From positions 1-64,000 of the forward strand of contig NZ_FCNW02000009.1 in assembly GCF_001544475.1 (NCBI RefSeq): a stretch of DNA of 64,000 nt. Direction: 5' to 3'. This stretch comes from Caballeronia humi. Its GTDB lineage: Bacteria > Pseudomonadota > Gammaproteobacteria > Burkholderiales > Burkholderiaceae. Under the pieces are notes generated by a model. It saw nothing but the letters and a program-made list of their open reading frames with translations, did no database searches and was not told where the DNA came from. Position 1 is the stretch's first letter, and every line of letters starts with the position of its first letter. Made by a program: the position numbers and the translations under genes. This document shows, piece after piece, positions 1-64,000 of the stretch.

Positions 1-183
1 AGCGAATCGCAGTTCGCATACTGGGAGCACACACAGTTGATCATCGATTGCGTGAAGGGCAACGGCGGCATGTTCTCGCTTGAGCGGCCCACGGGTCTGC
101 GTTTTCTGACACGCTCGCGTCTTTATGACGACACCGAATGGGCGTGGCTCGAACAGCATCCCGTCGAGCACGTACAAAACTGA
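1..183 (+). CDS. C-terminal fragment of an unidentified protein
   Basis: An open frame runs from the left edge of the window to a TGA at 181-183 and gives the last 60 residues of a protein that begins outside the window. The fragment is rich in aromatic residues (EFAYWEH-like and EWAWLEQ-like stretches) and has no motif I recognise. Frame 1 is open from the first base and codon use is normal for this genome, so I take it as a real gene end. No function can be given. Confidence 0.55.
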   Translation, partial: SESQFAYWEHTQLIIDCVKGNGGMFSLERPTGLRFLTRSRLYDDTEWAWLEQHPVEHVQN

Positions 184-270
184 TCGCCTGTATGATCGCC
201 GGGTTGTTTCGAGGCGCATCGTCGACGGTGTGTGCACAACTTAAGTGATTTCTTCGAGGATTCCCACATC

Positions 271-1326
271 ATGGTGAAAGCATCTTCATACGCCGCGCAA
301 TCAGCCGAGTCGCCGCTCGGGCCGTTCGAAATCCAGCGACGCGACGTCAAGGAACATGACGTACGCATCGACATCCTGTATTGCGGCGTTTGCCATTCAG
401 ACTTGCACACGGTGCGCAACGAATGGGGCAACGCGGTATATCCGGTGGTGCCGGGGCACGAGATCGTTGGACGTGTGTCCGAGGTCGGTTCGCAAGTGAC
501 GAAGTTCAAGGTGGGTCAACTAGCGGGCGTCGGCTGCATGGTCGATTCGTGCCGCACCTGCGCGGCGTGCAAGGAAGGACTCGAGCAATACTGCGAAGGC
601 CCCGAGAGCTTCACGCAAACCTACAACTCGCCCGACAAGCATACAGGCGGCTTGACGTTCGGCGGTTATTCATCGTCGATCGTGGCCGACGAAGCCTTCA
701 CGCTGCGGATACCGGAAAACCTCGAACTCGCGGGCGTCGCGCCGCTCTTGTGCGCGGGCATCACGACGTACTCGCCGTTGCGTCACTGGAATGTGCAGAA
801 GGGCCACAAGGTGGGCATCGTGGGGCTCGGCGGGCTCGGGCACATGGGCGTGAAAATCGCGGCGGCCTTGGGCGCGCATGTCGTGCTGTTCACGACATCG
901 CCGGGCAAGATCGAAGATGGCAAGCGACTCGGAGCGCATGAAGTCGTGGTCTCGAAGGACCCGGATCAAATGTCCGCGCACGCGAACAGCTTCGACTTCA
1001 TTCTGAACACCGTAGCGGCGTCGCATGACCTCGATCAGTTCGTTGCGCTGCTCAAGCGTGACGGGACGATGACGCTCGTCGGCGCGCCCGAGCATCCGCA
1101 CCCGTCTCCGTCGGTCATGAACATGATCTTCAAGCGGCGCTCGCTGGCGGGATCGCTGATTGGTGGCGTTGCTGAGACGCAGGAGATGCTCGATTTCTGC
1201 GGCAAGCACGGCATAACGTCCGACATCGAGATGATCAGGATCGACCAGATCAACGAGGCCTATGAACGAATGCTCAAGAGCGATGTGAAGTATCGCTTCG
1301 TCATCGACATGGCTTCTCTCAATTAA
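271..1326 (+). CDS. Zinc-dependent NAD(P) alcohol dehydrogenase, cinnamyl-alcohol/YahK type
   Basis: A cytoplasmic medium-chain dehydrogenase of 351 residues that reduces aldehydes to alcohols with NAD(P)H. Catalytic zinc ligands are visible as C41 in GVCHSD, H63 in PGHE and C161. The structural zinc site is C94, C97, C100 and C108. The nucleotide-binding loop is GLGGLG at about 185-190. The length matches the family (about 350). I start at ATG 271, which has GAGGA about 11 bases upstream, rather than at the upstream GTG 232, which would add 13 residues absent from the family. The gene stands alone between an unidentified gene and a convergent secreted protein. The subfamily (YahK/CAD-like) is sure; the physiological aldehyde is unknown. 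Confidence 0.9.
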   Translation: MVKASSYAAQSAESPLGPFEIQRRDVKEHDVRIDILYCGVCHSDLHTVRNEWGNAVYPVVPGHEIVGRVSEVGSQVTKFKVGQLAGVGCMVDSCRTCAACKEGLEQYCEGPESFTQTYNSPDKHTGGLTFGGYSSSIVADEAFTLRIPENLELAGVAPLLCAGITTYSPLRHWNVQKGHKVGIVGLGGLGHMGVKIAAALGAHVVLFTTSPGKIEDGKRLGAHEVVVSKDPDQMSAHANSFDFILNTVAASHDLDQFVALLKRDGTMTLVGAPEHPHPSPSVMNMIFKRRSLAGSLIGGVAETQEMLDFCGKHGITSDIEMIRIDQINEAYERMLKSDVKYRFVIDMASLN

Positions 1327-1381
1327 CGTAACGCAGAACGCAAAGGGTCGCGCCACGAGCGCGATCTTTTTCGTAAGGCCG

Positions 1382-1849
1382 CTATTGCCGAGGCGCAGGC
1401 GTGTTCGTCGTCCACGTATCGCGATACATTTTCCAGTGCCCGTTCACGCGCTTCCAGATCACGATGTAGTCGCCCGCGTCGTACACCTTGCCTGCTTCGC
1501 CGGGGACCATCCATTTGCCGACTTCATACGCCGTGTCGCCGCGCGCTTCCAGTTCGACTGTGCTGAGTTTTATTGCCTTGAATCCCGAGTTGATTGCTTC
1601 CTGCCAATACGCAGTGATCGCTTTGTGTCCGCTCACTACCTGACCGTTGGCCGGAAGAAGTTTCGCGTTATCAGAATACGTGGAAGCAATGCCGGCCGCA
1701 TCGCCACGGCTCACAGCCTTTTCAAAAACCTTGTTGCTTGCTTCGACCGACGTTCGCACGTTGCCTTGCGCAAGCGCGGCAGCTTCGACACTGCAAAGCG
1801 CAACAAAGATTGCGACTGAAGCGAATGCTGCTTTCAATGTGCGATGCAT
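1382..1849 (-). CDS. Secreted SnoaL/DUF4440-like (NTF2-fold) protein
   Basis: A 155-residue protein with a signal peptide (basic MHRTLK start, hydrophobic run, cleavage probably near ALAQ at 25-28) and a compact NTF2-like domain. The pattern is typical of the SgcJ/DUF4440 group: an N-terminal helix with AVSRGDAAGIASTYSDNAKLL, a middle segment ending in YWQEAI, and a C-terminal sheet with WKRVNGHWKMYRDTW. Such proteins are small periplasmic binding or enzyme-like domains and no specific reaction can be assigned. It is transcribed convergently towards the alcohol dehydrogenase and has no obvious operon partner. Confidence 0.8.
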   Translation of the reverse strand: MHRTLKAAFASVAIFVALCSVEAAALAQGNVRTSVEASNKVFEKAVSRGDAAGIASTYSDNAKLLPANGQVVSGHKAITAYWQEAINSGFKAIKLSTVELEARGDTAYEVGKWMVPGEAGKVYDAGDYIVIWKRVNGHWKMYRDTWTTNTPAPRQ

Positions 1850-2002
1850 ACGTCCCCCTCCGGTCGACTACATCATCTGGAAGGTTAACGTAAGCGTTTC
1901 GCGACACCAAAACTTTATGCTGCATGTATGTGCGGTGGACCGCAAATCGTTTGCAACCGGGGAGGGACGGGATTCACTCCCCGGCGATCATCCTCAATCG
2001 AA

Positions 2003-2737
2003 TCACGCCACTTCCTCGGTCTGCGCCACGCGCGGCAGCATCCGGTCGAATTCCCGCTTGACGATGCCATAGCATTCGCATGCACGTGCTTCGAGTCCTG
2101 CACGGTCGAGCACTTTGATGCAGCCGCGGCTGTGATGAATCAAACCGTCGTCATGCAGCTTGCCCGCCGCTTCCGTCACGCCTTCGCGACGCACGCCCAG
2201 CATGTCGGCGATCATCTGTTGCGTCACTTGCAGCGAGTCCGACGGCGTACGGTCGATCTCGATCAAAAGCCAGCGGCACAACTGCTTGCTCAGCGAATGG
2301 TGACGATTGCACGCGGCGGTTTGCGCAACCTGCGTCAGCAGGGCTTGCATATAAAGCAGCATCAGGCGGCGCAGGAAGTCCGAGCGTTCGAACTGGTCAC
2401 GCAGCGCGCTTGCGCTCATGCGATAAGCGAAACCGGGGCATTGAACCTGTACGCGGGTCGGCATCGTATCGCCGCCAGTCAGGATCGGAACGCCCGTCAT
2501 CCCTTCACGGCCGACCGCCGCGATTTCGACCGAGCCGCCGTCTTCCATCGTATGCAGAAGCGAGACGACGGCTGTCGTCGGAAAATACACGTGATGAATG
2601 CGTTGTCCCGAATCGCACAGCAACTGGCCGGTACGAAGCTGAACGAGTTCCAGGTGAGGCGTCAGCGCTTGCCATTCGTGCGCCGGAAGCGCGCCCAACA
2701 GATGATTGCCGTGCAGGTCCGATTTAAGGGTCAACAT
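2003..2737 (-). CDS. Crp/Fnr family transcriptional regulator
   Basis: A 244-residue regulator with an N-terminal cyclic-nucleotide-binding-type beta roll (HHVYFPTTAVVSLL, then VEIAAVGREGMTGVPIL) and a C-terminal winged helix (VTQQMIADMLGVRREGVTEAAGKL, then GLIHHSRGCIKVLD). The sensor half lacks the cysteine cluster of Fnr, so it is not an iron-sulfur oxygen sensor. The VGREGMTG form is common in Burkholderia and rhizobial Crp-like proteins of unknown effector. I start at ATG 2737 (MLTLKSDLHGN); the frame continues upstream but the extra residues are basic and unlike the family. It is monocistronic, with a long gene-free region on its promoter side. Confidence 0.88.
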   Translation of the reverse strand: MLTLKSDLHGNHLLGALPAHEWQALTPHLELVQLRTGQLLCDSGQRIHHVYFPTTAVVSLLHTMEDGGSVEIAAVGREGMTGVPILTGGDTMPTRVQVQCPGFAYRMSASALRDQFERSDFLRRLMLLYMQALLTQVAQTAACNRHHSLSKQLCRWLLIEIDRTPSDSLQVTQQMIADMLGVRREGVTEAAGKLHDDGLIHHSRGCIKVLDRAGLEARACECYGIVKREFDRMLPRVAQTEEVA

Positions 2738-3678
2738 TTTTTTCTTCTCTTTTTTGCGCTGTGCGCCGTACTTTTTATTCCGGTCAACTCCGCGCCTTGC
2801 GATGCTCTGACGGCATCCATCGAGATCGCGTTGCTGACCAGCCCCGTAAGCAGCTCCGTCACGGTCGTTGGCTTGATATGGGTTTCGACCGCAACGAGTG
2901 CTGCACCACATACTTAGCGAAGACTGTGCCAGGGGGCGTCAATCCCAATGCCAGCAAGGAACGGGCTGAAATATGCCGCACCGCACACAGCGGGCTGACC
3001 GGGTTTTGTTGCATTCGTGAACCGTCAAGCCGCGTTAAGGGGCAATCTGTATGAGCAGGCGGTCACACGCTTTGATCGGCCTAATGCCCGGCTGGAAGCC
3101 CGGCCAGCATGTAAATGTCCGCTGAATGCCGGGTCAAAACGCGCGATGGCGAAGGCATTTGTACGGTGTTTGAAAAACGATACAAATTTGGTCAACGATT
3201 CGATGCGTCTCACGAGGACTTCGCGCTTTGGATGAACTCGACGCAAGCGGGGCGCGGATAGACGGCTATTGGTCATTCATTCGATTGGCGCGGCGCCGAC
3301 CGATTTACCGCGTGGGCGTAAATCGAAAAACGTTGCATTCTTGGCAACTAGCGGACTTTGCCGTTCTAAACGGCGGGTGGCGCGCCGTACGGACCAGCAT
3401 CGCGCGCTCGGATGCGCGGCCGTTAGCGAAATTAATGCTCACCACATCCAAGGCATGAGTGTCTGTTCCCAGCCGACATTGCGCGGTGCGCTGTTGTTTT
3501 TGGCCCTAGTAGTCAGCGCCTCCAGGCGTTGGAGTGCGTTGGAGAAATCACGGAAGCGAACACGCTACGTCAGTTATTCGACGTTTTTCGTGTTTTGCGG
3601 CATTGGCATGGGGCGTGCAAACGTTAAACCGAGCGTCTTACCGTCGCTCCTTTTCCCATTCACTCCGTGGAGACCAGT
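2738..3678. other. Gene-free stretch of about 940 bases
   Basis: Between the Crp/Fnr start and the small peptide gene at 3679 I find no frame with a good ribosome site, plausible codon use or recognisable motif. It is noticeably more AT-rich than the flanking genes. It must hold the Crp/Fnr promoter near 2740-2900 and the peptide gene promoter near 3600-3660, but I cannot fix hexamers with confidence. Confidence 0.5.
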
Positions 3679-3918
3679 ATGAACACCCTCAGAATCACCG
3701 ATTTGCCCGCTGCCGAAACAATGGACCACAAGGCAATGTCCGCCGTACGCGGCGGCATCGCGTATATAACGAAGCCCGGCACTTCGCCTGTCGGCCCGGG
3801 CGGGCTTCCTCCGCTCGACTCGCTGCCGTATCCCTTCGGTTCGGTTTTCAAGGATCTGCATTTGCCGGGCTGGCCTCAATCGCCCGCGCATCCGGCGCTC
3901 GATCCACGATTGCAATAG
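3679..3918 (+). CDS. Small peptide with a double-glycine leader-like N-terminus
   Basis: A 79-residue product from ATG 3679, preceded by GGAGA with 5-base spacing. The first 24-25 residues have the form of a short acidic helix ending in KAMSAVRGG. That resembles the double-glycine leader of peptides exported and trimmed by C39-peptidase ABC transporters. The rest is unusually rich in proline and glycine (SPVGPGGLPPLDSLPYPFG), with no cysteine. Proteins with the shape of a DL..xELDxxAMxxVRGG leader occur in Burkholderia and are usually left as hypothetical. No C39 transporter or modifying enzyme is present here, so export is inference. The nearest genes are exported alpha/beta hydrolases. Confidence 0.65.
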   Translation: MNTLRITDLPAAETMDHKAMSAVRGGIAYITKPGTSPVGPGGLPPLDSLPYPFGSVFKDLHLPGWPQSPAHPALDPRLQ

Positions 3919-4073
3919 AGAAGCCTCCGAGCAGCCTCGGTGGCCGAGGCTGCCGCTTATGTGGCAACACGTTCGACCGCGTCGCACGACTTCACCGGAA
4001 AACTCGTACGGCAAATGTTTCGCGCGACTTCATCATGGCCTTCATCACCACAACGATCTCAACGGAGAAGGCA

Positions 4074-5003
4074 ATGAACATCATCACTCGCATCGCGCGG
4101 CATGTCGGCGCCGCGCTTCTCTTCGCGGCAACACTTCATACACCCGCGCACGCTGCGCCGGCCCCGTCGATACAAGCTCATTCGATCAAGGCGAACGGCG
4201 TCGAGCTGAACTATCTCGAAGCGGGAGCGGGCACGGACGGTACGCCCGTCGTGCTCCTGCACGGCTACACGGAAACGAGCCACATGTGGCTGCCGCTGAT
4301 GAAGCAGCTCGACGGAAGACACGTCGTGATCGCGCCCGATTTGCCGGGCGCGGGCAACTCGTCGATGCCTGCAAGCGGCTACGACAAGAAAACGATGGCG
4401 CAGGACATCCACGCAATGGTTCACGCGCTCGGCTATCGCAAGGTGAAGCTCGTCGGTCACGACATCGGCCTGATGGTGGCCTACGCATACGCCGCGCAGT
4501 ATCCGGACGAAGTGGATAGCATTGTGCTGATGGATGCGTTCTTGCCGGGCGTTGGCGACTGGCAGAAGGTCTGGCTGTTGCGCGACAAGTGGCACTTCAA
4601 CTTTTACGGAGACACACCGGAGAAGCTGGTGCAGGGACGCGAGCGCATCTACTTCGAGCACTTCTGGAACGACTTCGCGGCCGATCCTTCGCATGCGATG
4701 CCCGAGGCGGACCGCCGTCTCTATGCTGCCGCTTACGCGCAGCCCGGCCGGATGCGTGCGGGCTTCGAATACTTCCACACGTTCAGCCAGGATGCGCAGG
4801 ACTTCGCGGGCTTTGCGAAGACGCCCCTGCCGATGCCCATGCTCGTCCTCGCAGGCGAAAAGGCCTCGGGCACTTTTTTGATCGATCAGGCGCGGCTGGT
4901 GGCGCCTGACGTGCGCGGCGTCATCGTCAAGGGCAGCGGGCATTGGCTGCTTGAAGAGGCGCCGGCGCAGACTATCGCTGAGCTCGTGAAGTTCATCGAC
5001 TGA
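4074..5003 (+). CDS. Exported alpha/beta hydrolase, epoxide-hydrolase/dehalogenase-like
   Basis: A 309-residue alpha/beta hydrolase with a Sec signal peptide (cleavage near AHA at 25-27). The oxyanion motif is LLHGY at 61-65. The nucleophile elbow reads VGHDIG with Asp130 rather than Ser, which puts it with epoxide hydrolases and haloalkane dehalogenases, not esterases. The catalytic histidine is H290 in GSGHWLLEEAP. The start is ATG 4074 with GGAG 6-7 bases upstream; a longer open frame upstream has no family support. It lies 235 bases before a second exported epoxide hydrolase on the same strand. The substrate is not predictable. Confidence 0.85.
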   Translation: MNIITRIARHVGAALLFAATLHTPAHAAPAPSIQAHSIKANGVELNYLEAGAGTDGTPVVLLHGYTETSHMWLPLMKQLDGRHVVIAPDLPGAGNSSMPASGYDKKTMAQDIHAMVHALGYRKVKLVGHDIGLMVAYAYAAQYPDEVDSIVLMDAFLPGVGDWQKVWLLRDKWHFNFYGDTPEKLVQGRERIYFEHFWNDFAADPSHAMPEADRRLYAAAYAQPGRMRAGFEYFHTFSQDAQDFAGFAKTPLPMPMLVLAGEKASGTFLIDQARLVAPDVRGVIVKGSGHWLLEEAPAQTIAELVKFID

Positions 5004-5238
5004 CGAGGCATCTATGGCATCGAGCATCGCCGCGGGACGTTGCTCTTGTTCCGGATCAGCACAAGTGTTGTACTCCCGCGGGCGTTTACGCTCACTGCTT
5101 CCCTGCAGATAATGCCTGCAACTACCGCGAACCAGAGTTAGCGGCCGACGAAGGCAGTGATGATGGGCAATTAAGAAAGCATTTGCTCGGGATTTGCATC
5201 GCTCCTTCCATCCAGGGACTTTGCAAACAGGAGCTTGT

Positions 5239-6564
5239 ATGTCAAACGATCCTCTTCCACAAATTTCGTCGCGCCGCCGATTCATCGGTGTGGCTGCGGC
5301 GGCCGTAGTCGCGGGCTCATTGAGCCGGCTCGCTTTTGCAGACACCGACCAATCAATCGCTCAACTCGCACCGCCTGCGGCCAACGACAAGACGGCGCTT
5401 CGTCCGCTTCGCGTGCACGTACCGGAATCGCAACTCGCCGACTTGCGACGCCGCATCAAGGCGACGCGGTGGCCCGAGCGCGAAACGGTAACGGATGCAT
5501 CGCAAGGCGTGCAGCTCGCGACGATGCAAAGACTCGCGCGTTATTGGGAATCGAGCTATGACTGGCGCAAGGTCGAAGCGAAGCTGAATGCGCTGCCGCA
5601 ATTCGTGACCGAGATCGATGGACTCGATATTCACTTCATCCACGTTCGTTCGAAACAGGCGAATGCGTTACCGCTTATCGTCACACACGGCTGGCCCGGT
5701 TCGATCATCGAGCAACTCAAGATCATCGATCCGTTGACCAATCCGACCGCGCATGGCGGCAACGCTTCGGACGCGTTCGATATCGTGATTCCGTCGCTGC
5801 CGGGCTATGGGTTTTCAGGCAAGCCGACGGCGACCGGCTGGGATCCCGCTCGCATCGCACGCGCGTGGGTCGCGTTGATGAAGCGCCTCGGATACACGCG
5901 CTATGTCGCGCAAGGCGGCGATTGGGGGAACGCTGTCACCGAACAGATGGCGTTGCTGGCGCCGCCGGAATTGCTGGCCATTCACACCAACATGCCAGCC
6001 ACGGTCCCCGACGACATCGCAAACGCACTCAAGTCGGGCGCCCCGGCACCGGCCGGCCTCTCGGATGACGAGAAGCACGCGTACGATCAACTCGATTTCT
6101 TCTACAAGCACGGGCTTGGATACGCGCAGGAGATGGCGGGCCGCCCGCAAACGCTTTACGCGCTCGAAGATTCACCCGTCGGTCTCGCCGCATGGATACT
6201 CGATCACGATGCGAGCAGTCAGGCGCTCATCGCACGCGTGTTCGATGGTCAGTCCGAGGGCCTCTCGCGCGATGACATCCTCGACAACATCACGCTCTAT
6301 TGGCTGACGAACACGGCGGTCTCTTCGGCTCGTTTGTATTGGGAAAACAAGCTCAACTTCTTTGCGCCGAAGCATGTCACGATTCCCGTCGCCGTCAGCG
6401 TCTTTCCTGACGAGATCTACGCGGCGCCGCGTAGCTGGACCGAGAAGGCGTATCCTCAACTGATTCATTACAACCGTCTGCCCAAAGGCGGGCACTTCGC
6501 GGCGTGGGAACAGCCGCGCGCTTTCACTGAAGAGGTGCGCGTGAGCTTTCGATCGTTGCGGTGA
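5239..6564 (+). CDS. Tat-exported epoxide hydrolase (EHN family)
   Basis: A 441-residue protein with a twin-arginine signal (SRRRFIG at 11-17, hydrophobic segment to about 34), an epoxide hydrolase N-terminal domain (about 54-165, starting RPLRVHVPESQL) and an alpha/beta hydrolase core. Catalytic features seen: HGWPG at 150-154 (oxyanion), GGDWG with nucleophile D228, and H419 in KGGHFAAWEQP. It would open epoxides to diols, after export folded with no cofactor. ATG 5239 has AGGAG at the right distance. It is a close paralogue of the minus-strand gene at 23445-24812: the N-domain is nearly identical in wording. Confidence 0.88.
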   Translation: MSNDPLPQISSRRRFIGVAAAAVVAGSLSRLAFADTDQSIAQLAPPAANDKTALRPLRVHVPESQLADLRRRIKATRWPERETVTDASQGVQLATMQRLARYWESSYDWRKVEAKLNALPQFVTEIDGLDIHFIHVRSKQANALPLIVTHGWPGSIIEQLKIIDPLTNPTAHGGNASDAFDIVIPSLPGYGFSGKPTATGWDPARIARAWVALMKRLGYTRYVAQGGDWGNAVTEQMALLAPPELLAIHTNMPATVPDDIANALKSGAPAPAGLSDDEKHAYDQLDFFYKHGLGYAQEMAGRPQTLYALEDSPVGLAAWILDHDASSQALIARVFDGQSEGLSRDDILDNITLYWLTNTAVSSARLYWENKLNFFAPKHVTIPVAVSVFPDEIYAAPRSWTEKAYPQLIHYNRLPKGGHFAAWEQPRAFTEEVRVSFRSLR

Positions 6565-6580
6565 CGGCGAGTTAGGCCAT

Positions 6581-6856
6581 CTATGACAACAGTGACCGCG
6601 CTTGTTCAAGCAACGCATGTGACGCCTCAAAAGCGTTGCGTCCTGCCAGATCAAGCGCGGCTTGCGCGGTGAGTGCGAACAGCCGGTCGTCGGATGTCGT
6701 TGTCGTTGCCGAATCAAGCGCTGGATTGTCGTAACGGCGAAAGAATGCGAGCAACTGGAACGCATCCAGCCGCCCATCGGAAGGACCCGCCTTCGCCAGT
6801 ATTTCGGCGGCTGCAGCCAACTGCCGTATTGCTGCGAGGAATTCAGCGCGTTGCAT
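6581..6856 (-). CDS. Small helical hypothetical protein
   Basis: A 91-residue, mostly helical, acidic protein beginning MQRAEFLAAIRQL and ending ALLEQARSLLS. There is no signal peptide, membrane segment or known motif. Codon use is in keeping with neighbours and the gene is convergent with the epoxide hydrolase, leaving 16 bases between stops. I consider it probably real but cannot name a function. Confidence 0.5.
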   Translation of the reverse strand: MQRAEFLAAIRQLAAAAEILAKAGPSDGRLDAFQLLAFFRRYDNPALDSATTTTSDDRLFALTAQAALDLAGRNAFEASHALLEQARSLLS

Positions 6857-7012
6857 TTGATTGGTCGAAAGTTAGACGAACTTCGTGAGTTTAGGGCCAG
6901 GTCGGCGGACACGCGAGAAATTCGTCGCGTTCGCGCATCGTCACGCTCATCGTGCATTACACTGCAAATCCCCGCAGCAAAACTCCAGCCTTGAGCATTG
7001 GGAGACCTTCTG

Positions 7013-7387
7013 ATGAAAGTCCTCGTGGTCGACGATTACCGCACTACCACCGACTTGCTCGCCGACGTCGCATGCTCCATGGGTCATGCTGTCACGCGAG
7101 CCTACACCGGCAAGGAGGCATTGGTCGCGGCCAATGGCGAAGGCGCGTTCGAGCTGATTCTTCTGGATATTGGTTTGCCCGACATGAACGGCCACGAGTT
7201 ATGCATGCGACTGCGTGCGTCGGAGAAGTACGCTTCGCGGCGCATCTTTTCTCTCACGGCGCACGACGACGTCCATGAGCGCTTCGATATGTCCTGCTTC
7301 GATGGCCAGCTTTCGAAGCCGCTGTCGCTCGAGTTGTTCGAGTCTCTGCTCTCGGGCAAGAAGCTCGCGGAGCAAAGCGCTCCATAA
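7013..7387 (+). CDS. Stand-alone response regulator receiver (CheY-like)
   Basis: A 124-residue single receiver domain without an output domain. All receiver signatures are present: the acidic pair D7-D8, phospho-acceptor D52 in LLDIGLPDMNG, T82 in LTAHD and K102 in SKPLS. The start at ATG 7013 has GGGAGA 9 bases upstream. No histidine kinase is next to it, so it is an orphan whose partner lies elsewhere. Such receivers often act as phosphate shuttles or are read by protein-protein contact. Confidence 0.9.
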   Translation: MKVLVVDDYRTTTDLLADVACSMGHAVTRAYTGKEALVAANGEGAFELILLDIGLPDMNGHELCMRLRASEKYASRRIFSLTAHDDVHERFDMSCFDGQLSKPLSLELFESLLSGKKLAEQSAP

Positions 7388-7394
7388 TCTTCCG

Positions 7395-7691
7395 TCAGTT
7401 GCAGCCGTATCCCGTACGGCGACTCCACCAGCAAATCGCCTGACCATCCGTGCATACGTACATGTTGCCCACGGTGTCGCATTGAACCGTTGATTGATGA
7501 CGTGTGGCCGGAGTGTCCTTCGCGATCTCCAGGTCCGACGAGGCCACCGCGGCCTCGGTTGCCGCACGAACCTTTGCAACGCCTTCGGCAGGCTTCTTTG
7601 CGGGCGCAGAGGCTGGCGTGACGCTACATGCCGAAAAGAGACAGCTAGTGCAGATCGATATCAGCTTCAAGTTGGTCGTCGATGAAAACAT
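7395..7691 (-). CDS. Small secreted protein, possible lipoprotein
   Basis: A 98-residue protein with a hydrophobic N-terminus ending in FSAC at about 18-21, which is a loose match to a lipobox (phenylalanine at -3 is unusual). Beyond it lies an alanine/lysine-rich linker and a C-terminal module with four cysteines (QCDTVGNMYVCTDG, then AICWWSRRTGYGC). The cysteines probably form disulfides in the envelope. The start at ATG 7691 follows AAGGGG at 8 bases. It is convergent with the response regulator, 7 bases apart. Function unknown. Confidence 0.65.
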   Translation of the reverse strand: MFSSTTNLKLISICTSCLFSACSVTPASAPAKKPAEGVAKVRAATEAAVASSDLEIAKDTPATRHQSTVQCDTVGNMYVCTDGQAICWWSRRTGYGCN

Positions 7692-7888
7692 GGCCGTTCC
7701 CCTTTTTTGTGACCGGCAGAATGCCTGAGTGTCTGTTGTGTGGTCTTGCGCACACGCTGCTATGACCCCAAGCATACGTCGAAGCGTCTCGCTATGCGCA
7801 ACGAAGAGCGGTAGTGAATTAGTTATCTGCCGCACGGAATAGAATGGTCGTTAGCCCCAGACTCGCCGCTAGAGGCTGGAGACCAATC

Positions 7889-8467
7889 ATGCTTAGAATT
7901 CTGGCAAACGCCATCTTGATCACGTCGATGCTGATCGCGTCATCGAGTCATGCGGAAGAGCCGTTTTACACCTCGGGTGATAGCGCAATCCGCGCATGCG
8001 CGGAGTTGACCGACTACACGCGGCGTCATTATGGACGCACGTTCGAATGCGATTCGTTCAATGATACCGGCCGTACAACGGGCGATAGCGTCGCCGTGCT
8101 CGATAGAGTGAATACGGTTGTCGCCGTGCTCAATTTCACCGTGTTGAATGAAGACCCTTCGTCGAATCGCAAGGGTTATTCGCTGTCGTCGGAAGACATG
8201 ACGCAATTCCTCGCACTGCTGTGGCAGCGAGGACTCACGACGACCGAGTGGCTCAAGATGAGCTTTGCACAGTCTCACTGGCATACGGAGCACGAGTATG
8301 CGACGGCGCTGCAACGGGCAGGCGATGACGCTGTGGCAAGAATGAAAATCGTCGCTGCGCATGAGCGCGATCTCGAGGCACATCGCCGAGTCAGTGAGCA
8401 AGTGATCGCCAAAGGTTACGCACTGGACCCTGTGGACATCGCCTACTTCAGCAAGACATCGCCTTAG
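7889..8467 (+). CDS. Secreted hypothetical protein
   Basis: A 192-residue protein with a clear Sec signal peptide (cleavage near SHA at about 22-24). The mature part contains two cysteines (ACAELTDY and FECDSFND) and a long C-terminal helix rich in alanine, arginine and glutamate. I do not recognise the family. ATG 7889 follows GGAGA at about 7 bases. Its stop overlaps by 4 bases the stop of the convergent LysR gene. Confidence 0.7.
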   Translation: MLRILANAILITSMLIASSSHAEEPFYTSGDSAIRACAELTDYTRRHYGRTFECDSFNDTGRTTGDSVAVLDRVNTVVAVLNFTVLNEDPSSNRKGYSLSSEDMTQFLALLWQRGLTTTEWLKMSFAQSHWHTEHEYATALQRAGDDAVARMKIVAAHERDLEAHRRVSEQVIAKGYALDPVDIAYFSKTSP

Positions 8468-9366
8468 CGTTTTGTTTTCACGTTGCCGACGAGCGTGAGT
8501 CTGAAAATCTCGACGAGCGGCCGCAAGTTTATCCTGTGCCATGCCGCCCACAACGGCGTGCGGTAAGTGAACCACGGCACCTCTCGTAACACGACGCCCG
8601 CAGGCGCCTGATGGCGAAGGCTGCTCTGAATCATCGCAACACCAAGACCTGCCGCCACCAGCCCTAGCGCTGTCAAAGGCTCCGGCGCTTGCATCGAAAT
8701 GCTTGGCGTAAAGCCGGCGCGCGCACAAGCCGCGACGAAGTTGTCGTGCTTGAGCATGCTCTCCTTGTGCTGCACGGCGATCCAGTCGAGTTTGCCGAGC
8801 GCAGCAGGCGTGAGCTTCGATGTTCCCGCCAGCCGATGCGAATCGGGTAACGCTAGCAGCATCGGATCGTTCAGAAGTTGCGCGCGGTCGAGGTCGGGGT
8901 CGTCCTCGAGCGGCGGCTCGCAGACGAGCGCCACATCGAGACTCCGTTGACGCAGCCCTTCCAGTTGCTCGGCCGACGGCAGGTTATAGAGCGCGACATG
9001 CACGGCAGGCCGATCCTTTCGCAACGTGCGAAGCGCGTCGGACAGCATGCCCGAATGCATCGCGTTTTCCAGATAGCCGATACATAGTCCCCCTTCATCA
9101 CCACGACCCAGCCGGCGCGCGAGCGACTCGAGCCGGTTCGCATGCGTCAATAGCGCGCGTGTTTCCTGAAGAAACGTTCGACCGTCCGAAGTCAGGCGAA
9201 TCCGCTGCTGACTGCGCTCGAATAGCGTCAGGCCGAGGCGTTCTTCGAGTTGCGCGATTTGCCGGCTCAGCGGCGACTGCGAGATGTGCAGCCGCTCCGC
9301 AGCCCGTCCGACGTGTTCCTCCTCGGCGACCGCGACGAAATATTGGAGTTGGCGGATATCCAGCAC
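8464..9366 (-). CDS. LysR-family transcriptional regulator
   Basis: A 300-residue regulator with the LysR helix-turn-helix at 2-60 (LQYFVAVAEEEHVGRAAERL, then QSPLSRQIAQLEE) and a two-lobed effector domain. I favour the GTG at 9366, giving VLDIRQLQYF, because GAGAGG lies 8 bases upstream and the family begins here. An in-frame upstream start at 9426 would add 20 unrelated residues. It is divergent from the aldo/keto reductase gene at 9465, with palindromes between them, so it most likely controls that reductase and itself. The inducer is unknown. Confidence 0.88.
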   Translation of the reverse strand: MLDIRQLQYFVAVAEEEHVGRAAERLHISQSPLSRQIAQLEERLGLTLFERSQQRIRLTSDGRTFLQETRALLTHANRLESLARRLGRGDEGGLCIGYLENAMHSGMLSDALRTLRKDRPAVHVALYNLPSAEQLEGLRQRSLDVALVCEPPLEDDPDLDRAQLLNDPMLLALPDSHRLAGTSKLTPAALGKLDWIAVQHKESMLKHDNFVAACARAGFTPSISMQAPEPLTALGLVAAGLGVAMIQSSLRHQAPAGVVLREVPWFTYRTPLWAAWHRINLRPLVEIFRLTLVGNVKTKR

Positions 9367-9388
9367 TTGAGACCTCTCGGGACACAAT

Positions 9389-9434
9389 ATTGGCCAATTA
9401 TGTCTTGGACGGACTTGCCTTGGCAATCTAGACT
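9389..9434 (+). promoter_or_regulatory. Divergent LysR/reductase control region
   Basis: Two palindromes are visible: ATTGGCCAAT at 9389-9398 and TTGCCTTGGCAA at 9415-9426. A plausible sigma-70 promoter for the reductase has TTGGAC at 9405-9410 and TAGACT at 9429-9434 with an 18-base spacer. The second palindrome sits inside that spacer. This is the expected geometry for a LysR activation or repression site. The hexamers and palindromes are read from the sequence; binding by the adjacent LysR is inference. Confidence 0.5.
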
Positions 9435-9464
9435 GCGTGCACGGTGATCAACAAGGAGTTCGAG

Positions 9465-10487
9465 ATGGGCATCAAGGACAAGCTGCAAGGCGTGCTGGGC
9501 TTCGGAACCGCGCCGTTGGGCAACATGTATCGAAACATCCCTGAGGCGGAAGCGCGTGCGACCGTCGATGCCGCATGGGAGCAGGGCGTACGTTACTTCG
9601 ACACGGCGCCGTTCTATGGCGCGGGCCTCGCTGAAATCCGCTTGGGCGCAGCGCTGCAGAAGCACAAGCGCGACGACTACGTGCTAAGCACGAAGGTGGG
9701 CCGGCTCGTGCTCGACGAAGTCGAAGAAACCACCGCGCGCGACCTCGGCGAGAAAGGGGGCCTGTTCGAATTTGGCCGACCCAACAAGCTCGTCAACGAC
9801 TACAGCGCGGACGCAACATTGCGCTCGATCGAAGACAGTCTCAAGCGTCTGAACACGGATCGGCTCGACATCGTCTGGGTGCACGATATCGCGCAGGACT
9901 TTTACGGCGACGAATGGCTCGCGCAATTCGAAACCGCGCGCAAGGGCGCGTTTCGCGTGCTCAGCCGCCTGCGCGATGAAGGCGTCATCAAGGCTTGGGG
10001 TCTTGGCGTGAACCGCGTGGAGCCTTGTGAACTGACGCTGGATCTCTCCGAAGCGCAGCCCGACGGCTTTCTGCTTGCGGGCCGCTACACGCTGCTCGAC
10101 CACGAGCGCGCGCTTCAGCGCCTGATGCCGGCGGCCATTCAGAAGAAGGTGGATATTGTTGTTGGCGGCCCTTACAGCTCCGGTGTGCTTGCTGGCGGCA
10201 CGCACTTCGAATACCAGAAGGCTTCGCCTGAAATCCTCGCCAGGGTGGAGCGCATCAAAGTCCTCGCGCAACGCCATCGAGTGAGCGTGAAGGCCGCAGC
10301 GTTGCAGTTTTCGCTCGCGAACCCCGCTGTGGCCGCCGTGATTCCAGGCGCCAGCAAGCCCGAACGTATCGCTGAGGACGTCGCCGCTTTGTCGGAGACG
10401 ATTCCCGCTGCGTTCTGGCATGAGATGCGCGAACAGAGACTCGTCGCCGACGACGCTCCGTTGCCGTCCACGAAGGAAGGAGTTTGA
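9465..10487 (+). CDS. Aldo/keto reductase, pyridoxal/aldose 1-dehydrogenase type
   Basis: A 340-residue TIM-barrel oxidoreductase using NAD(P). The catalytic tetrad is present: D46 and Y51 in RYFDTAPFYG, K77 in STKVGR, and H141 in VWVHD. The form LGFGTAPLGNMYRNI at the N-terminus and the length fit the L-fucose/D-threo-aldose dehydrogenase and pyridoxal dehydrogenase branch. The start ATG 9465 has AAGGAG at 7 bases. It is followed by an SRPBCC gene whose ATG is one base after this stop, so the two are one transcript, probably controlled by the divergent LysR. The exact sugar or aldehyde is unknown. Confidence 0.85.
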   Translation: MGIKDKLQGVLGFGTAPLGNMYRNIPEAEARATVDAAWEQGVRYFDTAPFYGAGLAEIRLGAALQKHKRDDYVLSTKVGRLVLDEVEETTARDLGEKGGLFEFGRPNKLVNDYSADATLRSIEDSLKRLNTDRLDIVWVHDIAQDFYGDEWLAQFETARKGAFRVLSRLRDEGVIKAWGLGVNRVEPCELTLDLSEAQPDGFLLAGRYTLLDHERALQRLMPAAIQKKVDIVVGGPYSSGVLAGGTHFEYQKASPEILARVERIKVLAQRHRVSVKAAALQFSLANPAVAAVIPGASKPERIAEDVAALSETIPAAFWHEMREQRLVADDAPLPSTKEGV

Positions 10488-10488
10488 A

Positions 10489-10929
10489 ATGGCACACACT
10501 ACGGCATCGCTCGAAATGCCCGCAAGCGCCGACCGGGTCTGGCAATTGATTGGCGGTTTCAATTCGCTGCCTGACTGGCTGCCATTCATTCCTCACAGTG
10601 AGTTGAGCGAAGGCGGTCGCATGCGGCATCTGAAGACCGCTGACGGACATACCATCGTCGAACGGCTCGAAGCGTTCGATGAGAAGGGGCGTTCATACAG
10701 CTATTCGATCGTCGAAGCACCGTTTCCAGCACGCGACTATCTGGCCACCATCAGTGTGCAGGGAGTCGCGGATACGGACAGATCGCTCGTGACATGGTCC
10801 GGCAGTTTCTCGCCGGTCGGCGTCAGTGAAGATGAGATCGTCCGGCTTTTTCACGGCATCTATGAGGAGGGACTGCTAACGCTTGCAGAAGGGTTACAAG
10901 CGCATGCGAGAAATATGGCCGGAAACTGA
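10489..10929 (+). CDS. SRPBCC-family protein (polyketide cyclase/START-like)
   Basis: A 146-residue single-domain protein of the Bet v1/START-like fold. It begins with SASADRVW-type spacing (MPASADRVWQLIGGF), then PDWLPFIPHSEL, and ends in a long helix that closes the hydrophobic pocket. Members bind lipids or small hydrophobic ligands, and some act as cyclases. It is co-transcribed with the aldo/keto reductase (1 base between stop and start, AGGAG at 7 bases), which suggests a small-molecule role in the same pathway. Confidence 0.8.
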   Translation: MAHTTASLEMPASADRVWQLIGGFNSLPDWLPFIPHSELSEGGRMRHLKTADGHTIVERLEAFDEKGRSYSYSIVEAPFPARDYLATISVQGVADTDRSLVTWSGSFSPVGVSEDEIVRLFHGIYEEGLLTLAEGLQAHARNMAGN

Positions 10930-11051
10930 CCGTCCACGGTCTATAGCGACATGCGAGATCATTTCGTGTGATGGTCGCCTATGCTTAATCATTGGTACAG
11001 GAACATAAAGTTTGTAACCAGCTAATGAAACAAGCCTGGAGGTAGGCCGTC

Positions 11052-11375
11052 ATGAAATCGCTGATCTATGCTGTCGTGGCCGCATCGGTTTTGGCGGCGC
11101 CGCTTGTGTCGTTTGCGCAATCGGATTCGTCGGTGACCAGAGCGCAAGTGCGCACGGAACTCAAGCAACTCGAGATGGCGGGATATTCACCGGCTAGCGG
11201 AGACGAGCCGAGTTATCCTGCGAATATTCAGGCGGCAGAAGCGCGTGTAGCCGCTTCCGGTGATGCCACCGGATACGGTGGAGCGCTTAGCGGTTCGTCG
11301 GCATCCGGAGGCGGAGCGGCAATCAGGCCTGCTTCGCCCGCCGATTTGAACAAACTCTATTCCGGCGGCCAATAA
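11052..11375 (+). CDS. DUF4148 secreted small protein
   Basis: A 107-residue exported protein. The signal peptide ends in VSFAQ (about 19-23). The mature part has the DUF4148 pattern TRAQVRTELKQLEMAGYSP, followed by a YPANIQAAEARVA block and a glycine/serine-rich tail. This family is almost restricted to Burkholderiaceae, occurs in many copies per genome and has no known biochemical role. It is monocistronic and is followed by a strong terminator. Confidence 0.88.
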   Translation: MKSLIYAVVAASVLAAPLVSFAQSDSSVTRAQVRTELKQLEMAGYSPASGDEPSYPANIQAAEARVAASGDATGYGGALSGSSASGGGAAIRPASPADLNKLYSGGQ

Positions 11376-11449
11376 AAAAATAAGTCAGCTTCACCTGTAG
11401 CTCAATCGACTTAAAGTTCTCCAAGCGGTTGTTACCGCGAGAGCGTTAA

Positions 11450-11488
11450 GGCGCCATGCGACTCCTCTGCGTGGCGCCTTTTTTTTTT
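11450..11488 (+). terminator. Rho-independent terminator
   Basis: GGCGCCA at 11450-11456 pairs with TGGCGCC at 11472-11478, followed by ten Ts. It ends the DUF4148 transcript about 75 bases after the stop and insulates the H-NS gene. Confidence 0.85.
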
Positions 11489-11594
11489 AGTACCTAGCAA
11501 GCGCTTTCTCCACGAGCAAGGCAAGTGCTTGATTTAAGCACTCTTTCGAAGACTCTGTGTCATAGTTCGACCGTCAACCACATTGGAGGTCGAA

Positions 11595-12293
11595 ATGACG
11601 ACATTAGAACGAATCCAAGCCAAGTTGAAGCAATTGCAGCAAGAGGCCGATGCACTGATCGCAAAGAAGGCACAAGTAGCAGTCGATCAGATTCGAGAGT
11701 TGATGCTCAAGCATGGTCTTACGACCGCCGACATCGAAGCAAAGGCAAAAGCCAGGCGCGAAGCCGCGGCAAAAGGAAAGCTGCCGCCCAAGTACAGGAA
11801 TGCCAAAACCGGCGAGACATGGAGCGGTCATGCGCGTCCACCGGCATGGATCAGGGACGTGAAAGATCGAACGAAGTTTCTTATCGACGGGATCGGTATT
11901 CCGTCAGTGAAACTCAAGCGAGTCGCGACCAAGGGAAATGCGAAGCGCACGCCGCTGCCGGCAAAGTATCGCGATCCTAAGTCCGGAGCCACATGGAGCG
12001 GTCGCGGTCCGGCGCCCGCATGGCTCGCTTCAGCGAAGGATCGAAACAAGTTTTTAATCGACTCAGGCGCGACCGTTTCACTTAAAGCCACCAGGTCGAA
12101 AGCAGTCTTGAACGGAAGCGCCGCGGCTAAAAAGACGCGTGCAAAGACATCCGCGACGACGGCTGCCAAGAAGGCATCCGCCAGTCGCAAGTCGACGGCG
12201 GCACCGGCGAAGACAAAGGCCGCCGCGAAGAAGACGTCTACTCGCCGAGTGTCCGCGCCGAAAAAGGCATCGAACGCCGCCGCAGCGACGTAA
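11595..12293 (+). CDS. H-NS family nucleoid protein with two DNA-binding modules and a histone H1-like tail
   Basis: A 232-residue protein. Residues 1-60 form the coiled-coil oligomerisation region of H-NS/BphA-type proteins. Residues 64-98 are a first AT-hook-like H-NS DNA-binding module (KYRNAKTGETWSGHARPPAW). Residues 121-157 are a second module (KYRDPKSGATWSGRGPAPAW). Residues 160-232 form a lysine/alanine tail with repeated AAKK and AKT units, like bacterial histone H1 proteins. The usual H-NS is about 100-135 residues with one module. A longer, multivalent form could bridge and compact DNA. The start has GGAGG at 5 bases and a small hairpin (11524-11542) lies in the leader. Single gene. 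Confidence 0.87.
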   Translation: MTTLERIQAKLKQLQQEADALIAKKAQVAVDQIRELMLKHGLTTADIEAKAKARREAAAKGKLPPKYRNAKTGETWSGHARPPAWIRDVKDRTKFLIDGIGIPSVKLKRVATKGNAKRTPLPAKYRDPKSGATWSGRGPAPAWLASAKDRNKFLIDSGATVSLKATRSKAVLNGSAAAKKTRAKTSATTAAKKASASRKSTAAPAKTKAAAKKTSTRRVSAPKKASNAAAAT

Positions 12294-12755
12294 GGTATCT
12301 GTAAAATGTCGCAGCGATTAATCCGACCATTCGATTGCGTAACTCATTGAAAAATCACAGCTTACGGAGTAAAGTTAATGTGAATTATCAGATTGCGCGT
12401 TTCGAGGTCCGCTATGCCCGCACGTCATCAATCGCCGCTTCATCGCGAGGTCTGCCGATGGTTCAAGCCTGACAGTGGCGCCTACCTCTCGCATTTCGGC
12501 CGGGTCTATCTCGGCGGGTGCCGGTATGTCTGCGTCCGTGCCCCTCTCATGTCGGGTTTCTTTTCCCTGAATTTCTTTCATCATGGGCGGAAGGATTGGC
12601 GCATCTACCCGCCGCTGGCTGTCGGGCCGAGCCTTGTGTATTCGTCGGTCCGGGTAGCGCAGCGATTGCCGGTGCGCTCGCTTCGACGCCTTCCACGCGG
12701 ATGAGCATCGCGGCTGACGGAGTTTGAACACGCGAGTTGAAAGCGGGAGACGAGA
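12294..12755. other. Intergenic stretch, nothing recognised
   Basis: About 460 bases between H-NS and the gene at 12756. Short frames here lack ribosome sites and family features. The left 80 bases are AT-rich and could hold a promoter. I see no repeat, RNA or terminator that I can support. Confidence 0.4.
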
Positions 12756-13139
12756 ATGATGCAGGAGATTGTCGGTACGTTTGGTTCGTTTGGTAAAGTC
12801 AGTGAGGCGCTGGAAGAGTTGTATTCGGAAGGTATCGTTGCCGACCGGGTTCACGTCGAGACGGCGTGTGCACCGTCGAACAGCGCATTTCAACTGTCCA
12901 TCGACGAGAAGCATTGGACGAGTGCTGAATACGCGGGTCATGGCGAGCACCTCGGCGTAGTGGATTTCCATGATCACTTGTTTGAATCCGTGGATCTGGT
13001 CTGCGACGGCCTCATCGAAGATGAAGGCCACACGACAATCACGGTCTGCATCAAGAACGACGCCGAATTGCACGCTGTCTGCGACATCTTCTCGCGGCTC
13101 GGCACGGTCGATATCGATGAAGCGAAACGCGCGGCTTAG
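12756..13139 (+). CDS. Small cytoplasmic hypothetical protein (stress-protein-like)
   Basis: A 127-residue acidic protein beginning with two methionines. The pattern VGTFGSFGKVSEALEELYSEGIVADRVHVE resembles the alternating sheet/helix start of general-stress-protein-17M-like domains, where a parental glycine-rich strand is followed by a helix. The match is only by eye. The middle and C-terminus are rich in histidine, aspartate and glutamate. GGGAGACGAG precedes the start. The stop overlaps that of the convergent Nudix-like gene by two bases. Confidence 0.6.
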   Translation: MMQEIVGTFGSFGKVSEALEELYSEGIVADRVHVETACAPSNSAFQLSIDEKHWTSAEYAGHGEHLGVVDFHDHLFESVDLVCDGLIEDEGHTTITVCIKNDAELHAVCDIFSRLGTVDIDEAKRAA

Positions 13140-13948
13140 CGCGACGACAGATACCCGGCCAGCATATCGAAGACGACGTACATCCCGGGCACCGCTGCAC
13201 GGGCGCTGACTGTGATTGTCCTGTCGAGCGACTCACGGTCCGTCGGGACGAAGAGCAGTTGCGCGTGCTCCCACGCATCGTCGGCGGATGCTGCGCGACG
13301 CAGAATGCCGGACGCTGCGAAAGCGGGGTTCGAACCTCGCATATCCGCGACTGCGACGACGGTGAGGTCGAGTGTCTCCTGGCTGTGCATGAGGCCGAGA
13401 ACCTTTAAAGCCTTAGCCGGCACATCGGCTTCGACGATATGCAGTTCCTCCGACAACGCGCGCAGGACGGCTGGCTCCAGCGTGCCGGCCTGAAAATCCT
13501 TTGCCTCCAGACCCTCGCCCAGGCCGAGCGTCCATTCGTTTGCGTGCACCGCAACCTTGTCGCCGCGCAGTGCTGCGAGCATGAGGCCGTCGGCGGAGAT
13601 GACGAGGACCACGAGACCGATCGATGACATATAGCCCGCCGGAAGGCGTTCGAACGCATCAGGAGAGTCGCGACGCAGGTTCTTGAGGCATTGCTTTAGC
13701 GCACGCAGCTCGCTGTAGTGAATCGGTCCTCCGGTGAGTTCGACAGCATCGTTTCGAATCAAGACGCTCGATGGCTGAACACGCACGCTATCGAATGCGA
13801 GTTGGGCCTTCCATTGAGCGAGTGCGTCGGAGAACTGCGCAGACAGGATTTCGGGCACGACAAACGTCGCGTCGGACAAATACGTGGCCGTCAAGTCAAG
13901 GCCAGTGCGCGAGTAGGCAACCACGGTGATTGGACTGATCGATGTCAC
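13136..13948 (-). CDS. Nudix-like protein with a degenerate Nudix box
   Basis: A 270-residue protein with GTG start (MTSISPITVVAYS). The middle contains LGLGEGLEAKDF and, 10-15 residues later, AVLRALSEELHIVEADVP. That has the spacing and the ALxEEL core of a Nudix box (G-x5-E-x7-REUxEExGU), but the conserved arginine-glutamate pair reads RAL rather than REL. The flanking strands (IGLVVLVISADGLMLAALRG before, KVLGLMHSQETLDLTVVAV after) fit the Nudix fold. So the fold is probable, while hydrolase activity on a nucleoside diphosphate is uncertain. Monocistronic. Confidence 0.6.
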   Translation of the reverse strand: MTSISPITVVAYSRTGLDLTATYLSDATFVVPEILSAQFSDALAQWKAQLAFDSVRVQPSSVLIRNDAVELTGGPIHYSELRALKQCLKNLRRDSPDAFERLPAGYMSSIGLVVLVISADGLMLAALRGDKVAVHANEWTLGLGEGLEAKDFQAGTLEPAVLRALSEELHIVEADVPAKALKVLGLMHSQETLDLTVVAVADMRGSNPAFAASGILRRAASADDAWEHAQLLFVPTDRESLDRTITVSARAAVPGMYVVFDMLAGYLSSR

Positions 13949-14009
13949 GGTTGTCGCCTTAAAGCATCGAAGTATACGGCTCTTCCTTCAAATAGCGCTT
14001 GGAACGAAA

Positions 14010-14036
14010 AAGGCCTCCGGCGATTGCGGAGGCCTT
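14010..14036 (-). terminator. Hairpin terminator after the M20/MFS unit
   Basis: AAGGCCTCCG at 14010-14019 pairs perfectly with CGGAGGCCTT at 14027-14036 across a 7-base loop. On the minus strand the stem runs into a T tract (the AAAAA at 14007-14011 on the plus strand). It lies 18 bases after the transporter stop. Confidence 0.85.
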
Positions 14037-14054
14037 CGAAACAACAACGATGCC

Positions 14055-15341
14055 TCAATACGCGTTCTGCTCCGCCTGATAGTCCCGTCTCGGCTTGCGT
14101 TGCATTCTGCTTACCGAGGCCAGCGCGGCAAGACTGATCACGGCGGTAAGCATCAGGTAAAAGCTGGGCGCCGCCTTACTCCCCGTGACGCTGAGAAGCC
14201 AGATAATGATCGCAGGAGTAAAGCCGCCAAAGACGGTCACGCCGATGTTATAGCCGATCGACATGCCAGTCGCACGCGTCGACACTGGAAAGATTTCCGA
14301 CATTAACGCGGGCAGCGCGCCGAAGTAGATCGCCTTCAACAACGCGAGCCAGCCGACGAGCACGAACAACCCGCCGACCGTCACGTGCGACACCACATAC
14401 GAGAACGCAGGATACCCGGTGACGAGAAACAGCAGCGCGGTCAGCGACATCTGCTTCATGCGTCCGATGCGGTCGGACAGATAGCCGGCGAAAGGCGTCA
14501 CGACCGTCAATATCGCGCCTGCAAGGATGCTGGCAGCGAAGCCTGTCGACGGGTCGAGGTGCAACTCACGGATCGCGAACGTCGGCACGTATTGCAGCAA
14601 GTAGTTCACGGCCGTCGAGACGGTCAGCGCGCCGATCGATACGAGCAACATGACCTTCTGCCTGGAGAAGACATCTCGAATGGGCGTCGTCGTATGCCTG
14701 GCTTCGGTGAAGTCCGGTGCATCTTCCAGGAATCGGCGCAGATACAAACCGACCGGTCCGATCAACAAGCCGAAGTAGAACGGAATGCGCCAGCCCCAAG
14801 CCGACAATTCCGCCGGCGGCATGAACTTCGCCAGCGCATACCCGAAAATCGAAGCCATGAGCGTCGCCAGGCCTTGCGTCGCGAACTGCCAGCTAGCGAG
14901 CAATCCCCGGCGATGGGGTGCATGCTCGATCAGCATCGCCGTCGAGGCTCCGAACTCTCCACCGGCCGAGAAGCCTTGAATCAGGCGCGCGACGAACACG
15001 CCGATCGGCGCCGCGAGTCCGATCGTCGCGTAGGTCGGGATCACGGCGATGATCGCGGTGCCGACCATCATCAAGCCGACCGTCAGCAGGAGCGCTGCCT
15101 TGCGCCCGTGTTTGTCGGCATAAGCGCCGAGGACCATGCCTCCGAGCGGACGAATCAGATACGACGCGCCGAACGAGCCGAACGTCAAAAGCATCGACGC
15201 GGTTTCGTTGACGGTCGGAAAGAAGTGCTTGGCGATATACACGGCAAAGAACGCATAGATCGCGATATCGAACCATTCCAGTGCGTTGCCGGCGGACGTA
15301 GCAACGACGATCTGCGTCAGACTAAGAGGTTTCTTCTGCAT
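14055..15341 (-). CDS. MHS-family major facilitator transporter (proton symporter type)
   Basis: A 428-residue inner-membrane transporter with about 12 membrane segments. Residues ATSAGNALEWFDIAIYAF at the N-terminus, LGAYADKHGRKAAL in the 2-3 loop and RLIQGFSAGGEFGASTAML in segment 4 are signatures of the metabolite:H+ symporter branch (citrate, alpha-ketoglutarate, proline/betaine). The start is ATG 15341; the frame upstream belongs to the preceding gene's shadow. It lies 22 bases after the M20 peptidase on the same strand, so it probably imports the peptide, amide or its product. Confidence 0.88.
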   Translation of the reverse strand: MQKKPLSLTQIVVATSAGNALEWFDIAIYAFFAVYIAKHFFPTVNETASMLLTFGSFGASYLIRPLGGMVLGAYADKHGRKAALLLTVGLMMVGTAIIAVIPTYATIGLAAPIGVFVARLIQGFSAGGEFGASTAMLIEHAPHRRGLLASWQFATQGLATLMASIFGYALAKFMPPAELSAWGWRIPFYFGLLIGPVGLYLRRFLEDAPDFTEARHTTTPIRDVFSRQKVMLLVSIGALTVSTAVNYLLQYVPTFAIRELHLDPSTGFAASILAGAILTVVTPFAGYLSDRIGRMKQMSLTALLFLVTGYPAFSYVVSHVTVGGLFVLVGWLALLKAIYFGALPALMSEIFPVSTRATGMSIGYNIGVTVFGGFTPAIIIWLLSVTGSKAAPSFYLMLTAVISLAALASVSRMQRKPRRDYQAEQNAY

Positions 15342-15363
15342 GATTCGGTCCGGAGCAAGAGGT

Positions 15364-16791
15364 TTAGCGGGATGCGCACTTCCGACGTTCAACAATGGCG
15401 GCCCCGGACTCGCCCAGGTCCCACCACAGTCCGGCCATGACGCCGAGGGCTTCGCGCGCGACCGAGCCCAGAAGATGCTCGTTCGGTGCGTGCTGATTGC
15501 AGGCCGGATACGAATGCGGCACCCACAGCGTCGGAAGCGCGAGCGTTTTAGCGAACACGTCGTTGGGAACCGTGCCACCTAGATTCGGAAGCAACGCGGG
15601 CTTCTTGTCGGTCGTGTGGCGCATCGAGTCGAGTGCCCAGTGGACCCAGGGGTCGTCGAGGTCGAGACGCGTCGCGGGCGTACCGCTCGATACTTTCACT
15701 CGCACATGTTTAAAACCGTGCTGCTCGAAGTGATGCTCCAGGTGCTCGCGCACGTGTTCCCAATCCGTGCCGACGACGAAGCGCAACTGGCACACTGCCT
15801 TGGCTATCGGCGGAATCGCGTTGACGGGCGCGTCCGCGTTGCCGGACTTGATCGCGAGCACTTCGAGCGCGTTCCATCCGATGACGCGCTCGGTCGGTGT
15901 CAGTCCGGGCTCGCCCCATGTGGGATCGATGTCGGGCGAACTGTCGTCGCGACCGAGTTCGATATCGGCAAGCGCATGTCTGACCGCATCCGAAATCGGC
16001 GGCGGACGCAGCCCCTCGACGATGATTCGTCCATCGCGATCGACGAGTGTCGCGAGTGCATGCGCGAGCACGACCGCCGGATTGCGCAGCACGCCGCCCC
16101 AGTTCCCCGAATGATGTCCGCCCTCGCGCAGATCGACGAGCAGTTCGAACGGCACGCCGCCGCGCGAACCGAGGAACAGCGTCGGACGCTCCGCTGATAC
16201 GCGGGGGCCATCGGAGGCGAGGAAGACGTCGGCGCGAAGTGCGTCGGCTTCGGCGGCGCAGACTGCATCGAGACCGGGCGAGCTGATTTCCTCGCCGGTC
16301 TCGAAGATGACCTTCACGTTGTAGCCCAGCTTGCCGCCGCGAGCCTCGATCACCGCCGCGAGCGCCGCGAAGTTCACCGAATGCTGACCCTTGTTGTCCG
16401 CCGTGCCGCGGCCGTACCAGCGGTCTCCATCGACGGTGACTTCCCACGGTTTCAGGCCGCTCTGCCACTGCTCGTCGTATCCTCTGACGACATCGCCATG
16501 CCCGTAGGTCAGCACGGTAGGCAGCTGGCCGCCCTCGTGACGCTCGGCGATAAGAAACGGCGCGCCTTTGCCGGCGGGGTTGTCAACGATGCGGCTTGTG
16601 AAGCCCAACTTTGAAAGCGTCGGCGCGATCTCGGTTTGCAGATATGCATGAAGCGCCTCGACACCTGACGCTTCCTGGCTTTCGGTTCTGAACGCGACAC
16701 GGCGGCGCAAATCGGCGAGCAGCGCACCTGAATCGAAGTTTTCATACGCGCCGGCAATCGCCGAGGCGCGCGTGATTTGACGAGCTTCCAC
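15364..16791 (-). CDS. M20-family metallopeptidase / amidohydrolase
   Basis: A 475-residue cytoplasmic zinc hydrolase. Metal ligands are H98 and D100 in YGHGDVV, D132 in GRGTADNKGQ and E167/E168 in ETGEE, with a C-terminal histidine in QHAPNEH. A dimerisation lid is inserted around 220-350. The start is the GTG at 16791, which has GAGGA at 7 bases; upstream methionine 16842 lacks a ribosome site. M20 members of this length with a dipeptidase-like C-terminus cleave dipeptides or N-acyl amino acids. It is first in an operon with the MHS transporter and divergent from a LysR gene 117 bases away. Confidence 0.87.
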   Translation of the reverse strand: MEARQITRASAIAGAYENFDSGALLADLRRRVAFRTESQEASGVEALHAYLQTEIAPTLSKLGFTSRIVDNPAGKGAPFLIAERHEGGQLPTVLTYGHGDVVRGYDEQWQSGLKPWEVTVDGDRWYGRGTADNKGQHSVNFAALAAVIEARGGKLGYNVKVIFETGEEISSPGLDAVCAAEADALRADVFLASDGPRVSAERPTLFLGSRGGVPFELLVDLREGGHHSGNWGGVLRNPAVVLAHALATLVDRDGRIIVEGLRPPPISDAVRHALADIELGRDDSSPDIDPTWGEPGLTPTERVIGWNALEVLAIKSGNADAPVNAIPPIAKAVCQLRFVVGTDWEHVREHLEHHFEQHGFKHVRVKVSSGTPATRLDLDDPWVHWALDSMRHTTDKKPALLPNLGGTVPNDVFAKTLALPTLWVPHSYPACNQHAPNEHLLGSVAREALGVMAGLWWDLGESGAAIVERRKCASR

Positions 16792-16907
16792 TGAAATTCC
16801 TCGTAGTCTTTGAAGAGGCGAGAGCCAGTCTATGAACGCCAAAAATTCGCCACAATTTCAAAATTAGCGGATAGCATTGCCGAAATTGCAACGCAAAGGA
16901 CGGAAGA

Positions 16908-17846
16908 ATGCTTCACGGAATCGCGCTCAGGTACTTTCTTGAGGTCGCGCGGACGGGGTCGCTGGCGGCATCGTCGGAGAATCTGCATGTGGCCGTGTCC
17001 GCCATTAGCCGACAGATTGCCAAGCTCGAAGACGAGGTCGGGACGCCGCTCTTCGAGCGCATGCCGCGCGGCATGGTGCTCACCGACTCGGGCCAACTCC
17101 TCGCGGAACATGCGCGCCGCGCGCTGCTGGACGCAGACGCCGTCTTGAGCGAGATCTCCGAGGCACACGCGTTGGGCCGGGGCATCGTGAGAGTCGGGTG
17201 CACCGAGGGCTTCACGCGCAATTTCCTGCCCAGCGTGCTCGCGGGCTTTCATGTGGAGCATCCGCGAGCGCGGTTCGTGCTGCGTTCGGGAACGCCCGCG
17301 CAGGTGGAACAGTGGGTCGCGCAAGGCGAGGTCGATGTGGGTTTGGCATTTTCGACTTCGACGTCCACCGCCGTTCACGCCGAGTTCAGCATGAGCGCGC
17401 CCGTGTGCGCGTTATTGCGTCCGTCGCATCCGCTCGCCGACAAAGACGCCCTGACGTTCGACGACCTCTTCGACTATCCTGTCGCCGTCCTCGAACGCGG
17501 CACGACGGTTCGTCAACTCATCGACTGGTGCTGTTCGCTGCGGGGAAAGCACCTTGAGCCGCTTTTCACGAGCAACAATTCCAGCGCGATGCATCAGTTC
17601 GCCGCGCTGACCGGCGCGATCACGCTAGGCAGCGCGATCGCGTTGCAAGGGATGGAGGCCGAGCCGACCCTGCTGGCCAAGCACATCGACGAGCCGCTGT
17701 TGAACGAGCGCTTCCTGCAAGTCACGACGATGAAGGGCCGCCATCTTCCTCCGCCTGTCAGCCAGTTTCTGGAGACGCTGAAGTCGGCGTTATCCATGGC
17801 AGACGTCGCAAAGCCCAGAAAAGGCCGCACGCGTGTCGCGCGTTGA
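16908..17846 (+). CDS. LysR-family regulator of the peptidase/transporter unit
   Basis: A 312-residue LysR protein. The N-terminal helix-turn-helix reads LRYFLEVARTGSLAASSENLH and VAVSAISRQIAKLEDEVG. The effector domain follows from about 90, and a basic tail ends KGRTRVAR. It is divergent from the M20 gene, which is the common arrangement for a LysR protein and its target. The 115-base gap contains AT-rich imperfect inverted sequences but no operator I would name. Confidence 0.87.
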   Translation: MLHGIALRYFLEVARTGSLAASSENLHVAVSAISRQIAKLEDEVGTPLFERMPRGMVLTDSGQLLAEHARRALLDADAVLSEISEAHALGRGIVRVGCTEGFTRNFLPSVLAGFHVEHPRARFVLRSGTPAQVEQWVAQGEVDVGLAFSTSTSTAVHAEFSMSAPVCALLRPSHPLADKDALTFDDLFDYPVAVLERGTTVRQLIDWCCSLRGKHLEPLFTSNNSSAMHQFAALTGAITLGSAIALQGMEAEPTLLAKHIDEPLLNERFLQVTTMKGRHLPPPVSQFLETLKSALSMADVAKPRKGRTRVAR

Positions 17847-18011
17847 CGGCATCTTCCTTGCTACATTGCTCCGGGCACGGTGCTAAGCTTGGCACCAGCG
17901 GAGGATATCGGCCGACCTCCCGCTGCTCGTACGCGCCACTGAGGCCGCTATCGCCACATCTGTGAGCTGATGCCGCGCGAATTCTCCGTCGCCGGCTACG
18001 AGGAGACCTTT

Positions 18012-18926
18012 ATGGCAGCGCGTTCGATCGCTTCGTTGACTCTCTCCTTCGGTCTCGTTTCCATCCCGGTCAAGCTCTACTCGGCGACCGAGAGTGCCTC
18101 CGGCGTGGGCTTCAATTTTCTGTCCCCCGACGGCGGGCGAGTCAAGCAGCAGTACGTCTCCGAAGCCACCGGCGAGGTCGTGGCTCGCTCCGATATGAAG
18201 AAAGGTTACGAGTTCGAGAAAGGGCAGTACGTCGTCTTTACGTCGGATGAACTGAAGGCGCTCGAAGAAGGCGCGAGTCATGTCGTCGAGATCGTTTCGT
18301 TCGTGCCGGAGAAATCGGTCGATCCGCTCTACTACGACAAAGCGTATTTCATCGCGCCGGACAAGCGTGGCGGCAAGCCCTACAGTCTGCTTCGGCAGGC
18401 CATGCAGGAGAGCCAGCGCTGCGCGCTCGCCAAATGGTCGTATAAGGGCAAGACGCGCATCGTGCAGGTGCGTCCCGCTGAAGACGGCATGATTTTCCAG
18501 CAGCTTCTGTTCGCGGACGAAGTGCGCGCATTGAGCGACTTGAACATCGAAAACGTGGCCGTTACCGGTACGGAATTGCAGCTCGCGTTGCAGATCATCG
18601 ATCAGGTTTCGGAGGACGCATACGACCCGTCCGCTTACGAGGACGAAGAGAAGAAGCGCGTTCTCGCCGCTATCGATCAGAAGATCGCGGGCAAGCAGAT
18701 CGTGTCGCCGGAAGCCACTGGCGATGAGCCGGGCGGGCAGGTCATCGACTTGATGGAGGCATTGCGCGCGAGTCTTTCGAAGAGCAAGCCCAAGAAGGCT
18801 CCGGCCAGGAAAGCCGCACCTGTAGAAGAAGAGGAAGTGCTCGCTACCAAGCCGCGGCGACCCGCCAAACGTGCTGTGGCCAAGGTCGAGGAAGCGCCGC
18901 CCGCAAAGGTCCGGGCCCGCAAGTGA
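18012..18926 (+). CDS. ku: Ku protein, double-strand-break end-binding factor
   Basis: A 304-residue bacterial Ku. The core beta-barrel begins ARSIASLTLSFGLVSIPVKLY and includes EKGQYVVFTSDELKAL and DPLYYDKAYFIAPDK, all diagnostic. Residues from about 255 form a lysine/alanine/proline tail that in longer Ku proteins contributes to DNA or ligase contact. Ku forms a ring-like homodimer on DNA ends and recruits LigD for non-homologous end joining. LigD is not in the window. ATG 18012 has AGGAG 7 bases upstream; the frame opens earlier at 17970. The stop overlaps the next start by four bases. Confidence 0.95.
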   Translation: MAARSIASLTLSFGLVSIPVKLYSATESASGVGFNFLSPDGGRVKQQYVSEATGEVVARSDMKKGYEFEKGQYVVFTSDELKALEEGASHVVEIVSFVPEKSVDPLYYDKAYFIAPDKRGGKPYSLLRQAMQESQRCALAKWSYKGKTRIVQVRPAEDGMIFQQLLFADEVRALSDLNIENVAVTGTELQLALQIIDQVSEDAYDPSAYEDEEKKRVLAAIDQKIAGKQIVSPEATGDEPGGQVIDLMEALRASLSKSKPKKAPARKAAPVEEEEVLATKPRRPAKRAVAKVEEAPPAKVRARK

Positions 18927-19765
18927 CAAGACGCGATGCTCCGCAGGATTACTCGCTGCGCAGCCTGCAGTCCTTGTTGGGCGTATCAAGGAGCGTGCTG
19001 ACGGGCTTGATCGACGCGGGGTTCGTTCAACCCACGCGCGGCCGGCGCAACGAACTGCGCTTCACGTTTCAGGACGTGGTGGTGTTGCGCACGGCTTTTC
19101 AGTTGCAGTCCGCGAAGATCGCGTCGCGCAAGATCTTGCGCGCGCTTGCCAAGCTCAAGTCGGAGCTGCCGGACGAGCTTCCTCTCTCGGGAATCCGCAT
19201 CACGGCCGTCGGCGACAGCGTCGCGGTCAAGACGGGATCGGGCCAATGGGATGCCACTTCCGGCCAGCATCTGTTCGATTTCGAAGTCGCGCCGATCAAG
19301 GGTGATGTCACGTTTCTCGATGTCACCCCGCGCAACGTGAAGAGCCGCGAGCAGCAAGCCGATGAGTGGTTCGCGCTGGCGGAACAGCTTACGGACAGTG
19401 ATGGCGTCGGCGCGGAGCGGGCGTATCGCAAGGTGCTGGAGTTGTCGCCGAATCCGCACTACAGCGCGTACACCAACCTCGGCGTGCTGCTCTCCGAGGG
19501 CGACACGCGCTACGAAGAAGCGCTATCCATGTTCGATCAGGCGCTTGCGCACTTTCCCGACGACGCGCTGCTGCATTTCAATCGCGCGGTCGTACTCGAA
19601 GAACTGAAGCGCTTCGACGCAGCCGCGAAAGCGTACGAGCGATGCATCGAACTCGACCCCGCTCATGCCGATGCGCACTTCAACCTTGCACGGTTGAGCG
19701 AAATTCGCGGCGACAAGCAGGGTCTGGTGAGGCACCTGAGCGCGTATCGCAGACTCGGCGGATGA
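18923..19765 (+). CDS. MerR-type helix-turn-helix protein fused to TPR repeats
   Basis: A 280-residue protein starting at the GTG that overlaps the Ku stop (GTGA, 18923-18926), so translation is coupled. Residues 10-75 read as a MerR-like winged helix (YSLRSLQSLLGVSRSVLTGLID, then GRRNELRFTFQDVVVLRTA). A linker is followed by TPR-like repeats (about 140-275) with YTNLGVLLSEGDTRYEEALSMF, LLHFNRAVVLEELKRFDAA and AHFNLARLSEIRGD. The fusion to Ku at the operon level suggests a regulator or scaffold for end joining. No effector-binding domain is seen. Function beyond that is inference. Confidence 0.85.
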   Translation: MTRRDAPQDYSLRSLQSLLGVSRSVLTGLIDAGFVQPTRGRRNELRFTFQDVVVLRTAFQLQSAKIASRKILRALAKLKSELPDELPLSGIRITAVGDSVAVKTGSGQWDATSGQHLFDFEVAPIKGDVTFLDVTPRNVKSREQQADEWFALAEQLTDSDGVGAERAYRKVLELSPNPHYSAYTNLGVLLSEGDTRYEEALSMFDQALAHFPDDALLHFNRAVVLEELKRFDAAAKAYERCIELDPAHADAHFNLARLSEIRGDKQGLVRHLSAYRRLGG

Positions 19766-19784
19766 CCGTTCGACCTTCCACGCC

Positions 19785-21002
19785 TCACGACAACGCAAAC
19801 CGTCTGCAATGTTCGAGATACGCCGTCTCGTGACTGCTGATCAGCGGCAAAACGCTTTTCCAGAGCCACGACGGCGCATCGAGCGTCTTCGAACTGCGCC
19901 CTCTCAACACGCCGAGCCACGCGCGCCTGTTCGCTTCGTTCATCTGACGCGCGTGAGCCTTGCCGACCACCCGCGCGAGAAACCGCGCGACTTCGGTCGC
20001 GTCCCTCGGCGATAACTCGTCGATGGTCAGTTTCATGTCCTGCGGCAGCAACTCGCGGATAAAAACCGCGCGATCATTCAGCCGCGCCGCGCGCATCCGA
20101 TGGCCGAGCGCCGGCGTCAGATGTCGCGCCCCTTCGATCACCCGTTCCGCCTGATCGCGCGGCATCGATTCGCTGCTGTAGCGCGGCGCGGCGGCTTTCA
20201 CCGCCTCCTTCACGTCGATGAGACACAGGTCGTCGCCATCGATGACGCCGCCGTCGATATCGAGCAGTACCGCGAAACGCAGTCGCCCGAGCGAGCTGCA
20301 GCCTTTGACCCAGTACGCGGCATCGAGCACGGTGACGGCCGATTCGTCGCCGCCGCCTCGGAGCGATGTCGCAAGCGACGCCACAGAATGCTTACCGAAC
20401 AACGCGTCGATTTCCTCTTTTTCCGCGGACGATATCGGCCAGAAGCGCTTGCCGAGCGGAATCGCCGGCTTGAGGTCCTCGATGCGCTCGGCCGCGAGGT
20501 GACGCCACGAGCGCCGCGTCGCTTCCTTCATCACGAGGCGCACCATTTCGGGCTTGTTGCGCTTCGGATCGGGTTCGCTGGCGGCGGGATCGAAGGAACT
20601 TTCGTAGCCATCGGCGACCGCTTCCATCAGGCGCACCGTGATCGCGCCGGGCAGATCGGAGCCGCGCGCGGCCGTCGCGAGCGACAATGCGAGCCGGATG
20701 ATGTCGTGCGCCGGATTGCCGATCACGGTCTGATCGAGATCGCGGATCGCGATTTCGACTTTGCCCTGCGCATCGGCGACGGGTCCGAGATTGCCCGTGT
20801 GGCAGTCGCCGCAAATCCAGACGGGCGGGCCATCGGGCAGCGCGTGGCCTTCGATGCCGTCGAGCCATTCATAGAAACGCATCGTGTTACCGCGCACGAA
20901 CGCGTGCGCGGAGACCGCCATTTTTTCGTTGCGAAGGGCGGTGAGCAAGGCTTGCCGGTCTGGAGGCAGCGGAAGGGCGCGCGCTCGTTTTGTTTTGGCC
21001 AT
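19785..21002 (-). CDS. DUF2252 family protein
   Basis: A 405-residue protein with the DUF2252 landmarks: FVRGNTMRFYEWL near the start, WICGDCHTGNLGPV, IRDLDQTVIGNPAHDIIRLA, and near the end GKAHARQMN. The GDxHxGN and DxD-like motifs give it a kinase-like look (aminoglycoside phosphotransferase type), and phosphotransfer is a reasonable but unproven inference. ATG 21002 starts the family-like part; an upstream in-frame start adds 49 residues of low similarity. It converges on the Ku-TPR operon with 19 bases between stops. Confidence 0.85.
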   Translation of the reverse strand: MAKTKRARALPLPPDRQALLTALRNEKMAVSAHAFVRGNTMRFYEWLDGIEGHALPDGPPVWICGDCHTGNLGPVADAQGKVEIAIRDLDQTVIGNPAHDIIRLALSLATAARGSDLPGAITVRLMEAVADGYESSFDPAASEPDPKRNKPEMVRLVMKEATRRSWRHLAAERIEDLKPAIPLGKRFWPISSAEKEEIDALFGKHSVASLATSLRGGGDESAVTVLDAAYWVKGCSSLGRLRFAVLLDIDGGVIDGDDLCLIDVKEAVKAAAPRYSSESMPRDQAERVIEGARHLTPALGHRMRAARLNDRAVFIRELLPQDMKLTIDELSPRDATEVARFLARVVGKAHARQMNEANRRAWLGVLRGRSSKTLDAPSWLWKSVLPLISSHETAYLEHCRRFALS

Positions 21003-21145
21003 ATCGGTCGGGTTCCTGAAGCGCGGTAAGTTGCCAGGAGGCTTCGCTTGTGTGCGAGAGCCAGCGTCGCCCGACTTACAGCACATCCCGTGCCGTGTGC
21101 CCTTGTCGTAGGCGTTCCGTAAGTAACGAACGCATGAACGCGGTA

Positions 21146-22390
21146 TCAAGCCTCCCGCAAGACGAGCTCGACCGCCTTATCGTCGATAGGAAAATGCAGC
21201 AGCGCCGCGACGACGCCCGCAACGACCGTCGCTTCCCACACGAGCGAATACGAACCGGTGACGTCGAACACGAACCCGCCGAGCCACGCCCCGAGAAACG
21301 AGCCGATCTGATGGCTCAGGAAACACACGCCGAACAGCGTCCCGAGATGTCGCGTGCCGAACACCTTCGCAACGAGCCCGCTCGTCAGCGGCACGGTGCC
21401 GAGCCACGTCAATCCCATTACCGCCGCGAAGATCGTGACGGAGGCCGTCGATTTGGGTAGCAGGAAGAACCCGCCGATCGCCGCGCTCCTGATCAGATAG
21501 AGCCAGCCGAGCACGTGTTGCTGGCGAAAACGTCCGCCGAGCCAGCCGCAGCCCCAGCTTCCCGCCATGTTGAAGAGACCGATCAGCGCGAGCGCGGTCG
21601 CGCCGAGCGCTATCGGCATGTGGCAGAGGAGCAGGTATCCCGGCAGATGCGTCGCGATGAACGCAAGCTGGAAGCCGCAGGTGAAGAAGCCGATCGTCAG
21701 GAGCCGATAGCCGCGATGCCGTCGCGCCTGGCCCAGCGTCTGCCTGAGCGACGGCGCCTCGACAAGCGCATCCGATGCGGCCGCGCGTCCGTTGCGATCG
21801 AGCACGATCCCGAGTGGCGCGACCAGTAGCAGCACGACGGACAGCACGACGAGCGACGCGAAAACGCCCGACGATTCGCGGACCGTTTGCGCGAGCGGGA
21901 CCATGAGCACCTGTCCGAGCGACCCGCCCGCGCTCACGAGCCCCATCGCCATGCTGCGCTTCTCGGCGGAAACCGCGCGCCCGACGGCTGTCATCACGAC
22001 GCCGAAGGTCGTGCAACTGATGCCGAGCCCCACGAACAACCCGAGGCCGATCACCATGACCCAGCCCGACGGCGCGATGGCCGCGAGCGCGAGGCCCGCG
22101 GCATACATCGCGGCACCGAACGCGACGACCGGCGACGCGCCGTAGCGATCCGCCGCCGCGCCCGCGAACGGTTGCGCGAAGCCCCAGACGAGGTTGTGCA
22201 GCGCGATGGCGAACGCGATCAGCGTAACGGGCAGTCCGCGATCGAACGAGAACGGGTTGATGAAGAGGCCGAAGGTCTGACGCACGCCCATCGCCGCGCT
22301 CAGAATGAGCGCCCCCGCGATGATCGCGAGCGTGACGTTGCGTTGCGTGACTGCGAAAACACGGGGCGTTTCGTGACTTGCCGTCGACAT
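21146..22390 (-). CDS. Major facilitator transporter, oxalate/monocarboxylate type
   Basis: A 414-residue inner-membrane protein with 12 predicted helices. The first helix (LAIIAGALILSAAMGVRQTF followed by GLFINPFSFDRG) is characteristic of the oxalate:formate/monocarboxylate MFS branch common in Burkholderia. Loop 2-3 reads GAAADRYGASPVV. It is downstream of a GcvA-like LysR gene on the same strand (82 bases), which may control it. The substrate is probably an organic anion, but this is inferred from the branch alone. Confidence 0.83.
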   Translation of the reverse strand: MSTASHETPRVFAVTQRNVTLAIIAGALILSAAMGVRQTFGLFINPFSFDRGLPVTLIAFAIALHNLVWGFAQPFAGAAADRYGASPVVAFGAAMYAAGLALAAIAPSGWVMVIGLGLFVGLGISCTTFGVVMTAVGRAVSAEKRSMAMGLVSAGGSLGQVLMVPLAQTVRESSGVFASLVVLSVVLLLVAPLGIVLDRNGRAAASDALVEAPSLRQTLGQARRHRGYRLLTIGFFTCGFQLAFIATHLPGYLLLCHMPIALGATALALIGLFNMAGSWGCGWLGGRFRQQHVLGWLYLIRSAAIGGFFLLPKSTASVTIFAAVMGLTWLGTVPLTSGLVAKVFGTRHLGTLFGVCFLSHQIGSFLGAWLGGFVFDVTGSYSLVWEATVVAGVVAALLHFPIDDKAVELVLREA

Positions 22391-22472
22391 GGTGATGTCC
22401 TCCTCGTCGTCATGCTCGCAGCGCGGTGCGGGCACGGCAAACGAAAAGTCCTCGACGGCGGATGAAGAAAAT

Positions 22473-23369
22473 TCAACTGCCCGCGGGTGTTCTTTCTTCG
22501 ATGTGACCCGCTTCTTCCAGCAGCCACTGCCTGAAGCCGATGAGATCCGGCCGATGCCCGGCGCCCTCCGAGCTCACGAGCCAGTACGCCGTCTGCGACT
22601 GGATCGCCGGCTGCCCGATCTCGACGAGCGCGCCGCTTTCCAGATCGCGATCGACGAGCGGCCGGCGGCCGAGCACGACGCCGAGCCCGGCCGTGGCCGC
22701 TTCGAAAGCGAGCTGGATCGTATCGACCCGCAAGCTGCCAGCGGTCCCGACGCCTTCGATTCCCGTCGCTTCGAGCCAGGCCTGCCAGTCCTCGCTCGCG
22801 GTATCGACGTGGATCAGCGTCGCGTTTTGCAGAGCGGGCACACGCTCGCGATACGCGGCGCTGCACACCGGCACGTGCACTTCGCCGAACAGACGCGCCC
22901 ATCGATCGCCCGCCACCGGCGCGCGCGAGAGGCGGATCGCGAAGTCGAAGCCATCGACGGGAAAGCCGACCTGACGGCGCGACGTATCGACCGTGACGTC
23001 GATCGCGGGCCAGCGCTCGTAAAAGCGCGCGAGGCGCGGCAGCAGCCAGCGGGACGCGAACGTCGGCGCGCAGGTGACGAGGATCGAGCGGCGCGCGCGC
23101 TTGTCGGGCAGTCGCTGCGTGCCGATCGCGATCAGCGAGAACGCCTCCGACACGTACACGAGATAATCGGCGCCCGCTGGCGTCAGCGAGAGCCGGCCGG
23201 GCTCGCGCACGAACAGCTCGACGCCGAGCGCTTCCTCCAGCCCGACGATGCCGTGGCTGACCGCGCTCGGCGTCACGCTCAGTTCCGCTGCGGCGAGCTT
23301 GAAACTGCAGTGCCGGCCAGCCGCCTCGAAGAAGCGGAGAGCCGACAGGGGAGGAAGGCGAAGCGGCAT
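22473..23369 (-). CDS. LysR-family regulator, GcvA-like
   Basis: A 298-residue regulator. The start PLRLPPLSALRFFEAAGRHC and the helix-turn-helix KLAAAELSVTPSAVSHGIVG are typical of the GcvA subgroup (including AmpR-like). The effector lobe contains DFAIRLSRAP where GcvA proteins have DLAIRYG. It lies upstream of the MFS gene on the same strand and downstream of a Tat epoxide hydrolase, whose start is on the same strand. It could control either. Confidence 0.87.
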   Translation of the reverse strand: MPLRLPPLSALRFFEAAGRHCSFKLAAAELSVTPSAVSHGIVGLEEALGVELFVREPGRLSLTPAGADYLVYVSEAFSLIAIGTQRLPDKRARRSILVTCAPTFASRWLLPRLARFYERWPAIDVTVDTSRRQVGFPVDGFDFAIRLSRAPVAGDRWARLFGEVHVPVCSAAYRERVPALQNATLIHVDTASEDWQAWLEATGIEGVGTAGSLRVDTIQLAFEAATAGLGVVLGRRPLVDRDLESGALVEIGQPAIQSQTAYWLVSSEGAGHRPDLIGFRQWLLEEAGHIEERTPAGS

Positions 23370-23444
23370 TGCGTGTCCTTCGTGCGAAAGCTTGGTCTTC
23401 GGCCGAGGATAGCGATCGACGGAGGAAGCGGCAAGCGCGCGCCT

Positions 23445-24812
23445 CTATGAACGCATCGGCCTCAGCCCCGCGCGGACCTCTTCGGCGAACAACTGCGGCT
23501 GTTCCCATGCCGCGAAGTGGCCGCCCCTGTCGGGCCGGTTGTAATAGACGAGATTGTGATAAGCACGCTCCGTCCAGCTGCGCGGCGCCTGATAGTTCTC
23601 GCCGGGGAAGGCGCTCACGGCCGCCGGCACGGAGACATCGGCGGTGAGGACGAAGTTGAAGTGCGACTCCCAATAAAAGCGCGCCGCCGAGACGCCCGTG
23701 TTCGTGAGCCAGTAGAGCGTAATGTCGTCGAGGACGTCGTCGCGAGTCAGGTCGCCTGCGGAGTGGCCGTTGATCGTGCGCCCCAGCACGGCCGACGTGA
23801 TCGCCGCCGCCGGCTGGCCGTAGCCGTCGCCGTGGTCGAGCAGCCAGCCGGCCAGCCCGACGGGCGAATCCGCGAGTCCGTAGAGCGTCTGCGGGCGCGT
23901 CCCCATCTCGAACGCGTAGCCGCGCCGCTTCATGGCGTTGACGCTCAATTGCTCATAGGCCAGCTTCTCGTCGGCGGAGAGATTGGAAGGCGGTGGATCG
24001 CCCGCCTGGATCGACTTGACGATGTCGGCGGGCACGGTCGCCGGAAAGTTGACGTGAATCCCGATCAGTTCGGGCGGCGCCTGCTTGGCCATCACGTTCG
24101 TCACGATGCCGCCGAGATCGCCGCCCTGCGACGCGAAGCGCGTGTATCCGAGGCGCGTCATCAGCACGACCCAGGCGCGCGCCGTGCGCTCCGGACCCCA
24201 GCCGGTCGTGGTCGGCTTGCCCGAAAATCCGTAGCCAGGCAGCGAGGGAATCACGAGATGGAACGCGTCCGACGCGTTCGCGCCATGCGCCGTCGGATTG
24301 ACGAGCGGATCGATGATCTTGAACTGCTCGATGACCGAGCCGGGCCAGCCGTGCGTGACGATCAGCGGCATCGCGTTCTGATGTTTCGAGCGCACGTGGA
24401 TGAAGTGAATGTCCAGGCCGTCGATTTCAGTGACGAACTGCGGCAGGGCGTTGAGCCGTGCCTCGCACTTGCGCCAGTCGTAGTCCGTCGCCCAATGGTG
24501 CGCGAATTCCTGGATCATCGCGAGCGGTACGCCTTGCGAATCGTCCGCGACGGTCTCGCGATCGGGCCAGCGCGTCGCCTTGATGCGTCGTCGCAAGTCG
24601 ACGAGTTGTGATTCCGGCACGTGGACGCGAAGTGGACGTATCGCAGTTTTGTCACCATTCACGGGCTTTTCAACCGAGGTGATGGCTTGAGCGGTGTCTG
24701 CAAACGCGAGCGGGCTTAGCGAGCCCGCTGCAAGGCTCGCCGCCGTTGCGCCGACGAAACGGCGGCGGGAGGGCGATTGAATCGGGACTGCGGTGGCTTT
24801 GACGTCTGTCAT
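23445..24812 (-). CDS. Tat-exported epoxide hydrolase (EHN family), second copy
   Basis: A 455-residue paralogue of the gene at 5239-6564. The twin-arginine signal is SPSRRRFVG at 13-21. The EHN domain covers about 57-175 and the alpha/beta core follows. HGWPG is at 154-158, nucleophile D232 lies in GGDLGG (the tryptophan of the first copy is replaced by leucine) and the catalytic histidine is H432 in RGGHFAAWEQP. Of two tandem ATGs I choose 24812, since GGAG lies 6 bases before it and abuts the other. The LysR gene at 24954 lies just upstream on the same strand. Confidence 0.87.
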   Translation of the reverse strand: MTDVKATAVPIQSPSRRRFVGATAASLAAGSLSPLAFADTAQAITSVEKPVNGDKTAIRPLRVHVPESQLVDLRRRIKATRWPDRETVADDSQGVPLAMIQEFAHHWATDYDWRKCEARLNALPQFVTEIDGLDIHFIHVRSKHQNAMPLIVTHGWPGSVIEQFKIIDPLVNPTAHGANASDAFHLVIPSLPGYGFSGKPTTTGWGPERTARAWVVLMTRLGYTRFASQGGDLGGIVTNVMAKQAPPELIGIHVNFPATVPADIVKSIQAGDPPPSNLSADEKLAYEQLSVNAMKRRGYAFEMGTRPQTLYGLADSPVGLAGWLLDHGDGYGQPAAAITSAVLGRTINGHSAGDLTRDDVLDDITLYWLTNTGVSAARFYWESHFNFVLTADVSVPAAVSAFPGENYQAPRSWTERAYHNLVYYNRPDRGGHFAAWEQPQLFAEEVRAGLRPMRS

Positions 24813-24953
24813 CTGCATCTCCAAGGAAGGGCTTAACGCCTGACGAGACACATTGAAACGCGCAGACGTATCTGCACTATGTCGTAGAGGACGATTCGTG
24901 TAAGCGCAAGTATCTCCGCACATCGCCGATACAGTGTCGTACAAAGGCAAGTG

Positions 24954-25892
24954 CTATCGGCTGCGGCCTTTGCCTCGTTTAGTCGATGAAAACATCGGCA
25001 TCCTTTCCTGAATCCACTTAAGCAATTCAAGCGGACCGGGCGCGAGTGGCCTGTCGGTTTTGACCAGCACTCTCGCTTGCGCTCCTTCGAACAATTGATG
25101 CGCGATCGGGATCGTCGTCAGCTCGCCGCTGGCAATCTCGCGATAAGCGGCGAATTCACCGATCAGCGTCACGAAATTTTCCGCCGTCACGAATCGCTTC
25201 AACGCGCCTAGCGAGTTCGTCGTGAGCGTGGCGCGGATCGTGATGTTCTCGGCCAGCTCCAGCATCTTCACGACGTGACCGATGCCGAACGTCGGCGGCA
25301 TCAGCGCGAGCGGATACGCGCGCAGATCGTCGATTGTCGCGGGCCCTTTGCGCTTGACGAGCGGATGATCGCTTCTCAACAAAAGCACGACTGGCTGCGA
25401 CGAACTCGCCCGAATCGCGATGCGCGGATGCGGCGGTGGGTTGTACGCGAGCCCGATATGCGCGCGGCTTTCCGCAACTTCATCGAGGATCGCGTCGACG
25501 GCCAGCATCTCCATGCCGATGTCCAGTTCCGGATAGCGGGCACAGAACGGCGCGAGCACGTCGTCGACGAGCGTATCGACATAGCCTTCGCTGACCGCCA
25601 GTTGAATATGCCCTTGCTGCAGGCCTTTCAGCGCGTGCAGTTGATCTTCGAGCTTCTCCTGCTGCGACCGATAACCCTGCCAGAACTCAAGCAAGTGAGC
25701 CGCCGCTTCCGTCGGCTTCACGCCGCGCGCCTGGCGTTCGAAGAGCGTCGTATTCAGTTCGTCTTCGAGCAGTTTGATCTGACGCGTGATCACGGACGGC
25801 GACGTATTGAGGCTATCCGCAGCCCCACGGATCGTGCCGTGCGCCAGCACCTCATGAAAATACCGAAGCCGCTGCTGATTGATCTCTCGCAT
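24954..25892 (-). CDS. LysR-family transcriptional regulator
   Basis: A 312-residue LysR protein. The helix-turn-helix is [20 protein letters not shown] then [17 protein letters not shown]. The effector domain runs from about 90, and the tail is basic (TKRGKGRSR). The start ATG 25892 is supported by GGAG at 9 bases; the upstream extension to 26054 is not family-like. It is divergent from the MFS-M81-hydrolase operon, 143 bases away, and upstream of the epoxide hydrolase, so either set may be its target. Confidence 0.86.
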
Positions 25893-26035
25893 TTTGCGTC
25901 GCTCCCCGGCCGTTACTGCGTTGCTCACAGAACAACGATATGTGAACTTTGTTGCTCTTGCTAGTGGGTTTTCGCCCTGCCACCATGAATCAACCCCAAA
26001 AGACGGGTCCAGTGGAAGAGAACCGGGAGACACCC

Positions 26036-27325
26036 ATGTCAGCAATCCATCCATCGATCACCGCCGATTCCGCCTCGGCGCTCTATACCAGGCTCAACTG
26101 GCGGCTCTTGCCGTTCCTTGTCATCTGCTACATGTTTGCGTATCTGGATCGCGTGAACGTCGGGTTCGCGAAGCTTCAGATGCAAAGCGACCTCGGTTTC
26201 TCGGACGCGGCGTACGGCGTCGGCGCCGGCATCTTCTTTCTTGGTTATGTCCTGTTCGAAATCCCCAGCAACCTGATGCTGCCGAAGGTCGGCGCGCGGC
26301 TCACGTTCAGCCGCATTCTCGTGCTGTGGGGCATCACGTCGGCGTGCATGCTGTTCGTGCGCAACGTGCCGGCGTTCTACGCGATGCGCTTCCTGCTCGG
26401 TGTCTTCGAAGCGGGCTTTGCGCCAGGGATGATCTATTACCTGTCGTGCTGGTATGGGCCCGCCCGCATGGGGCGCGCGATTGCGCTCGTATTCGTCGCG
26501 GGGCCACTGGGCGGTATCGTCGGCGGTCCGTTGTCGGCGTGGCTCATGACGACGCTTTCCGGCGTCGGCGGCCTCGCGGGCTGGCAGTGGATGTTCCTCG
26601 TCGAAGGCTTGCCGTGCATCGCGCTCGGGCTGCTCACGCTGCGTGTTCTGTCCGATCGTCCGGCGGACGCCCGCTGGCTCACCGACGACGAAAAACGCCT
26701 GCTCGATCGCGAGACCGCTCCAGCGCTGCATCGTGCGGATTCGTTCAAAGAGATTCTGCGAAGCCCGCGCGTCTATGTGCTCGCCATCGCGTATTTCAGC
26801 ATCATCTTCCCGATCTACGCGATCAGTTTCTGGCTCCCGGCGCTGCTCAAGGATCAAGGCGTGAACAACACGATCCGCCTCGGCTGGTTCGTCGCGATTC
26901 CCTATCTGGCGGCTGCGATCAGCATGTACGCGGCGGGCCGTCATTCCGACACATCGGGTGAACGGCGCTTGCACTGCGCGATTCCTGCGCTCGGCGCTGC
27001 GGGCTGTTTGATCGCGGCCGTTTTCGCCGATGGGAACCTCACGCTGACGCTCATTGCGCTCACTTGTGCAACCGCATGTCTGTGGATGGCTTACACGGTG
27101 TTCTGGGCCATCCCTTCGCAACTCGTCGAGGGAACCGCAGCGGCGGGTGGTATCGCGCTCATCAATACGGTCGGGTTGTCGGGCGGATTCTGGGGACCAG
27201 CGGTGTTCGGCTGGGCCAAATCCTGGACCGGGAACATGCACCTGGGCCTCATCGTCATGGCGTGTGTATCGGCAACGGCGGCCGTTCTGATTCTCACGGC
27301 CAGGCTGACGATGAAGAAAGCGTAA
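26036..27325 (+). CDS. MFS transporter, anion:cation symporter (ACS) family
   Basis: A 429-residue 12-helix transporter. The N-terminal half has the ACS hallmark [20 protein letters not shown] followed by [19 protein letters not shown] and [14 protein letters not shown]. This branch takes up tartrate, phthalate, hexuronates and other organic anions. The start at ATG 26036 has GGGAGA at 6 bases. It leads a three-gene unit with an M81 peptidase (40 bases later) and an exported hydrolase, so it probably imports a substrate for the peptidase-like enzyme. Confidence 0.88.
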
Positions 27326-27365
27326 CTTTGCGCCGCATAAAACTTGAAGCACGGAGAGTGAAATC

Positions 27366-28874
27366 ATGAAGATCCTGATCGCCGGTTTTCAGCATGAAAC
27401 CAATACTTTCGCGCCGACCAAGGCGTCCTACACGAGCTTCGTTCAAGGCGAAGGCTTCCCGCCAATGGCACGCGGCGCAGGCGTACTTGCACTGCGCGAC
27501 GTGAACGTTCCGATCGGTGGATTCATCAAGGCCGCCGAAGCTGCCGGGCACGAACTGATACCCGTGATCTGGGCGGGCGCGAGCGCATCGGCGCACGTCA
27601 CGAAGGACGCGTTCGAGCGGATCGGCGGCGAGATCATCGATGCGGTCAGCCAGGGCGGGTTCGATGCGATCTATCTCGACCTGCACGGCGCGATGGTGAC
27701 CGAGCACGTCGATGACGGCGAGGGCGAGCTGCTTGAACGAGTGCGCAGGATCGTCGGCGATGAGATGCCGGTTGTCGTCTCGCTCGATCTTCACGCGAAC
27801 GTCACCGCGCGCATGTTCAAGCACGCAAGCGCGCTCGTGGCCTACCGGACCTATCCGCACGTCGATATGGCCGAGACAGGCGAACGCGCCGCGCAGATCC
27901 TCGAACGCCTCGTGTCCGAGGCACGCCCGCTGCATTGCGCGGTGCGCCGCATCCCGTTCCTGATCCCGGTGAACGGCATGTGTACGCTCGTCGCGCCCGC
28001 CAACGACATGTACGGGATGCTGGCGACGCTGGAGAAGGAACCTGTGGTATCGGTGTCGTTTGCACCGGGTTTTCCTGCGGCCGATTTCCCCGAATGCGGT
28101 CCGACGCTCTGGGCCTATTCGTTCGATAAAGACGATGCCGAACGCGCAGTCGATGCACTATATTCGAAGCTCGTCGCGGAGGAAGCGCGCTGGGACGTGC
28201 CTTTCCTGACGCCCGATGAAGCGGCGCTCGAAGCCATCCGCTTGAGCCAAAGCGCGGACAAGCCGGTGATCATCGCGGACACGCAGGACAACCCCGGCGT
28301 CGGCGGCGATTCGAACACGATGGGCATGGTGCGCGCGCTCTTGCGCCACGATGCGCGCGATGCGGCGGTGGGCGTGATCTGGGACGCCGATGCCGCTGCC
28401 GCCGCGCATCGTGCGGGCGTGGGCGGGCGGATTTCGATCGCGCTGGGAGGCCGTTCCGGCGTGCCGGGCGATGCGCCGCTCGAAGCGGTCTACGAGGTCG
28501 AGCATTTGTCGGATGGACGCTTCCGCTTCGACGGGCCGATGCTCAACGGCATGCACGGCGAACTGGGCCCGGTCGCTTGCTTGCGGATCGATGGCGTGAG
28601 GATCGCGGTGAGCTCGATCAAGATGCAGGTGTTCGACCGCAACCTGTTTCGCGTGGCGGGCATCGAGCCCGAGCGAATGAAGATCCTCGTGAACAAGAGT
28701 TCGGTGCATTTTCGCGCGGATTTCGAGGCGATCGCCGAAGCGATCCTCGTGGCGAAGGCGCCGGGGCCGATGGCCGCCGATCCGGCCGATCTTCCCTGGG
28801 AACGCCTCGACGCGGACATGCGCGTGAGACCGATGGGCACGCCGTTCCACGCGTTGCGTGCAGTCGCCGCTTGA
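27366..28874 (+). CDS. M81-family metallopeptidase (MlrC/DUF1485 type)
   Basis: A 502-residue cytoplasmic enzyme related to MlrC, the microcystin-degrading peptidase. Metal-binding candidates: H10 and E11 in GFQHETNTF, and the two DLH motifs in IYLDLHGAMV and VSLDLHANVT. The domain ends in the typical AGIEP..K.LVNKSSVHFR. Family members outside cyanotoxin degraders are common in Burkholderia beside ACS transporters and are thought to cleave small cyclic or acylated peptides or amides. The start at 27366 has GGAGAG 6 bases upstream. The substrate is not known. Confidence 0.88.
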   Translation: MKILIAGFQHETNTFAPTKASYTSFVQGEGFPPMARGAGVLALRDVNVPIGGFIKAAEAAGHELIPVIWAGASASAHVTKDAFERIGGEIIDAVSQGGFDAIYLDLHGAMVTEHVDDGEGELLERVRRIVGDEMPVVVSLDLHANVTARMFKHASALVAYRTYPHVDMAETGERAAQILERLVSEARPLHCAVRRIPFLIPVNGMCTLVAPANDMYGMLATLEKEPVVSVSFAPGFPAADFPECGPTLWAYSFDKDDAERAVDALYSKLVAEEARWDVPFLTPDEAALEAIRLSQSADKPVIIADTQDNPGVGGDSNTMGMVRALLRHDARDAAVGVIWDADAAAAAHRAGVGGRISIALGGRSGVPGDAPLEAVYEVEHLSDGRFRFDGPMLNGMHGELGPVACLRIDGVRIAVSSIKMQVFDRNLFRVAGIEPERMKILVNKSSVHFRADFEAIAEAILVAKAPGPMAADPADLPWERLDADMRVRPMGTPFHALRAVAA

Positions 28875-28911
28875 CGCTGACGAACTTAATCATCGAAAAG
28901 GAGAAACGCCC

Positions 28912-29958
28912 ATGCCGGACTCGATCAACACACGACGTCGCGCCTTGTTGCGCACGACCATAGCCGGAGTCAGCTTGATGGAGCTTGGACTGAGCGGACT
29001 CGTCCGCGCGCAGTCGAGCGACACGACCGCGAGCACCAAAGCCGCAACGCGAGTGACTTCATTCGAGCACATCCGTCAGGTCAATGCGGGTGCGTTGAAC
29101 ATCGGCTACGCGGAAGCGGGGCCGCGCAACGGACCCGTCGTGATCCTGCTGCACGGCTGGCCCTACGACATCTACAGCTTCGTCGAAATCGCGCCGATGC
29201 TCGCGGCCGCCGGCTATCGCGTGATCGTGCCGTACCTGCGTGGCTACGGCACGACGCGCTTCCTTTCGCCTGATACGCCGCGCAACGGCCAGCAGGCCGT
29301 GGTCGCCGCCGACATCATCGCGCTCATGGATGCGTTGAAGATCGACAAGGCCGTGCTGGGCGGCTTCGACTGGGGCGCGCGGACGGTGAACATCATGGCT
29401 GCGCTCTGGCCCGAGCGATGCAAGGCGATGGTGTCGGTCAGCGGATACCTGATCGGCAGCCAGCAGGCGAACAAGGCGCCGCTGCCTCCGAAGGCGGAAC
29501 TCGCGTGGTGGTATCAGTTCTATTTCGCCACCGAGCGCGGCCAAGCGGGTTACGAAGCCAATCGATACGACTTTAACAAGCTGATCTGGCGTCTCGCATC
29601 ACCGACCTGGAATTTCGACGATGCGACTTACGATCGATCGGCGGAGTCGTTCAAGAATCCGGATCACGTCGCGGTCGTGATTCACAACTATCGGTGGCGT
29701 CTGGGTCTCGTCAACGGCGAACCGCAGTACGACGAGTTCGAGAAGCGTCTTGCGATGGGACCGACGATCTCGGTGCCGACCATCACGCTCGAAGGCGACG
29801 CCAACGGCGCGCCGCATCCTGACCCGGCTGCTTATGCGAAGAAGTTCACGGGCAAGTATGAGCATCGGAACATTGGCGGCGGAATCGGTCATAACCTGCC
29901 GCAGGAAGCGCCTAAGGCATTCGCCGATGCGGTGATCGATGTCGCACGGCTTGCTTGA
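28912..29958 (+). CDS. Exported alpha/beta hydrolase with Asp nucleophile
   Basis: A 348-residue hydrolase with a twin-arginine-like signal (TRRRALLRT at 7-15, cleavage near VRAQ at 31-34). Seen residues: LLHGWP at 79-84, nucleophile D153 in GGFDWGARTV, and H327 in GIGHNLPQEAP. The Asp nucleophile points to epoxide-hydrolase or dehalogenase chemistry. It is the third gene of the MFS-M81 unit, 37 bases after M81, with AAGGAG before the start. Export of this protein and uptake by the MFS would be complementary steps, but the substrate is unknown. Confidence 0.85.
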   Translation: MPDSINTRRRALLRTTIAGVSLMELGLSGLVRAQSSDTTASTKAATRVTSFEHIRQVNAGALNIGYAEAGPRNGPVVILLHGWPYDIYSFVEIAPMLAAAGYRVIVPYLRGYGTTRFLSPDTPRNGQQAVVAADIIALMDALKIDKAVLGGFDWGARTVNIMAALWPERCKAMVSVSGYLIGSQQANKAPLPPKAELAWWYQFYFATERGQAGYEANRYDFNKLIWRLASPTWNFDDATYDRSAESFKNPDHVAVVIHNYRWRLGLVNGEPQYDEFEKRLAMGPTISVPTITLEGDANGAPHPDPAAYAKKFTGKYEHRNIGGGIGHNLPQEAPKAFADAVIDVARLA

Positions 29959-29962
29959 TCTC

Positions 29963-30202
29963 CTAAGCCGCGAGCCGATAAGCGGTCATTGAAGGCTGCG
30001 CGGCGCGGGGAGGAAACACGCACCAGCGGCCGTCGTCGTGCCGGAAGAAGAACATCGCACGCCGGCCGCTATGCGCCGACGTTTCGACATGAACGAAGCG
30101 TCCGCCGTCGCCACGCATGCGGCCGAATCGAACGACGCGGACGTGTCCGGCCGCGGACGGTGCAAGCCATTTTTCGACGAGGTAGTGCAGGGACGTGCTC
30201 AT
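29963..30202 (-). CDS. Small basic hypothetical protein
   Basis: A 79-residue protein beginning MSTSLHYLVEKWLAP, with a good ribosome site (AAGGAG 6 bases before ATG 30202). It is rich in arginine, histidine and aromatic residues (RRAMFFFRHDDGRWCVFPP) and looks like a small beta-rich domain. It converges on the hydrolase with 4 bases between stops. I do not recognise the family. Confidence 0.65.
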   Translation of the reverse strand: MSTSLHYLVEKWLAPSAAGHVRVVRFGRMRGDGGRFVHVETSAHSGRRAMFFFRHDDGRWCVFPPRAAQPSMTAYRLAA

Positions 30203-30332
30203 GATCGACTCCTTCGATCTCGCCTCTCGAATTGCTTGAGAGGTTGACTAAAGAGTAGGTCCGTCGAACGATCCACGACAGTTAATGTTTTCGATGGATA
30301 TGATTGGGAAGGCGTAATGCGTATGGTGGCGC

Positions 30333-31142
30333 TTAAGAAAAACGCTTGGCGGTGACGATGTATGCCTGAATCTTGCCGTCCACAGCGCCCTGTCCGAATC
30401 GCTCGGCGAGCGCAGCGGTGCAGGCCGATGTAGCTTCCGCGACGTTTTCAAGCTCTGTACGCAACGGCGTTCCCTGACAATACGCGACAGCCGCCACTTG
30501 AGCCGATGCAGCGCGACTGCGCGCAGTTACCGTGTCGAAGCTGGGCGTCGCGTCGAAGCCCGCATCCGCGAGATCTTTGGAGATTGCGTTCGTATTGCAA
30601 TAGCCGTGCGGCGTGCGTTCGAGAAAGCGTGGCGGATCGGCGGGATAGAGTTTGCCGAGCGCTGCGGAAATCGTCTCCGCGAACTCGTTCTCTTCGATCC
30701 TGTCCCACACGTTAAACAGCAGCACGCCATTACGCTTGAGCACGCGCCGCGCTTCCCGGTACGCGTCCGCTTTGTCCGGAAAGAACATCGCCCCGAACTG
30801 GCAGACGACGACATCGAAACTCGCATCGTCGAAGGGTAAGTGCATCGCGTCGGCTTGTCGCCATCTCACCGGTCTTTCGATGCCGACCGCCGCCGCGCGA
30901 TCCAGCATCGGTTGATTCAAGTCCGTCGCCACCAGTTCTACATGCGCTGGCAATGCATGCGCCATCGCGCGTGTCACGACTCCAGTTCCGGCAGCGGTCT
31001 CCAGCACGCGTGACGGGTTGAGTGCAACAACGCGCTCGGCGAGATCGATCGCGTAGGGCGAGAAGATCATCGGCACGAGGAGACTGTCGTAGAGCTCGGG
31101 GATCGGGCCGGCGAAAGTCGTATCCGTACGAAGCGTGTTCAT
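30333..31142 (-). CDS. Class I SAM-dependent methyltransferase
   Basis: A 269-residue methyltransferase of the UbiE/type 11 group. Motif I is VLETAAGTGVVTRAMA, with the acidic strand end at LVATDLNQPML. The later parts are RWRQADAMHLPFDDASFDVVVCQFG and REARRVLKRNGVLLFNVWD. It methylates an unknown small molecule. ATG 31142 is preceded by AAGGAG. It is monocistronic and divergent from the SDR gene, 209 bases apart. Confidence 0.87.
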   Translation of the reverse strand: MNTLRTDTTFAGPIPELYDSLLVPMIFSPYAIDLAERVVALNPSRVLETAAGTGVVTRAMAHALPAHVELVATDLNQPMLDRAAAVGIERPVRWRQADAMHLPFDDASFDVVVCQFGAMFFPDKADAYREARRVLKRNGVLLFNVWDRIEENEFAETISAALGKLYPADPPRFLERTPHGYCNTNAISKDLADAGFDATPSFDTVTARSRAASAQVAAVAYCQGTPLRTELENVAEATSACTAALAERFGQGAVDGKIQAYIVTAKRFS

Positions 31143-31351
31143 GAGCCGTCTCCTTATCACTCATGGTTCCAAGCTTAGACACAGGATGCATATACGCCAG
31201 CGATTGTTCGTGAAATCCTGCCAGTCAATTCGTTCGGCGCTGCTTTATCCCCGGCGGAGACACGTCTACATTTGCACCATCGCAAGCCGGACGGCTCAGA
31301 CAGCCGCCGGTCACTCTCCGCGTTAAACAATCTCTCCATAAGGAAACGATC

Positions 31352-32098
31352 ATGAGCAAGCTCGCAGGCAAGGTAGCCATCGTCACGGGTGCATCGAAGG
31401 GTATCGGCGCCGCTATCGCCAAGGCACTCGCGGCAGAAGGCGCGTCGGTCGTGGTCAACTATGCAAGCAGCAAGGCAGGCGCCGATGCCGTCGTTGCCGC
31501 TATCACCGCGGATAACGGCAAGGCGGTGGCCGTCGGCGGCGATGTGTCGAAGGCAGCGGATGCGAAAGGCATCGTCAATGCGGCGATCGAAACGTATGGA
31601 CGTCTCGACATCCTCGTCAACAACTCGGGCGTCTACGAGTTCTCCCCGATCGAAGAGATCACCGAGGAGCATTTCCACAAGCAGTTCAATACCAACGTGC
31701 TGGGCGTGCTGCTCACGACGCAAGCCGCTGTCGGCCATCTGGGCGAAGGCGCGAGCATCATCAACGTGAGTTCGGTCGTGACCAGCATCACGCCGGCGAC
31801 GAGCGCCGTCTATAGCGGCACGAAGGGCGCCATCGATGCGATCACCGGCGTGCTGGCTCGCGAGCTGGGCCCGAGGAAGATTCGCGTGAACTCGATCAAC
31901 CCGGGCGTCGTGGTGACGGAAGGTACGCACGCGGCGGGCATCATCGGTTCCGAATTCGATGCAGCCGCGCTCAGTCAGACGCCGCTCGGCCGCCTGGGCC
32001 AGCCGGACGACATCGCGACGATCGCGGCTTTCCTCGCATCGGACGATGCGCGCTGGTTGACGGGTGAGCACATCGTCGCGAGCGGCGGCATGCGGTAA
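31352..32098 (+). CDS. Short-chain dehydrogenase/reductase, glucose-dehydrogenase-like
   Basis: A 248-residue NAD(P)-dependent SDR. The cofactor motif is TGASKGIG at 12-19, with NNSGV at 90-94. The catalytic residues are S140, Y154 and K158 (YSGTK). The end reads LTGEHIVASGGMR, typical of the FabG/glucose 1-dehydrogenase group. The start has AAGGAA 7 bases upstream. The gene is alone between the divergent methyltransferase and the convergent GntR, so its substrate is open. Confidence 0.88.
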   Translation: MSKLAGKVAIVTGASKGIGAAIAKALAAEGASVVVNYASSKAGADAVVAAITADNGKAVAVGGDVSKAADAKGIVNAAIETYGRLDILVNNSGVYEFSPIEEITEEHFHKQFNTNVLGVLLTTQAAVGHLGEGASIINVSSVVTSITPATSAVYSGTKGAIDAITGVLARELGPRKIRVNSINPGVVVTEGTHAAGIIGSEFDAAALSQTPLGRLGQPDDIATIAAFLASDDARWLTGEHIVASGGMR

Positions 32099-32110
32099 AT
32101 AGAAGCACAC

Positions 32111-32132
32111 TCGCCCGGCTCCCGCCGGGCGA
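32111..32132. terminator. Hairpin between convergent genes
   Basis: TCGCCCGGC at 32111-32119 pairs perfectly with GCCGGGCGA at 32124-32132 across a TCCC loop. It lies between the stops of the SDR and the GntR gene. There is no T tract on either strand, so termination strength is uncertain. Confidence 0.55.
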
Positions 32133-32139
32133 TCTGGCT

Positions 32140-32844
32140 CTAAGAGGTGCTTTCCGGACTCGCCGATATCGAAAGCACAGCATCGCGCTTTTCGAGCAGA
32201 TGGTGACGCAGGATGGCGGACAGGCGCTTGCCGTCACGCGCATCGAGCGCTTCGAGCATTTCCTCGTGATCGTGAATCGCGCGGTCCCACTTCGGCGTCT
32301 GGAAATTCGACCGGAAGCGCAGCGCCTGCAAGCGCCGGTTCACCGAGACATATGTCTGCCGCAGCGCCGAATTGCGCGCCGCTTCGTTGATTTTGTCGTG
32401 GATCGCCTGATTGCGGCTGTAGTAGCCGGCAAGATCGTTCTGGGCGCGGCACGCAAGCATCGCGTAATGCAAGGCCTTGATCTCCGCGATCTCCGCCGCA
32501 GTGATCCGTTCGCACGCGAGTTCGCCCGAAAACGCCTCCAGCCCACTCATCAATTCGAACGTCTCGCGTAACTCGGCCTCGGACATCTTCGAGACCGACG
32601 CGCCCCGATTCGGCGAAATCTCGACCAATCCCTCCGACGCCAATACTTTCAGTGCTTCGCGCAGTGGCGTGCGCGAAATGTCGAGTGTTTCGCACAGCTC
32701 GCGCTCGTTGAGTTTCTTCCCCGGCTCCAGCACCCCTTCGACGATAAACCGCCTCAGATGATCGACAACTGTGTCGTGCAGACGTTGCCGTTCGACTTTT
32801 GGCAGCAGGGGCGGGGCGTCCTTACCGATTTCGAGATTTTGCAT
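32140..32844 (-). CDS. GntR-family regulator (FadR/FCD type)
   Basis: A 234-residue regulator. The winged helix (about 20-85) reads LHDTVVDHLRRFIVEGVLEPG, then LNERELCETLDISRTPLREALKVLASEGL. The FCD effector domain follows, with metal-binding residues typical of the family in the HD..FH-like positions (NQAIHDKI and AIHDHEEML). It is divergent from the aminotransferase gene. Two near-identical TTTTGCAT(A/G)CAAAA palindromes, one over its own start and one before the aminotransferase, are the predicted binding sites. So it probably represses both the 32993-40645 cluster and itself. Confidence 0.88.
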   Translation of the reverse strand: MQNLEIGKDAPPLLPKVERQRLHDTVVDHLRRFIVEGVLEPGKKLNERELCETLDISRTPLREALKVLASEGLVEISPNRGASVSKMSEAELRETFELMSGLEAFSGELACERITAAEIAEIKALHYAMLACRAQNDLAGYYSRNQAIHDKINEAARNSALRQTYVSVNRRLQALRFRSNFQTPKWDRAIHDHEEMLEALDARDGKRLSAILRHHLLEKRDAVLSISASPESTS

Positions 32845-32850
32845 ACAAAA
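32837..32850. promoter_or_regulatory. Predicted GntR operator at the regulator start
   Basis: TTTTGCATACAAAA, a 14-base near-palindrome that covers the start codon of the GntR gene (CAT at 32842-32844). It matches the second site at 32961-32974 in 13 of 14 bases. Autoregulation by occupying the translation/transcription start is inferred. Confidence 0.7.
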
Positions 32851-32929
32851 TGCTCCTGATCTTTGCCGACATTTTATCTCAACTCTGGCGATGCTCGAAA
32901 TAACGGGGTAAACACTAGTCGAAATTCAC

Positions 32930-32974
32930 TTGGTGGATGTGCGTCTCCAGTCGTATAGTTTTTTGCATGCAAAA
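32930..32974 (+). promoter_or_regulatory. Promoter and GntR operator before the aminotransferase
   Basis: The perfect palindrome TTTTGCATGCAAAA (32961-32974) lies just downstream of TATAGT at 32954-32959, which with TTGGTG at 32930-32935 (18-base spacing) makes a plausible sigma-70 promoter. A repressor bound here would block transcription start. The same word occurs over the GntR start. Confidence 0.7.
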
Positions 32975-32992
32975 TTCAATCGGAGGAGCCAA

Positions 32993-34213
32993 ATGCTCAA
33001 GTTAGACTTTCACCCCGCCGGACGCCACTTCCTGCAAATCCCCGGACCGAGCCCGGTGCCGGATCGCATCCTGCGCGCGATGAGTTACCCGACCATCGAC
33101 CACCGTGGCCCCGAATTCGGCGCGCTCGGCCTGAAGGTGCTCGACGGCATCAAGAAAATTTTCAAGACGCAGCAGCCGGTCGTGATCTATCCGGCGTCGG
33201 GCACGGGCGCCTGGGAAGCAGCGCTCGTCAACACGCTGAGCCCCGGCGACACCGTCCTGATGTTCGAAACGGGCCACTTCGCCACGCTCTGGAAAAAGAT
33301 GGCGGAAAGCCTGGGCCTCAAGCCCGAATTCCTCGGCTTGCCCGGCGTCGAAGGCTGGCGGCGCGGGGTGCAGTCGCAGATGATCGAAGAGCGCCTGCGT
33401 GCCGACACTGAACGCAAGATCAAGGCGGTCTGCGTCGTGCACAACGAGACGTCGACGGGTGTCACGTCGGACATCGCCGCCGTGCGCCGCGCCATCGATG
33501 CCGCCGATCACCCCGCGCTGTTCCTCGTCGATACGATCTCAGGCCTTGCAAGCGCTGACTATCGCCATGACGAATGGGGCGTGGACGTCACCGTGTCCGG
33601 TTCGCAGAAGGGCTTGATGCTGCCGCCGGGGATCAGCTTCAACGCGGTATCGAAGAAGGCGCTGGCCGCGAGCAAGGAGGCGAAGTTGCCGCGCAGCTTC
33701 TGGGGCTGGGACGAAATCATCGAGATGAACAAGGGCGGCTACTGGCCCTACACGCCGAACACGAACCTCCTGTACGGCCTGAACGAAGCGCTCGAAATGA
33801 TCACCGACGAAGGGCTCGACAACGTCTTCGCGCGCCACAACCGTCTCGCTGAAGCGTGCCGCCGCGCGGTGCGCGCGTGGGGTCTCGAAATCCAGTGCGA
33901 AGACCCGGCCGTGTACAGCCCGGTGCTCACTGGCGTGATGACGCCGCAAGGCATCGACGCCGACGCCGTGCGCAAAGTGATCTACGAACGCTTCGACATG
34001 TCGCTTGGAACCGGCCTCGGCAAGATGAAGGGGCGCATGTTCCGCATCGGGCATCTCGGCGACTGCAACGATCTCACGCTGATGGCGACGCTCGCCGGCT
34101 GCGAGATGGGCCTGCAACTGGCGGGCGTCCCGCTCGCGGGAAGCGGCTTGCCGGCGGCGATGGCTTTCCTTGCCTCGGAAGCAAAAGCCGCGACGCTAAA
34201 AGCCGCTGCCTGA
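32993..34213 (+). CDS. Class V aminotransferase, serine/aspartate-glyoxylate type
   Basis: A 406-residue PLP enzyme. The PLP lysine is K206 in VSGSQKGLMLPPG. Other landmarks are FLQIPGPSPVP at 13-23, DHRGPEFG at 36-43, SGTGAWEAAL at 69-78 and HNETSTGVTSDI at 150-161. These fit the alanine/serine/aspartate-glyoxylate aminotransferase branch that includes BhcA of the beta-hydroxyaspartate cycle. It would move an amino group onto glyoxylate to give glycine. GGAGGA lies 7-8 bases before ATG 32993. It opens a GntR-controlled set with an MFS, an FAD/Fe-S dehydrogenase and a D-threonine-aldolase-like enzyme. The amino donor cannot be told from sequence. Confidence 0.87.
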   Translation: MLKLDFHPAGRHFLQIPGPSPVPDRILRAMSYPTIDHRGPEFGALGLKVLDGIKKIFKTQQPVVIYPASGTGAWEAALVNTLSPGDTVLMFETGHFATLWKKMAESLGLKPEFLGLPGVEGWRRGVQSQMIEERLRADTERKIKAVCVVHNETSTGVTSDIAAVRRAIDAADHPALFLVDTISGLASADYRHDEWGVDVTVSGSQKGLMLPPGISFNAVSKKALAASKEAKLPRSFWGWDEIIEMNKGGYWPYTPNTNLLYGLNEALEMITDEGLDNVFARHNRLAEACRRAVRAWGLEIQCEDPAVYSPVLTGVMTPQGIDADAVRKVIYERFDMSLGTGLGKMKGRMFRIGHLGDCNDLTLMATLAGCEMGLQLAGVPLAGSGLPAAMAFLASEAKAATLKAAA

Positions 34214-34327
34214 TCCCAACCCGTACCCGAGCCTGAACGCGCCGCGCAAGAGAACGCGGCCGCTCGAACTCGGCTGCGCGTCATCGACGGCGCGCTGCCG
34301 GCGCACATAAAGTCACGGAGACAAACG

Positions 34328-35617
34328 ATGAAACGGTTTCGTATCAACAGTGCGACAAGCATCGTTCTAATCATGTTGTGCATCATGTATTTCATCACCT
34401 ACCTCGATCGCGTGAATGTCAGCACGGCGGCGGCGGGATTCGGCAAGGAGTTCGGTCTTTCGAATACGCAGATCGGGCTCGTGTTCTCCGCTTTCGCGTA
34501 TCCGTATCTGGTGTTTCAGGTTATCGGCGGCTGGGTCAGCGACCGCTTCGGCGCGAAGCGCACGCTGCTGTTCTGCGGCGCTCTATGGGCGCTGGCGACG
34601 CTGCTGACGGGCTTCGCGGGCGGTCTCGCATCGCTCCTGGCCGCGCGAGTGCTGCTCGGTTTGGGGGAGGGCGCGACCTTCCCGGCGGCGACGGCTGCGA
34701 TGTCGCGCTGGGTCGCGAAGGAGCGGCGCGGCTTCGCGCAGGGCATCACGCATGCGGCGGCGCGCATTGGCAACGCGGTGGCGCCGGGTGCGATCGTCGT
34801 GGTGATGGCGGCTTATGGATGGCGTGAGTCGTTCTTTATCTGCGGGGCGATCAGCCTTGTGTGGGTTGCGGTCTGGTGGCTCACGTTCACCGAGCATCCG
34901 AAGGACCATCCGCGCATCACCGCCGCCGAGCTCGAAGTGCTTCCGCCGCCGAAGCCGAAGCCCGCCAAGGTACCGTGGATGCCGCTCTTCAAGCGCATGA
35001 TGCCGGTGACGATCGTCTATTTCTGCTACGGCTGGACGTTGTGGTTGTTCCTGAGCTGGATACCGCAGTATTTCTTGCACAGCTATCACCTCGACCTCAA
35101 GAAATCGGCGATCTTCGCGTCCGCCGTGTTCTTTGCGGGCGTGGTGGGCGATACGTTGGGCGGGATCGTCACGGACAAGCTGCTCGAACGTACCGGCAGC
35201 CTCAAGCGCGCACGCAGCTACATGGTGTCGGTGTGCATGCTGCTCACGCTTGCTTCGCTCGTTCCGCTGATGTTCACGCACAACCTGTATCTGTCGATGG
35301 CGTGTCTTGCCGCCGGGTTCTTCTTCGCGGAAATGACGATCGGGCCGATGTGGGCCATTCCGATGGACATCGCTCCGCAGTATTCCGGCACTGCGAGCGG
35401 CATGATGAATACGGGTTCGGCGCTGGCCGCGATCATTTCGCCGGTGCTGTCGGGGTATCTGATCGACCGCTTCGGCAGTTGGGAACTGCCGTTCGTTGGG
35501 AGCATGGTGCTGATGGCGATCGGCGTCGTGCTCGCGTTCCGGATGCAGCCGGAGAGCAAGTTCGAGCTTGCCGCCACGCCCGGTAAGCATGCGGCTTCTT
35601 CGCGGATTGGCGCCTAG
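34328..35617 (+). CDS. MFS transporter, ACS family (hexuronate/organic-acid type)
   Basis: A 429-residue 12-helix transporter. LDRVNVSTAAAGFGKEFGLS and the segment QIGLVFSAFAYPYLVFQVIG with GGWVSDRFGAKRTL place it in the ACS branch near the glucarate/galactonate/hexuronate carriers. It follows the aminotransferase by 114 bases. A hairpin-forming inverted repeat region of 0.8 kb separates it from the FAD/Fe-S gene. It probably imports the substrate of the cluster, an organic or hydroxy acid. Confidence 0.87.
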   Translation: MKRFRINSATSIVLIMLCIMYFITYLDRVNVSTAAAGFGKEFGLSNTQIGLVFSAFAYPYLVFQVIGGWVSDRFGAKRTLLFCGALWALATLLTGFAGGLASLLAARVLLGLGEGATFPAATAAMSRWVAKERRGFAQGITHAAARIGNAVAPGAIVVVMAAYGWRESFFICGAISLVWVAVWWLTFTEHPKDHPRITAAELEVLPPPKPKPAKVPWMPLFKRMMPVTIVYFCYGWTLWLFLSWIPQYFLHSYHLDLKKSAIFASAVFFAGVVGDTLGGIVTDKLLERTGSLKRARSYMVSVCMLLTLASLVPLMFTHNLYLSMACLAAGFFFAEMTIGPMWAIPMDIAPQYSGTASGMMNTGSALAAIISPVLSGYLIDRFGSWELPFVGSMVLMAIGVVLAFRMQPESKFELAATPGKHAASSRIGA

Positions 35618-35640
35618 CGGCGGGGGCGGTTTTTGTCTTA

Positions 35641-35880
35641 ACCGTTTGATGCGCTAGTGCTCCCAGGAAACTTGCTTTCTTAGCGGTCTATTAGCTCTGC
35701 CCCTGTCCGGGGCGGGACTCACTTTCTTTGCTGCTGCAAAGAAAGTAAGCAAAGAAAGCAGCTTTCAACCGCCAGTGCTAACCAATCCATCACTAGCGTT
35801 TGATTGGGATTGGCGCTGGAGAGTAAGTGTCGCCCTCACGGTGTAACCGGGCTTGGCTCGCGGACCCACTGTGGCAACTC
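35641..35880. repeat. Left arm of a long inverted repeat
   Basis: About 240 bases that recur, reverse-complemented, at 36187-36425. One 90-base core (around 35678-35767, with runs of CTTTCTTTGC and its complement) differs at a single base between arms. The core itself contains shorter self-complementary pieces (TTTCTTTGCTGCTGCAAAGAAA). Similar AAAGAAAG-rich intergenic elements are, as far as I know, frequent in Paraburkholderia/Caballeronia genomes. There is no open frame of significance. Confidence 0.85.
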
Positions 35881-36012
35881 GCAGTACAACGGACCGGTGC
35901 AGCAGTCATACATCCGTCATGGCGCTTCGCGCTCAGACGCTGGGTGCATCGGGCAGGGCGTAGGGAATTAAGGCAAGAGGAGCGCAAGCAAAAGATGGTT
36001 TTTGTGAATCTG

Positions 36013-36151
36013 ACGTCGGAGCGGAGCGAGGACGGCGCTATCCTCGCGCTACGCGCTTAGACGATGAGTGCAAGCGCAGGAGTCAAGTTAAGTGGACGCT
36101 AGTCAAACGATGGGTTTTAGTGGACCCCACGTCGGAGCGAAGCGAGGACGG
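36013..36151 (+). repeat. 23-base direct repeat in the loop of the inverted repeat
   Basis: A 23-base word beginning ACGTCGGAGCG and ending GCGAGGACGG occurs at 36013-36035 and 36129-36151 with one mismatch. Both copies follow a similar GATGG/GATGGG-TTTT context. The loop (35881-36186) also carries other fragments of the same type. It suggests the element is built of repeated modules. Confidence 0.7.
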
Positions 36152-36186
36152 AGCCAAACGGAGTGCACACCACTCAGAGGAAGTGC

Positions 36187-36425
36187 GCGTTGTCACAGTG
36201 GGTCCGCGAGCCAAGCCCGGTTCCATCGTGAGGGCGACACTTACTCTCCAGCGCCAATCCCAATCAAATGCTCGTGGTGGATTGTTAGTTTTGGCGGTGG
36301 GAAGCTGCTTTCTTTGCTTACTTTCTTTGCAGCAGCAAAGAAAGTGAGTCCCGCCCCGGACAGGGGCAGAGCAAATAGACCGCTAAGAAAGCAAGTTCCA
36401 TCGAAGCCCAAGCGCATCAAACGGT
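36187..36425. repeat. Right arm of the long inverted repeat
   Basis: Reverse complement of 35641-35880. The outer ends match as ACCGTTTGATGCGCT and its complement; the inner ends match through CCCACTGTG. The arm ends 54 bases before the start of the FAD/Fe-S gene, so its promoter, if separate, must lie inside or beside the arm. Confidence 0.85.
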
Positions 36426-36479
36426 GTTAAGCAACCCAACCCCACCCCGAGCGCCAGCAAACATCACGAAGGTACTCAC

Positions 36480-39400
36480 ATGACTCCTCCGACCTCAGGC
36501 TTGCTCGTAAAGCCGATCCATCTGGTCCCGTCGTCGGCGCGTTACGCGTCGCCTCTCGCGCGGCGGCTGCGCGAAGCCTTGCGCGGCGACGTCTACTTCG
36601 ATACCGCGAGTCGCGGCCGCTATTCCACCGATGCGTCTATCTACCAGATCATGCCGACCGGCGTCGTCGTGCCGCGCGATCAGGACGACCTGCGCGCGGC
36701 GCTCGAAATCGCCCGCAACGAGAAGGCGGCGGTGCTCGCGCGCGGCGCGGGAACGAGCCAGTGCGGGCAGACGGTGGGTGAAGCGCTCGTCATCGACACG
36801 ACGAAGTGGCTCAACAACATCGTTTCCTTCGATGCGAACGCGCGCACCGTGACGGTCGAGCCGGGCGTCGTGCTCGATCACCTGAACGCGTGGCTGAAAC
36901 CGCACGGCCTGTGGTTTCCCGTCGACGTATCGACGGCCGCGCAGTGCACGATCGGCGGGATGGCCGGCAACAACTCGTGCGGCTCGCGCTCGATCGAATA
37001 CGGCAACATGGTGCACAACGTGCTGTCGATCGATGCCGTGCTCGCCGACGGCAATGAAGCGCGCTTCCAGTCGCTGAACCTGCCCGCGGACGACGCGCGG
37101 CTGAAAGGCATCATCGATGGCGTACGCCGCATCGCGACGCGCGAGCGCAGCGAAATCGCCGAGCGCATGCCAAAGGTGCTGCGCCGCGTGGCGGGCTACA
37201 ACATCGACCTGTTCGATTGCCAGAATCCGCTCGCCTACACCGATGACGGCTCGGCGAACCTCGCGCATCTGCTGGTCGGATCGGAGGGGACGTTGGCCTT
37301 CAGCCGCCAGCTCACTCTGAAGCTCGCGCCGCTGCCCGCGCACAAGACGCTCGGCGTCGTGAACTTCCCCACCTTCTACCAGGCGATGGACTTCGCACAG
37401 CACATCGTGAAGCTGCGCCCGACGGCGGTCGAACTCGTCGACAGCACGATGATCGAGTTGTCCCTCACCAATCCGGCGTTTCGTCCGGTGATCGAGAAGG
37501 CGTTGGTCGGCAAACCGGCTGCGATCCTGCTCGTCGAGTTCGCAGGCGACGATCACGCGGCGCAGGTACAACGTCTCGCGCAACTCGACGACCTGATGAG
37601 CGACCTCGGCCTGCCCGGATCGGTCGTGAAAATGCCCGAGGCCGACGAGCAAAAGGCGCTGTGGGAAGTGCGCAAGGCGGGCCTCAACATCATGATGAGC
37701 ATGAAGGGCGACGGCAAGCCGGTGTCTTTCATCGAGGACTGCGCGGTGCCGCTCGAACACCTCGCGGAGTATACGAACCGGCTGACCGCGATGTTCCACG
37801 AGCACGGCACGGAAGGGACGTGGTACGCGCACGCGAGCGTCGGCACACTGCACGTGCGGCCGATTCTCGACATGCGCCGCGATGGCGCCGCGAAAATGCG
37901 CGCAATCGCGGAGCAGGCCGCCGAACTCGTGCGCGAGTACAAGGGCGCGTATTCGGGCGAACATGGCGACGGCCTGTGTCGCGGCGAATGGGTCGCGTGG
38001 CAATACGGGCCGCGCATCAACCGGGCGTTCAGCGAGATCAAGCAACTGTTCGATCCGGAGAATCGCTTCAGCCCCGACCGGATCGTGCGTCCCCCGAAAA
38101 TGGACGACGCGCGCAACTTTCGCTTCGCGCCGGGGTATCGAGAGAAGGCGTTCACGCCGTCGCTAGACTGGTCGGCGTGGAACGTGACGCGCGATCCGCT
38201 CACGGGCGCCGAAACGCTCCCCGGTACCGGCGACGACCTGAGCGGCGGCCTCGCCAAGGCCGTCGAGATGTGCAACAACAACGGCCATTGCCGCAAGTTC
38301 GACGCCGGCACGATGTGCCCGAGCTATCGCGTGACGAAGGACGAACAGCACGTCACGCGCGGACGCGCCAACACGCTGCGCCTCGCGATTTCCGGACAAC
38401 TCGGCGACGAAGGGCTCGCGAGCCGCGACGTGAAGGAGACGCTCGACCTGTGTGTGTCGTGCAAAGGCTGCAAACGCGATTGCCCGACCGGCGTCGACAT
38501 GGCGAAGTTCAAGATAGAGGCGCGCGCGGCGTGGGCGAAGCGCCACGGCATCACGCTGCGCGAAAAGATGGTCGCATATATGCCGCGCTATGCGCCCCAT
38601 GCGGCGCGGGCCGGCGGCTTGATGGCGGCTGCCGAGCGCATTCCGGTGGTGTCCGCGTGGGTGAAGCGCGCGATCGGCTTCGCGCCCGAGCGATCGATGC
38701 CGCGTTTTCGCAAGTCGTTCCTGTCGGACGCGGTGAAACTCGGCACGAACGCATCGGCGGCGAAGGAAGTGCTGCTCTTCGTCGATACCTTCAACAACTA
38801 CATGGAGCCGGACAACGCCCGCGACGCGCAACGCGTGCTCGAAGCCGCCGGTTACACCGTGCACTTCAATACGCGCGAAGGCGAGCGGCCGGTCTGCTGC
38901 GGGCGGACCTTTCTCGCGGCGGGTCTCGTCGACGAAGCGAAACGCGAAGCGCGGCGCTTGCTCGATACACTGATGCCGTTCGTGGAGCGCGGCGTCGCGG
39001 TGGTCGGACTGGAGCCTTCCTGCCTGCTCTCGATGCGCGACGAATTCCTGCAATACGGCTACGGCGAGGAAGCGCGCAAACTCTCGGAATCGGCGTTCCT
39101 GTTCGAGGAGTTTCTCGTGCGCGAGAAGGCGGCGGGGCGCCTGAACCTCCTGCTGCGCGCGCTCGATGCGCCCCGCGCATGGGTCCACGGCCATTGCCAC
39201 CAGAAAGCGTTCGACGCGTTTCGCCCCGTGCAGACCGTGCTCGGCTGGATTCCGGGGCTGGAAGTGAAGGCGATCGAGTCGTCGTGCTGCGGGATGGCCG
39301 GCAGCTTCGGCTACGAGGCGGAGCACTACGCGGCATCGAAGGCGATGGCGGAGCTGTCGCTCTTGCCCGCCGTGCGCCAGGCGGCGCGAGGAGATGTTAT

Positions 39401-39512
39401 CGTCGCCGACGGCACCAGTTGCCGCCATCAGATACACGACGGCGCGGCGGCCGAGGCCCTGCACGTCGCGCGCGTGCTGGCCCTTGCACTCGATTCCGGA
39501 TCATCCACATGA
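36480..39512 (+). CDS. FAD-linked and iron-sulfur D-2-hydroxyacid dehydrogenase (YdiJ/Dld-II type)
   Basis: A 1010-residue fusion. Residues about 60-270 are an FAD-binding (PCMH) domain with RGAGTSQCGQTVG and GGMAGNNSCGSRS, and 280-545 the FAD-oxidase C-terminal domain ending GEHGDGLCRGEW and LFDPENRFSPDRIV. From about 595 a ferredoxin-like part has CNNNGHC...C and CVSCKGCKRDCPTG (two 4Fe-4S clusters). The end holds two CCG heterodisulfide-reductase-like domains (PVCCGRTFLAAG, SSCCGMAGSFGYE). It would oxidise a D-2-hydroxyacid such as D-2-hydroxyglutarate, D-lactate, D-malate or glycolate, passing electrons to the membrane. The stop overlaps the next start by four bases. Confidence 0.9.
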   Translation: MTPPTSGLLVKPIHLVPSSARYASPLARRLREALRGDVYFDTASRGRYSTDASIYQIMPTGVVVPRDQDDLRAALEIARNEKAAVLARGAGTSQCGQTVGEALVIDTTKWLNNIVSFDANARTVTVEPGVVLDHLNAWLKPHGLWFPVDVSTAAQCTIGGMAGNNSCGSRSIEYGNMVHNVLSIDAVLADGNEARFQSLNLPADDARLKGIIDGVRRIATRERSEIAERMPKVLRRVAGYNIDLFDCQNPLAYTDDGSANLAHLLVGSEGTLAFSRQLTLKLAPLPAHKTLGVVNFPTFYQAMDFAQHIVKLRPTAVELVDSTMIELSLTNPAFRPVIEKALVGKPAAILLVEFAGDDHAAQVQRLAQLDDLMSDLGLPGSVVKMPEADEQKALWEVRKAGLNIMMSMKGDGKPVSFIEDCAVPLEHLAEYTNRLTAMFHEHGTEGTWYAHASVGTLHVRPILDMRRDGAAKMRAIAEQAAELVREYKGAYSGEHGDGLCRGEWVAWQYGPRINRAFSEIKQLFDPENRFSPDRIVRPPKMDDARNFRFAPGYREKAFTPSLDWSAWNVTRDPLTGAETLPGTGDDLSGGLAKAVEMCNNNGHCRKFDAGTMCPSYRVTKDEQHVTRGRANTLRLAISGQLGDEGLASRDVKETLDLCVSCKGCKRDCPTGVDMAKFKIEARAAWAKRHGITLREKMVAYMPRYAPHAARAGGLMAAAERIPVVSAWVKRAIGFAPERSMPRFRKSFLSDAVKLGTNASAAKEVLLFVDTFNNYMEPDNARDAQRVLEAAGYTVHFNTREGERPVCCGRTFLAAGLVDEAKREARRLLDTLMPFVERGVAVVGLEPSCLLSMRDEFLQYGYGEEARKLSESAFLFEEFLVREKAAGRLNLLLRALDAPRAWVHGHCHQKAFDAFRPVQTVLGWIPGLEVKAIESSCCGMAGSFGYEAEHYAASKAMAELSLLPAVRQAARGDVIVADGTSCRHQIHDGAAAEALHVARVLALALDSGSST

Positions 39513-40645
39513 CACTTGCTGTTCCTCCCGCCGCGCTCGTCGGCGATTCGCTCGGGCGCGTCGGCACGCCGTCGCTCCTGATCGACCTCGATGCCTTCGA
39601 TGCCAACCTGCACGAGATGGCGGCCTTCGCAGCATCGAGCGGAGTCGCGCTACGGCCGCACGCGAAAGCGCACAAATCGAGCGCCATCGCGACGAGGCAA
39701 GTGGCGGCGGGCGCGGTCGGCGTGTGCTGCCAGAAGCTGAGCGAGGCGTATCCGTTCGCGGCGGCGGGTATCGAAAGCATTCACGTCAGCAACGAGTTCT
39801 TCGGCGCGGACAAGCTCGCGATGGCTGTGGAACTCGCGTCGCACGTGCGCTTGAGCGTGTGCGTCGATGCGCGCGTCCAGGTGGACGCGCTCGGCAAAGC
39901 GGCGGCGCGGGCGGGCGTCACGATCGACGTGCTGCCCGAAGTCGATGCCGGCCAGCATCGCTGTGGCGTGACGACCCCGGCTGCGCTCCTCGGACTCGTC
40001 GACGCCGTGACCGCGCACGCGTCGCTGCGCTTCGCGGGCGTGCAGGCGTATCACGGCGGCGCGCAGCACATTGCCGGGTGGAACGCGCGCAAGGAAGAAG
40101 CAGCGCGCACCGCCGACCGGACGGCCGCGTTCCTGCGAGCACTCGAAGCGCGCGGCGTCCGATGCGCGGTCGTGACGGGCGGCGGAACGGGCACGGTCGA
40201 ATTTGATGCCGTGAGCGGCGTCTACACGGAAGTGCAGCCCGGCTCGTACCTCTTCATGGATGGCGACTACGGCGGCCTCGACTGGTCCGGCGCGATGCGA
40301 CCCCGCCACAGCCTCTTCGTCCTCTCGACGATCATGAGCGCGGCGCGCGAGGGCATCGCCGTGTGCGATGTGGGACTGAAGGGCTTGGCTGTCGATTCGG
40401 GATTGCCGCGCAGTGTCGGCTGGGCACCTGGGTCGAAAGGACCGGCGCTGCGGTACGTCGCCGCGAACGACGAACACGGCATGCTCGAAGCGGACGGCGA
40501 TACCGCCGGCGTGATCGGCGAGCGCGTTCTGCTGCCGCCGGGACATTGCGATCCGACGGTGAATCTTTATGACGAATATGTGTGCTTTCGAGGCGATCGC
40601 GTGGAAGCAATATGGCCGATCGACGCGCGGGGATTGTCGCGGTAA
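39509..40645 (+). CDS. DSD1-family PLP enzyme (D-threonine/3-hydroxyaspartate aldolase or D-serine dehydratase type)
   Basis: A 378-residue alanine-racemase-fold enzyme. The PLP lysine should be K53 in RPHAKAHK. The C-terminal metal site is H346 and D348 in GHCDPTVNLYD, matching the His-x-Asp site of D-threonine aldolases. It would either cleave a D-3-hydroxy amino acid to glycine plus an aldehyde (3-hydroxyaspartate gives glyoxylate) or eliminate water from one. ATG 39509 overlaps the FAD/Fe-S stop (ATGA), so the two are translationally coupled. Together with the class V aminotransferase it recalls BhcC and BhcA, but the substrate is inference. Confidence 0.87.
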   Translation: MTLAVPPAALVGDSLGRVGTPSLLIDLDAFDANLHEMAAFAASSGVALRPHAKAHKSSAIATRQVAAGAVGVCCQKLSEAYPFAAAGIESIHVSNEFFGADKLAMAVELASHVRLSVCVDARVQVDALGKAAARAGVTIDVLPEVDAGQHRCGVTTPAALLGLVDAVTAHASLRFAGVQAYHGGAQHIAGWNARKEEAARTADRTAAFLRALEARGVRCAVVTGGGTGTVEFDAVSGVYTEVQPGSYLFMDGDYGGLDWSGAMRPRHSLFVLSTIMSAAREGIAVCDVGLKGLAVDSGLPRSVGWAPGSKGPALRYVAANDEHGMLEADGDTAGVIGERVLLPPGHCDPTVNLYDEYVCFRGDRVEAIWPIDARGLSR

Positions 40646-40694
40646 TCGGCACGCGCGAATCGAGTTCACCACGCGGGCGCGCGCGTTCAAAGCG

Positions 40695-41285
40695 TTAGCG
40701 CGCCTTCGTCCGGCCGCTCTTCCTGGCGCTTCCCGCGCGAGGCGCGTCCTTGGCTGCCGGTACGCCGCCGTTCAACTGCTCCATCCACGACAGCGCATCG
40801 ACGTAGGAAAGAAACTGCTGCAAATACCCCGGCGACAGCTCGCGCATCAGCGAAAGCGACCGATGCACAAGGCTGCTCGAATTGAGCGGACCGGCGTTCC
40901 CCGGCACTTGCGCGAGCGATTGGCGCAACTGCCGCGCGGTGCTGACGCGCGACCAGGTTTCCCTGAAGTGATCGAGCGCCTCCAGTTCGGGATACGTGCT
41001 TGCGTCGTCCGAAACGTTGCTGGCGATGTAATCGACCAGTTCGGCGAGCGGTCCGCGAGTGGTTTCGATCGGCGGTGACGCTGCGCAATCGTTCTTGTCC
41101 AGATCGTCCGCATAGGCTTCGAGCAGCCCCGCAAGCCGCTCATCCAGAATCCGGCGCGCTTCGCCAACGTGACCGGCCGCGCGCCGTTCCAGCGCATCGA
41201 TAAAAAGAAACCGCACCGGATTCAGCCGATCGGCGCCGCGCTCGCGCCATGCATCGAGCATTTCCCGGGCGGTGCTCGTCGTCAT
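40695..41285 (-). CDS. DUF2894 protein, last gene of the MotAB-like operon
   Basis: A 196-residue soluble, mainly helical protein: AREMLDAWRERGADRLNPVRFLFIDALERRA near the start, SSLVHRSLSLMRELSPGYLQQFLSYVDALSWMEQL in the middle, and a basic alanine-rich tail. It lacks signal peptide and membrane segments. It matches what I know as DUF2894, a Burkholderia/Xanthomonas family of unknown role. Its start overlaps the OmpA-like stop by four bases (ATGA at 41282-41285). It is thus the terminal member of the four-gene unit and likely contacts the motor proteins, although this is only inferred. Confidence 0.8.
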   Translation of the reverse strand: MTTSTAREMLDAWRERGADRLNPVRFLFIDALERRAAGHVGEARRILDERLAGLLEAYADDLDKNDCAASPPIETTRGPLAELVDYIASNVSDDASTYPELEALDHFRETWSRVSTARQLRQSLAQVPGNAGPLNSSSLVHRSLSLMRELSPGYLQQFLSYVDALSWMEQLNGGVPAAKDAPRAGSARKSGRTKAR

Positions 41286-41926
41286 GACGCAGCCTTCGCG
41301 GTCGATGATGGCCTCGGCATCGGCGCCATCTCGACGCGGCGATTCTTCGCGCGCCCGGCGTCGTCGGCGTTCGAACTCACCGGCTGACCCGAGCCGAACG
41401 CCGCCGCGAATACCGACGAGGAGGGCACGCCTTCGTCGATCAGCGCGCGCGTCACCGTCAGCGCGCGCTGCGCGGACAATTCCCAGTTGTCGGCAAAGCG
41501 TCGATTGCCTTCGCGGACCTGCCGGTCATCGGTGAAGCCGCTCACCATCAAAATCTCTTCGCGAGCCCGCAGATACGCGGACAGCGGCCCCGCAAGGCTC
41601 TTCAGCAAGTCCCGTCCCTCGGGCCGCAACTGATCGGAATTCAGCGCGAAAAGCACGCTCCCGCTGATCCCGATGCGCCCGTTGACCAGCGTCACGCGCC
41701 CCGCCGCGAGCGGCCCGGCGAGCGCCTCTTCGAGCGTCTTGCGGCGCTGCGTCTCCGCCTGACGCTGCTTGACCTCCTGATCCAGCTTGCTCGACAGTTC
41801 GAGCTGCACGCCGATCACGCCCACCAGAATCAGCACGAACACACCCAGCAGCACGGACATCAAGTCGCCGAAGACGGGCCAGATCGGTGCGGCCGGCTCC
41901 ACGCCGCCGTCGATGTCTTCGCTCAT
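41282..41926 (-). CDS. MotB/OmpA-like membrane protein
   Basis: A 214-residue protein with one N-terminal membrane helix and an OmpA-type peptidoglycan-binding domain. The helix, about 17-42, carries an aspartate at its start (D21 in WPVFGDLMSVLLG). This is the place of the proton-carrying aspartate of MotB, ExbD-like and ZorB proteins. After a coiled segment (45-75) the OmpA fold runs from about 85 to 205 (VLFALNSDQLRPEGRDLL, VSGFTDD, NWELSAQRALTVTRALIDEGV, AKNRRVEM). Both starts and stops overlap neighbours by four bases. With the upstream MotA-like protein it forms a probable stator-type complex. Confidence 0.88.
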   Translation of the reverse strand: MSEDIDGGVEPAAPIWPVFGDLMSVLLGVFVLILVGVIGVQLELSSKLDQEVKQRQAETQRRKTLEEALAGPLAAGRVTLVNGRIGISGSVLFALNSDQLRPEGRDLLKSLAGPLSAYLRAREEILMVSGFTDDRQVREGNRRFADNWELSAQRALTVTRALIDEGVPSSSVFAAAFGSGQPVSSNADDAGRAKNRRVEMAPMPRPSSTAKAAS

Positions 41927-44415
41927 GCCGCTTCGGCTCCGGCGGACGCGCGCTGGCCGGCGAGCTGCTGCAATTCCTCGACGATCTGCTTTTGCGACAG
42001 CATGCTCAAGTCGATGACTTCCCGCGCCTGCGCGACGTAATAGGCAAGCTGCTCGTCGCTGCGGGCGAGCGACTTGTCGAGCGCGGTTTCGATGCGCTGC
42101 AGGTGCGCCGCGAGCTTGTCATTCGACGCGCCGAACACGTGCACGGCCGCGCCGAACGCTTCGCCAAGGCTCGCCACCTCGACGGCGCTGCCGGTCACTT
42201 GCGCGGCCACCGCACCGAGCTTGCCGGTTTCGGCCTCGACGTGATCGGTAAATCTGGTGCCGACGCGATCCAGCAGATCCGCCGACGTCGACACGAGCGC
42301 GTCGACAGCCGTGCGCTGCTCGGTGGACGCGTGGTTCACGGCATCGAGCAGGGTTTCGAGCGTGGCGAGCAGGCGGCTGCGTTCTTCGAGCATCGCGGTA
42401 TCGCGGACCATGCTGTCGGAGAGCTTCTGGCGCAATTCCGCGACGACTTCCGCCGCCGCGCGCGGCGCTTCCGACGCGGCCTGCACGAGCCGCGAGATCT
42501 CGCCGATGGTGTCGGCAGCGTGCGCTTTGGTTTGCGCGGTCATGTCGCGGGCGGTGCGTTCGAGCGTGTCGCAGATTTCCTGCTGACGGGCCGCGGCGTG
42601 CGTGCTGGTCGCCTGCCAGTCGGCGTGGAGTGCGGATGCCATCGATCCGAGCGATGCGGTCCATGCCGCGAGGCGCTCCTCGTCGCGCGACGCGAGTTCG
42701 GTGCGCAAGCCTGCGTGCGACTGGTTGAGCGCGCGCAACAGCGACTGCGAGTGCTGCTCGAAGGTTGCGGCGGCGGCCGACAGCGCTTTCTGGTTGTCGG
42801 CGGCGAGCGTTTCGCCGGCGCGTTCCTGTCGCGAGAGCGCTTCGTTCCACGCTGCCGAGACGCTGTCCGCCGTCGTGTCGAGGCGCGCGGCGACGTTGTC
42901 CAGCAGGCCGGCCGAGCGGTGTTCGAAGGTGCCGGTGAAGCCGTCGAGCGTGGTGCGCAGGTCTTGCGCGAGTGCTTCGCTCGATTGCTGGTGGCCGGCG
43001 AGCGCCTGCTTCCAGAGGTCGGCGAGAGTCGCGGTAGCCGATTCGAGACCGGTCGAAACACCGGCGAGTTGCCGCTCGACCGCGTTTGTGACGGTGTCGT
43101 GCAGCGTGGCCGTATCGCGCGCGATGCTTGTCATCGTCGATTCGATACCGGTCGTCAAATCGCTGAGTTGCCGCGCGACGGCGCTTGTGACTGTCTCGTG
43201 CAACGTGGCGGTATCACCTGCAATTTTGGTAACCGTCGATTCCAAACCGGTCGTCAGTCCGCCAAGTTGCCGCTCTACCGCGCTGGTAACCGTGTCGTGC
43301 AACGTAGCCGTGTCGCGTGTGATGTTCGCTAACGTCGATTCAAGGCCGGTCGTCAATCCGCCAAGTTGCCGCTCTACCGCGTTTGTAACCGTGTCGTGCA
43401 ACGTAGCCGTGTCGCGTGTGATGCTTGCTAACGTCGATTCGAGGCCGCTGGAAACCCCGCCGAGTTGTCGCTCCACCGCGTTCGTGACGGTGTCATGCAG
43501 CGTGGCTGTTTCCCGCGCGATGCCTGCCATCGTCGCCTCCATGACCGGCTGAAGCGCGGCCCCGGCGGCGCGCGCGCTTTCCGCGACGCTCCGTCTCAAC
43601 GACTGCTCGACCGACGACGCCAGCCGCGTATAGGCCGCTTCGGTCTTGCCGTGGAACGCGTCCTGGCTCGCGATCTGGCGCTCGTTCAGCGCGAGGCTCT
43701 GACGCTCGATGGCCGTCATCATCGATTGCAGCCGATCGACCAGGGTCGGCATCAGCTCGGACTGACGTTGCAGCAGCCGGAAAGCCTCGTCGCGCTGATG
43801 CGCCTGCGAGAAAACGCGCAAGGTCGTCGCGATCCTGACATCGAGCGTCTGCGCCGCCTCGATCCGCTCGCGCCGGAACAGCGCGGACAGCAACCCGAGC
43901 ATCGCCGACGTTGCGACGCCCGCGATCGACGTGCCGAACGCGAACCCCAGCCCCTTGACCGGCGCGGCGAGCGACGCGCGGATCGCCTGCAGATCGGAAG
44001 CGCTTTCGAGCGCCATGCCGGTGCCGCGCAGTGTCGCGACCATGCCGAGCAGCGTGCCGAGCATGCCGAGCAGCACCAGCAGACCGACTAGATACGGCGT
44101 CAGCGCCGGGCCGGGCAGAGCCACGCGCTCACCCTCGACGCGCAGCCGCACCGCATTGCGCAGGCTCGGGTGCAGCCGATCGAGCCAGCCGGCGATCCCC
44201 GGCGGCGGTCCGGCAAGGCCGCTTACAGCGCCCGACAGCGTGGCCGTGGCCTGGCTGTAGCGCCACAATTCGAGCGCGCCCGCGACGTAGCAGGCGCCGA
44301 TCAGCAGCGTGACGGCGAACGCCAGCGGGTTCGAGACGACGTAGCCGCCGCCGATCCAGCACACGGCGGCGAGGCCAGTCAAAAAGACGGCGAGATGAAT
44401 CGGATATCTGGACAT
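41923..44415 (-). CDS. DUF802 protein: MotA/TolQ-like proton channel with a long coiled-coil tail
   Basis: An 830-residue protein. Four membrane segments are visible at about 6-27, 31-50, 106-128 and 153-180. Segments three and four (GLLVLLGMLGTLLGMVATL, then GLGFAFGTSIAGVATSAMLG) have the glycine-rich, TolQ/ExbB/MotA channel pattern. From about 195 to 820 the protein is one long helical tail. It holds five tandem 33-residue repeats at 301-465, with the core TATLHDTVTNAVERQL, and later methyl-accepting-like heptads. The overall plan (short channel, very long tail) recalls ZorA of the Zorya defence system. The start is ATG 44415, 10 bases after the DUF3348 stop; longer frames upstream belong to other reading. 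The substrate-free role is inferred. Confidence 0.87.
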   Translation of the reverse strand: MSRYPIHLAVFLTGLAAVCWIGGGYVVSNPLAFAVTLLIGACYVAGALELWRYSQATATLSGAVSGLAGPPPGIAGWLDRLHPSLRNAVRLRVEGERVALPGPALTPYLVGLLVLLGMLGTLLGMVATLRGTGMALESASDLQAIRASLAAPVKGLGFAFGTSIAGVATSAMLGLLSALFRRERIEAAQTLDVRIATTLRVFSQAHQRDEAFRLLQRQSELMPTLVDRLQSMMTAIERQSLALNERQIASQDAFHGKTEAAYTRLASSVEQSLRRSVAESARAAGAALQPVMEATMAGIARETATLHDTVTNAVERQLGGVSSGLESTLASITRDTATLHDTVTNAVERQLGGLTTGLESTLANITRDTATLHDTVTSAVERQLGGLTTGLESTVTKIAGDTATLHETVTSAVARQLSDLTTGIESTMTSIARDTATLHDTVTNAVERQLAGVSTGLESATATLADLWKQALAGHQQSSEALAQDLRTTLDGFTGTFEHRSAGLLDNVAARLDTTADSVSAAWNEALSRQERAGETLAADNQKALSAAAATFEQHSQSLLRALNQSHAGLRTELASRDEERLAAWTASLGSMASALHADWQATSTHAAARQQEICDTLERTARDMTAQTKAHAADTIGEISRLVQAASEAPRAAAEVVAELRQKLSDSMVRDTAMLEERSRLLATLETLLDAVNHASTEQRTAVDALVSTSADLLDRVGTRFTDHVEAETGKLGAVAAQVTGSAVEVASLGEAFGAAVHVFGASNDKLAAHLQRIETALDKSLARSDEQLAYYVAQAREVIDLSMLSQKQIVEELQQLAGQRASAGAEAA
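43021..43515 (-). repeat. Five tandem 99-base repeats coding 33-residue coiled-coil units
   Basis: Five adjacent units of 99 bases inside the DUF802 gene (protein residues 301-465). Units share the words TATLHDTVT.AVERQL and GLEST. The DNA repeats are similar but not identical (AACGTAGCCGTGTCGCGTGTG recurs almost unchanged in units two and three). Thirty-three residues equal three 11-residue turns, the period of a right-handed (hendecad) coiled coil. Copy number may vary between strains. Confidence 0.85.
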
Positions 44416-44425
44416 GGCGTCCCGG

Positions 44426-45124
44426 TTAGCGGGCCTGAAGGGCGGCGAGCAACCCTTCGACCGGTTGAAAACGAATGTCGAGTTCGGCCAGCATGACGCT
44501 CTGCAGGTCCTTGCGGAACACGTCGAGCCATGCGCCGGGCGTGTCGTGCTGGGCGTCGTTCGCGGCGAGCGTCGCCTGCTCGGCCCGACGCAGGCGCTCG
44601 AAATGGCCGCCGAGCAGCACGGGCACCGTCGCGAACAGGCTGCGTTCGCGTGCGGAGAGCGACTGCTCCATGACGGCATCCACCATCGCGAGCCGGGTCA
44701 TGGCGGGCGACCTCGTGGCGAGCATCGCCCGCAGACGGGCCCGCACTGTGCCGGTCGACGTTTCCATCGTCTGTTGAAGCGAGAGACAGCGCTGGCGGAA
44801 AAAAGCGTAATCGACTGATGTTTCCTGCGCATCATTGCGGCGCTTGACGCTAAATGCGCTGTCGCCGGCGATCGCTTTCGCCAGAGACGCGCGCACGCGG
44901 GCGCATTCGTCCCCTTCAGCGTGAGCGCCTGATCGCGCGCCCGGGGCGGCGGGCGGATTGGCGGTCAGCGCGGTCGAGAGGGCGATCGCGTCGGTCCAGC
45001 CGAGCCATTGGCTCAGCCGGTCCGAGAGCGATAGTCTGGATTCGGGAACGTCGACGTCCGTCAGGCGCGTCAACAAGCGAATGAGCGTCGGGCCGCTGAA
45101 AGCTGTGCGCTGGGAGGCTTGCAC
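44426..45124 (-). CDS. DUF3348 protein, first gene of the MotAB-like operon
   Basis: A 232-residue soluble protein from GTG 45124 (MQASQRTAFSGPTLIRLLTRLTDVD). It is helical, with VRASLAKAIAGDSAF, a long middle helix LSLQQTMETSTGTVRARLRAML and the ending ELDIRFQPVEGLLAALQAR. It resembles DUF3348, known from Burkholderia next to DUF802 genes. No catalytic motif is seen. The ribosome site is weak, but no other in-frame start is better. It leads the four-gene unit, with 10 bases to the next start. Confidence 0.8.
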   Translation of the reverse strand: MQASQRTAFSGPTLIRLLTRLTDVDVPESRLSLSDRLSQWLGWTDAIALSTALTANPPAAPGARSGAHAEGDECARVRASLAKAIAGDSAFSVKRRNDAQETSVDYAFFRQRCLSLQQTMETSTGTVRARLRAMLATRSPAMTRLAMVDAVMEQSLSARERSLFATVPVLLGGHFERLRRAEQATLAANDAQHDTPGAWLDVFRKDLQSVMLAELDIRFQPVEGLLAALQAR

Positions 45125-45344
45125 GATGCACCAGAGTGTGAAAAACCCGACAGTTTACACGTCCGCGGAGGCAGGTGAGTTTCGGTTGGGGTCGTCGCGG
45201 GTCGTTTGTAATGCCAGCAAGGCTTGGCGCGGTTTGAGAGTCATCCGAGACGTAAAAAGCATCAAGCAGGAAGATTCCGATGGCAAAACGCCTGATCCTA
45301 AATTCGGCTTACCATGCTCGTAAGCCCTGAGAAAGGAGTCCACG

Positions 45345-45947
45345 ATGCGCACGAGAAGGGTCAGCCACGCGCGGCGCGCGTTTCTCCGCCAGTCGGGCGC
45401 GGTCCCGCCGACGCTGCTCCTGCTCGCGTTCGGCCGGCCCGGCACCAGCCGCGCCGCCACTGTTCTCCCGACGCCCGCCTGCGCTGGCGATCACGAATCG
45501 ACTCCGCGTCAGACCGCCGGCCCGTTCTTCCTGCCGCGCTCGCCGGAGCGCGCGTCGTTGCTGGGGCCGGGGATCGGCGGGACGCGGATCGTCGTGACGG
45601 GGCGGGTGATGTCGACGCGCTGCCAGCCCGTGCCGGGCGCGCTGCTCGACTTCTGGCACGCCGACGACGCCGGCGACTACGACGTCCACGGCTATCGCCT
45701 GCGCGGCCACCAGTTCGCCGACAGCGACGGGCGCTATCGGCTGGAAACTATCGTGCCGGGCGTGTATCCGGGACGCACGCGGCATTTTCACGTCACGGTG
45801 CAGGCGCCGAACGGCCGGCCGCTCACGACCCAGATGTACTTCCCCGGCGAGCGGCAGAACGCGCAGGATTCGCTGTACGACAGGCGGCTCTTGCTGACGA
45901 TCGATGGCGACGCTCACGCCGCGCGTTTCGATTTCGTGCTGGCCTGA
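45345..45947 (+). CDS. Exported intradiol ring-cleavage dioxygenase-like protein
   Basis: A 200-residue protein with a Tat-like signal (ARRAFLR at 9-15, hydrophobic to about 37). It holds the four ligands of intradiol Fe(III) dioxygenases: Y112 in AGDYDVHGY, Y141 in GVYPGRTRHFHV, and H147 and H149. PGALLDFWHAD at 97-107 is also typical. It is shorter than catechol dioxygenases, lacking their N-terminal dimerisation helices, like other exported members of unknown substrate. ATG 45345 has AAGGAG. It lies just before the ECF41 sigma gene with 7 bases between, so they share a transcript. Confidence 0.85.
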   Translation: MRTRRVSHARRAFLRQSGAVPPTLLLLAFGRPGTSRAATVLPTPACAGDHESTPRQTAGPFFLPRSPERASLLGPGIGGTRIVVTGRVMSTRCQPVPGALLDFWHADDAGDYDVHGYRLRGHQFADSDGRYRLETIVPGVYPGRTRHFHVTVQAPNGRPLTTQMYFPGERQNAQDSLYDRRLLLTIDGDAHAARFDFVLA

Positions 45948-45954
45948 ACCGCCG

Positions 45955-46836
45955 ATGGACGACGCCACCCGCATCTTCGACCGACTGCGCCGCCGCTTGC
46001 AGGGCATCGCGTACCGGATGCTGGGTTCGGTCGCGGAGGCCGAGGACGTCGTGCAGGACGTCTGGCTGCGCTGGCACGCGGCGGCGCGCGAGACGATCGA
46101 GAACGCCGAGGCGTGGCTCGTCTCGGTCACGACGCGGCTCTCGATCGACCGCCTGCGCGCCGCGCGCGTGCAGCGCGAGCAGTACGTGGGCATCTGGCTG
46201 CCGGAGCCCGAACTCACCGATTCGCCCGACACACCCGAGCAGGTCACCGAGCGCGCGGACGACGTCTCCGTCGCGTTCCTGATGCTGCTCGAACGCCTGA
46301 GCCCTGAGGCGCGCGCGGCGTTTCTGCTGCGCGAAGTCTTCGACGCTGACTACGGCGAAGTCGCGAACGCCGTCGGCAAGAGCGAAGCGGCGTGCCGCCA
46401 GCTCGTCAGCCGCGCGAAGGCGCAATTGCGAGACGATCGGCCGCGTTTCGCGGTGTCGCGCGAGATTCATTTGCGGCTGTTGAAGGTGTTCGCGCAGGCG
46501 CTTGCGCTCGGCGATTTCGCGGCGATCAGTTCGATGCTGGCCGACGATGCGATGCTCATCGGCGATGGCGGTGGACGCGTGCCGAGCTTTCCGAAACCGA
46601 TGGTCGGCGGGCGGCGTATCGCGCAGCTTTTTTATGCCGCGAACCTGCAGTATGGGGATGCGCAACGGGTGGAGCTCGCGCTGCTCAATGGACAGTGGGC
46701 GCTGCTGCGGTTTATCGACGGGGAGCTGGAGTCCGCGCAGTCGTATGAGACCGATGGCGAGCGGATCGTGCGGATTCATGTGCAGCGCAATCCGGCGAAG
46801 CTGGCGCGATTGGCGGCGGTGTTCGGGAAGGGGTGA
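45955..46836 (+). CDS. ECF41-type RNA polymerase sigma factor with fused SnoaL-like domain
   Basis: A 293-residue extracytoplasmic-function sigma factor. Region 2 (about 5-72) and region 4 (about 108-160: LSPEARAAFLLREVFDADYGEVANAVG) are followed by a SnoaL-like domain (170-293). Three ECF41 marks are seen: WLPEP in the linker (81-85), DGGGR at 204-208, and NPAKL near the end. In this group the fused domain takes the place of an anti-sigma factor. ECF41 genes usually sit by a carboxymuconolactone-decarboxylase, oxidoreductase or epimerase gene. Such a gene occurs at 48528, but a 1.5 kb insert lies between. ATG 45955 is the likely start; the frame opens earlier at 45904. Confidence 0.9.
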   Translation: MDDATRIFDRLRRRLQGIAYRMLGSVAEAEDVVQDVWLRWHAAARETIENAEAWLVSVTTRLSIDRLRAARVQREQYVGIWLPEPELTDSPDTPEQVTERADDVSVAFLMLLERLSPEARAAFLLREVFDADYGEVANAVGKSEAACRQLVSRAKAQLRDDRPRFAVSREIHLRLLKVFAQALALGDFAAISSMLADDAMLIGDGGGRVPSFPKPMVGGRRIAQLFYAANLQYGDAQRVELALLNGQWALLRFIDGELESAQSYETDGERIVRIHVQRNPAKLARLAAVFGKG

Positions 46837-46849
46837 ACCGGCTGAGGCT

Positions 46850-46883
46850 CCTCGGATTGTCGCCTCAAGCGCAACAGGATGAG
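46850..46883 (+). repeat. Imperfect direct repeat, copy A
   Basis: Thirty-four bases beginning CCTCGGATTGTCGCC and ending CAACAGGATGAG, 13 bases after the sigma-factor stop. Copy B at 48412-48445 matches 29 of 34 bases. The two copies bracket the effector/immunity-like genes on the minus strand. Confidence 0.6.
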
Positions 46884-47132
46884 TCGTTAATTCGAAACCC
46901 GAGCCCTTGGGCGAAAGCGGGCTGTTTGTCGCCGTTAGCGACGTCTGTAAATCCGGATAGGACAATGCCAGTACCGTACACGGAGATCCGCCGATCATCA
47001 GGCAAGTACTCGACGATCAGCGAACCCAATCGATCAACTTTTGTTATTCCCTATATTGGACCGTTGGCACGGACACGCGCGCCGCGGCGAAAGTCCCTGA
47101 TCAGACCGTGCGTTCGCGAGGCTCGCTCCCGG

Positions 47133-47432
47133 TTAATCGGTGGGCGCGGCTGGAGGGGTTCGATCGGACGGCGATACCGGTTGCTCGGTAAAGGATATGA
47201 ACGGCTTGAGTTCCGGCTGGTAGTTCGCGAGCAAACTCAGAACTGCGCCACCAAAGCGCCGGGCAAATTCATCATCGATCTGGTAATCAAAGTCGTCGAG
47301 CAGGACTGGGATATCCAGCTTGCCCGCGCACAAAGGCTGAATCTGGTCGTCAGCAACGGTGTTACAGATCAACATTTTCCGCGCGTCGTCGTAACGCACC
47401 ACAACTGAACTCGGTGTTCTCTGTCTGCTCAT
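47133..47432 (-). CDS. Probable immunity protein paired with the upstream effector-like gene
   Basis: A 99-residue soluble protein starting at ATG 47432, which overlaps the stop of the preceding gene by four bases (ATGA). It begins SRQRTPSSVVVRYDDARKML and has an acidic middle (IPVLLDDFDYQIDDEFARRF). Small acidic proteins coupled to the end of an effector gene are typical cognate immunity proteins, but I cannot assign the family. Base composition is lower in G+C than the neighbouring genes, a sign of acquisition. Confidence 0.55.
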   Translation of the reverse strand: MSRQRTPSSVVVRYDDARKMLICNTVADDQIQPLCAGKLDIPVLLDDFDYQIDDEFARRFGGAVLSLLANYQPELKPFISFTEQPVSPSDRTPPAAPTD

Positions 47433-48298
47433 ATCGGCCTTGTGTATCCCATGCAAATGTTATATCGATGCCGTGCGTTTTCGAGGCACATCGCGATGCG
47501 CGCTGAACCGCCCATCATACGACCGAACGTTTGGCAATCGTCGTGATCCTGCTCCCATTCCGCCAGGCACCGCGCTTGTTCTGCTGGGGAAATGGCAATG
47601 TCCTCGACCGCGTTCGATACATCATCCGACAGCGTACCCTCACCCAACTCGAACGACGCTGCCTCGCCGAGCGGCGTCGTCACCGCGCGGTCTTCGCCCC
47701 ACTTCGAGAGCCCCTCAGGCAAACCGTACTTGCTGATCCATCCCGCGCGCGCGAATAACGGCAACATGCCGAGGGGGTCTCTCAGCACCGCCGCGTGCAT
47801 GAACTTCTCGTTGATGCTGTCGTTCATCGCTGCGATTTCTTCCCAGGGCGTCGCACTGGCTTCCCACTCCGCTAGCTGCGCCTGATACCGTTCCTGCACG
47901 CTTGCATAGCGAGGCGGGTCGTAGTCCTCGACACCCCAGAACGACGACGATCCAGCCTGCTTCGACGCACCCGCAACGCCGGCAACCAGCGGTTTCTCAG
48001 GGATCACGACGACACTGCCGCCACGCACCATATCCATCAGCATTTGCACGACGTCAAGATCGGTGCCGCAGTTGGCCAGACGCTCGTGCCAGTGGAAATT
48101 CTCTTTAAGGAAGGCGCGCGCCCGGCTGGCTAGTCCCGCGTCCCTGGCCCACACATCCGCATAAGCCGATGCCGTGAACTTCTTGCCCGCTTCGACTGCG
48201 TTCCGCCGCTCGTCATCGGGGGCGAAGGGCATGTATCGGTCGCTGTTCCGGTACAGCACGTAGCGGTGCCACGAGTCCGTCTTGAGTTCTGTCGCCAT
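47429..48298 (-). CDS. Effector/polymorphic-toxin-like protein of unknown activity
   Basis: A 289-residue protein from ATG 48298 (MATELKTDSWHRY); a TTG at 48349 would add 17 residues. It has no signal peptide. The last 45 residues follow the pattern C-x3-W-x2-D-x3-C ... C-x3-A-x2-RY-x2-C (ending NICMGYTRPI). Such a cysteine-rich end is frequent in Proteobacterial type VI and Rhs-linked effectors. The earlier part (GGSVVVIPEKPLVAGVAG, then FWGVEDYDPPRYASVQERY) is unknown to me. Next to it a small coupled gene looks like an immunity partner. No VgrG, PAAR or Rhs core is nearby. Assignment as effector is inference. Confidence 0.5.
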   Translation of the reverse strand: MATELKTDSWHRYVLYRNSDRYMPFAPDDERRNAVEAGKKFTASAYADVWARDAGLASRARAFLKENFHWHERLANCGTDLDVVQMLMDMVRGGSVVVIPEKPLVAGVAGASKQAGSSSFWGVEDYDPPRYASVQERYQAQLAEWEASATPWEEIAAMNDSINEKFMHAAVLRDPLGMLPLFARAGWISKYGLPEGLSKWGEDRAVTTPLGEAASFELGEGTLSDDVSNAVEDIAISPAEQARCLAEWEQDHDDCQTFGRMMGGSARIAMCLENARHRYNICMGYTRPI

Positions 48299-48411
48299 CC
48301 AGTCTCGCTCAAAGAACGCCCCGAAGGGCAGCGAATGTGCGACGTTCAAGGAGCGTCGCGCGAAGAATGACGGCTACGTTACCGAGGGAGGGCAGCGGCA
48401 AATATCAGATT

Positions 48412-48445
48412 CCTCCGATTGTCGCTCCACGCGCAACAGCATGAG
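48412..48445 (+). repeat. Imperfect direct repeat, copy B
   Basis: Counterpart of 46850-46883 (29 of 34 identical): CCTCCGATTGTCGCTCC at its left, CAACAGCATGAG at its right. It lies 82 bases before the start of the carboxymuconolactone-decarboxylase-like gene. Confidence 0.6.
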
Positions 48446-48527
48446 CCCCTCCTCATGCCTACCGCACGCGCAACCCCACCCCTACGATGACTCCACCCGG
48501 CGCCTCGCCGTCACTTGTGGAGAAACC

Positions 48528-49007
48528 ATGTCCCAACGCCTTAAATACATTCAACAATCCCCCGCTCTATTCAAAAAATTCCTCGAATTCAGCAACCTCA
48601 TCAAGGAAGGCGCGATCGAGGAATCGATCCGCGATCTGGTCGCGATCCGCGCCTCGCAGATCAACGGCTGCGCGTTCTGCGTCGATATGCACGTGAAGCA
48701 GGCGAAGATCAACGGCGAGCGCGAACTGCGCATCCATCATCTGACGACGTGGCGCGAATCGACGCTCTTCGCCTCGCGCGAACGCGCCGCGCTCGCGTGG
48801 ACCGAAGTGCTGACGAAACTGCCCGAAGAGGGCGTTGCCGACGAGCTATACGAACGCGTGCGCACGCAGTTCTCGGAAAAGGAACTGTCCGACCTGACCT
48901 ACGAAGTGATGGCGATCAACGGCTGGAACCGCGCGAACATCGCGTTCAGGACGGTGCCGGGTTCGTCGGACAAGGCGTTCGGCCTCGACAAGGCCGGTCT
49001 CGCCTAA
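48528..49007 (+). CDS. Carboxymuconolactone decarboxylase/AhpD-like protein
   Basis: A 159-residue alkylhydroperoxidase-D-like helical protein. The redox pair C48 and C51 lies in NGCAFCVDMH with H55, the AhpD active-site form CxxC-x3-H. It would reduce peroxides using a dithiol donor, or act in an uncharacterised thiol reaction; it is not a true 4-carboxymuconolactone decarboxylase in this form. GGAG sits 7 bases before ATG 48528. Genes of this family are the usual partners of ECF41 sigma factors, and one is coded 1.7 kb upstream. Confidence 0.87.
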   Translation: MSQRLKYIQQSPALFKKFLEFSNLIKEGAIEESIRDLVAIRASQINGCAFCVDMHVKQAKINGERELRIHHLTTWRESTLFASRERAALAWTEVLTKLPEEGVADELYERVRTQFSEKELSDLTYEVMAINGWNRANIAFRTVPGSSDKAFGLDKAGLA

Positions 49008-49072
49008 TCTGTATGAAGCCGCGGCGCTGCAAGGCCGCGGCGCGACAACCTTCGACCTCATCGAGACCCATC

Positions 49073-49483
49073 ATGTCCAATCCGATGAAAACCGCCTCGC
49101 CGATGCTTCTGCTATGCGCCGCGCTGCTGACCCAGCCGGCCGCGGCGGCGGCGCCGGAAGCCGTCGTCACGCCGCTCATGACCGAGCCGCTGCCGGACTA
49201 TCCCGGCAAGGAAGCGCTGATGATCAGCGTCGTGTACCCGCCCGGCGCCGTGGACCCGATTCACCGCCACGACGCGCACGCCTTCGTCTACGTGCTCGAA
49301 GGAACCGTCGTGATGCAGTTGCGCGGCGGCAAGCAAGTCACGCTCAAGCCGGGCCAGACGTTCTACGAAGGCCCGAACGACGTTCACACCGTCGGCCGCA
49401 ATGCCAGCAAGACGAAACCCGCGAAATTCATCGTCCTGTTGCTGAAGAACAAGGGCGCGCCGGTCCTCACGCCGGTGCAGTAA
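49073..49483 (+). CDS. Secreted cupin-domain protein
   Basis: A 136-residue protein with a signal peptide (cleavage near AAAA at 24-27) and a single cupin fold. Metal-ligand motif 1 is DPIHRHDAHAFVYVLEG (H-x-H, then E), and motif 2 is GQTFYEGPNDVHTVGRN (final H). Such exported cupins bind a divalent metal, and the function is unknown. It follows the AhpD-like gene by 65 bases and may be co-transcribed. Confidence 0.85.
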   Translation: MSNPMKTASPMLLLCAALLTQPAAAAAPEAVVTPLMTEPLPDYPGKEALMISVVYPPGAVDPIHRHDAHAFVYVLEGTVVMQLRGGKQVTLKPGQTFYEGPNDVHTVGRNASKTKPAKFIVLLLKNKGAPVLTPVQ

Positions 49484-49499
49484 TAAAAACGCCGGGCGC

Positions 49500-49526
49500 T
49501 GTCACAGGTTGTGCAGGTCGAACGTC
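49500..49526 (+). promoter_or_regulatory. Candidate ECF41-type promoter
   Basis: TGTCACA at 49500-49506, then exactly 16 bases, then CGTC at 49523-49526. This equals the published ECF41 target consensus as I recall it (TGTCACA-N16-CGTC). It points to the LysR gene that follows. Start of transcription would be near 49533. The sequence match is exact; use by the sigma factor at 45955 is inference. Confidence 0.6.
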
Positions 49527-49559
49527 TTATCGGGTATGGACACTTCGACCCGCACCTTC

Positions 49560-50564
49560 ATGTCTGACATCTCCTTTTCTCGCAGCGCGAACGCCGACGA
49601 TTCATTCGCGTGCAGTTTCGTCACGAGCTACACGGGCGTCGTCGCGTTCCTCGCGGTGGCCGCCGAAGGCAGCTTCGCAAAGGCAGCGGACCGGCTCGGC
49701 ATCGGCCGCTCGGCGGTGAGCCGCAACGTGCAGAAGCTCGAAGCGCAACTCGACGCGCGCCTCTTTCAGAGAACCACGCGCCGCACGTCGCTGACGCGCG
49801 AAGGCGAACTCTTTTACGAAAACTGTCATCCGGGCGTGGAGCGGATCATGCAGGCGCTCGACGACATGCGCGAACTGCGCAGCGGCCCGCCGCGCGGCCA
49901 CTTGCGCATCAGCTCGACGACCGGTTTCGGCCGAAGCGTCGTCGGGCCGCTGCTGCGCGGCTTTCACGCGGCGTTCCCCGATATCGCGCTCGAACTGCTT
50001 CTCTCCGATAACCCGGCCGATTTCACCGCCGACCGCGTCGATGTCGCTTTCCGCGACGGGCGCATGGAAGACAGCCAGGTGGTCGCGCGACAGTTGATTC
50101 CGATGCAGATGTTCGTCTGCGCATCGCCCGGATATGCGAACGCGCACGGCCTGCCGCGCACGATCGAAGAAATCGCCGCGCATCGCTGCATCAATTTGCG
50201 CGGGGCGTCGGGCCGCGTGTGCGAGTGGGAATTCAAGGTCGGCGGCCACGCGCAGAAGCTGACACCGAAGGCGCGCCATACGTTCAACGATCCCGATCTC
50301 GTCCTTCAGGCCGTGCTCGAAGGCGAGGGCATCGCGCAACTGGCCGGGTACCAGGTGTGCGAACCGTTGCGGCGCGGTCAGTTGCTCTCGTGTCTCGCGC
50401 AGCACGCACCCGACGATAGCAACCATTACATCTGCTATCTCTGCCGCAAGCATTTGCCGGCCCGGATTCGCGTCTTCGTCGATTACATGATCGAGCACAC
50501 GCGCGCGCTCGATCTCGATTGTTTCAGCGGCGTCATCAATCAGACGGTGCAAACTGCGCGCTGA
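49560..50564 (+). CDS. LysR-family regulator
   Basis: A 334-residue (if from ATG 49560) LysR protein. The helix-turn-helix is at about 30-85 (VAFLAVAAEGSFAKAADRLG, then RSAVSRNVQKLEAQLD). The effector lobe contains DVAFRDGRMEDS. A second possible start at 49536 would leave almost no leader if the promoter at 49500-49526 is used. The unusually long N-terminal extension before the helix-turn-helix (about 25 residues) is not supported by family homology. Its target may be the downstream NmrA-like gene or elsewhere. Confidence 0.83.
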   Translation: MSDISFSRSANADDSFACSFVTSYTGVVAFLAVAAEGSFAKAADRLGIGRSAVSRNVQKLEAQLDARLFQRTTRRTSLTREGELFYENCHPGVERIMQALDDMRELRSGPPRGHLRISSTTGFGRSVVGPLLRGFHAAFPDIALELLLSDNPADFTADRVDVAFRDGRMEDSQVVARQLIPMQMFVCASPGYANAHGLPRTIEEIAAHRCINLRGASGRVCEWEFKVGGHAQKLTPKARHTFNDPDLVLQAVLEGEGIAQLAGYQVCEPLRRGQLLSCLAQHAPDDSNHYICYLCRKHLPARIRVFVDYMIEHTRALDLDCFSGVINQTVQTAR

Positions 50565-50729
50565 TTGGTGTCCCGGGCGCAACACCGAGCGTCCGCGCGG
50601 GAGGCTACTGTCCTGCCAGGCCCGCGCCTAGGATGGCTCCTGTACGCGGTCCGGCTTCATTGGATTCACCAAAAGCCCGGCCGCGCGACATCCCGCGGCA
50701 TCGCGTCCGCGCAATCATCGGAGGGGATC

Positions 50730-51485
50730 ATGAAGATCGTAGTCATCGGCGGTAGCGGACTCATTGGCAGCAAGGTGGTGAAGGAACTGCGCGCGCGGGA
50801 TCACGAGGCGATCGCGGCATCGCCCGCGTCGGGCGTCAATACGATCACAGGCGAGGGACTGGCCGAGGCGCTGGCGGGCGCGCAGGTCGTGGTCGACGTG
50901 GCGAATTCGCCGTCGTTCGCCGACGACGCCGTCCTCGAATTCTTCGAGACGTCGGGCCGCAACCTCTCCGCCGCCGAACGCGCGGCGGGCGTGAAACATC
51001 ACGTTGCGCTGTCGGTCGTCGGGACGGACCGGCTCGCCGAAAGCGGTTATTTTCGCGGCAAGATCGCGCAGGAGAAGCTGATCCGCGCGGCCGGCATTCC
51101 GTACACGATCGTCCATTCGACGCAGTTCCTCGAATTCCTCGGCGGCATCGCGCAATCGGGGACGCAGGGCGACACCGTGCATCTCTCACCGGCCTACATC
51201 CAGCCGATCGCCTCCGACGACATCGCGCTCGCCGTCGCCGACTACGCGCTCGGCGAGCCGCTGAACGGCGTGGTCGAAGTGGCGGGGCCGGAGAAAGTGC
51301 GCCTGTCGGACCTCGTGCAGCGGTATCTCAGCGCGACGCACGATCCGCGCAAGGTCGTGTCCGATGTCCACGCGCGCTACTTCGGCGCCGAGTTGAAGGA
51401 CGACACGCTGGTGCCCGGCGCGAATCCGCGTCTCGGCAAGACCGGCTTCGACGCGTGGTTCAGCCAGTCGCAAGCGGTGCGCTGA
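50730..51485 (+). CDS. NmrA-like NAD(P)-binding protein
   Basis: A 251-residue short-chain-fold protein. The cofactor motif is VIGGSGLIGSKVV at 5-17. The family lacks the SDR YxxxK; it has LSVVGTDRLAESGYFRGKIAQEKLI in its place and a long C-terminal part. Such proteins act as NAD(P)H-binding redox sensors or as quinone or sugar-epimerase-like enzymes. ATG 50730 has GGAGGGG upstream. It is 165 bases after LysR, so it may be in the same regulon, as is usual for epimerase-type partners of ECF41 loci. Confidence 0.82.
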   Translation: MKIVVIGGSGLIGSKVVKELRARDHEAIAASPASGVNTITGEGLAEALAGAQVVVDVANSPSFADDAVLEFFETSGRNLSAAERAAGVKHHVALSVVGTDRLAESGYFRGKIAQEKLIRAAGIPYTIVHSTQFLEFLGGIAQSGTQGDTVHLSPAYIQPIASDDIALAVADYALGEPLNGVVEVAGPEKVRLSDLVQRYLSATHDPRKVVSDVHARYFGAELKDDTLVPGANPRLGKTGFDAWFSQSQAVR

Positions 51486-51557
51486 CATCCGCATCATGCC
51501 GCCGCCGCTGCTCCCGCAGCCGCTCACGCTGCTCGACAAGTACCACGGGCCCGACTT

Positions 51558-51990
51558 CAAGCGCTCTATACGACGACCGTGAGCGTGACGGGCGGCGACG
51601 CGGCGCACGGCCGCGCGTCTGGCGCCGCCCGCTCGGGCGACGGCAATCTCGACGTCGCCTTGCGCCTGCCGGCCACGCTCGGCGGCCTTGGCGGCGGCAC
51701 GAACCCCGAGCAGCTTTTCGCGACGGGCTACGCGGCGTGCTTTCACGGCGCGCCAAGCCTTTTGGCCGCGAAAGCCGGTTTCGCGATTCCCGATTCGAAA
51801 GTCGGCACCTCGGTCACCTTCGGCCGCGATCCCGTCGATCGCCTCTTCATGCTCAAAGCCGACATCACGATCCGCCTGCCCGGCATCGACCGCGCAGGCG
51901 GAAGCGCTCGTGCGCCACACCGAGCGCTTTTGCCCGTACGCGAAGATGGCGCGGCAGGGCATCGTCAATATCGTTTCACTGGCTATCTAA
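51558..51990 (+). pseudogene. Broken ohr/OsmC (organic hydroperoxide resistance) gene
   Basis: Two frames together give an Ohr protein: LYTTTVSVTGGDAAHGRAS and TNPEQLFATGYAACFHGA in one frame, then AEALVRHTERFCPYAKMARQG in the other, ending at TAA 51988-51990. The frame changes near 51893-51897 (GACCGCGCAGG), where one or two bases appear lost. The first catalytic cysteine (AACFHG) is in frame one and the second (FCPY) in frame two. The start codon is also absent: QAL replaces MKAL. If the sequence is right the gene is inactive. Confidence 0.8.
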
Positions 51991-52063
51991 CGCCGCGATT
52001 CGTCACACCAAACTCCTCCGCAAACCCCTCGCGTATTCCCCGATATCTAGTGATCAGGCCACA

Positions 52064-52082
52064 TGGTCTACTCATCACACCA
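52064..52082. promoter_or_regulatory. Predicted GntR operator before the apionate-type operon
   Basis: TGGTCTACTCATCACACCA, a 19-base imperfect palindrome (TGGT...ACCA). It agrees in 15 of 19 bases, and fully in the 11-base right half, with the site before the GntR gene at 57049-57067. It lies 47 bases before the MFS start. An additional right-half word TCACACCA sits at 52003-52010. Confidence 0.65.
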
Positions 52083-52129
52083 GCACAAAAAGAAATCGGT
52101 TCATACCATCCCCAGGCGGAGGAGGCGAA

Positions 52130-53497
52130 ATGCAAACTGCAGATCTCGCGTCGATCGAACGATCGGCGATTCGCAAGGTGTCGCTACGGCTCGTGCCGTT
52201 CGTGGCGCTGATGTTTTTCATCAACTTCCTCGACCGGACCGCGATTTCCTTCGCCGGTCCGAACGGGATGACCAAGGATCTCGGCCTCACCGCCGCGCAG
52301 TTCGGGCTCGCCGCGGGCGTGTTCTTCATCGGCTACATCCTGCTGGAGATTCCCAGCAACCTCGCGCTGCACAAGTTCGGCGCGCGCCGCTGGCTCGCGC
52401 GGATCATGGTGACGTGGGGCGTCGTCGCGCTGCTGTTCACCTGGGTCAGCAGCATTCAGGGCCTCTACACGCTGCGCTTTCTGCTCGGCGTCGCGGAAGC
52501 CGGCTTCTTCCCCGGCGCGATCCTGTTCCTCAGCATGTGGGTGCCCGCGCGGCACCGCAGCCACATCCTCGCGCTCTTTTACCTCGCCCAGCCGCTGACG
52601 ATCGTGATCGGCGCGCCCCTCGCGTCGCTCCTGATCGAGGCGAACGGCGCGTTCGGCCTCGCCGGCTGGCGGATCATGTTCTTCGGCGTGGCGGTCCCGG
52701 CGATCGCGGTCGGTTTCATCGCGTGGTTCTACCTCGCAGACCGGCCGTCGCAGGCCAAATGGCTCACGCCCGCCGAGCAGCAATGGCTCACGGCTGAACT
52801 CGAAGCTGAAGAACGCGCGAAGACGCAGTCCGCCGCCCCGCACACGCTGCGTCCCGGCGCCGCGATGATGAGCGGCCGCGTCTGGATGTTCGCGCTGATG
52901 TACTTCGGCCTGATCTACGGCCTCTACGCGCTGGCGTTCTTCCTGCCGACGATCATCGGCGGCTTTGAAGGCCGCTTCGGCACGCACTTCAACGTGTTCC
53001 AGAAAGGCCTGATCACCGCGATTCCTTACCTGCCGGCCGCAGTCGCGCTGTTCCTGTGGAGCCGCAATGCCACGAAGCGCGGCGTGCGGGCGTGGCACAT
53101 CGGCATCCCGGCGCTGATCGGCGCGGCGAGCATCCCGGTGGCGCTCTTCATGCGCTCGCCGACGGCCAGCATCGCCGTCATCACGATCACCGCCTGCGCG
53201 ATCTTCTCCGCGCTGCCGAACTTCTGGGCGCTGCCTGCGCGCTTTCTGTCGGGCGCGGCGGCCGCTGCCGGTATCGCGCTGATCAACACGGTCGGCAATC
53301 TCGCGGGCTTCATGGCGCCCTACATCACAGGCGCCGTCAAGGATGCGACGGGTTCCTACCAGGCGCCGATGTTCATCGTCGGGGCCTTCATGCTGATGTC
53401 GGCGGGACTCGCGTTCGCCATCGGCTCGACGACGCGGCAAGGTGCGCGCGACGACGCCGTCCCGGCTGGCCTAAAGCCGCACACGCCCGTCAAATAA
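52130..53497 (+). CDS. MFS transporter, ACS family, first gene of the sugar-acid operon
   Basis: A 455-residue 12-helix transporter. The pattern RLVPFVALMFFINFLDRTAISFA, EIPSNLALHKFGARRWLA and the intermediate loop SRNATKRGV mark the ACS branch. It would import the sugar acid (D-apionate or a similar branched acid). ATG 52130 has GGAGG. It is followed at 37 bases by the oxidoisomerase-like gene. Confidence 0.87.
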   Translation: MQTADLASIERSAIRKVSLRLVPFVALMFFINFLDRTAISFAGPNGMTKDLGLTAAQFGLAAGVFFIGYILLEIPSNLALHKFGARRWLARIMVTWGVVALLFTWVSSIQGLYTLRFLLGVAEAGFFPGAILFLSMWVPARHRSHILALFYLAQPLTIVIGAPLASLLIEANGAFGLAGWRIMFFGVAVPAIAVGFIAWFYLADRPSQAKWLTPAEQQWLTAELEAEERAKTQSAAPHTLRPGAAMMSGRVWMFALMYFGLIYGLYALAFFLPTIIGGFEGRFGTHFNVFQKGLITAIPYLPAAVALFLWSRNATKRGVRAWHIGIPALIGAASIPVALFMRSPTASIAVITITACAIFSALPNFWALPARFLSGAAAAAGIALINTVGNLAGFMAPYITGAVKDATGSYQAPMFIVGAFMLMSAGLAFAIGSTTRQGARDDAVPAGLKPHTPVK

Positions 53498-53534
53498 CGC
53501 TTTTTCACCGAAACGAATTTCCGGAGATATTGAA

Positions 53535-54365
53535 ATGAACGAGAAGATTGCACTCTTTGGCGCAGGCGGAAAGATGGGTTACCGCCTGACGAGCAACCTG
53601 TTGAAGTCAGATTACCGCGTCGCGCACGTCGAGCCGGGCGAGGGCGGCAGGAAGCGCCTGAAGGACGAGTTGAACGTGGAATGCGTGTCGGCGGATGCGG
53701 CCCTCGACGGCGCCGATGTCGTGATCCTCGCCGTGCCCGACACGCTGATCGGCAAGCTGAGCCACGACATCGCGCCGAAGCTGCGTCCCGGCACGATGGT
53801 GATGACGCTCGATGCCGCCGCGCCGTTCGCCGGCCACCTGCCGGACCGCAAAGATTTGACGTATTTCGTCGCGCACCCGTGCCACCCGCTGATCTTCAAC
53901 GACGAAGCTACGACCGAAGGCCGCCGCGACTTCTTCGGCGGCGCGCATGCGAAGCAATCGATCACGAGCGCGCTGATGCAGGGGCCTGAAGAAGCGTTCG
54001 ATCTGGGCGAAGCGGTCGCGAAGGTGATCTATCAGCCGATCCTGCGGTCGTACCGCCTGACCGTCGACCAGATGGCGCTGCTGGAGCCGGGCCTTTCCGA
54101 GACGATCTGCGCGACGCTGCTCTACGTGATGCGCGAGGCGATGGAGGAAACGGTCGCGCGCGGCGTGCCTAAGGAAGCGGCGCGTGACTTCCTGCTCGGG
54201 CACATGAACATCCTCGGCGCGGTGATTTTCAACGAAATCCCGGGCGCCTTCTCCGATGCGTGTAATAAAGCGATCGAGTTCGGCAAGCCGCGCCTGATGC
54301 GCGACGACTGGAAGAAGGTCTTCGATCGCGAGGAGATCGCGGAAAGCATCCGGCGCATCACGTAA
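53535..54365 (+). CDS. apnO: D-apionate oxidoisomerase-like NAD-dependent protein
   Basis: A 276-residue protein with a Rossmann motif ALFGAGGKMG at 6-15 and a C-terminal dimerisation part with LRSYRLTVDQMALLEPGLSE. It resembles beta-hydroxyacid dehydrogenase/6-phosphogluconate dehydrogenase-like proteins. As recalled from work on D-apiose catabolism, ApnO oxidises and isomerises D-apionate to 3-oxo-isoapionate. Its place immediately before a RuBisCO-like gene and a DUF1537 kinase is the basis of the gene symbol. If the neighbours were absent I would call it only an NAD-binding dehydrogenase. Confidence 0.7.
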   Translation: MNEKIALFGAGGKMGYRLTSNLLKSDYRVAHVEPGEGGRKRLKDELNVECVSADAALDGADVVILAVPDTLIGKLSHDIAPKLRPGTMVMTLDAAAPFAGHLPDRKDLTYFVAHPCHPLIFNDEATTEGRRDFFGGAHAKQSITSALMQGPEEAFDLGEAVAKVIYQPILRSYRLTVDQMALLEPGLSETICATLLYVMREAMEETVARGVPKEAARDFLLGHMNILGAVIFNEIPGAFSDACNKAIEFGKPRLMRDDWKKVFDREEIAESIRRIT

Positions 54366-54410
54366 TTTCGAGACGCCGCGCGCCTGCTCATTCATTCGAG
54401 GAAAACCACT

Positions 54411-55655
54411 GTGACCGAACGCATCCACGCCACTTACTGGCTCGAAACCGGCGTCGATCCGCAGCTTGCCGCCGACGTGATCGCCGGCGAGCAGTCGAGC
54501 GGAACCTTCGTCGCGCTGCCGACCGAGACGCCCGAACTCAAGGCGCGCTCGGGCGCGCGCGTCGAGCGGCTCGATGTTCTGGACCGTTCCGATACGCCGA
54601 GCCTGCCCGGCGGTATCGAAGGGAAGGTTTATACGCGCTGCGCGCTGGAACTGTCGTGGCCGATCGAGAACATGGGTCCATCGCTGCCGAACCTGATGTC
54701 GACGATCGCCGGGAATCTCTTCGAACTGCGCCAGGTGTCCGGCTTGCGCCTGACGGGGCTGAAGTTGCCGCAGTCGTTCGCCCGGGCCTATCCGGGGCCC
54801 GCGTTCGGCATCACGGGCACGCGCAGGCTGGCGGGCGTCGAGCGAGGGCCCTTGATCGGCACGATCATCAAGCCGAGCGTGGGCTTGTCGCCGGAACAGA
54901 CCGCGCAGCAGGTGCGCGAACTGGTGGCGGGCGGCATCGACTTCATCAAGGACGACGAGTTGCAGGGCGACGGCCCGCACTGTCCGTTCGACGAACGCGT
55001 TCGCGCGGTGATGCGCGTCGTGAACGAACACGCTGATCGCACCGGCAAGAAGGCGATGGTCGCGTTCAACCTGACCGGCGACCTCGACCAGATGAAGCGC
55101 CGCCACGACCTCGTGCTCGCGGAAGGCGGCACGTGCGTGATGGCGGTGCTCAATTCGATCGGCCTCGTCGGCATGCACGAATTGCGGCGCCACAGCCAGT
55201 TGCCGATCCACGCGCATCGCGCGGGCTGGGGATATTTATCGCGCAGTCCGCAGCTTGGCTGGGATTACGCGCCGTGGCAGATGCTCTGGCGTCTCGCGGG
55301 CGCGGATCATTTGCACGTGAACGGCTTGCGCAACAAATTCAGCGAACCGGACGACAGCGTGATCGCCGCCGCCCGTTCGGTGCTCGCGCCGGTCATGCCC
55401 GAAGCGCCGATGGCCGCGATGCCGGTCTTCAGTTCCGGCCAGACCGGCCTGCAAGCCGCCGACACCTACGCCGCGCTCGGCTGCGCGGACCTGATCCACA
55501 CGGCGGGCGGCGGTATCTTCGGGCATCCGGGCGGCGTCGCGGCGGGCGTCGAGGCGTTGCGCGAGTCGTGGGTCGCGGCGATCGAAGGCGTGCCGCTCGA
55601 CACGCACGCGGAGCGCCATCCCGCGTTGCGCGCCGCGCTGGGGTTCTGGAAATGA
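54411..55655 (+). CDS. RuBisCO-like protein (3-oxo-isoapionate-4-phosphate decarboxylase or transcarboxylase/hydrolase)
   Basis: A 414-residue RuBisCO-like protein from GTG 54411. The TIM barrel keeps GTIIKPSVGLS with K154 (equivalent to K175 of RuBisCO) and DFIKDDE with K180, D182 and E183 (the carbamate and magnesium site, K201/D203/E204). Other landmarks are HRAGWGYLSRSPQLGWDY and VFSSGQTGLQAADTY. Family members of this context include OiaC (decarboxylase, to L-erythrulose-1-phosphate) and OiaX (transcarboxylase/hydrolase, to 3-phosphoglycerate and glycolate). Which is present cannot be told by eye, but no erythrulose-phosphate isomerase is seen here, which favours OiaX. The stop overlaps the kinase start. 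Confidence 0.85.
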   Translation: MTERIHATYWLETGVDPQLAADVIAGEQSSGTFVALPTETPELKARSGARVERLDVLDRSDTPSLPGGIEGKVYTRCALELSWPIENMGPSLPNLMSTIAGNLFELRQVSGLRLTGLKLPQSFARAYPGPAFGITGTRRLAGVERGPLIGTIIKPSVGLSPEQTAQQVRELVAGGIDFIKDDELQGDGPHCPFDERVRAVMRVVNEHADRTGKKAMVAFNLTGDLDQMKRRHDLVLAEGGTCVMAVLNSIGLVGMHELRRHSQLPIHAHRAGWGYLSRSPQLGWDYAPWQMLWRLAGADHLHVNGLRNKFSEPDDSVIAAARSVLAPVMPEAPMAAMPVFSSGQTGLQAADTYAALGCADLIHTAGGGIFGHPGGVAAGVEALRESWVAAIEGVPLDTHAERHPALRAALGFWK

Positions 55656-57019
55656 GCGCGGCGGCGCCGAACGCGTGGCCCGCCGGGCCGCTTCTGGCCT
55701 ATTACGGCGACGACTTCACCGGATCGACCGACGCGATGGAAGCGATGACCGCCGCCGGCGTCCCGACGCTCCTGTGCCTCGACACGCCCGCGCCCGATTT
55801 GCTCGCGCGCTTGCCGGAGGTGCGCTGCGTGGGCCTCGCGGGATCGTCGCGCGGACGCAGCCCCGAGTGGATGGACGACGCGTTGCCGCGCGCCTTCGCG
55901 AGCCTCGCCGCGCTCGGCGCGCCGATCCTGCAATACAAAGTGTGCTCGACGTTCGATTCGTCGCCGGAGATCGGCTCGATCGGGCGCGCGATCGAGCTCG
56001 GCGTGCAGCACATGCCGGGGAAATGGTCGCCGATGATCGTCGGCGCGCCGCGTCTCAAGCGCTATCAGGCGTTCGGCAACCTGTTCGCGGTGGTCGACGG
56101 CGAGGGCCATCGCCTCGACCGCCATCCGACGATGTCCCGCCACCCCGTCACGCCGATGAACGAAGCCGATCTGCGCGTGCATCTGCGTCGGCAAACCGCG
56201 CGGCGCATCGAGCTGATCGACATGGTGCGCCTGCGCTCGCACGATGCTGCCGCCCAATGCCGAGCGCTCACCGGAGACGACACGCCCATCGTCCTGATCG
56301 ACGTCCTCGACGACGAAACGCTCGCCGCGGCGGGACGGCTCGTCTGGGAAGCGCGCGGGGAGGGCGTGTTCAGCGCGTCGTCGTCGGGACTGCAATACGC
56401 GCTCGCGGCGCATTGGCGCGCGTGCGGGCTGCTGCCAACCGCGCCGGGACTGCCGCGCATCCAACCCGTCGATGCGATTGCCGCCGTCAGTGGAAGCTGC
56501 TCGCCCGTGACGGCGGGGCAGATCGGCTGGGCGCGCGCGAACGGCTTTTGCGTCGAGCGTCTCGATTTGCGACGCGTGCTCGATGAAGGAGCGTCGGAGG
56601 CCGAGATCGAGCGGGCGGTGGGCGTCGCGGTGCAGGCGCTCGGGCGCGGGCAGAGCGCGCTCGTCCACAGCGCCGAAGGCCCGGACGATGTCGCCGTCCT
56701 CGAATTCGACGCCACCGCGCGCGCCGCCGGCATGACGCGGCACGCGGCGGCGCGGCGCGTCGGCGAGGCGCTCGCGGCGGTCATGCAGCGACTGCTCGAT
56801 CGAGTCGATTTGAAACGCGCGGTGGTCGCGGGCGGCGACAGTTCCGGCGAAGTAGCGAGCGCGCTCGGCATCTCGGCACTGAGCGTGGCGGCCGGACTCG
56901 CGCCGGGCGCGCCGCTTTGCCGCGCGTGGTCGAACAATTCGCGTCGCGACGGGCTGGAAATCGTGTTGAAAGGCGGGCAGATAGGCGAGGCGTCGTTCTT
57001 CGGCTCGGTGCGCGGCTGA
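55652..57019 (+). CDS. oiaK: Four-carbon acid sugar kinase (DUF1537), 3-oxo-isoapionate kinase-like
   Basis: A 455-residue kinase. The N-terminal half begins LLAYYGDDFTGSTDAMEAMT, with SRGRSPEW and STFDSSPEIGSIGRAIE, typical of the acid-binding domain. The C-terminal half has AAVSGSCSPVTAGQI and near the end VVAGGDSSGEVASALGI, the ATP-binding part. DUF1537 enzymes phosphorylate four-carbon acid sugars such as threonate and erythronate; the OiaK subgroup uses 3-oxo-isoapionate. It is coupled to the RuBisCO-like gene by ATGA. The symbol rests on the operon. Confidence 0.75.
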   Translation: MSAAAPNAWPAGPLLAYYGDDFTGSTDAMEAMTAAGVPTLLCLDTPAPDLLARLPEVRCVGLAGSSRGRSPEWMDDALPRAFASLAALGAPILQYKVCSTFDSSPEIGSIGRAIELGVQHMPGKWSPMIVGAPRLKRYQAFGNLFAVVDGEGHRLDRHPTMSRHPVTPMNEADLRVHLRRQTARRIELIDMVRLRSHDAAAQCRALTGDDTPIVLIDVLDDETLAAAGRLVWEARGEGVFSASSSGLQYALAAHWRACGLLPTAPGLPRIQPVDAIAAVSGSCSPVTAGQIGWARANGFCVERLDLRRVLDEGASEAEIERAVGVAVQALGRGQSALVHSAEGPDDVAVLEFDATARAAGMTRHAAARRVGEALAAVMQRLLDRVDLKRAVVAGGDSSGEVASALGISALSVAAGLAPGAPLCRAWSNNSRRDGLEIVLKGGQIGEASFFGSVRG

Positions 57020-57048
57020 GGCGCGGGTTCCATCGGAGCGGCGTCGCA

Positions 57049-57067
57049 TGGTAAGGTCATCACACCA
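57049..57067. promoter_or_regulatory. Predicted GntR operator at the regulator gene
   Basis: TGGTAAGGTCATCACACCA, in the 68-base gap before the GntR gene, 20 bases before its ATG. It pairs with the site at 52064-52082 and suggests autoregulation. Confidence 0.65.
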
Positions 57068-57087
57068 ACTACGTGCAGGCTGACTTC

Positions 57088-57798
57088 ATGGCTGAGACCA
57101 CCATTGTTCGCCGGAAGCTCTATCAGGAAGTGCTCGACCGGCTGATGGACCGCATCCGTTCGGGAGAGATCGCGCCCGGCGCGCAGCTTCCGTCCGAACG
57201 CGAACTGATGGAAATCTACGGCGTCGGGCGCCCCGCGATCCGCGAGGCGCTGCAGACGCTCGAACGCTCCGGCATCGTCGAGATTGCGCATGGCGAGCGC
57301 GCGCGCGTCGTCGTGCCGACCGCCGAAACGCTGATCGCGCAGATCGCTGGCGGCGCGATGCACCTGCTGCGCATGCAGCCGGACATGCTCGAACACCTCA
57401 AATCGGCGCGCATGTTCCTCGAAGCCGGCATGGCGCGGATGGCCGCCGGGAATGCCAGCGAGGAGGACGTCGCGCAGCTTCAGTTGAAGGTCGCGCAGCA
57501 GCGGGCGTCGATGGTGAATCTGGAGGAATTCATCGAGCGCGACATGGCGTTTCATCGCGAAATCGCGCGGATCAGCGGGAATCCGATCTTTCCGTCGATC
57601 GTCGAATCGCTGTTTCGCTGGGCCGGCGAGTACTACCGGCCGCTCGTGCGCGCGCCCGGCGCGGAAGAACTGACGCTCTCCGAACATCAGCGAATCGTCG
57701 ATGCGATCGCCGCGCACGACGGCGACGCCGCCGAGCAGGCGATGCGCGCGCATCTGAGCCGCGCGAACGATCTTTACCGGACGCTGATCCGGACCTGA
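57088..57798 (+). CDS. GntR-family regulator (FadR/FCD type) of the sugar-acid operon
   Basis: A 236-residue regulator. The winged helix (8-75) reads YQEVLDRLMDRIRSGEIAPG and LPSERELMEIYGVGRPAIREALQTLERSGI. The FCD domain is from about 90 to 230. It lies after the kinase gene (68 bases), on the same strand, with the same TGGT...ACCA palindrome before it as before the transporter. So it most likely represses the operon and itself in the absence of the acid or a derivative. Confidence 0.88.
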   Translation: MAETTIVRRKLYQEVLDRLMDRIRSGEIAPGAQLPSERELMEIYGVGRPAIREALQTLERSGIVEIAHGERARVVVPTAETLIAQIAGGAMHLLRMQPDMLEHLKSARMFLEAGMARMAAGNASEEDVAQLQLKVAQQRASMVNLEEFIERDMAFHREIARISGNPIFPSIVESLFRWAGEYYRPLVRAPGAEELTLSEHQRIVDAIAAHDGDAAEQAMRAHLSRANDLYRTLIRT

Positions 57799-57805
57799 GC
57801 GCTTT

Positions 57806-58915
57806 TTAGCAAACCTCGGCGTTTTCCTGCTCGCGATACGCCGGGTAGTCCGTGTAGCCGAGGTGCGTGCCGCCCCAGAACGCCGAGCGATCGTAGTGCG
57901 CGAGCGGCAGCGCGTGCCGCAGCCGATACGGCAAATCCGGATTCGACGCGAAAAAGCGCCCGAACGCGACCAGATCGGCGTCGCCTTTTTGCAGGATTTC
58001 CTCGGCACCTTCGCCGTTGAAGCCACCCGCCGTGATGATCGGGCCGTCGAACACCTTTCGCAGCAGTTCCGACGCCACCGGTTTCTGCCCTTCGTCGATC
58101 GTTTCGACGCCTTTCACGCGTGGCTCGATGATGTGCAGATACGCGAGGCCGAGCCGGTTCAACTGCTCCGCGGCATACGTGAACGTCGCTTCGGGGTTCG
58201 AATCGGAGATCGCGCCCCATTGGCCGCTCGGCGACAGGCGCACGCCGACGCGCTCCGCACCCCACACCGACACGAGCGCCGCGACCGTTTCCAGCAGGAA
58301 GCGCGCGCGCTTTTCGATACTGCCGCCGTATTCATCGGTGCGCTTGTTGGTGCCGTCCTGCAGGAAGGTGTCGGCGAGATAGCCGTTGGCCGAATGCAGT
58401 TCGACGCCGTCCATCCCGGCCGCGAACGCGCGCTCGGCGCTCTTGCGGTAGTGCCCGATCACCGTCCTGATTTCAGCGACGTCGATCGCGCGATGCATCG
58501 ACACCGGCACCCAGCCGTCCTGAGTCAGCGCCTCGCCTTCGAACGGCACGACCGATGGCGCGATCGGCAGCGGGCCGCCGGTCAGATCGACGTGCGACTG
58601 GCGCCCGTCGTGGCCCAGTTGCATGAAGATGCGACCGCCTTTCGCGTGCACGGCATCGGCGATTCGCTTCCAGCCCGCGATGTGCGAATCCTCGTAGATG
58701 CCCGGCGCGCCGAGATAGCCGCGACTGTCGTAGGACACGTGCGTCGATTCGGTGATGATGAGGCCGCCGTCGGATGCGCGCTGGCTGTAGTACTCGCGCA
58801 TGAGTTCGCTCGGGCTGTCGTCGGGATTGGCGCGCAGGCGCGTGGTCGGGGCGTGCACGACTCGGTGTTTCAAGGTGTACGGGCCGATTTGCATCGGTGA
58901 AAAAAGCTTGGACAT
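57806..58915 (-). CDS. Old Yellow Enzyme-type alkene reductase
   Basis: A 369-residue FMN-dependent reductase of the NemA type. It holds FMN-contacting HAPTTRLRAN at 21-30 and H174 and N177 in ELHSANGYL, which hold the substrate carbonyl, with Y179. QLGHDGRQSH and KRTDEYGGSIEKRARF are also typical. It would reduce activated C=C bonds (enones, nitro esters, maleimides) with NAD(P)H. It is the last gene of a minus-strand unit with an MFS and a second, similar reductase. It converges on GntR with 7 bases between. Confidence 0.9.
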   Translation of the reverse strand: MSKLFSPMQIGPYTLKHRVVHAPTTRLRANPDDSPSELMREYYSQRASDGGLIITESTHVSYDSRGYLGAPGIYEDSHIAGWKRIADAVHAKGGRIFMQLGHDGRQSHVDLTGGPLPIAPSVVPFEGEALTQDGWVPVSMHRAIDVAEIRTVIGHYRKSAERAFAAGMDGVELHSANGYLADTFLQDGTNKRTDEYGGSIEKRARFLLETVAALVSVWGAERVGVRLSPSGQWGAISDSNPEATFTYAAEQLNRLGLAYLHIIEPRVKGVETIDEGQKPVASELLRKVFDGPIITAGGFNGEGAEEILQKGDADLVAFGRFFASNPDLPYRLRHALPLAHYDRSAFWGGTHLGYTDYPAYREQENAEVC

Positions 58916-58933
58916 GATGAATTTCCTGGAAAT

Positions 58934-60154
58934 TTAGGCGCAGGCGGCACATTTCGGCACATTCCGCGCGCTCCATATACCGACGGTCAGAGCAAGCGCC
59001 GCGACTTCACACGCGGCGGCGGTCCAGCCGAGATTGGCGACCGAGGTGAAACTCAGCGTCAGCGAACCGAGCGCCGCGCCGAGCGAAAAGCCGAGGTACA
59101 TGAACGAAGCGTTGAGCGAGAGCGCGATCGGCGTCCCGCGCAGCCCGGCGATCGCGATCAGCCCCGCCTGCTGCGCCGGGTAGAACGACCAGTGCGCGAC
59201 GCCCCACGCGATCACGCCGACGAGCACCGGAACCAGCGCGATCGACGCCGGCAACCAGTGCGCGCTCGCCGACATCAGCGAGAACGCCCCGATCGACACC
59301 GCGAGACACGGCACGATCACGCGGCGCGGGCCGATCCGGTCCACCGCCTTGCCGCCCGCGAACACGCCGACACCCGCCGCCACGCCCCACGTGAACAGCA
59401 CGTAGCCGATCTGCGCGCCGGCGAGCGGCGTCGTTTCGGCGACGAAGAGCGCAAGGTACGTGTAGACGGTGTAGGCGCCCATCGCCCAGAGCGTCGTGAC
59501 GATCAGCGTCATCAGCACGACGGGCCGGCGCGCCGTCTCGATGCGCTCGCGCAGCGTCGCGACCGGCAGGCCCGCGCCGATCGTGCGCGGCAGGCCGAGG
59601 ATCAGCCCGGCGCTCGCCGCCGCCGCGAGCGCCGCGACGCCTGCGAAGGTCATGCGCCAGCCGAGCCGGTCGCCGATGAACGCGCCGAGCGGCACGCCGA
59701 AGGCGACGGCGATCGTGATCCCGCCGTTGACGATCGCGAGCGCCGTGCCGCGCCGCTCGGGCCCGGCGATCGCACCGGCCAGCGCGTTCGCGCCCGGCAC
59801 GTAGAGGCCGGCCGCCGCCGCGAGCAGGACGCGCGCCGCCATCAGCTCCCAGTAGTTCTGCGCGGCCCACGCGATCACGTTCGCCGCGCTGAACGCGACG
59901 AGCGCGGCGATCAGCAGCGTGCGCCGGTGCAACGCGCCGGTCAGCGCGGTGAGCACCGGGGAGGACAGCGCGTAGGCGAGCGCGAAGACCGTGACGAGCT
60001 GTCCCGTCGCGACGATGCTCGTGTGCAGATCGGCGGCCATGCCGGGCAAAAGGCCGGCGATCATGAAGCTCTCGGTGCCGACCGCGAAGGTCCCGAGCGC
60101 CAGCCAGTAAAGCGGAGCGAGCGAAACGCGCGTCGCGGAAACGGAGGGAGTCAT
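58934..60154 (-). CDS. MFS exporter, DHA1/AraJ-like
   Basis: A 406-residue 12-helix transporter. Its beginning YWLALGTFAVGTESFMIAGLLP is typical of drug:H+ antiporter-1 members such as AraJ and YdhP. VFALAYALSSPVLTALTG follows in helix two. It lies 18 bases before the first reductase and 13 bases after the second, so it is co-transcribed. It may expel the electrophile or its reduced product. Start ATG 60154 has GGAGGGAG. Confidence 0.87.
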   Translation of the reverse strand: MTPSVSATRVSLAPLYWLALGTFAVGTESFMIAGLLPGMAADLHTSIVATGQLVTVFALAYALSSPVLTALTGALHRRTLLIAALVAFSAANVIAWAAQNYWELMAARVLLAAAAGLYVPGANALAGAIAGPERRGTALAIVNGGITIAVAFGVPLGAFIGDRLGWRMTFAGVAALAAAASAGLILGLPRTIGAGLPVATLRERIETARRPVVLMTLIVTTLWAMGAYTVYTYLALFVAETTPLAGAQIGYVLFTWGVAAGVGVFAGGKAVDRIGPRRVIVPCLAVSIGAFSLMSASAHWLPASIALVPVLVGVIAWGVAHWSFYPAQQAGLIAIAGLRGTPIALSLNASFMYLGFSLGAALGSLTLSFTSVANLGWTAAACEVAALALTVGIWSARNVPKCAACA

Positions 60155-60167
60155 GATCGCCTCCGCC

Positions 60168-61280
60168 TCAAGCCGCGAGCGATTCGTCGGCGCGGTAGAA
60201 CGGATAGTCGGTGTAGCCGGTTTCCGTGCCGCCGAAGAACGTCGGACGATCGTAGGGATTGAGCGGCAGATTGTTGCGAAGCCGCGCCGGCAAGTCGGGA
60301 TTGGCGATGAAATCGCGTCCGAATGCGACGAGATCCGCGTCGCCCGCCTGCAGGATCGCTTCGGCGGAGTGCGCCTTGAAGCCACCCGCCGCGATGATCA
60401 CGCCCTTGTAATGCTTGCGGATCAGCTGTGCGGCGACGGGGTTCTGATCTTTCGTGTCGTCGTCGACGTTGCCGAGCACGCGCGGCTCGATCAGGTGGAT
60501 GTACGCGAGATCGAGTTTGCCGAGTTCCTGTGCAACGTAGCTGAAGAGGCCCACCGGGTCGCTGTCGGACATGTCGCCCCAGGTGCCGCTCGGGCCCAAG
60601 CGCACCGCGACGCGCTCGCTGCCCCAGACCGAGATCACGGCGCGCGTCGCTTCCATCAGGAAACGCGCGCGGTTTTCGAACGAGCCGCCGTAATTGTCCG
60701 TGCGCTTGTTGCTGCCGTCCTGCAGGAACTGGTCGAACAGATAGCCGTTGGCCGCGTGAAGCTCGACGCCGTCGAAACCGGCTTCCTTGCCGCGCAATGC
60801 CGCCGTGCGAAAGCTTTCGACGAGACCGGCGATTTCGTCGGTCGTCAGCGCGCGGCTCGGCGTGTTCGGAATCCAGCCCGCTTCGGTGTAGGCCACGCCG
60901 CCGTGCGGCACCGCCGACGGTGCCACCGGCGCGCCGCCGTCCGGCTGCAACTGGCTGTGCGACTGGCGACCCGCGTGATAGAGCTGCAGGAAGATGCGGG
61001 CGCCTTTCGCATGCACGGCATCGGTGACACGGCGCCAGCCGGCGATCTGGCTGTCGTCGTAAAGGCCCGGCGCGCCGAGGTAGCCGTTGCCGTTGGGCGC
61101 GGCGATGGTCGCTTCGCCGATCAGGAAACCGCCTTCCGATGCACGCTGCGCGTAGTACTCGGCCATCAGCGGGCCGGGTTTGGCGCCTTCCTCGGCGCGC
61201 ATCCGGGTGAGCGGCGCGAGCACGACGCGATGAGAAAATTCGAAAGGACCGACTGCGACGGAAGAATGAAGTTTGGACAT
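60168..61280 (-). CDS. Old Yellow Enzyme-type alkene reductase, second copy
   Basis: A 370-residue relative of the enzyme at 57806-58915. It has VLAPLTRMRAE (FMN), QLYHAGRQSH and H175, N178 and Y180 in ELHAANGYL. NKRTDNYGGSFENRARF also matches the first copy. It is the first gene of the unit and starts at ATG 61280 with GAGG 5 bases upstream. That ribosome site is inside a possible hairpin (61283-61321). It is divergent from the LysR gene at 61414. Confidence 0.9.
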   Translation of the reverse strand: MSKLHSSVAVGPFEFSHRVVLAPLTRMRAEEGAKPGPLMAEYYAQRASEGGFLIGEATIAAPNGNGYLGAPGLYDDSQIAGWRRVTDAVHAKGARIFLQLYHAGRQSHSQLQPDGGAPVAPSAVPHGGVAYTEAGWIPNTPSRALTTDEIAGLVESFRTAALRGKEAGFDGVELHAANGYLFDQFLQDGSNKRTDNYGGSFENRARFLMEATRAVISVWGSERVAVRLGPSGTWGDMSDSDPVGLFSYVAQELGKLDLAYIHLIEPRVLGNVDDDTKDQNPVAAQLIRKHYKGVIIAAGGFKAHSAEAILQAGDADLVAFGRDFIANPDLPARLRNNLPLNPYDRPTFFGGTETGYTDYPFYRADESLAA

Positions 61281-61282
61281 GG

Positions 61283-61321
61283 TTGCCTCGAAGTGAATGG
61301 TCGTGAGTGACCTTGAGGCAA
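61283..61321 (-). promoter_or_regulatory. Possible ribosome-site-sequestering hairpin or operator
   Basis: On the minus strand TTGCCTCAAG is followed 19 bases later by CTTCGAGGCAA: ten pairs with one bulged C, with an inner GGTC/GACC. The 3' arm contains GAGG, the ribosome site of the alkene reductase, 2 bases before its start codon begins. As DNA it is a palindrome suitable for LysR binding; as RNA it could hide the ribosome site. Both readings are inference. Confidence 0.5.
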
Positions 61322-61413
61322 AGTGTATGTGCACATCGATCAAAGAAAGACAGGCTAAGGTTCCGAAGATACTGGACGAAAATGTCCGCAATCTCTGGCA
61401 AAGGAAATGCGCG

Positions 61414-62298
61414 ATGGATAGCCTCAGCGGGATTTCGATGTTCGTGCAGGTCGCCGAGACGCGCAGTTTCACCGAGGCGGGGCGGTTGCTTGGCGTTTCT
61501 TCCTCGGCGGTGGGGAAAAGCATCGCGCGCACGGAGGAGCGGCTCGGCGTGCGGCTGTTTCATCGCAGCACGCGCAGCGTCACGCTGACTGCCGAAGGCA
61601 CGCTCTTCCTGGAACGATGCCGCCGCATCCTCGATGAAGTCGAAGCGGCCGAGGCGGAATTGTCGAGTGCGGCGGGAAGTCCGCGCGGGCGGCTACGGAT
61701 CAGCACGCCGCAACTGTCGACGCTGATCATGCCCGCCATCGACGGCTTCATGGCGCTCTACCCGGACATCGAACTCGACGTCGATCTGTCCGATCGCATG
61801 GTGGACGTGATCGAAGAAGGGTTCGATGCCGTGATCCGCACCGGCGAGCAGCACGATTCGCGGCTCGTCTCGCGGCGGCTCGGGTCGTGCGGGCAGGTGC
61901 TCGTGGCGTCACCCGGTTATCTGAAGCGGCACGGTGCGCCCGAGCGTCCGTCCGATCTCGTGCGGCATGCGTGCCTGCTGCACAAGTTTCCCGCGACGGG
62001 CAAGCTCGAACGCTGGCCGTTGCGGCTTGCGGAATCGGAAGCGGAGCCGGAATTGCCGCCGACCTTCGTCAGCAACACAATCGAAGTGCTCGGATTTCTC
62101 GCGCTCCGGGACAAGGGCATCACGTTCGTGCCGACCTTCCTCGTGCGCGATGCGCTGGAAAGCGGCGCGCTGGAAATCGTGCTGGGCGACTTCATCGACC
62201 AGACCGTCACGTTCTGGATTCTCTGGCCCGCGAGCCGTTATGCGTCGCCGAAGCTGCGCGTGTTTATCGATTACGTGGCGGAAAATCTGCGGGTCTAG
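61414..62298 (+). CDS. LysR-family regulator of the alkene-reductase unit
   Basis: A 294-residue LysR protein. The helix-turn-helix (4-60) has MFVQVAETRSFTEAGRLLG and SSSAVGKSIARTEERLG. The effector domain has PRGRLRISTPQL and GFDAVIRTG, like the subgroup known from LysR proteins paired with reductases (for example in Burkholderia). AAGGA sits 9 bases before ATG 61414; the upstream in-frame starts would add 39 unlike residues. It is divergent from the Old Yellow Enzyme. Confidence 0.87.
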   Translation: MDSLSGISMFVQVAETRSFTEAGRLLGVSSSAVGKSIARTEERLGVRLFHRSTRSVTLTAEGTLFLERCRRILDEVEAAEAELSSAAGSPRGRLRISTPQLSTLIMPAIDGFMALYPDIELDVDLSDRMVDVIEEGFDAVIRTGEQHDSRLVSRRLGSCGQVLVASPGYLKRHGAPERPSDLVRHACLLHKFPATGKLERWPLRLAESEAEPELPPTFVSNTIEVLGFLALRDKGITFVPTFLVRDALESGALEIVLGDFIDQTVTFWILWPASRYASPKLRVFIDYVAENLRV

Positions 62299-62416
62299 TG
62301 CGGACTCGGATGTCCGCAATGTTCGGATTACCGGCCCGTTTATCTTCAATACGATCGTCCCTACTATTCCGGCGTCGCCGCGTTTCATGGCGCGGTCTTT
62401 AATCGGAGAGGGAATC

Positions 62417-63517
62417 GTGAAGAAAATCAGAGTGGGCGTGATTGGGCTCGGGCATTGGTCGGAATACGGGCATTTGCCTTCGTTGAACCTGCTGCCGGAG
62501 TACGAACTGACGGCGGTCTACAGTCGCAGCGCGCAAAAAGCCGCGGCGCTCGTCGAGCGGCATGGGTTCAGGTACGCGGCGGCGTCGCTGGAGGAACTGG
62601 TTTCACATCCGGAAGTCGATCTCGTGCTCGTTTTGACGCCTGCGTTCCAGCATGAAGAAGGCATACGCGCCGCAATCGCGGCGGGCAAGGACGTGTACTG
62701 CGAGTGGCCGCTGACGCCGAGCACGGCATTATCGAAGGAATTGCTCGCCTTGGCGGAGAAGGCGGGAGTGCGGACGATCGTCGGTTTGCAGCGGCGTCTG
62801 AATCCCGGCTATTGCTATCTGCGCGACCTGCTCGCGCGCGGCGAGATCGGCGAAGTGCGCTCGGTGCGGCTGCATGTGAGCGTCGAGTATTTTCAGCGCG
62901 AGCGGCCTGCTTCGCTCTATTACACGGTCCCCGAGGAAAATTTCTCCAGCCTGTTGTCGATCTACGGCGGACATTTTCTCGATGCGCTGTTCAACACGAT
63001 CGTGGGTTTCCCGGAAAGCCTGTCGGCGCTGACCGTCAATCAGTTCAAGGAAGTCACGCTGATCGAAACCGGCGAGACGCTGCCGCACAGCAGTGCGGAT
63101 CAGGTCGTCCTGGCTGGGACGTTCGCGAACGGCGCCGTGCTGAGCGTGCATCTGGAGGCGGGCAAACGGAACAACCACGGCGTCCAGCTCGACATCACGG
63201 GCAGCAAGGGCGACCTGAAACTGTGGAACACGACGAGTTTCGGAGATGCACCGAACCGCATCGAAATCGCGCGCGGCGACGGGCAGCCGCTCGCGCCGCT
63301 CGACGTTCCGACGGACTACGACTGGCTCCCGCCGAGTGATCTTGGCGCGAGCGTGCGGGAGCTGGCGAACCTCTACGCGGCGCATGCGCGCGACGTGCGC
63401 GAAGGCACCGCATCCGCACCCACCTTCGCCGATGCGATCCGCATGCACGAACTGATCGGGCAGATCGTGGAGTCGGACCGGAGCGGGACGCGGGTTGCGC
63501 TGCCTGCTCGATCATGA
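62417..63517 (+). CDS. Gfo/Idh/MocA-family oxidoreductase with an EWP motif
   Basis: A 366-residue NAD(P)-binding protein. The Rossmann motif is VGVIGLGHWSEYGH at 6-19. In place of the EKP motif (whose lysine is catalytic in many members) it reads CEWPLTPS at about 95-102. EWP occurs in the Gal80-like subgroup, some of which are not enzymes. The second half has the substrate domain (GGHFLDALFNTIVG). GTG 62417 has GGAGAGGG 5 bases upstream; ATG 62387 is the next possible. It follows LysR by 118 bases. Function remains open. Confidence 0.8.
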   Translation: MKKIRVGVIGLGHWSEYGHLPSLNLLPEYELTAVYSRSAQKAAALVERHGFRYAAASLEELVSHPEVDLVLVLTPAFQHEEGIRAAIAAGKDVYCEWPLTPSTALSKELLALAEKAGVRTIVGLQRRLNPGYCYLRDLLARGEIGEVRSVRLHVSVEYFQRERPASLYYTVPEENFSSLLSIYGGHFLDALFNTIVGFPESLSALTVNQFKEVTLIETGETLPHSSADQVVLAGTFANGAVLSVHLEAGKRNNHGVQLDITGSKGDLKLWNTTSFGDAPNRIEIARGDGQPLAPLDVPTDYDWLPPSDLGASVRELANLYAAHARDVREGTASAPTFADAIRMHELIGQIVESDRSGTRVALPARS

Positions 63518-63522
63518 TATTT

Positions 63523-63560
63523 TGTGCTCGATTATGATTGTTTGCACATAACCGAGCACA
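63523..63560. promoter_or_regulatory. Inverted repeat before the DeoR regulator
   Basis: TGTGCTCG at 63523-63530 and CGAGCACA at 63553-63560 are perfect inverted copies with 22 bases between. Inside is TTATG...CATAA (63532-63551). The right copy ends 2 bases before the ATG. The region is AT-rich and likely holds the promoter and an autoregulatory DeoR site. Confidence 0.55.
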
Positions 63561-63562
63561 CC

Positions 63563-64000
63563 ATGCAACGAACACGACAAGACGCATCCGAAGGACTTCT
63601 CCCCGACGAACGCGAACGCCTGATCCTGGAGCGTCTGCGCGCGCAGGGCCGGGTACTCGCGTCCGAACTCGCCGCCGACTTCCAGACCTCCGAACACACA
63701 ATCCGCCGCCACCTGCGCGACCTCGCGAGCGCGGGGCACTGCAAGCGTGTTTACGGCGGCGCGCTCCTGACCTCGCCAGCAGGGAGCGCCGCTTCGGTGC
63801 GCATGACCGAAGCCGTCGATCGCAAGGCTTCGCTCGCCGCCACCGCCGCGTCGATCGTCCGGCGCGGGCAGATCATCCTGCTCGATGCCGGCTCGACCAA
63901 TGTCGCGATCGCCGCTGCGCTGCCAGACGACGCCGACCTCACCGTCGTGACGAATTCGCCGCAAGCGTGCGCGCTTCTCGTCGACCGGCCGGGCTTCGAG
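63563..64000 (+). CDS. DeoR-family transcriptional regulator (N-terminal part)
   Basis: The first 146 residues of a DeoR/GlpR-type repressor; the gene continues past the window. The winged helix reads ERERLILERLRAQGRVLASELA, then TSEHTIRRHLRDLASAGHCKRVYGGAL. The start of the sugar-phosphate-binding domain follows (LLDAGSTNVAIAAAL, TVVTNSPQ). Its ATG is preceded by inverted repeats. It probably controls a sugar or polyol operon to the right. Confidence 0.88.
   Translation, partial: MQRTRQDASEGLLPDERERLILERLRAQGRVLASELAADFQTSEHTIRRHLRDLASAGHCKRVYGGALLTSPAGSAASVRMTEAVDRKASLAATAASIVRRGQIILLDAGSTNVAIAAALPDDADLTVVTNSPQACALLVDRPGFE

Follow-up and report, generated by a model that had tools for sequence, protein, structure and literature searches.

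The window analyzed here, meaning the whole stretch of 64,000 nt of Caballeronia humi DNA, contains a four-gene operon on the minus strand (40695-45124) in the transcription order DUF3348 gene, zorA-like gene (with DUF802), zorB-like gene and DUF2894 gene. The DUF3348 gene and zorA are separated by a gap of 10 nt, and two 4-nt ATGA overlaps connect zorA to zorB (41923-41926) and zorB to the DUF2894 gene (41282-41285). The initial annotation had described four minus-strand genes joined by two such overlaps, and all four open reading frames are present at these coordinates. The individual features are as follows:

44426-45124, minus strand: DUF3348 protein (ZorG3 in PADLOC-DB), 232 aa, soluble, all-helical, GTG start; PADLOC PDLC00656 (E=1.5e-98), Pfam PF11828 (E=4.1e-90)
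41923-44415, minus strand: ZorA type III, 830 aa, MotA/TolQ-like N-terminus, about 4 TM helices and a coiled-coil tail of ~600 residues; PADLOC PDLC00650 (1352 bits)
43039-43535, minus strand: 99-nt tandem repeat in the zorA tail (TRF period 99, 5.0 copies), each unit of which codes for 33 residues (3 x 11) of coiled coil
42901-43059 and 42736-42894 (span 42736-43059), minus strand: two DUF802 domains of the ZorA tail (PF05650 matches)
41923-42465, minus strand: distal ZorA tail, residues from ~651, with conserved blocks in the identity profile; putative docking site
41282-41926, minus strand: ZorB type III, 214 aa, one TM helix, D21, OmpA peptidoglycan domain; PADLOC PDLC00651 (E=4.7e-119), PF00691 (E=2.9e-18)
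40695-41285, minus strand: DUF2894 protein (ZorF3 in PADLOC-DB), 196 aa, all-helical, basic C-terminal tail; PADLOC PDLC00652 (E=3.3e-84), PF11445 (E=3.3e-60)

Hydropathy analysis places the TM segments of ZorA at residues ~9-27, 30-48, 109-127 and 162-180 and the single TM segment of ZorB at ~22-40, and it detects none in the DUF3348 and DUF2894 proteins. Together with the Pfam matches above cut-off (DUF802 in two stretches, OmpA, DUF2894 and DUF3348), this agrees with the protein features that had been read from the letters alone, i.e. a four-helix, long-tailed ZorA, a one-helix, OmpA-bearing ZorB and two soluble partners.

Zorya type III was defined with exactly these four families, in which zorAB is flanked by DUF3348 and DUF2894 genes, and the type III operon of Stenotrophomonas nitritireducens reduced phage plaquing in E. 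coli BL21-AI (Payne et al., 2021; PMC8565338). The PADLOC profiles for this type match the four operon proteins with 1352 (ZorA3), 394 (ZorB3), 281 (ZorF3) and 328 bits (ZorG3) and E-values from 3e-84 to 0, which puts the four-gene set far beyond chance; since the sequences behind these profiles are probably those of close relatives, the high scores are evidence of family and not of function. The defining features are all found in the window: a ZorA with a MotA/ExbB/TolQ domain and a long cytoplasmic tail (PDLC00650, TM segments, tail periodicity of 3.665), a ZorB with a TM helix, an acidic residue (D21) and an OmpA-like domain above cut-off, and DUF3348 and DUF2894 genes on either side of zorAB. 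The PADLOC profiles for ZorC, ZorD and ZorE, which would indicate type I or II, have no match among the operon proteins and six tested neighbours. MotB-family NCBIfam models, which would point to MotAB, TolQR or ExbBD, score far below their own cut-offs, and the sole model passed in this test is PRK09040, named hypothetical protein. Judged by its sequences, the four-gene set is an already described system, Zorya type III. The initial annotation correctly proposed an ion motor of the MotA/MotB type, made of a long-tailed ZorA and a ZorB that bears an OmpA domain, and correctly linked it to Zorya. Its description of the two partners as uncharacterised does not hold, as DUF3348 and DUF2894 have been named members of Zorya type III since 2021 (PMC8565338). 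The names themselves are a source of annotation confusion: ZorF is DUF3348 and ZorG is DUF2894 in the text of the defining study (PMC8565338), and PADLOC-DB v2 swaps them (ZorF3 for DUF2894, ZorG3 for DUF3348).

The motor part of the system can be compared with a solved structure. A profile of ZorA residues 1-240, searched against the whole PDB, yields a single significant match, ZorA of type I (8VVN, E=1e-4). In this alignment, T121, T162 and S163 of the window ZorA fall on the T/T/S of type I, and none of these three residues varies across 27 sequences with identities as low as 41%. ZorB matches 8VVN at residues 9-160 against 12-172, and this offset of 3 fits a pairing of D21 with D24, the aspartate that is critical in type I; the aligned position is an aspartate in 61 of 61 ZorB sequences. 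The ZorA5B2 (5:2) assembly has been solved for Zorya types I and II (PMC11890865); type III might use sodium as type I does.

The ZorA tail differs in length between lineages. Among 59 family sequences, ZorA ranges from 643 to 1046 aa, and a distant relative has a ZorA of 555 aa. The hydrophobic period of every tail examined lies between 3.645 and 3.685 (3.665 in the window), close to 11/3 and not to the heptad value of 3.5, which according to coiled-coil theory predicts a straight or right-handed bundle. The length variation arises from lineage-specific tandem repeats, whose unit is 33 aa in the window (five copies), 80 aa in most of one genus, 87 aa in others and 69, 62 or 29 aa elsewhere. 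A rule by which tail lengths change in multiples of 11 was dropped, because pairwise ZorA indels are not clean multiples of 11 and the units are 29, 33, 62, 69, 80 and 87 aa; a helical periodicity near 3.66 is preferred over this strict idea. The ZorA of a sister genome (G081, locus L008) is 797 aa long, compared with 830 aa in the window, and the two are one 33-aa (99-nt) repeat apart, so that the 99-nt unit may act as a variable-number repeat between strains. Mean identity to the window ZorA is 0.49 at residues 571-610 and reaches 0.86 at 651-690 and 0.90 at 771-810, which makes the conserved blocks of the distal tail a likely docking site. In types I and II, component size is well conserved within each type (PMC11890865), whereas type III ZorA varies 1.6-fold in the family sample, and the variability of the tail is thus a real difference between type III and the other two types.

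For the two partner proteins, the searches return few leads. The AlphaFold2 model of DUF3348 (pLDDT 85.8) consists entirely of helices, with two long C-terminal ones, and the predicted DUF2894 structure is helical at lower confidence (pLDDT 78.0, pTM 0.48). The last 25 residues of DUF2894 carry a net charge between +2 and +8 in 61 sequences. Foldseek with both models gives no match below E 0.1, and the best VIA-align Z-scores (7.3 for DUF3348, 7.7 for DUF2894) lie inside the range that the tool itself flags for helical bundles. The DUF3348 rows for the vinculin tail, Mx/dynamin stalks and 11S activators are not taken as evidence of homology. Sequence-profile searches of the PDB give no match for DUF3348 and only non-significant rows for DUF2894 (PscE, E=0.03). 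Overall, PADLOC and Pfam recognise neither a nuclease nor a helicase nor any further enzyme domain in the four operon proteins, and the fold searches with the two partners yield no trusted match; the lack of a recognised match is not proof against enzymatic activity.

The distribution of the operon was surveyed in 200 Burkholderiaceae genomes, counting strong hits for ZorB3. An identical set of 133 genomes carries ZorB3, DUF3348 and DUF2894, with one strong copy each, and the operon is single-copy and all-or-nothing within the family. Independent occurrence of the genes, which the initial annotation had proposed to look for in a genome-wide survey, was not found. Carriage depends on genome size: 129 of 144 family genomes of at least 4 Mb (90%) contain the operon, compared with 4 of 56 below 4 Mb. 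The remaining 15 large genomes do not carry it. Within the genus of the window, it is missing from three genomes of 2.8-4.2 Mb. In a 6.2 Mb genome of the same genus (G173; L021, 6630-11011) the operon is decayed, with DUF3348 in two frames, a ZorA frame that stops at 361 aa and a ZorB split near residue 148. Outside the family, DUF3348 was detected in 3 of 116 genomes of the order sample, one of them below cut-off, and in 6 of 273 other genomes of the class sample. Of 61 Burkholderiaceae loci, 60 keep the same four-gene order, the decayed copy included, and a contig end truncates the remaining one; the order is also kept in all seven distant loci examined. For type I, the model NF033914 exceeds its cut-off in 0 of 200 family genomes, and it also matched no control genome. 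As Zorya I has been reported from B. cenocepacia K56-2 (PMC12584637), the zero count is not read as absence of type I.

Flanking genes are shared within sub-lineages (one branch of the genus, for example, has genes for transketolase and dehydrogenase on the downstream side) and different between lineages. The six window neighbours tested are metabolic, sigma factor or unknown genes, and none of them is a flagellar, Tol or Ton gene. Two further observations concern this region: at 45345-46836, the ORF of a small intradiol-dioxygenase-domain protein shares 44 nt with the ORF of an ECF-type sigma factor (45904-46836), and a 306-aa ORF at 47429-48349 has no match in Pfam or PADLOC at E 1e-5. As for a location in a defence island, which had been suggested for survey, 0 of 6 window neighbours is a PADLOC defence gene, and the flanks vary between lineages.

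Gene trees provide a second view on inheritance. The RpoB and MutS trees recover genera g1, g11 and g25 as monophyletic, the operon tree does not, and genome pairs at an RpoB distance of 0.009 reach operon distances of 0.31-0.38. Forcing the operon alignment onto the MutS topology, with MutS on 24 genomes as the control, leads to rejection of this topology (delta lnL 234, AU p 0.004, 1000 replicates); MutS was used here because one taxon of the RpoB control (L046) looks aberrant, probably due to a wrong ORF. The species controls are single genes and deep distances may be inflated by fast evolution, and the broken genus clades are stronger evidence for exchange than these distances. The distance matrices of the four operon proteins correlate at 0.51-0.70, which is compatible with, and not proof of, mostly joint movement of the four genes. 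The operon is persistent without being strictly vertical and looks like a repeatedly exchanged accessory operon. The initial annotation had described the gene set as common across Burkholderia and took this to favour an envelope role. The first part agrees with the survey; the step from common to housekeeping is weakened by the different flanks, the broken genus clades, the rejected MutS topology and the losses.

The locus is very probably a complete Zorya type III anti-phage operon, in which an ion motor would most likely transmit its action via the tail to the DUF3348 and DUF2894 proteins. This reading builds on direct observations of gene content, sequence homology, conserved residues, tail periodicity and all-or-nothing inheritance. 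By analogy with the published types I and II, ZorA and ZorB would most likely form a 5:2 motor in the inner membrane that requires ion flow and the tail, and ZorB would be anchored to peptidoglycan, where it may sense, or be engaged by, envelope disturbance during phage entry. Ion flow past D21 of ZorB and the T121/T162/S163 ring would turn ZorA, and the motion or a conformational signal could travel along the coiled coil as far as the conserved distal part of the tail. DUF3348 and DUF2894 may dock at the tail tip and, once activated or set free there, could act against the incoming phage. Protection by the window copy is presumed from that of another type III copy. In the study of B. cenocepacia K56-2 cited above, the first one or two Zorya III genes change expression upon infection with phage Bcep176 (PMC12584637), and this fits a phage-related role.

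A variant of this explanation assumes a dual-use core system, i.e. a sensor of envelope damage that serves the general stress response and also blocks phage entry. It overlaps with the anti-phage reading, as defence would be real and not the sole job, and it would account for near-universal carriage together with horizontal exchange; the peptidoglycan-binding domain on ZorB also suits such a sensor. We nevertheless consider it unlikely. Even less probable is a housekeeping envelope motor of large-genome Burkholderiaceae, Tol-Pal-like or involved in wall tension, for which phage protection would be a side effect of over-expression. Here, the counterpoints to defence have to be weighed: a single copy in 129 of 144 large family genomes is unusual for a defence system, the window flanks are ordinary metabolic genes with no PADLOC match in six neighbours, the operon has, unlike types I and II, no recognisable nuclease, helicase or other nucleic-acid enzyme, and the published type III protection is that of one operon in a foreign host (PMC8565338). 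However, E. coli was protected by that operon, the system is rare outside the family, its neighbourhoods differ by lineage, 15 of 144 large genomes do without it and one holds a broken copy, and the operon tree splits genera that are monophyletic for RpoB and MutS. Finally, a flagellar stator or ExbBD/TolQR paralogue, with which the operon has the MotA/TolQ core and the OmpA domain in common, is scarcely credible in view of the ~600-residue tail, the obligate DUF3348/DUF2894 partners, the best solved match to ZorA type I and not to MotA, TolQ or ExbB, and the six tested neighbours, none of which is a flagellar or Tol gene.

Within the anti-phage reading, we tentatively propose a more specific and rather speculative picture: a near-core, horizontally refreshed immune motor of Burkholderiaceae without a nuclease or helicase of its own, whose output through two helical partners at the tail tip could be mechanical, electrical or executed by a host enzyme, and whose tail length might be tuned by tandem duplication of whole helical units. 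Types I and II have DNA-acting parts, which raises the question of how type III stops phages without a recognisable one. The natural series of tail lengths in otherwise similar proteins (643-1046 aa across the family sample, with 555 aa in a distant relative) could be used to ask if the tail serves as a ruler, as a spring or as a mere tether. Moreover, a defence operon that is near-universal in one family yet still exchanged bears on the practice of telling core function from defence by prevalence alone.

In comparison with known systems, the window operon has the 5:2-type ion motor core in common, by homology, with the MotAB flagellar stator, TolQR and ExbBD, as well as the OmpA domain on the MotB-like subunit, and differs in its long cytoplasmic tail, its obligate partners and tested neighbours without flagellar, Tol or Ton genes. 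It resembles Zorya types I (ZorABCD) and II (ZorABE) in the long-tailed, MotA-like ZorA and in a ZorB with a TM aspartate and an OmpA domain (PMC11890865); in place of ZorC, ZorD and ZorE, it has all-helical partners with no recognised enzyme domain. The described type III (PMC8565338) has the same four families in the same arrangement, and nothing in the window operon differs in kind. Beyond what is known of Zorya III, the present analysis adds near-universal, all-or-nothing carriage combined with horizontal exchange and the modular nature of the ZorA tail, which in the window copy is marked by a 33-residue tandem expansion.

Follow-up and report, generated by a model that had tools for sequence, protein, structure and literature searches.

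Organisation of the operon

The window, i.e., the whole 64,000-nucleotide stretch of DNA analysed here, carries five genes on the forward strand that encode, in this order, an MFS transporter, an ApnO-type oxidoisomerase, a RuBisCO-like protein (RLP), a DUF1537 kinase and a GntR/NanR regulator (Table 1). Intergenic distances are 37, 45, -4 and 53 bp, the start of the kinase gene overlapping the RLP stop by 4 bp. All five genes were thus located in the order and with the short gaps of the original prediction; its first coordinate, 52064, marks no gene start, however, being where a conserved predicted operator begins.

Table 1. Genes and predicted regulator sites of the operon (positions in the window).
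Feature	Position	Strand	Family or motif
Operator 1, TGGTCTACTCATCACACCA, predicted NanR-type regulator site before the MFS gene	52064..52082	+	TGGT-N11-ACCA
MFS transporter, probable D-apionate importer	52130..53497	+	PF07690
Predicted ApnO-type D-apionate oxidoisomerase	53535..54365	+	PF16896 (PGDH_C), 247 bits
RLP, very probably OiaT type (3-oxo-isoapionate-4-phosphate transcarboxylase/hydrolase)	54411..55655	+	PF00016 + PF02788
DUF1537 kinase, predicted OiaK (3-oxo-isoapionate kinase)	55652..57019	+	PF07005 + PF17042
Operator 2, TGGTAAGGTCATCACACCA, predicted, before the regulator gene	57049..57067	+	TGGT-N11-ACCA
GntR/FCD regulator, NanR subfamily	57073..57798	+	PF00392 + PF07729

The ATG of the MFS gene is preceded by AGGAGG, and the nearest NCBIfam models of its product are HpaX and the D-galactonate transporter, with scores under both cut-offs. 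The ApnO-type protein matches PDB 5t57 with 533 bits and is 71% identical to the ApnO-type gene from a rhizobial apiose operon. Both the kinase and the regulator pass the cut-offs of their models, OiaK (NF042436, 837.8 bits, cut-off 700) and NanR (NF003011, 315.5 bits, cut-off 260); the regulator may start at GTG 57073 or at ATG 57088. Since the MFS-ApnO-RLP-OiaK order is found again in Caballeronia, Paraburkholderia, Herbaspirillum, Collimonas, Cupriavidus and Xanthobacter, the arrangement is not due to chance. The host genome, that of a Caballeronia, has two members of the RuBisCO family; besides the window RLP there is a form I-like enzyme, encoded on a different contig. An OsmC/Ohr-like reading frame at 51579-51990 is apparently frameshift-broken near 51890.

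Assignment of the RuBisCO-like protein

The RLP of Xanthobacter autotrophicus has been published as 3-oxo-isoapionate-4-phosphate transcarboxylase/hydrolase (OiaT; Carter et al. 2018, as cited in PMC6302742), and OiaX is named as 3-oxo-isoapionate-4-phosphate decarboxylase in PMC6302742 and PMC11747546. The window RLP is 76% identical to the sole RLP that the genome of strain Py2 encodes in addition to its form I RuBisCO, a comparison that assumes the assayed protein to be this RLP. We take Py2 to be ATCC BAA-1158; the genome was taken as Py2 on a 100% match between the first 8000 bases of a contig and plasmid record CP000782.1. The products of OiaT are reported to be 3-phosphoglycerate and glycolate.

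Similarity to Py2 extends over the operon: the MFS-ApnO-RLP-OiaK order and the active-site residues are the same, with identities of 81% for the ApnO-type protein, 73-74% for the MFS carrier and 66% for the kinase. The main difference is in regulation, Py2 having a divergent LysR gene and no operator, whereas the window has a downstream NanR-type regulator with TGGT-N11-ACCA operators. A tree built from 91 proteins places the RLPs of the window and Py2 together in a fully supported clade of 31 rows that excludes OiaX, and the AU test rejected a single clade of window, Py2 and OiaX proteins (p = 8e-51). The phylogenetic comparison proposed in the original prediction puts the RLP outside the OiaX clade; a parallel comparison with OiaC would not be meaningful because OiaC is, to our knowledge, not an RLP.

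OiaX is nevertheless the top-scoring NCBIfam model for the window RLP (NF042437, 449.5 bits), and the rhizobial OiaX operons share the DUF1537 kinase, the ApnO-type enzyme, NanR and, by inference, the substrate. These likenesses would suit a decarboxylase that releases CO2 and L-erythrulose 1-phosphate, which isomerases would convert to D-erythrose 4-phosphate. However, the score is below the cut-off of 700 bits and close to that of the Py2 RLP (431 bits), whereas the rhizobial OiaX from an apiose operon reaches 784.8 bits; rhizobial OiaX is about 43% identical to the window RLP. An erythrulose-phosphate product would need TIM-like and RpiB-like isomerases, which adjoin oiaX in the rhizobial apiose operon L108 and in L162; by tblastn, neither is present in the window operon. 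The rhizobial operons further differ in having an apiose-type ABC transporter, a Gfo/Idh dehydrogenase and a lactonase. Score, tree and context rule out OiaX membership, and we regard the decarboxylase reading as very improbable.

Two plasmid genes annotated as OiaX (L106, L156) are surrounded by aldo/keto reductase and ABC genes, and no ApnO-type gene was seen with them; in these clusters the OiaX label may be applied too broadly.

A methionine-salvage enolase (DK-MTP-1P enolase, MtnW) belongs to the same superfamily and is matched with 143-179 bits, but both scores are far under the respective cut-offs (142.8 versus 513.6 bits and 179.1 versus 409 bits), the operon has no mtn genes, and the kinase and ApnO context point elsewhere. 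This function, which the original prediction had named as its own counter-case, is contradicted by scores and context, and its probability is negligible. The form III RuBisCO model gives 236 bits, with a cut-off of 497.

We conclude with considerable confidence that this is an OiaT-type D-apionate utilisation operon whose RLP would split 3-oxo-isoapionate 4-phosphate into 3-phosphoglycerate and glycolate, the OiaT assignment being made through Py2 orthology, as the NCBIfam scan gave no OiaT model. The ApnO-type gene, the kinase passing the OiaK cut-off and the orthology to Py2 agree with a predicted D-apionate-type operon. The original prediction had spoken of an OiaX-type reaction to 3-phosphoglycerate and glycolate: the products can be kept, while the name has to be changed, since this reaction is that of OiaT and OiaX is a decarboxylase. 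Its statement that the step to these products requires no extra gene also stands. Most likely, the operon adds to the known OiaT pathway, which has itself already been described.

Active-site residues and proposed reaction

Lysines K154 and K180, together with D182 and E183, are present in the RLP, as had been predicted, and are invariant among its relatives; judging from these residues, the protein is probably active. K180 is the equivalent of RuBisCO K201. When aligned with form I RuBisCO, the RLP retains the equivalents of E60, T65, N123, K175, K201, D203, E204, H292, H294, R295, H325, H327, K334 and S379; among the checked residues, only K177 (S156) and W66 (F33) are changed, and with these two missing the protein lacks the full RuBP-carboxylase residue set of RuBisCO forms I-III. 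All 40 OiaT-clade proteins agree with the window RLP at the checked active-site positions.

Five of these positions separate OiaT from OiaX. The equivalents of E60, N123, H325, H327 and S379 are kept in 40/40 OiaT-clade proteins, the window RLP included, and replaced in all OiaX examined (E60D, N123G, H325Q, H327Q and S379G/C in seven OiaX and a related eighth protein, L159), a rule that amounts to a correlation with a single split in the tree. The pattern fits re-carboxylation of an enediolate followed by hydration and cleavage in OiaT, versus decarboxylation alone in OiaX. More broadly, we raise the tentative possibility, which we hold with low confidence, that the OiaT-like RLPs linked to DUF1537 kinases stand functionally close to RuBisCO and continue to carboxylate an enediolate and cleave its C-C bond hydrolytically, making use of every checked RuBisCO active-site residue but K177 and W66, OiaX having become a pure decarboxylase through the loss of E60, N123, H325, H327 and S379. 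If so, these five positions would predict the reaction of the many as yet unassigned RLP-kinase pairs, and OiaT might be able to use external CO2.

In the pathway that we propose, the MFS carrier would import D-apionate, a compound derived from the plant sugar apiose, and the ApnO-type enzyme would oxidise it with a shift of the hydroxymethyl group to give 3-oxo-isoapionate, which OiaK would phosphorylate to the 4-phosphate. In the RLP, K180 would be carbamylated, with D182 and E183 holding the metal; the enzyme would remove the carboxyl group and put it on the adjacent enediolate carbon, and hydration and cleavage, as in RuBisCO with its six-carbon intermediate, would then yield 3-phosphoglycerate and glycolate. 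We deduce the carboxyl transfer from the name and products published for the enzyme. 3-Phosphoglycerate would enter glycolysis, and glycolate would pass to GlcDEF and then to glyoxylate carboligase, both encoded elsewhere.

Other pairs of RuBisCO-like proteins and kinases

The same two products have been reported for another substrate. In the D-hamamelose pathway of Ochrobactrum anthropi, a RuBisCO-like oxygenase is described as leading to 3-phosphoglycerate and glycolate (Kim et al. 2018, as cited in PMC8914248 and PMC10176493), a likeness to the window RLP at the level of description. The operon might accordingly serve another branched-chain acid, e.g., one derived from D-hamamelose, with the RLP as an O2-dependent cleavage enzyme, and RLP-kinase pairs with an SDR dehydrogenase, often accompanied by LysR and TRAP genes, are 51-69% identical to the window RLP. 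In those clusters, however, the SDR stands in place of the ApnO-type enzyme, and no SDR of such a family lies near the window operon. We know of no ApnO-type enzyme in the D-hamamelose pathway of Ochrobactrum anthropi. ApnO-linked and SDR-linked RLPs also segregate strongly on the tree, with 4 changes each against means of 18.3 and 11.9 after shuffling, and the window kinase passes the OiaK cut-off. A hamamelose-like role is hence quite improbable for this operon, and D-apionate is retained as its likely substrate.

An SDR replaces ApnO at L016, L019-L023, L052, L067, L068, L077, L091, L095, L096 and L103, and such SDR-linked RLP-DUF1537 kinase pairs are candidates for D-hamamelose-like pathways. 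Other contexts were seen as well. In three cases (L025, L160, L161) the RLP and kinase are accompanied by a VOC-family protein and TRAP genes; these RLPs make up a clade of their own and have asparagine in place of K177. At three alphaproteobacterial loci (L071-L073) homologues of OtnK and OtnC (3-oxo-tetronate kinase and decarboxylase) adjoin the RLP gene. A Limnohabitans-like copy on a contig titled Akkermansia muciniphila (L037) is probably a binning error.

Regulator and predicted operators

The pattern TGGT-N11-ACCA occurs twice in the 64 kb, with 0.21 sites expected. Among copies with NanR, those of Caballeronia and most of those of Paraburkholderia keep the 19-mer of operator 1 unaltered, 54-92 bp before the MFS start, and it is found in more palindromic forms in Cupriavidus, Herbaspirillum and Collimonas; operator 2 also precedes the NanR gene in close relatives. 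In four Caballeronia copies without an adjacent NanR gene (L143, L144, L147, L148), the site at -54 has 1-3 mismatches, and no TGGT-N11-ACCA site was found in the Xanthobacter copy, which has LysR instead. Because the site is conserved beside NanR and degraded or absent without it, the comparison supports binding of NanR to this site. The regulator would bind upstream of both the transporter gene and its own gene, presumably as a repressor relieved by a pathway compound.

Apionate rather than apiose as the likely nutrient

No match to D-apionolactonase (ApnL) was found in the host genome, although the same search gave a 76% match in a Caballeronia control genome (G023), and the best Gfo/Idh matches, 26-27%, leave the genome with no close apiose dehydrogenase. 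ApnL is absent from 22/25 genomes with the MFS-type operon, those of Py2 and the window included, and present in three and in the control records. Without the lactonase, apionate rather than apiose is likely the nutrient; no source of apionate is encoded. Apiose clusters from Paraburkholderia and Microvirga (L015, L017, L027, L048) have the same RLP family, kinase and NanR, and most of them the ApnO-type enzyme, but they also encode an ABC importer, a Gfo/Idh dehydrogenase and ApnL, genes missing from the window genome. The operon thus resembles a module for apionate, distinct from the apiose module made up of ABC, dehydrogenase and lactonase genes. The Caballeronia control genome has two OiaT-type RLPs (L146 and L145), the one belonging to the MFS operon and the other to a cluster of ABC, dehydrogenase and lactonase genes.

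In two Paraburkholderia genomes (L027, L048) the same operon adjoins the ABC, Gfo/Idh and ApnL genes, and unrelated lactonases and dehydrogenases could serve in place of the latter two. The operon might thus be part of a D-apiose pathway completed by non-homologous enzymes encoded elsewhere in the genome. We find this unlikely given the absence of ApnL from most genomes with the operon and the low identity of the top Gfo/Idh match. A full D-apiose pathway of known enzymes is ruled out for the host genome, with neither the lactonase nor a close dehydrogenase. The operon, described as complete in the original prediction, is complete for apionate and not for apiose, and since those two enzymes were not found, we do not predict that apiose or apiin would support growth.

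Proposed fate of glycolate

The genome encodes, on contig C63, a GlcD scoring above its cut-offs together with GlcF and a GlcE-like protein; a second glcDEF-like set lies on contig C1 and a glyoxylate carboligase gene, gcl, on contig C17. Because glcDEF and glyoxylate carboligase are encoded elsewhere, the suggested partnership with the window region 32993-40645 for glycolate handling is unnecessary. The cluster at 32140-40645 comprises a GntR regulator, a BhcA-like aminotransferase (454 bits, cut-off 650), an MFS carrier, a YdiJ-like dehydrogenase and a BhcC-like 3-hydroxyaspartate aldolase (359 bits, cut-off 690), the last four all below their respective cut-offs. Its 1010-aa FAD/Fe-S dehydrogenase, at 36480-39512, is YdiJ-like rather than GlcD. 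The cluster is perhaps a hydroxyaspartate-type amino acid pathway.

Implications

Caballeronia and related Burkholderiales join the likely users of the OiaT route. Two details are open to experiment: the decay of the regulator site where the regulator is missing, and the five-residue difference between decarboxylating RLPs and those that would move a carboxyl group and cleave. A gene set limited to apionate points to free D-apionate as a soil nutrient, which other microbes may release.
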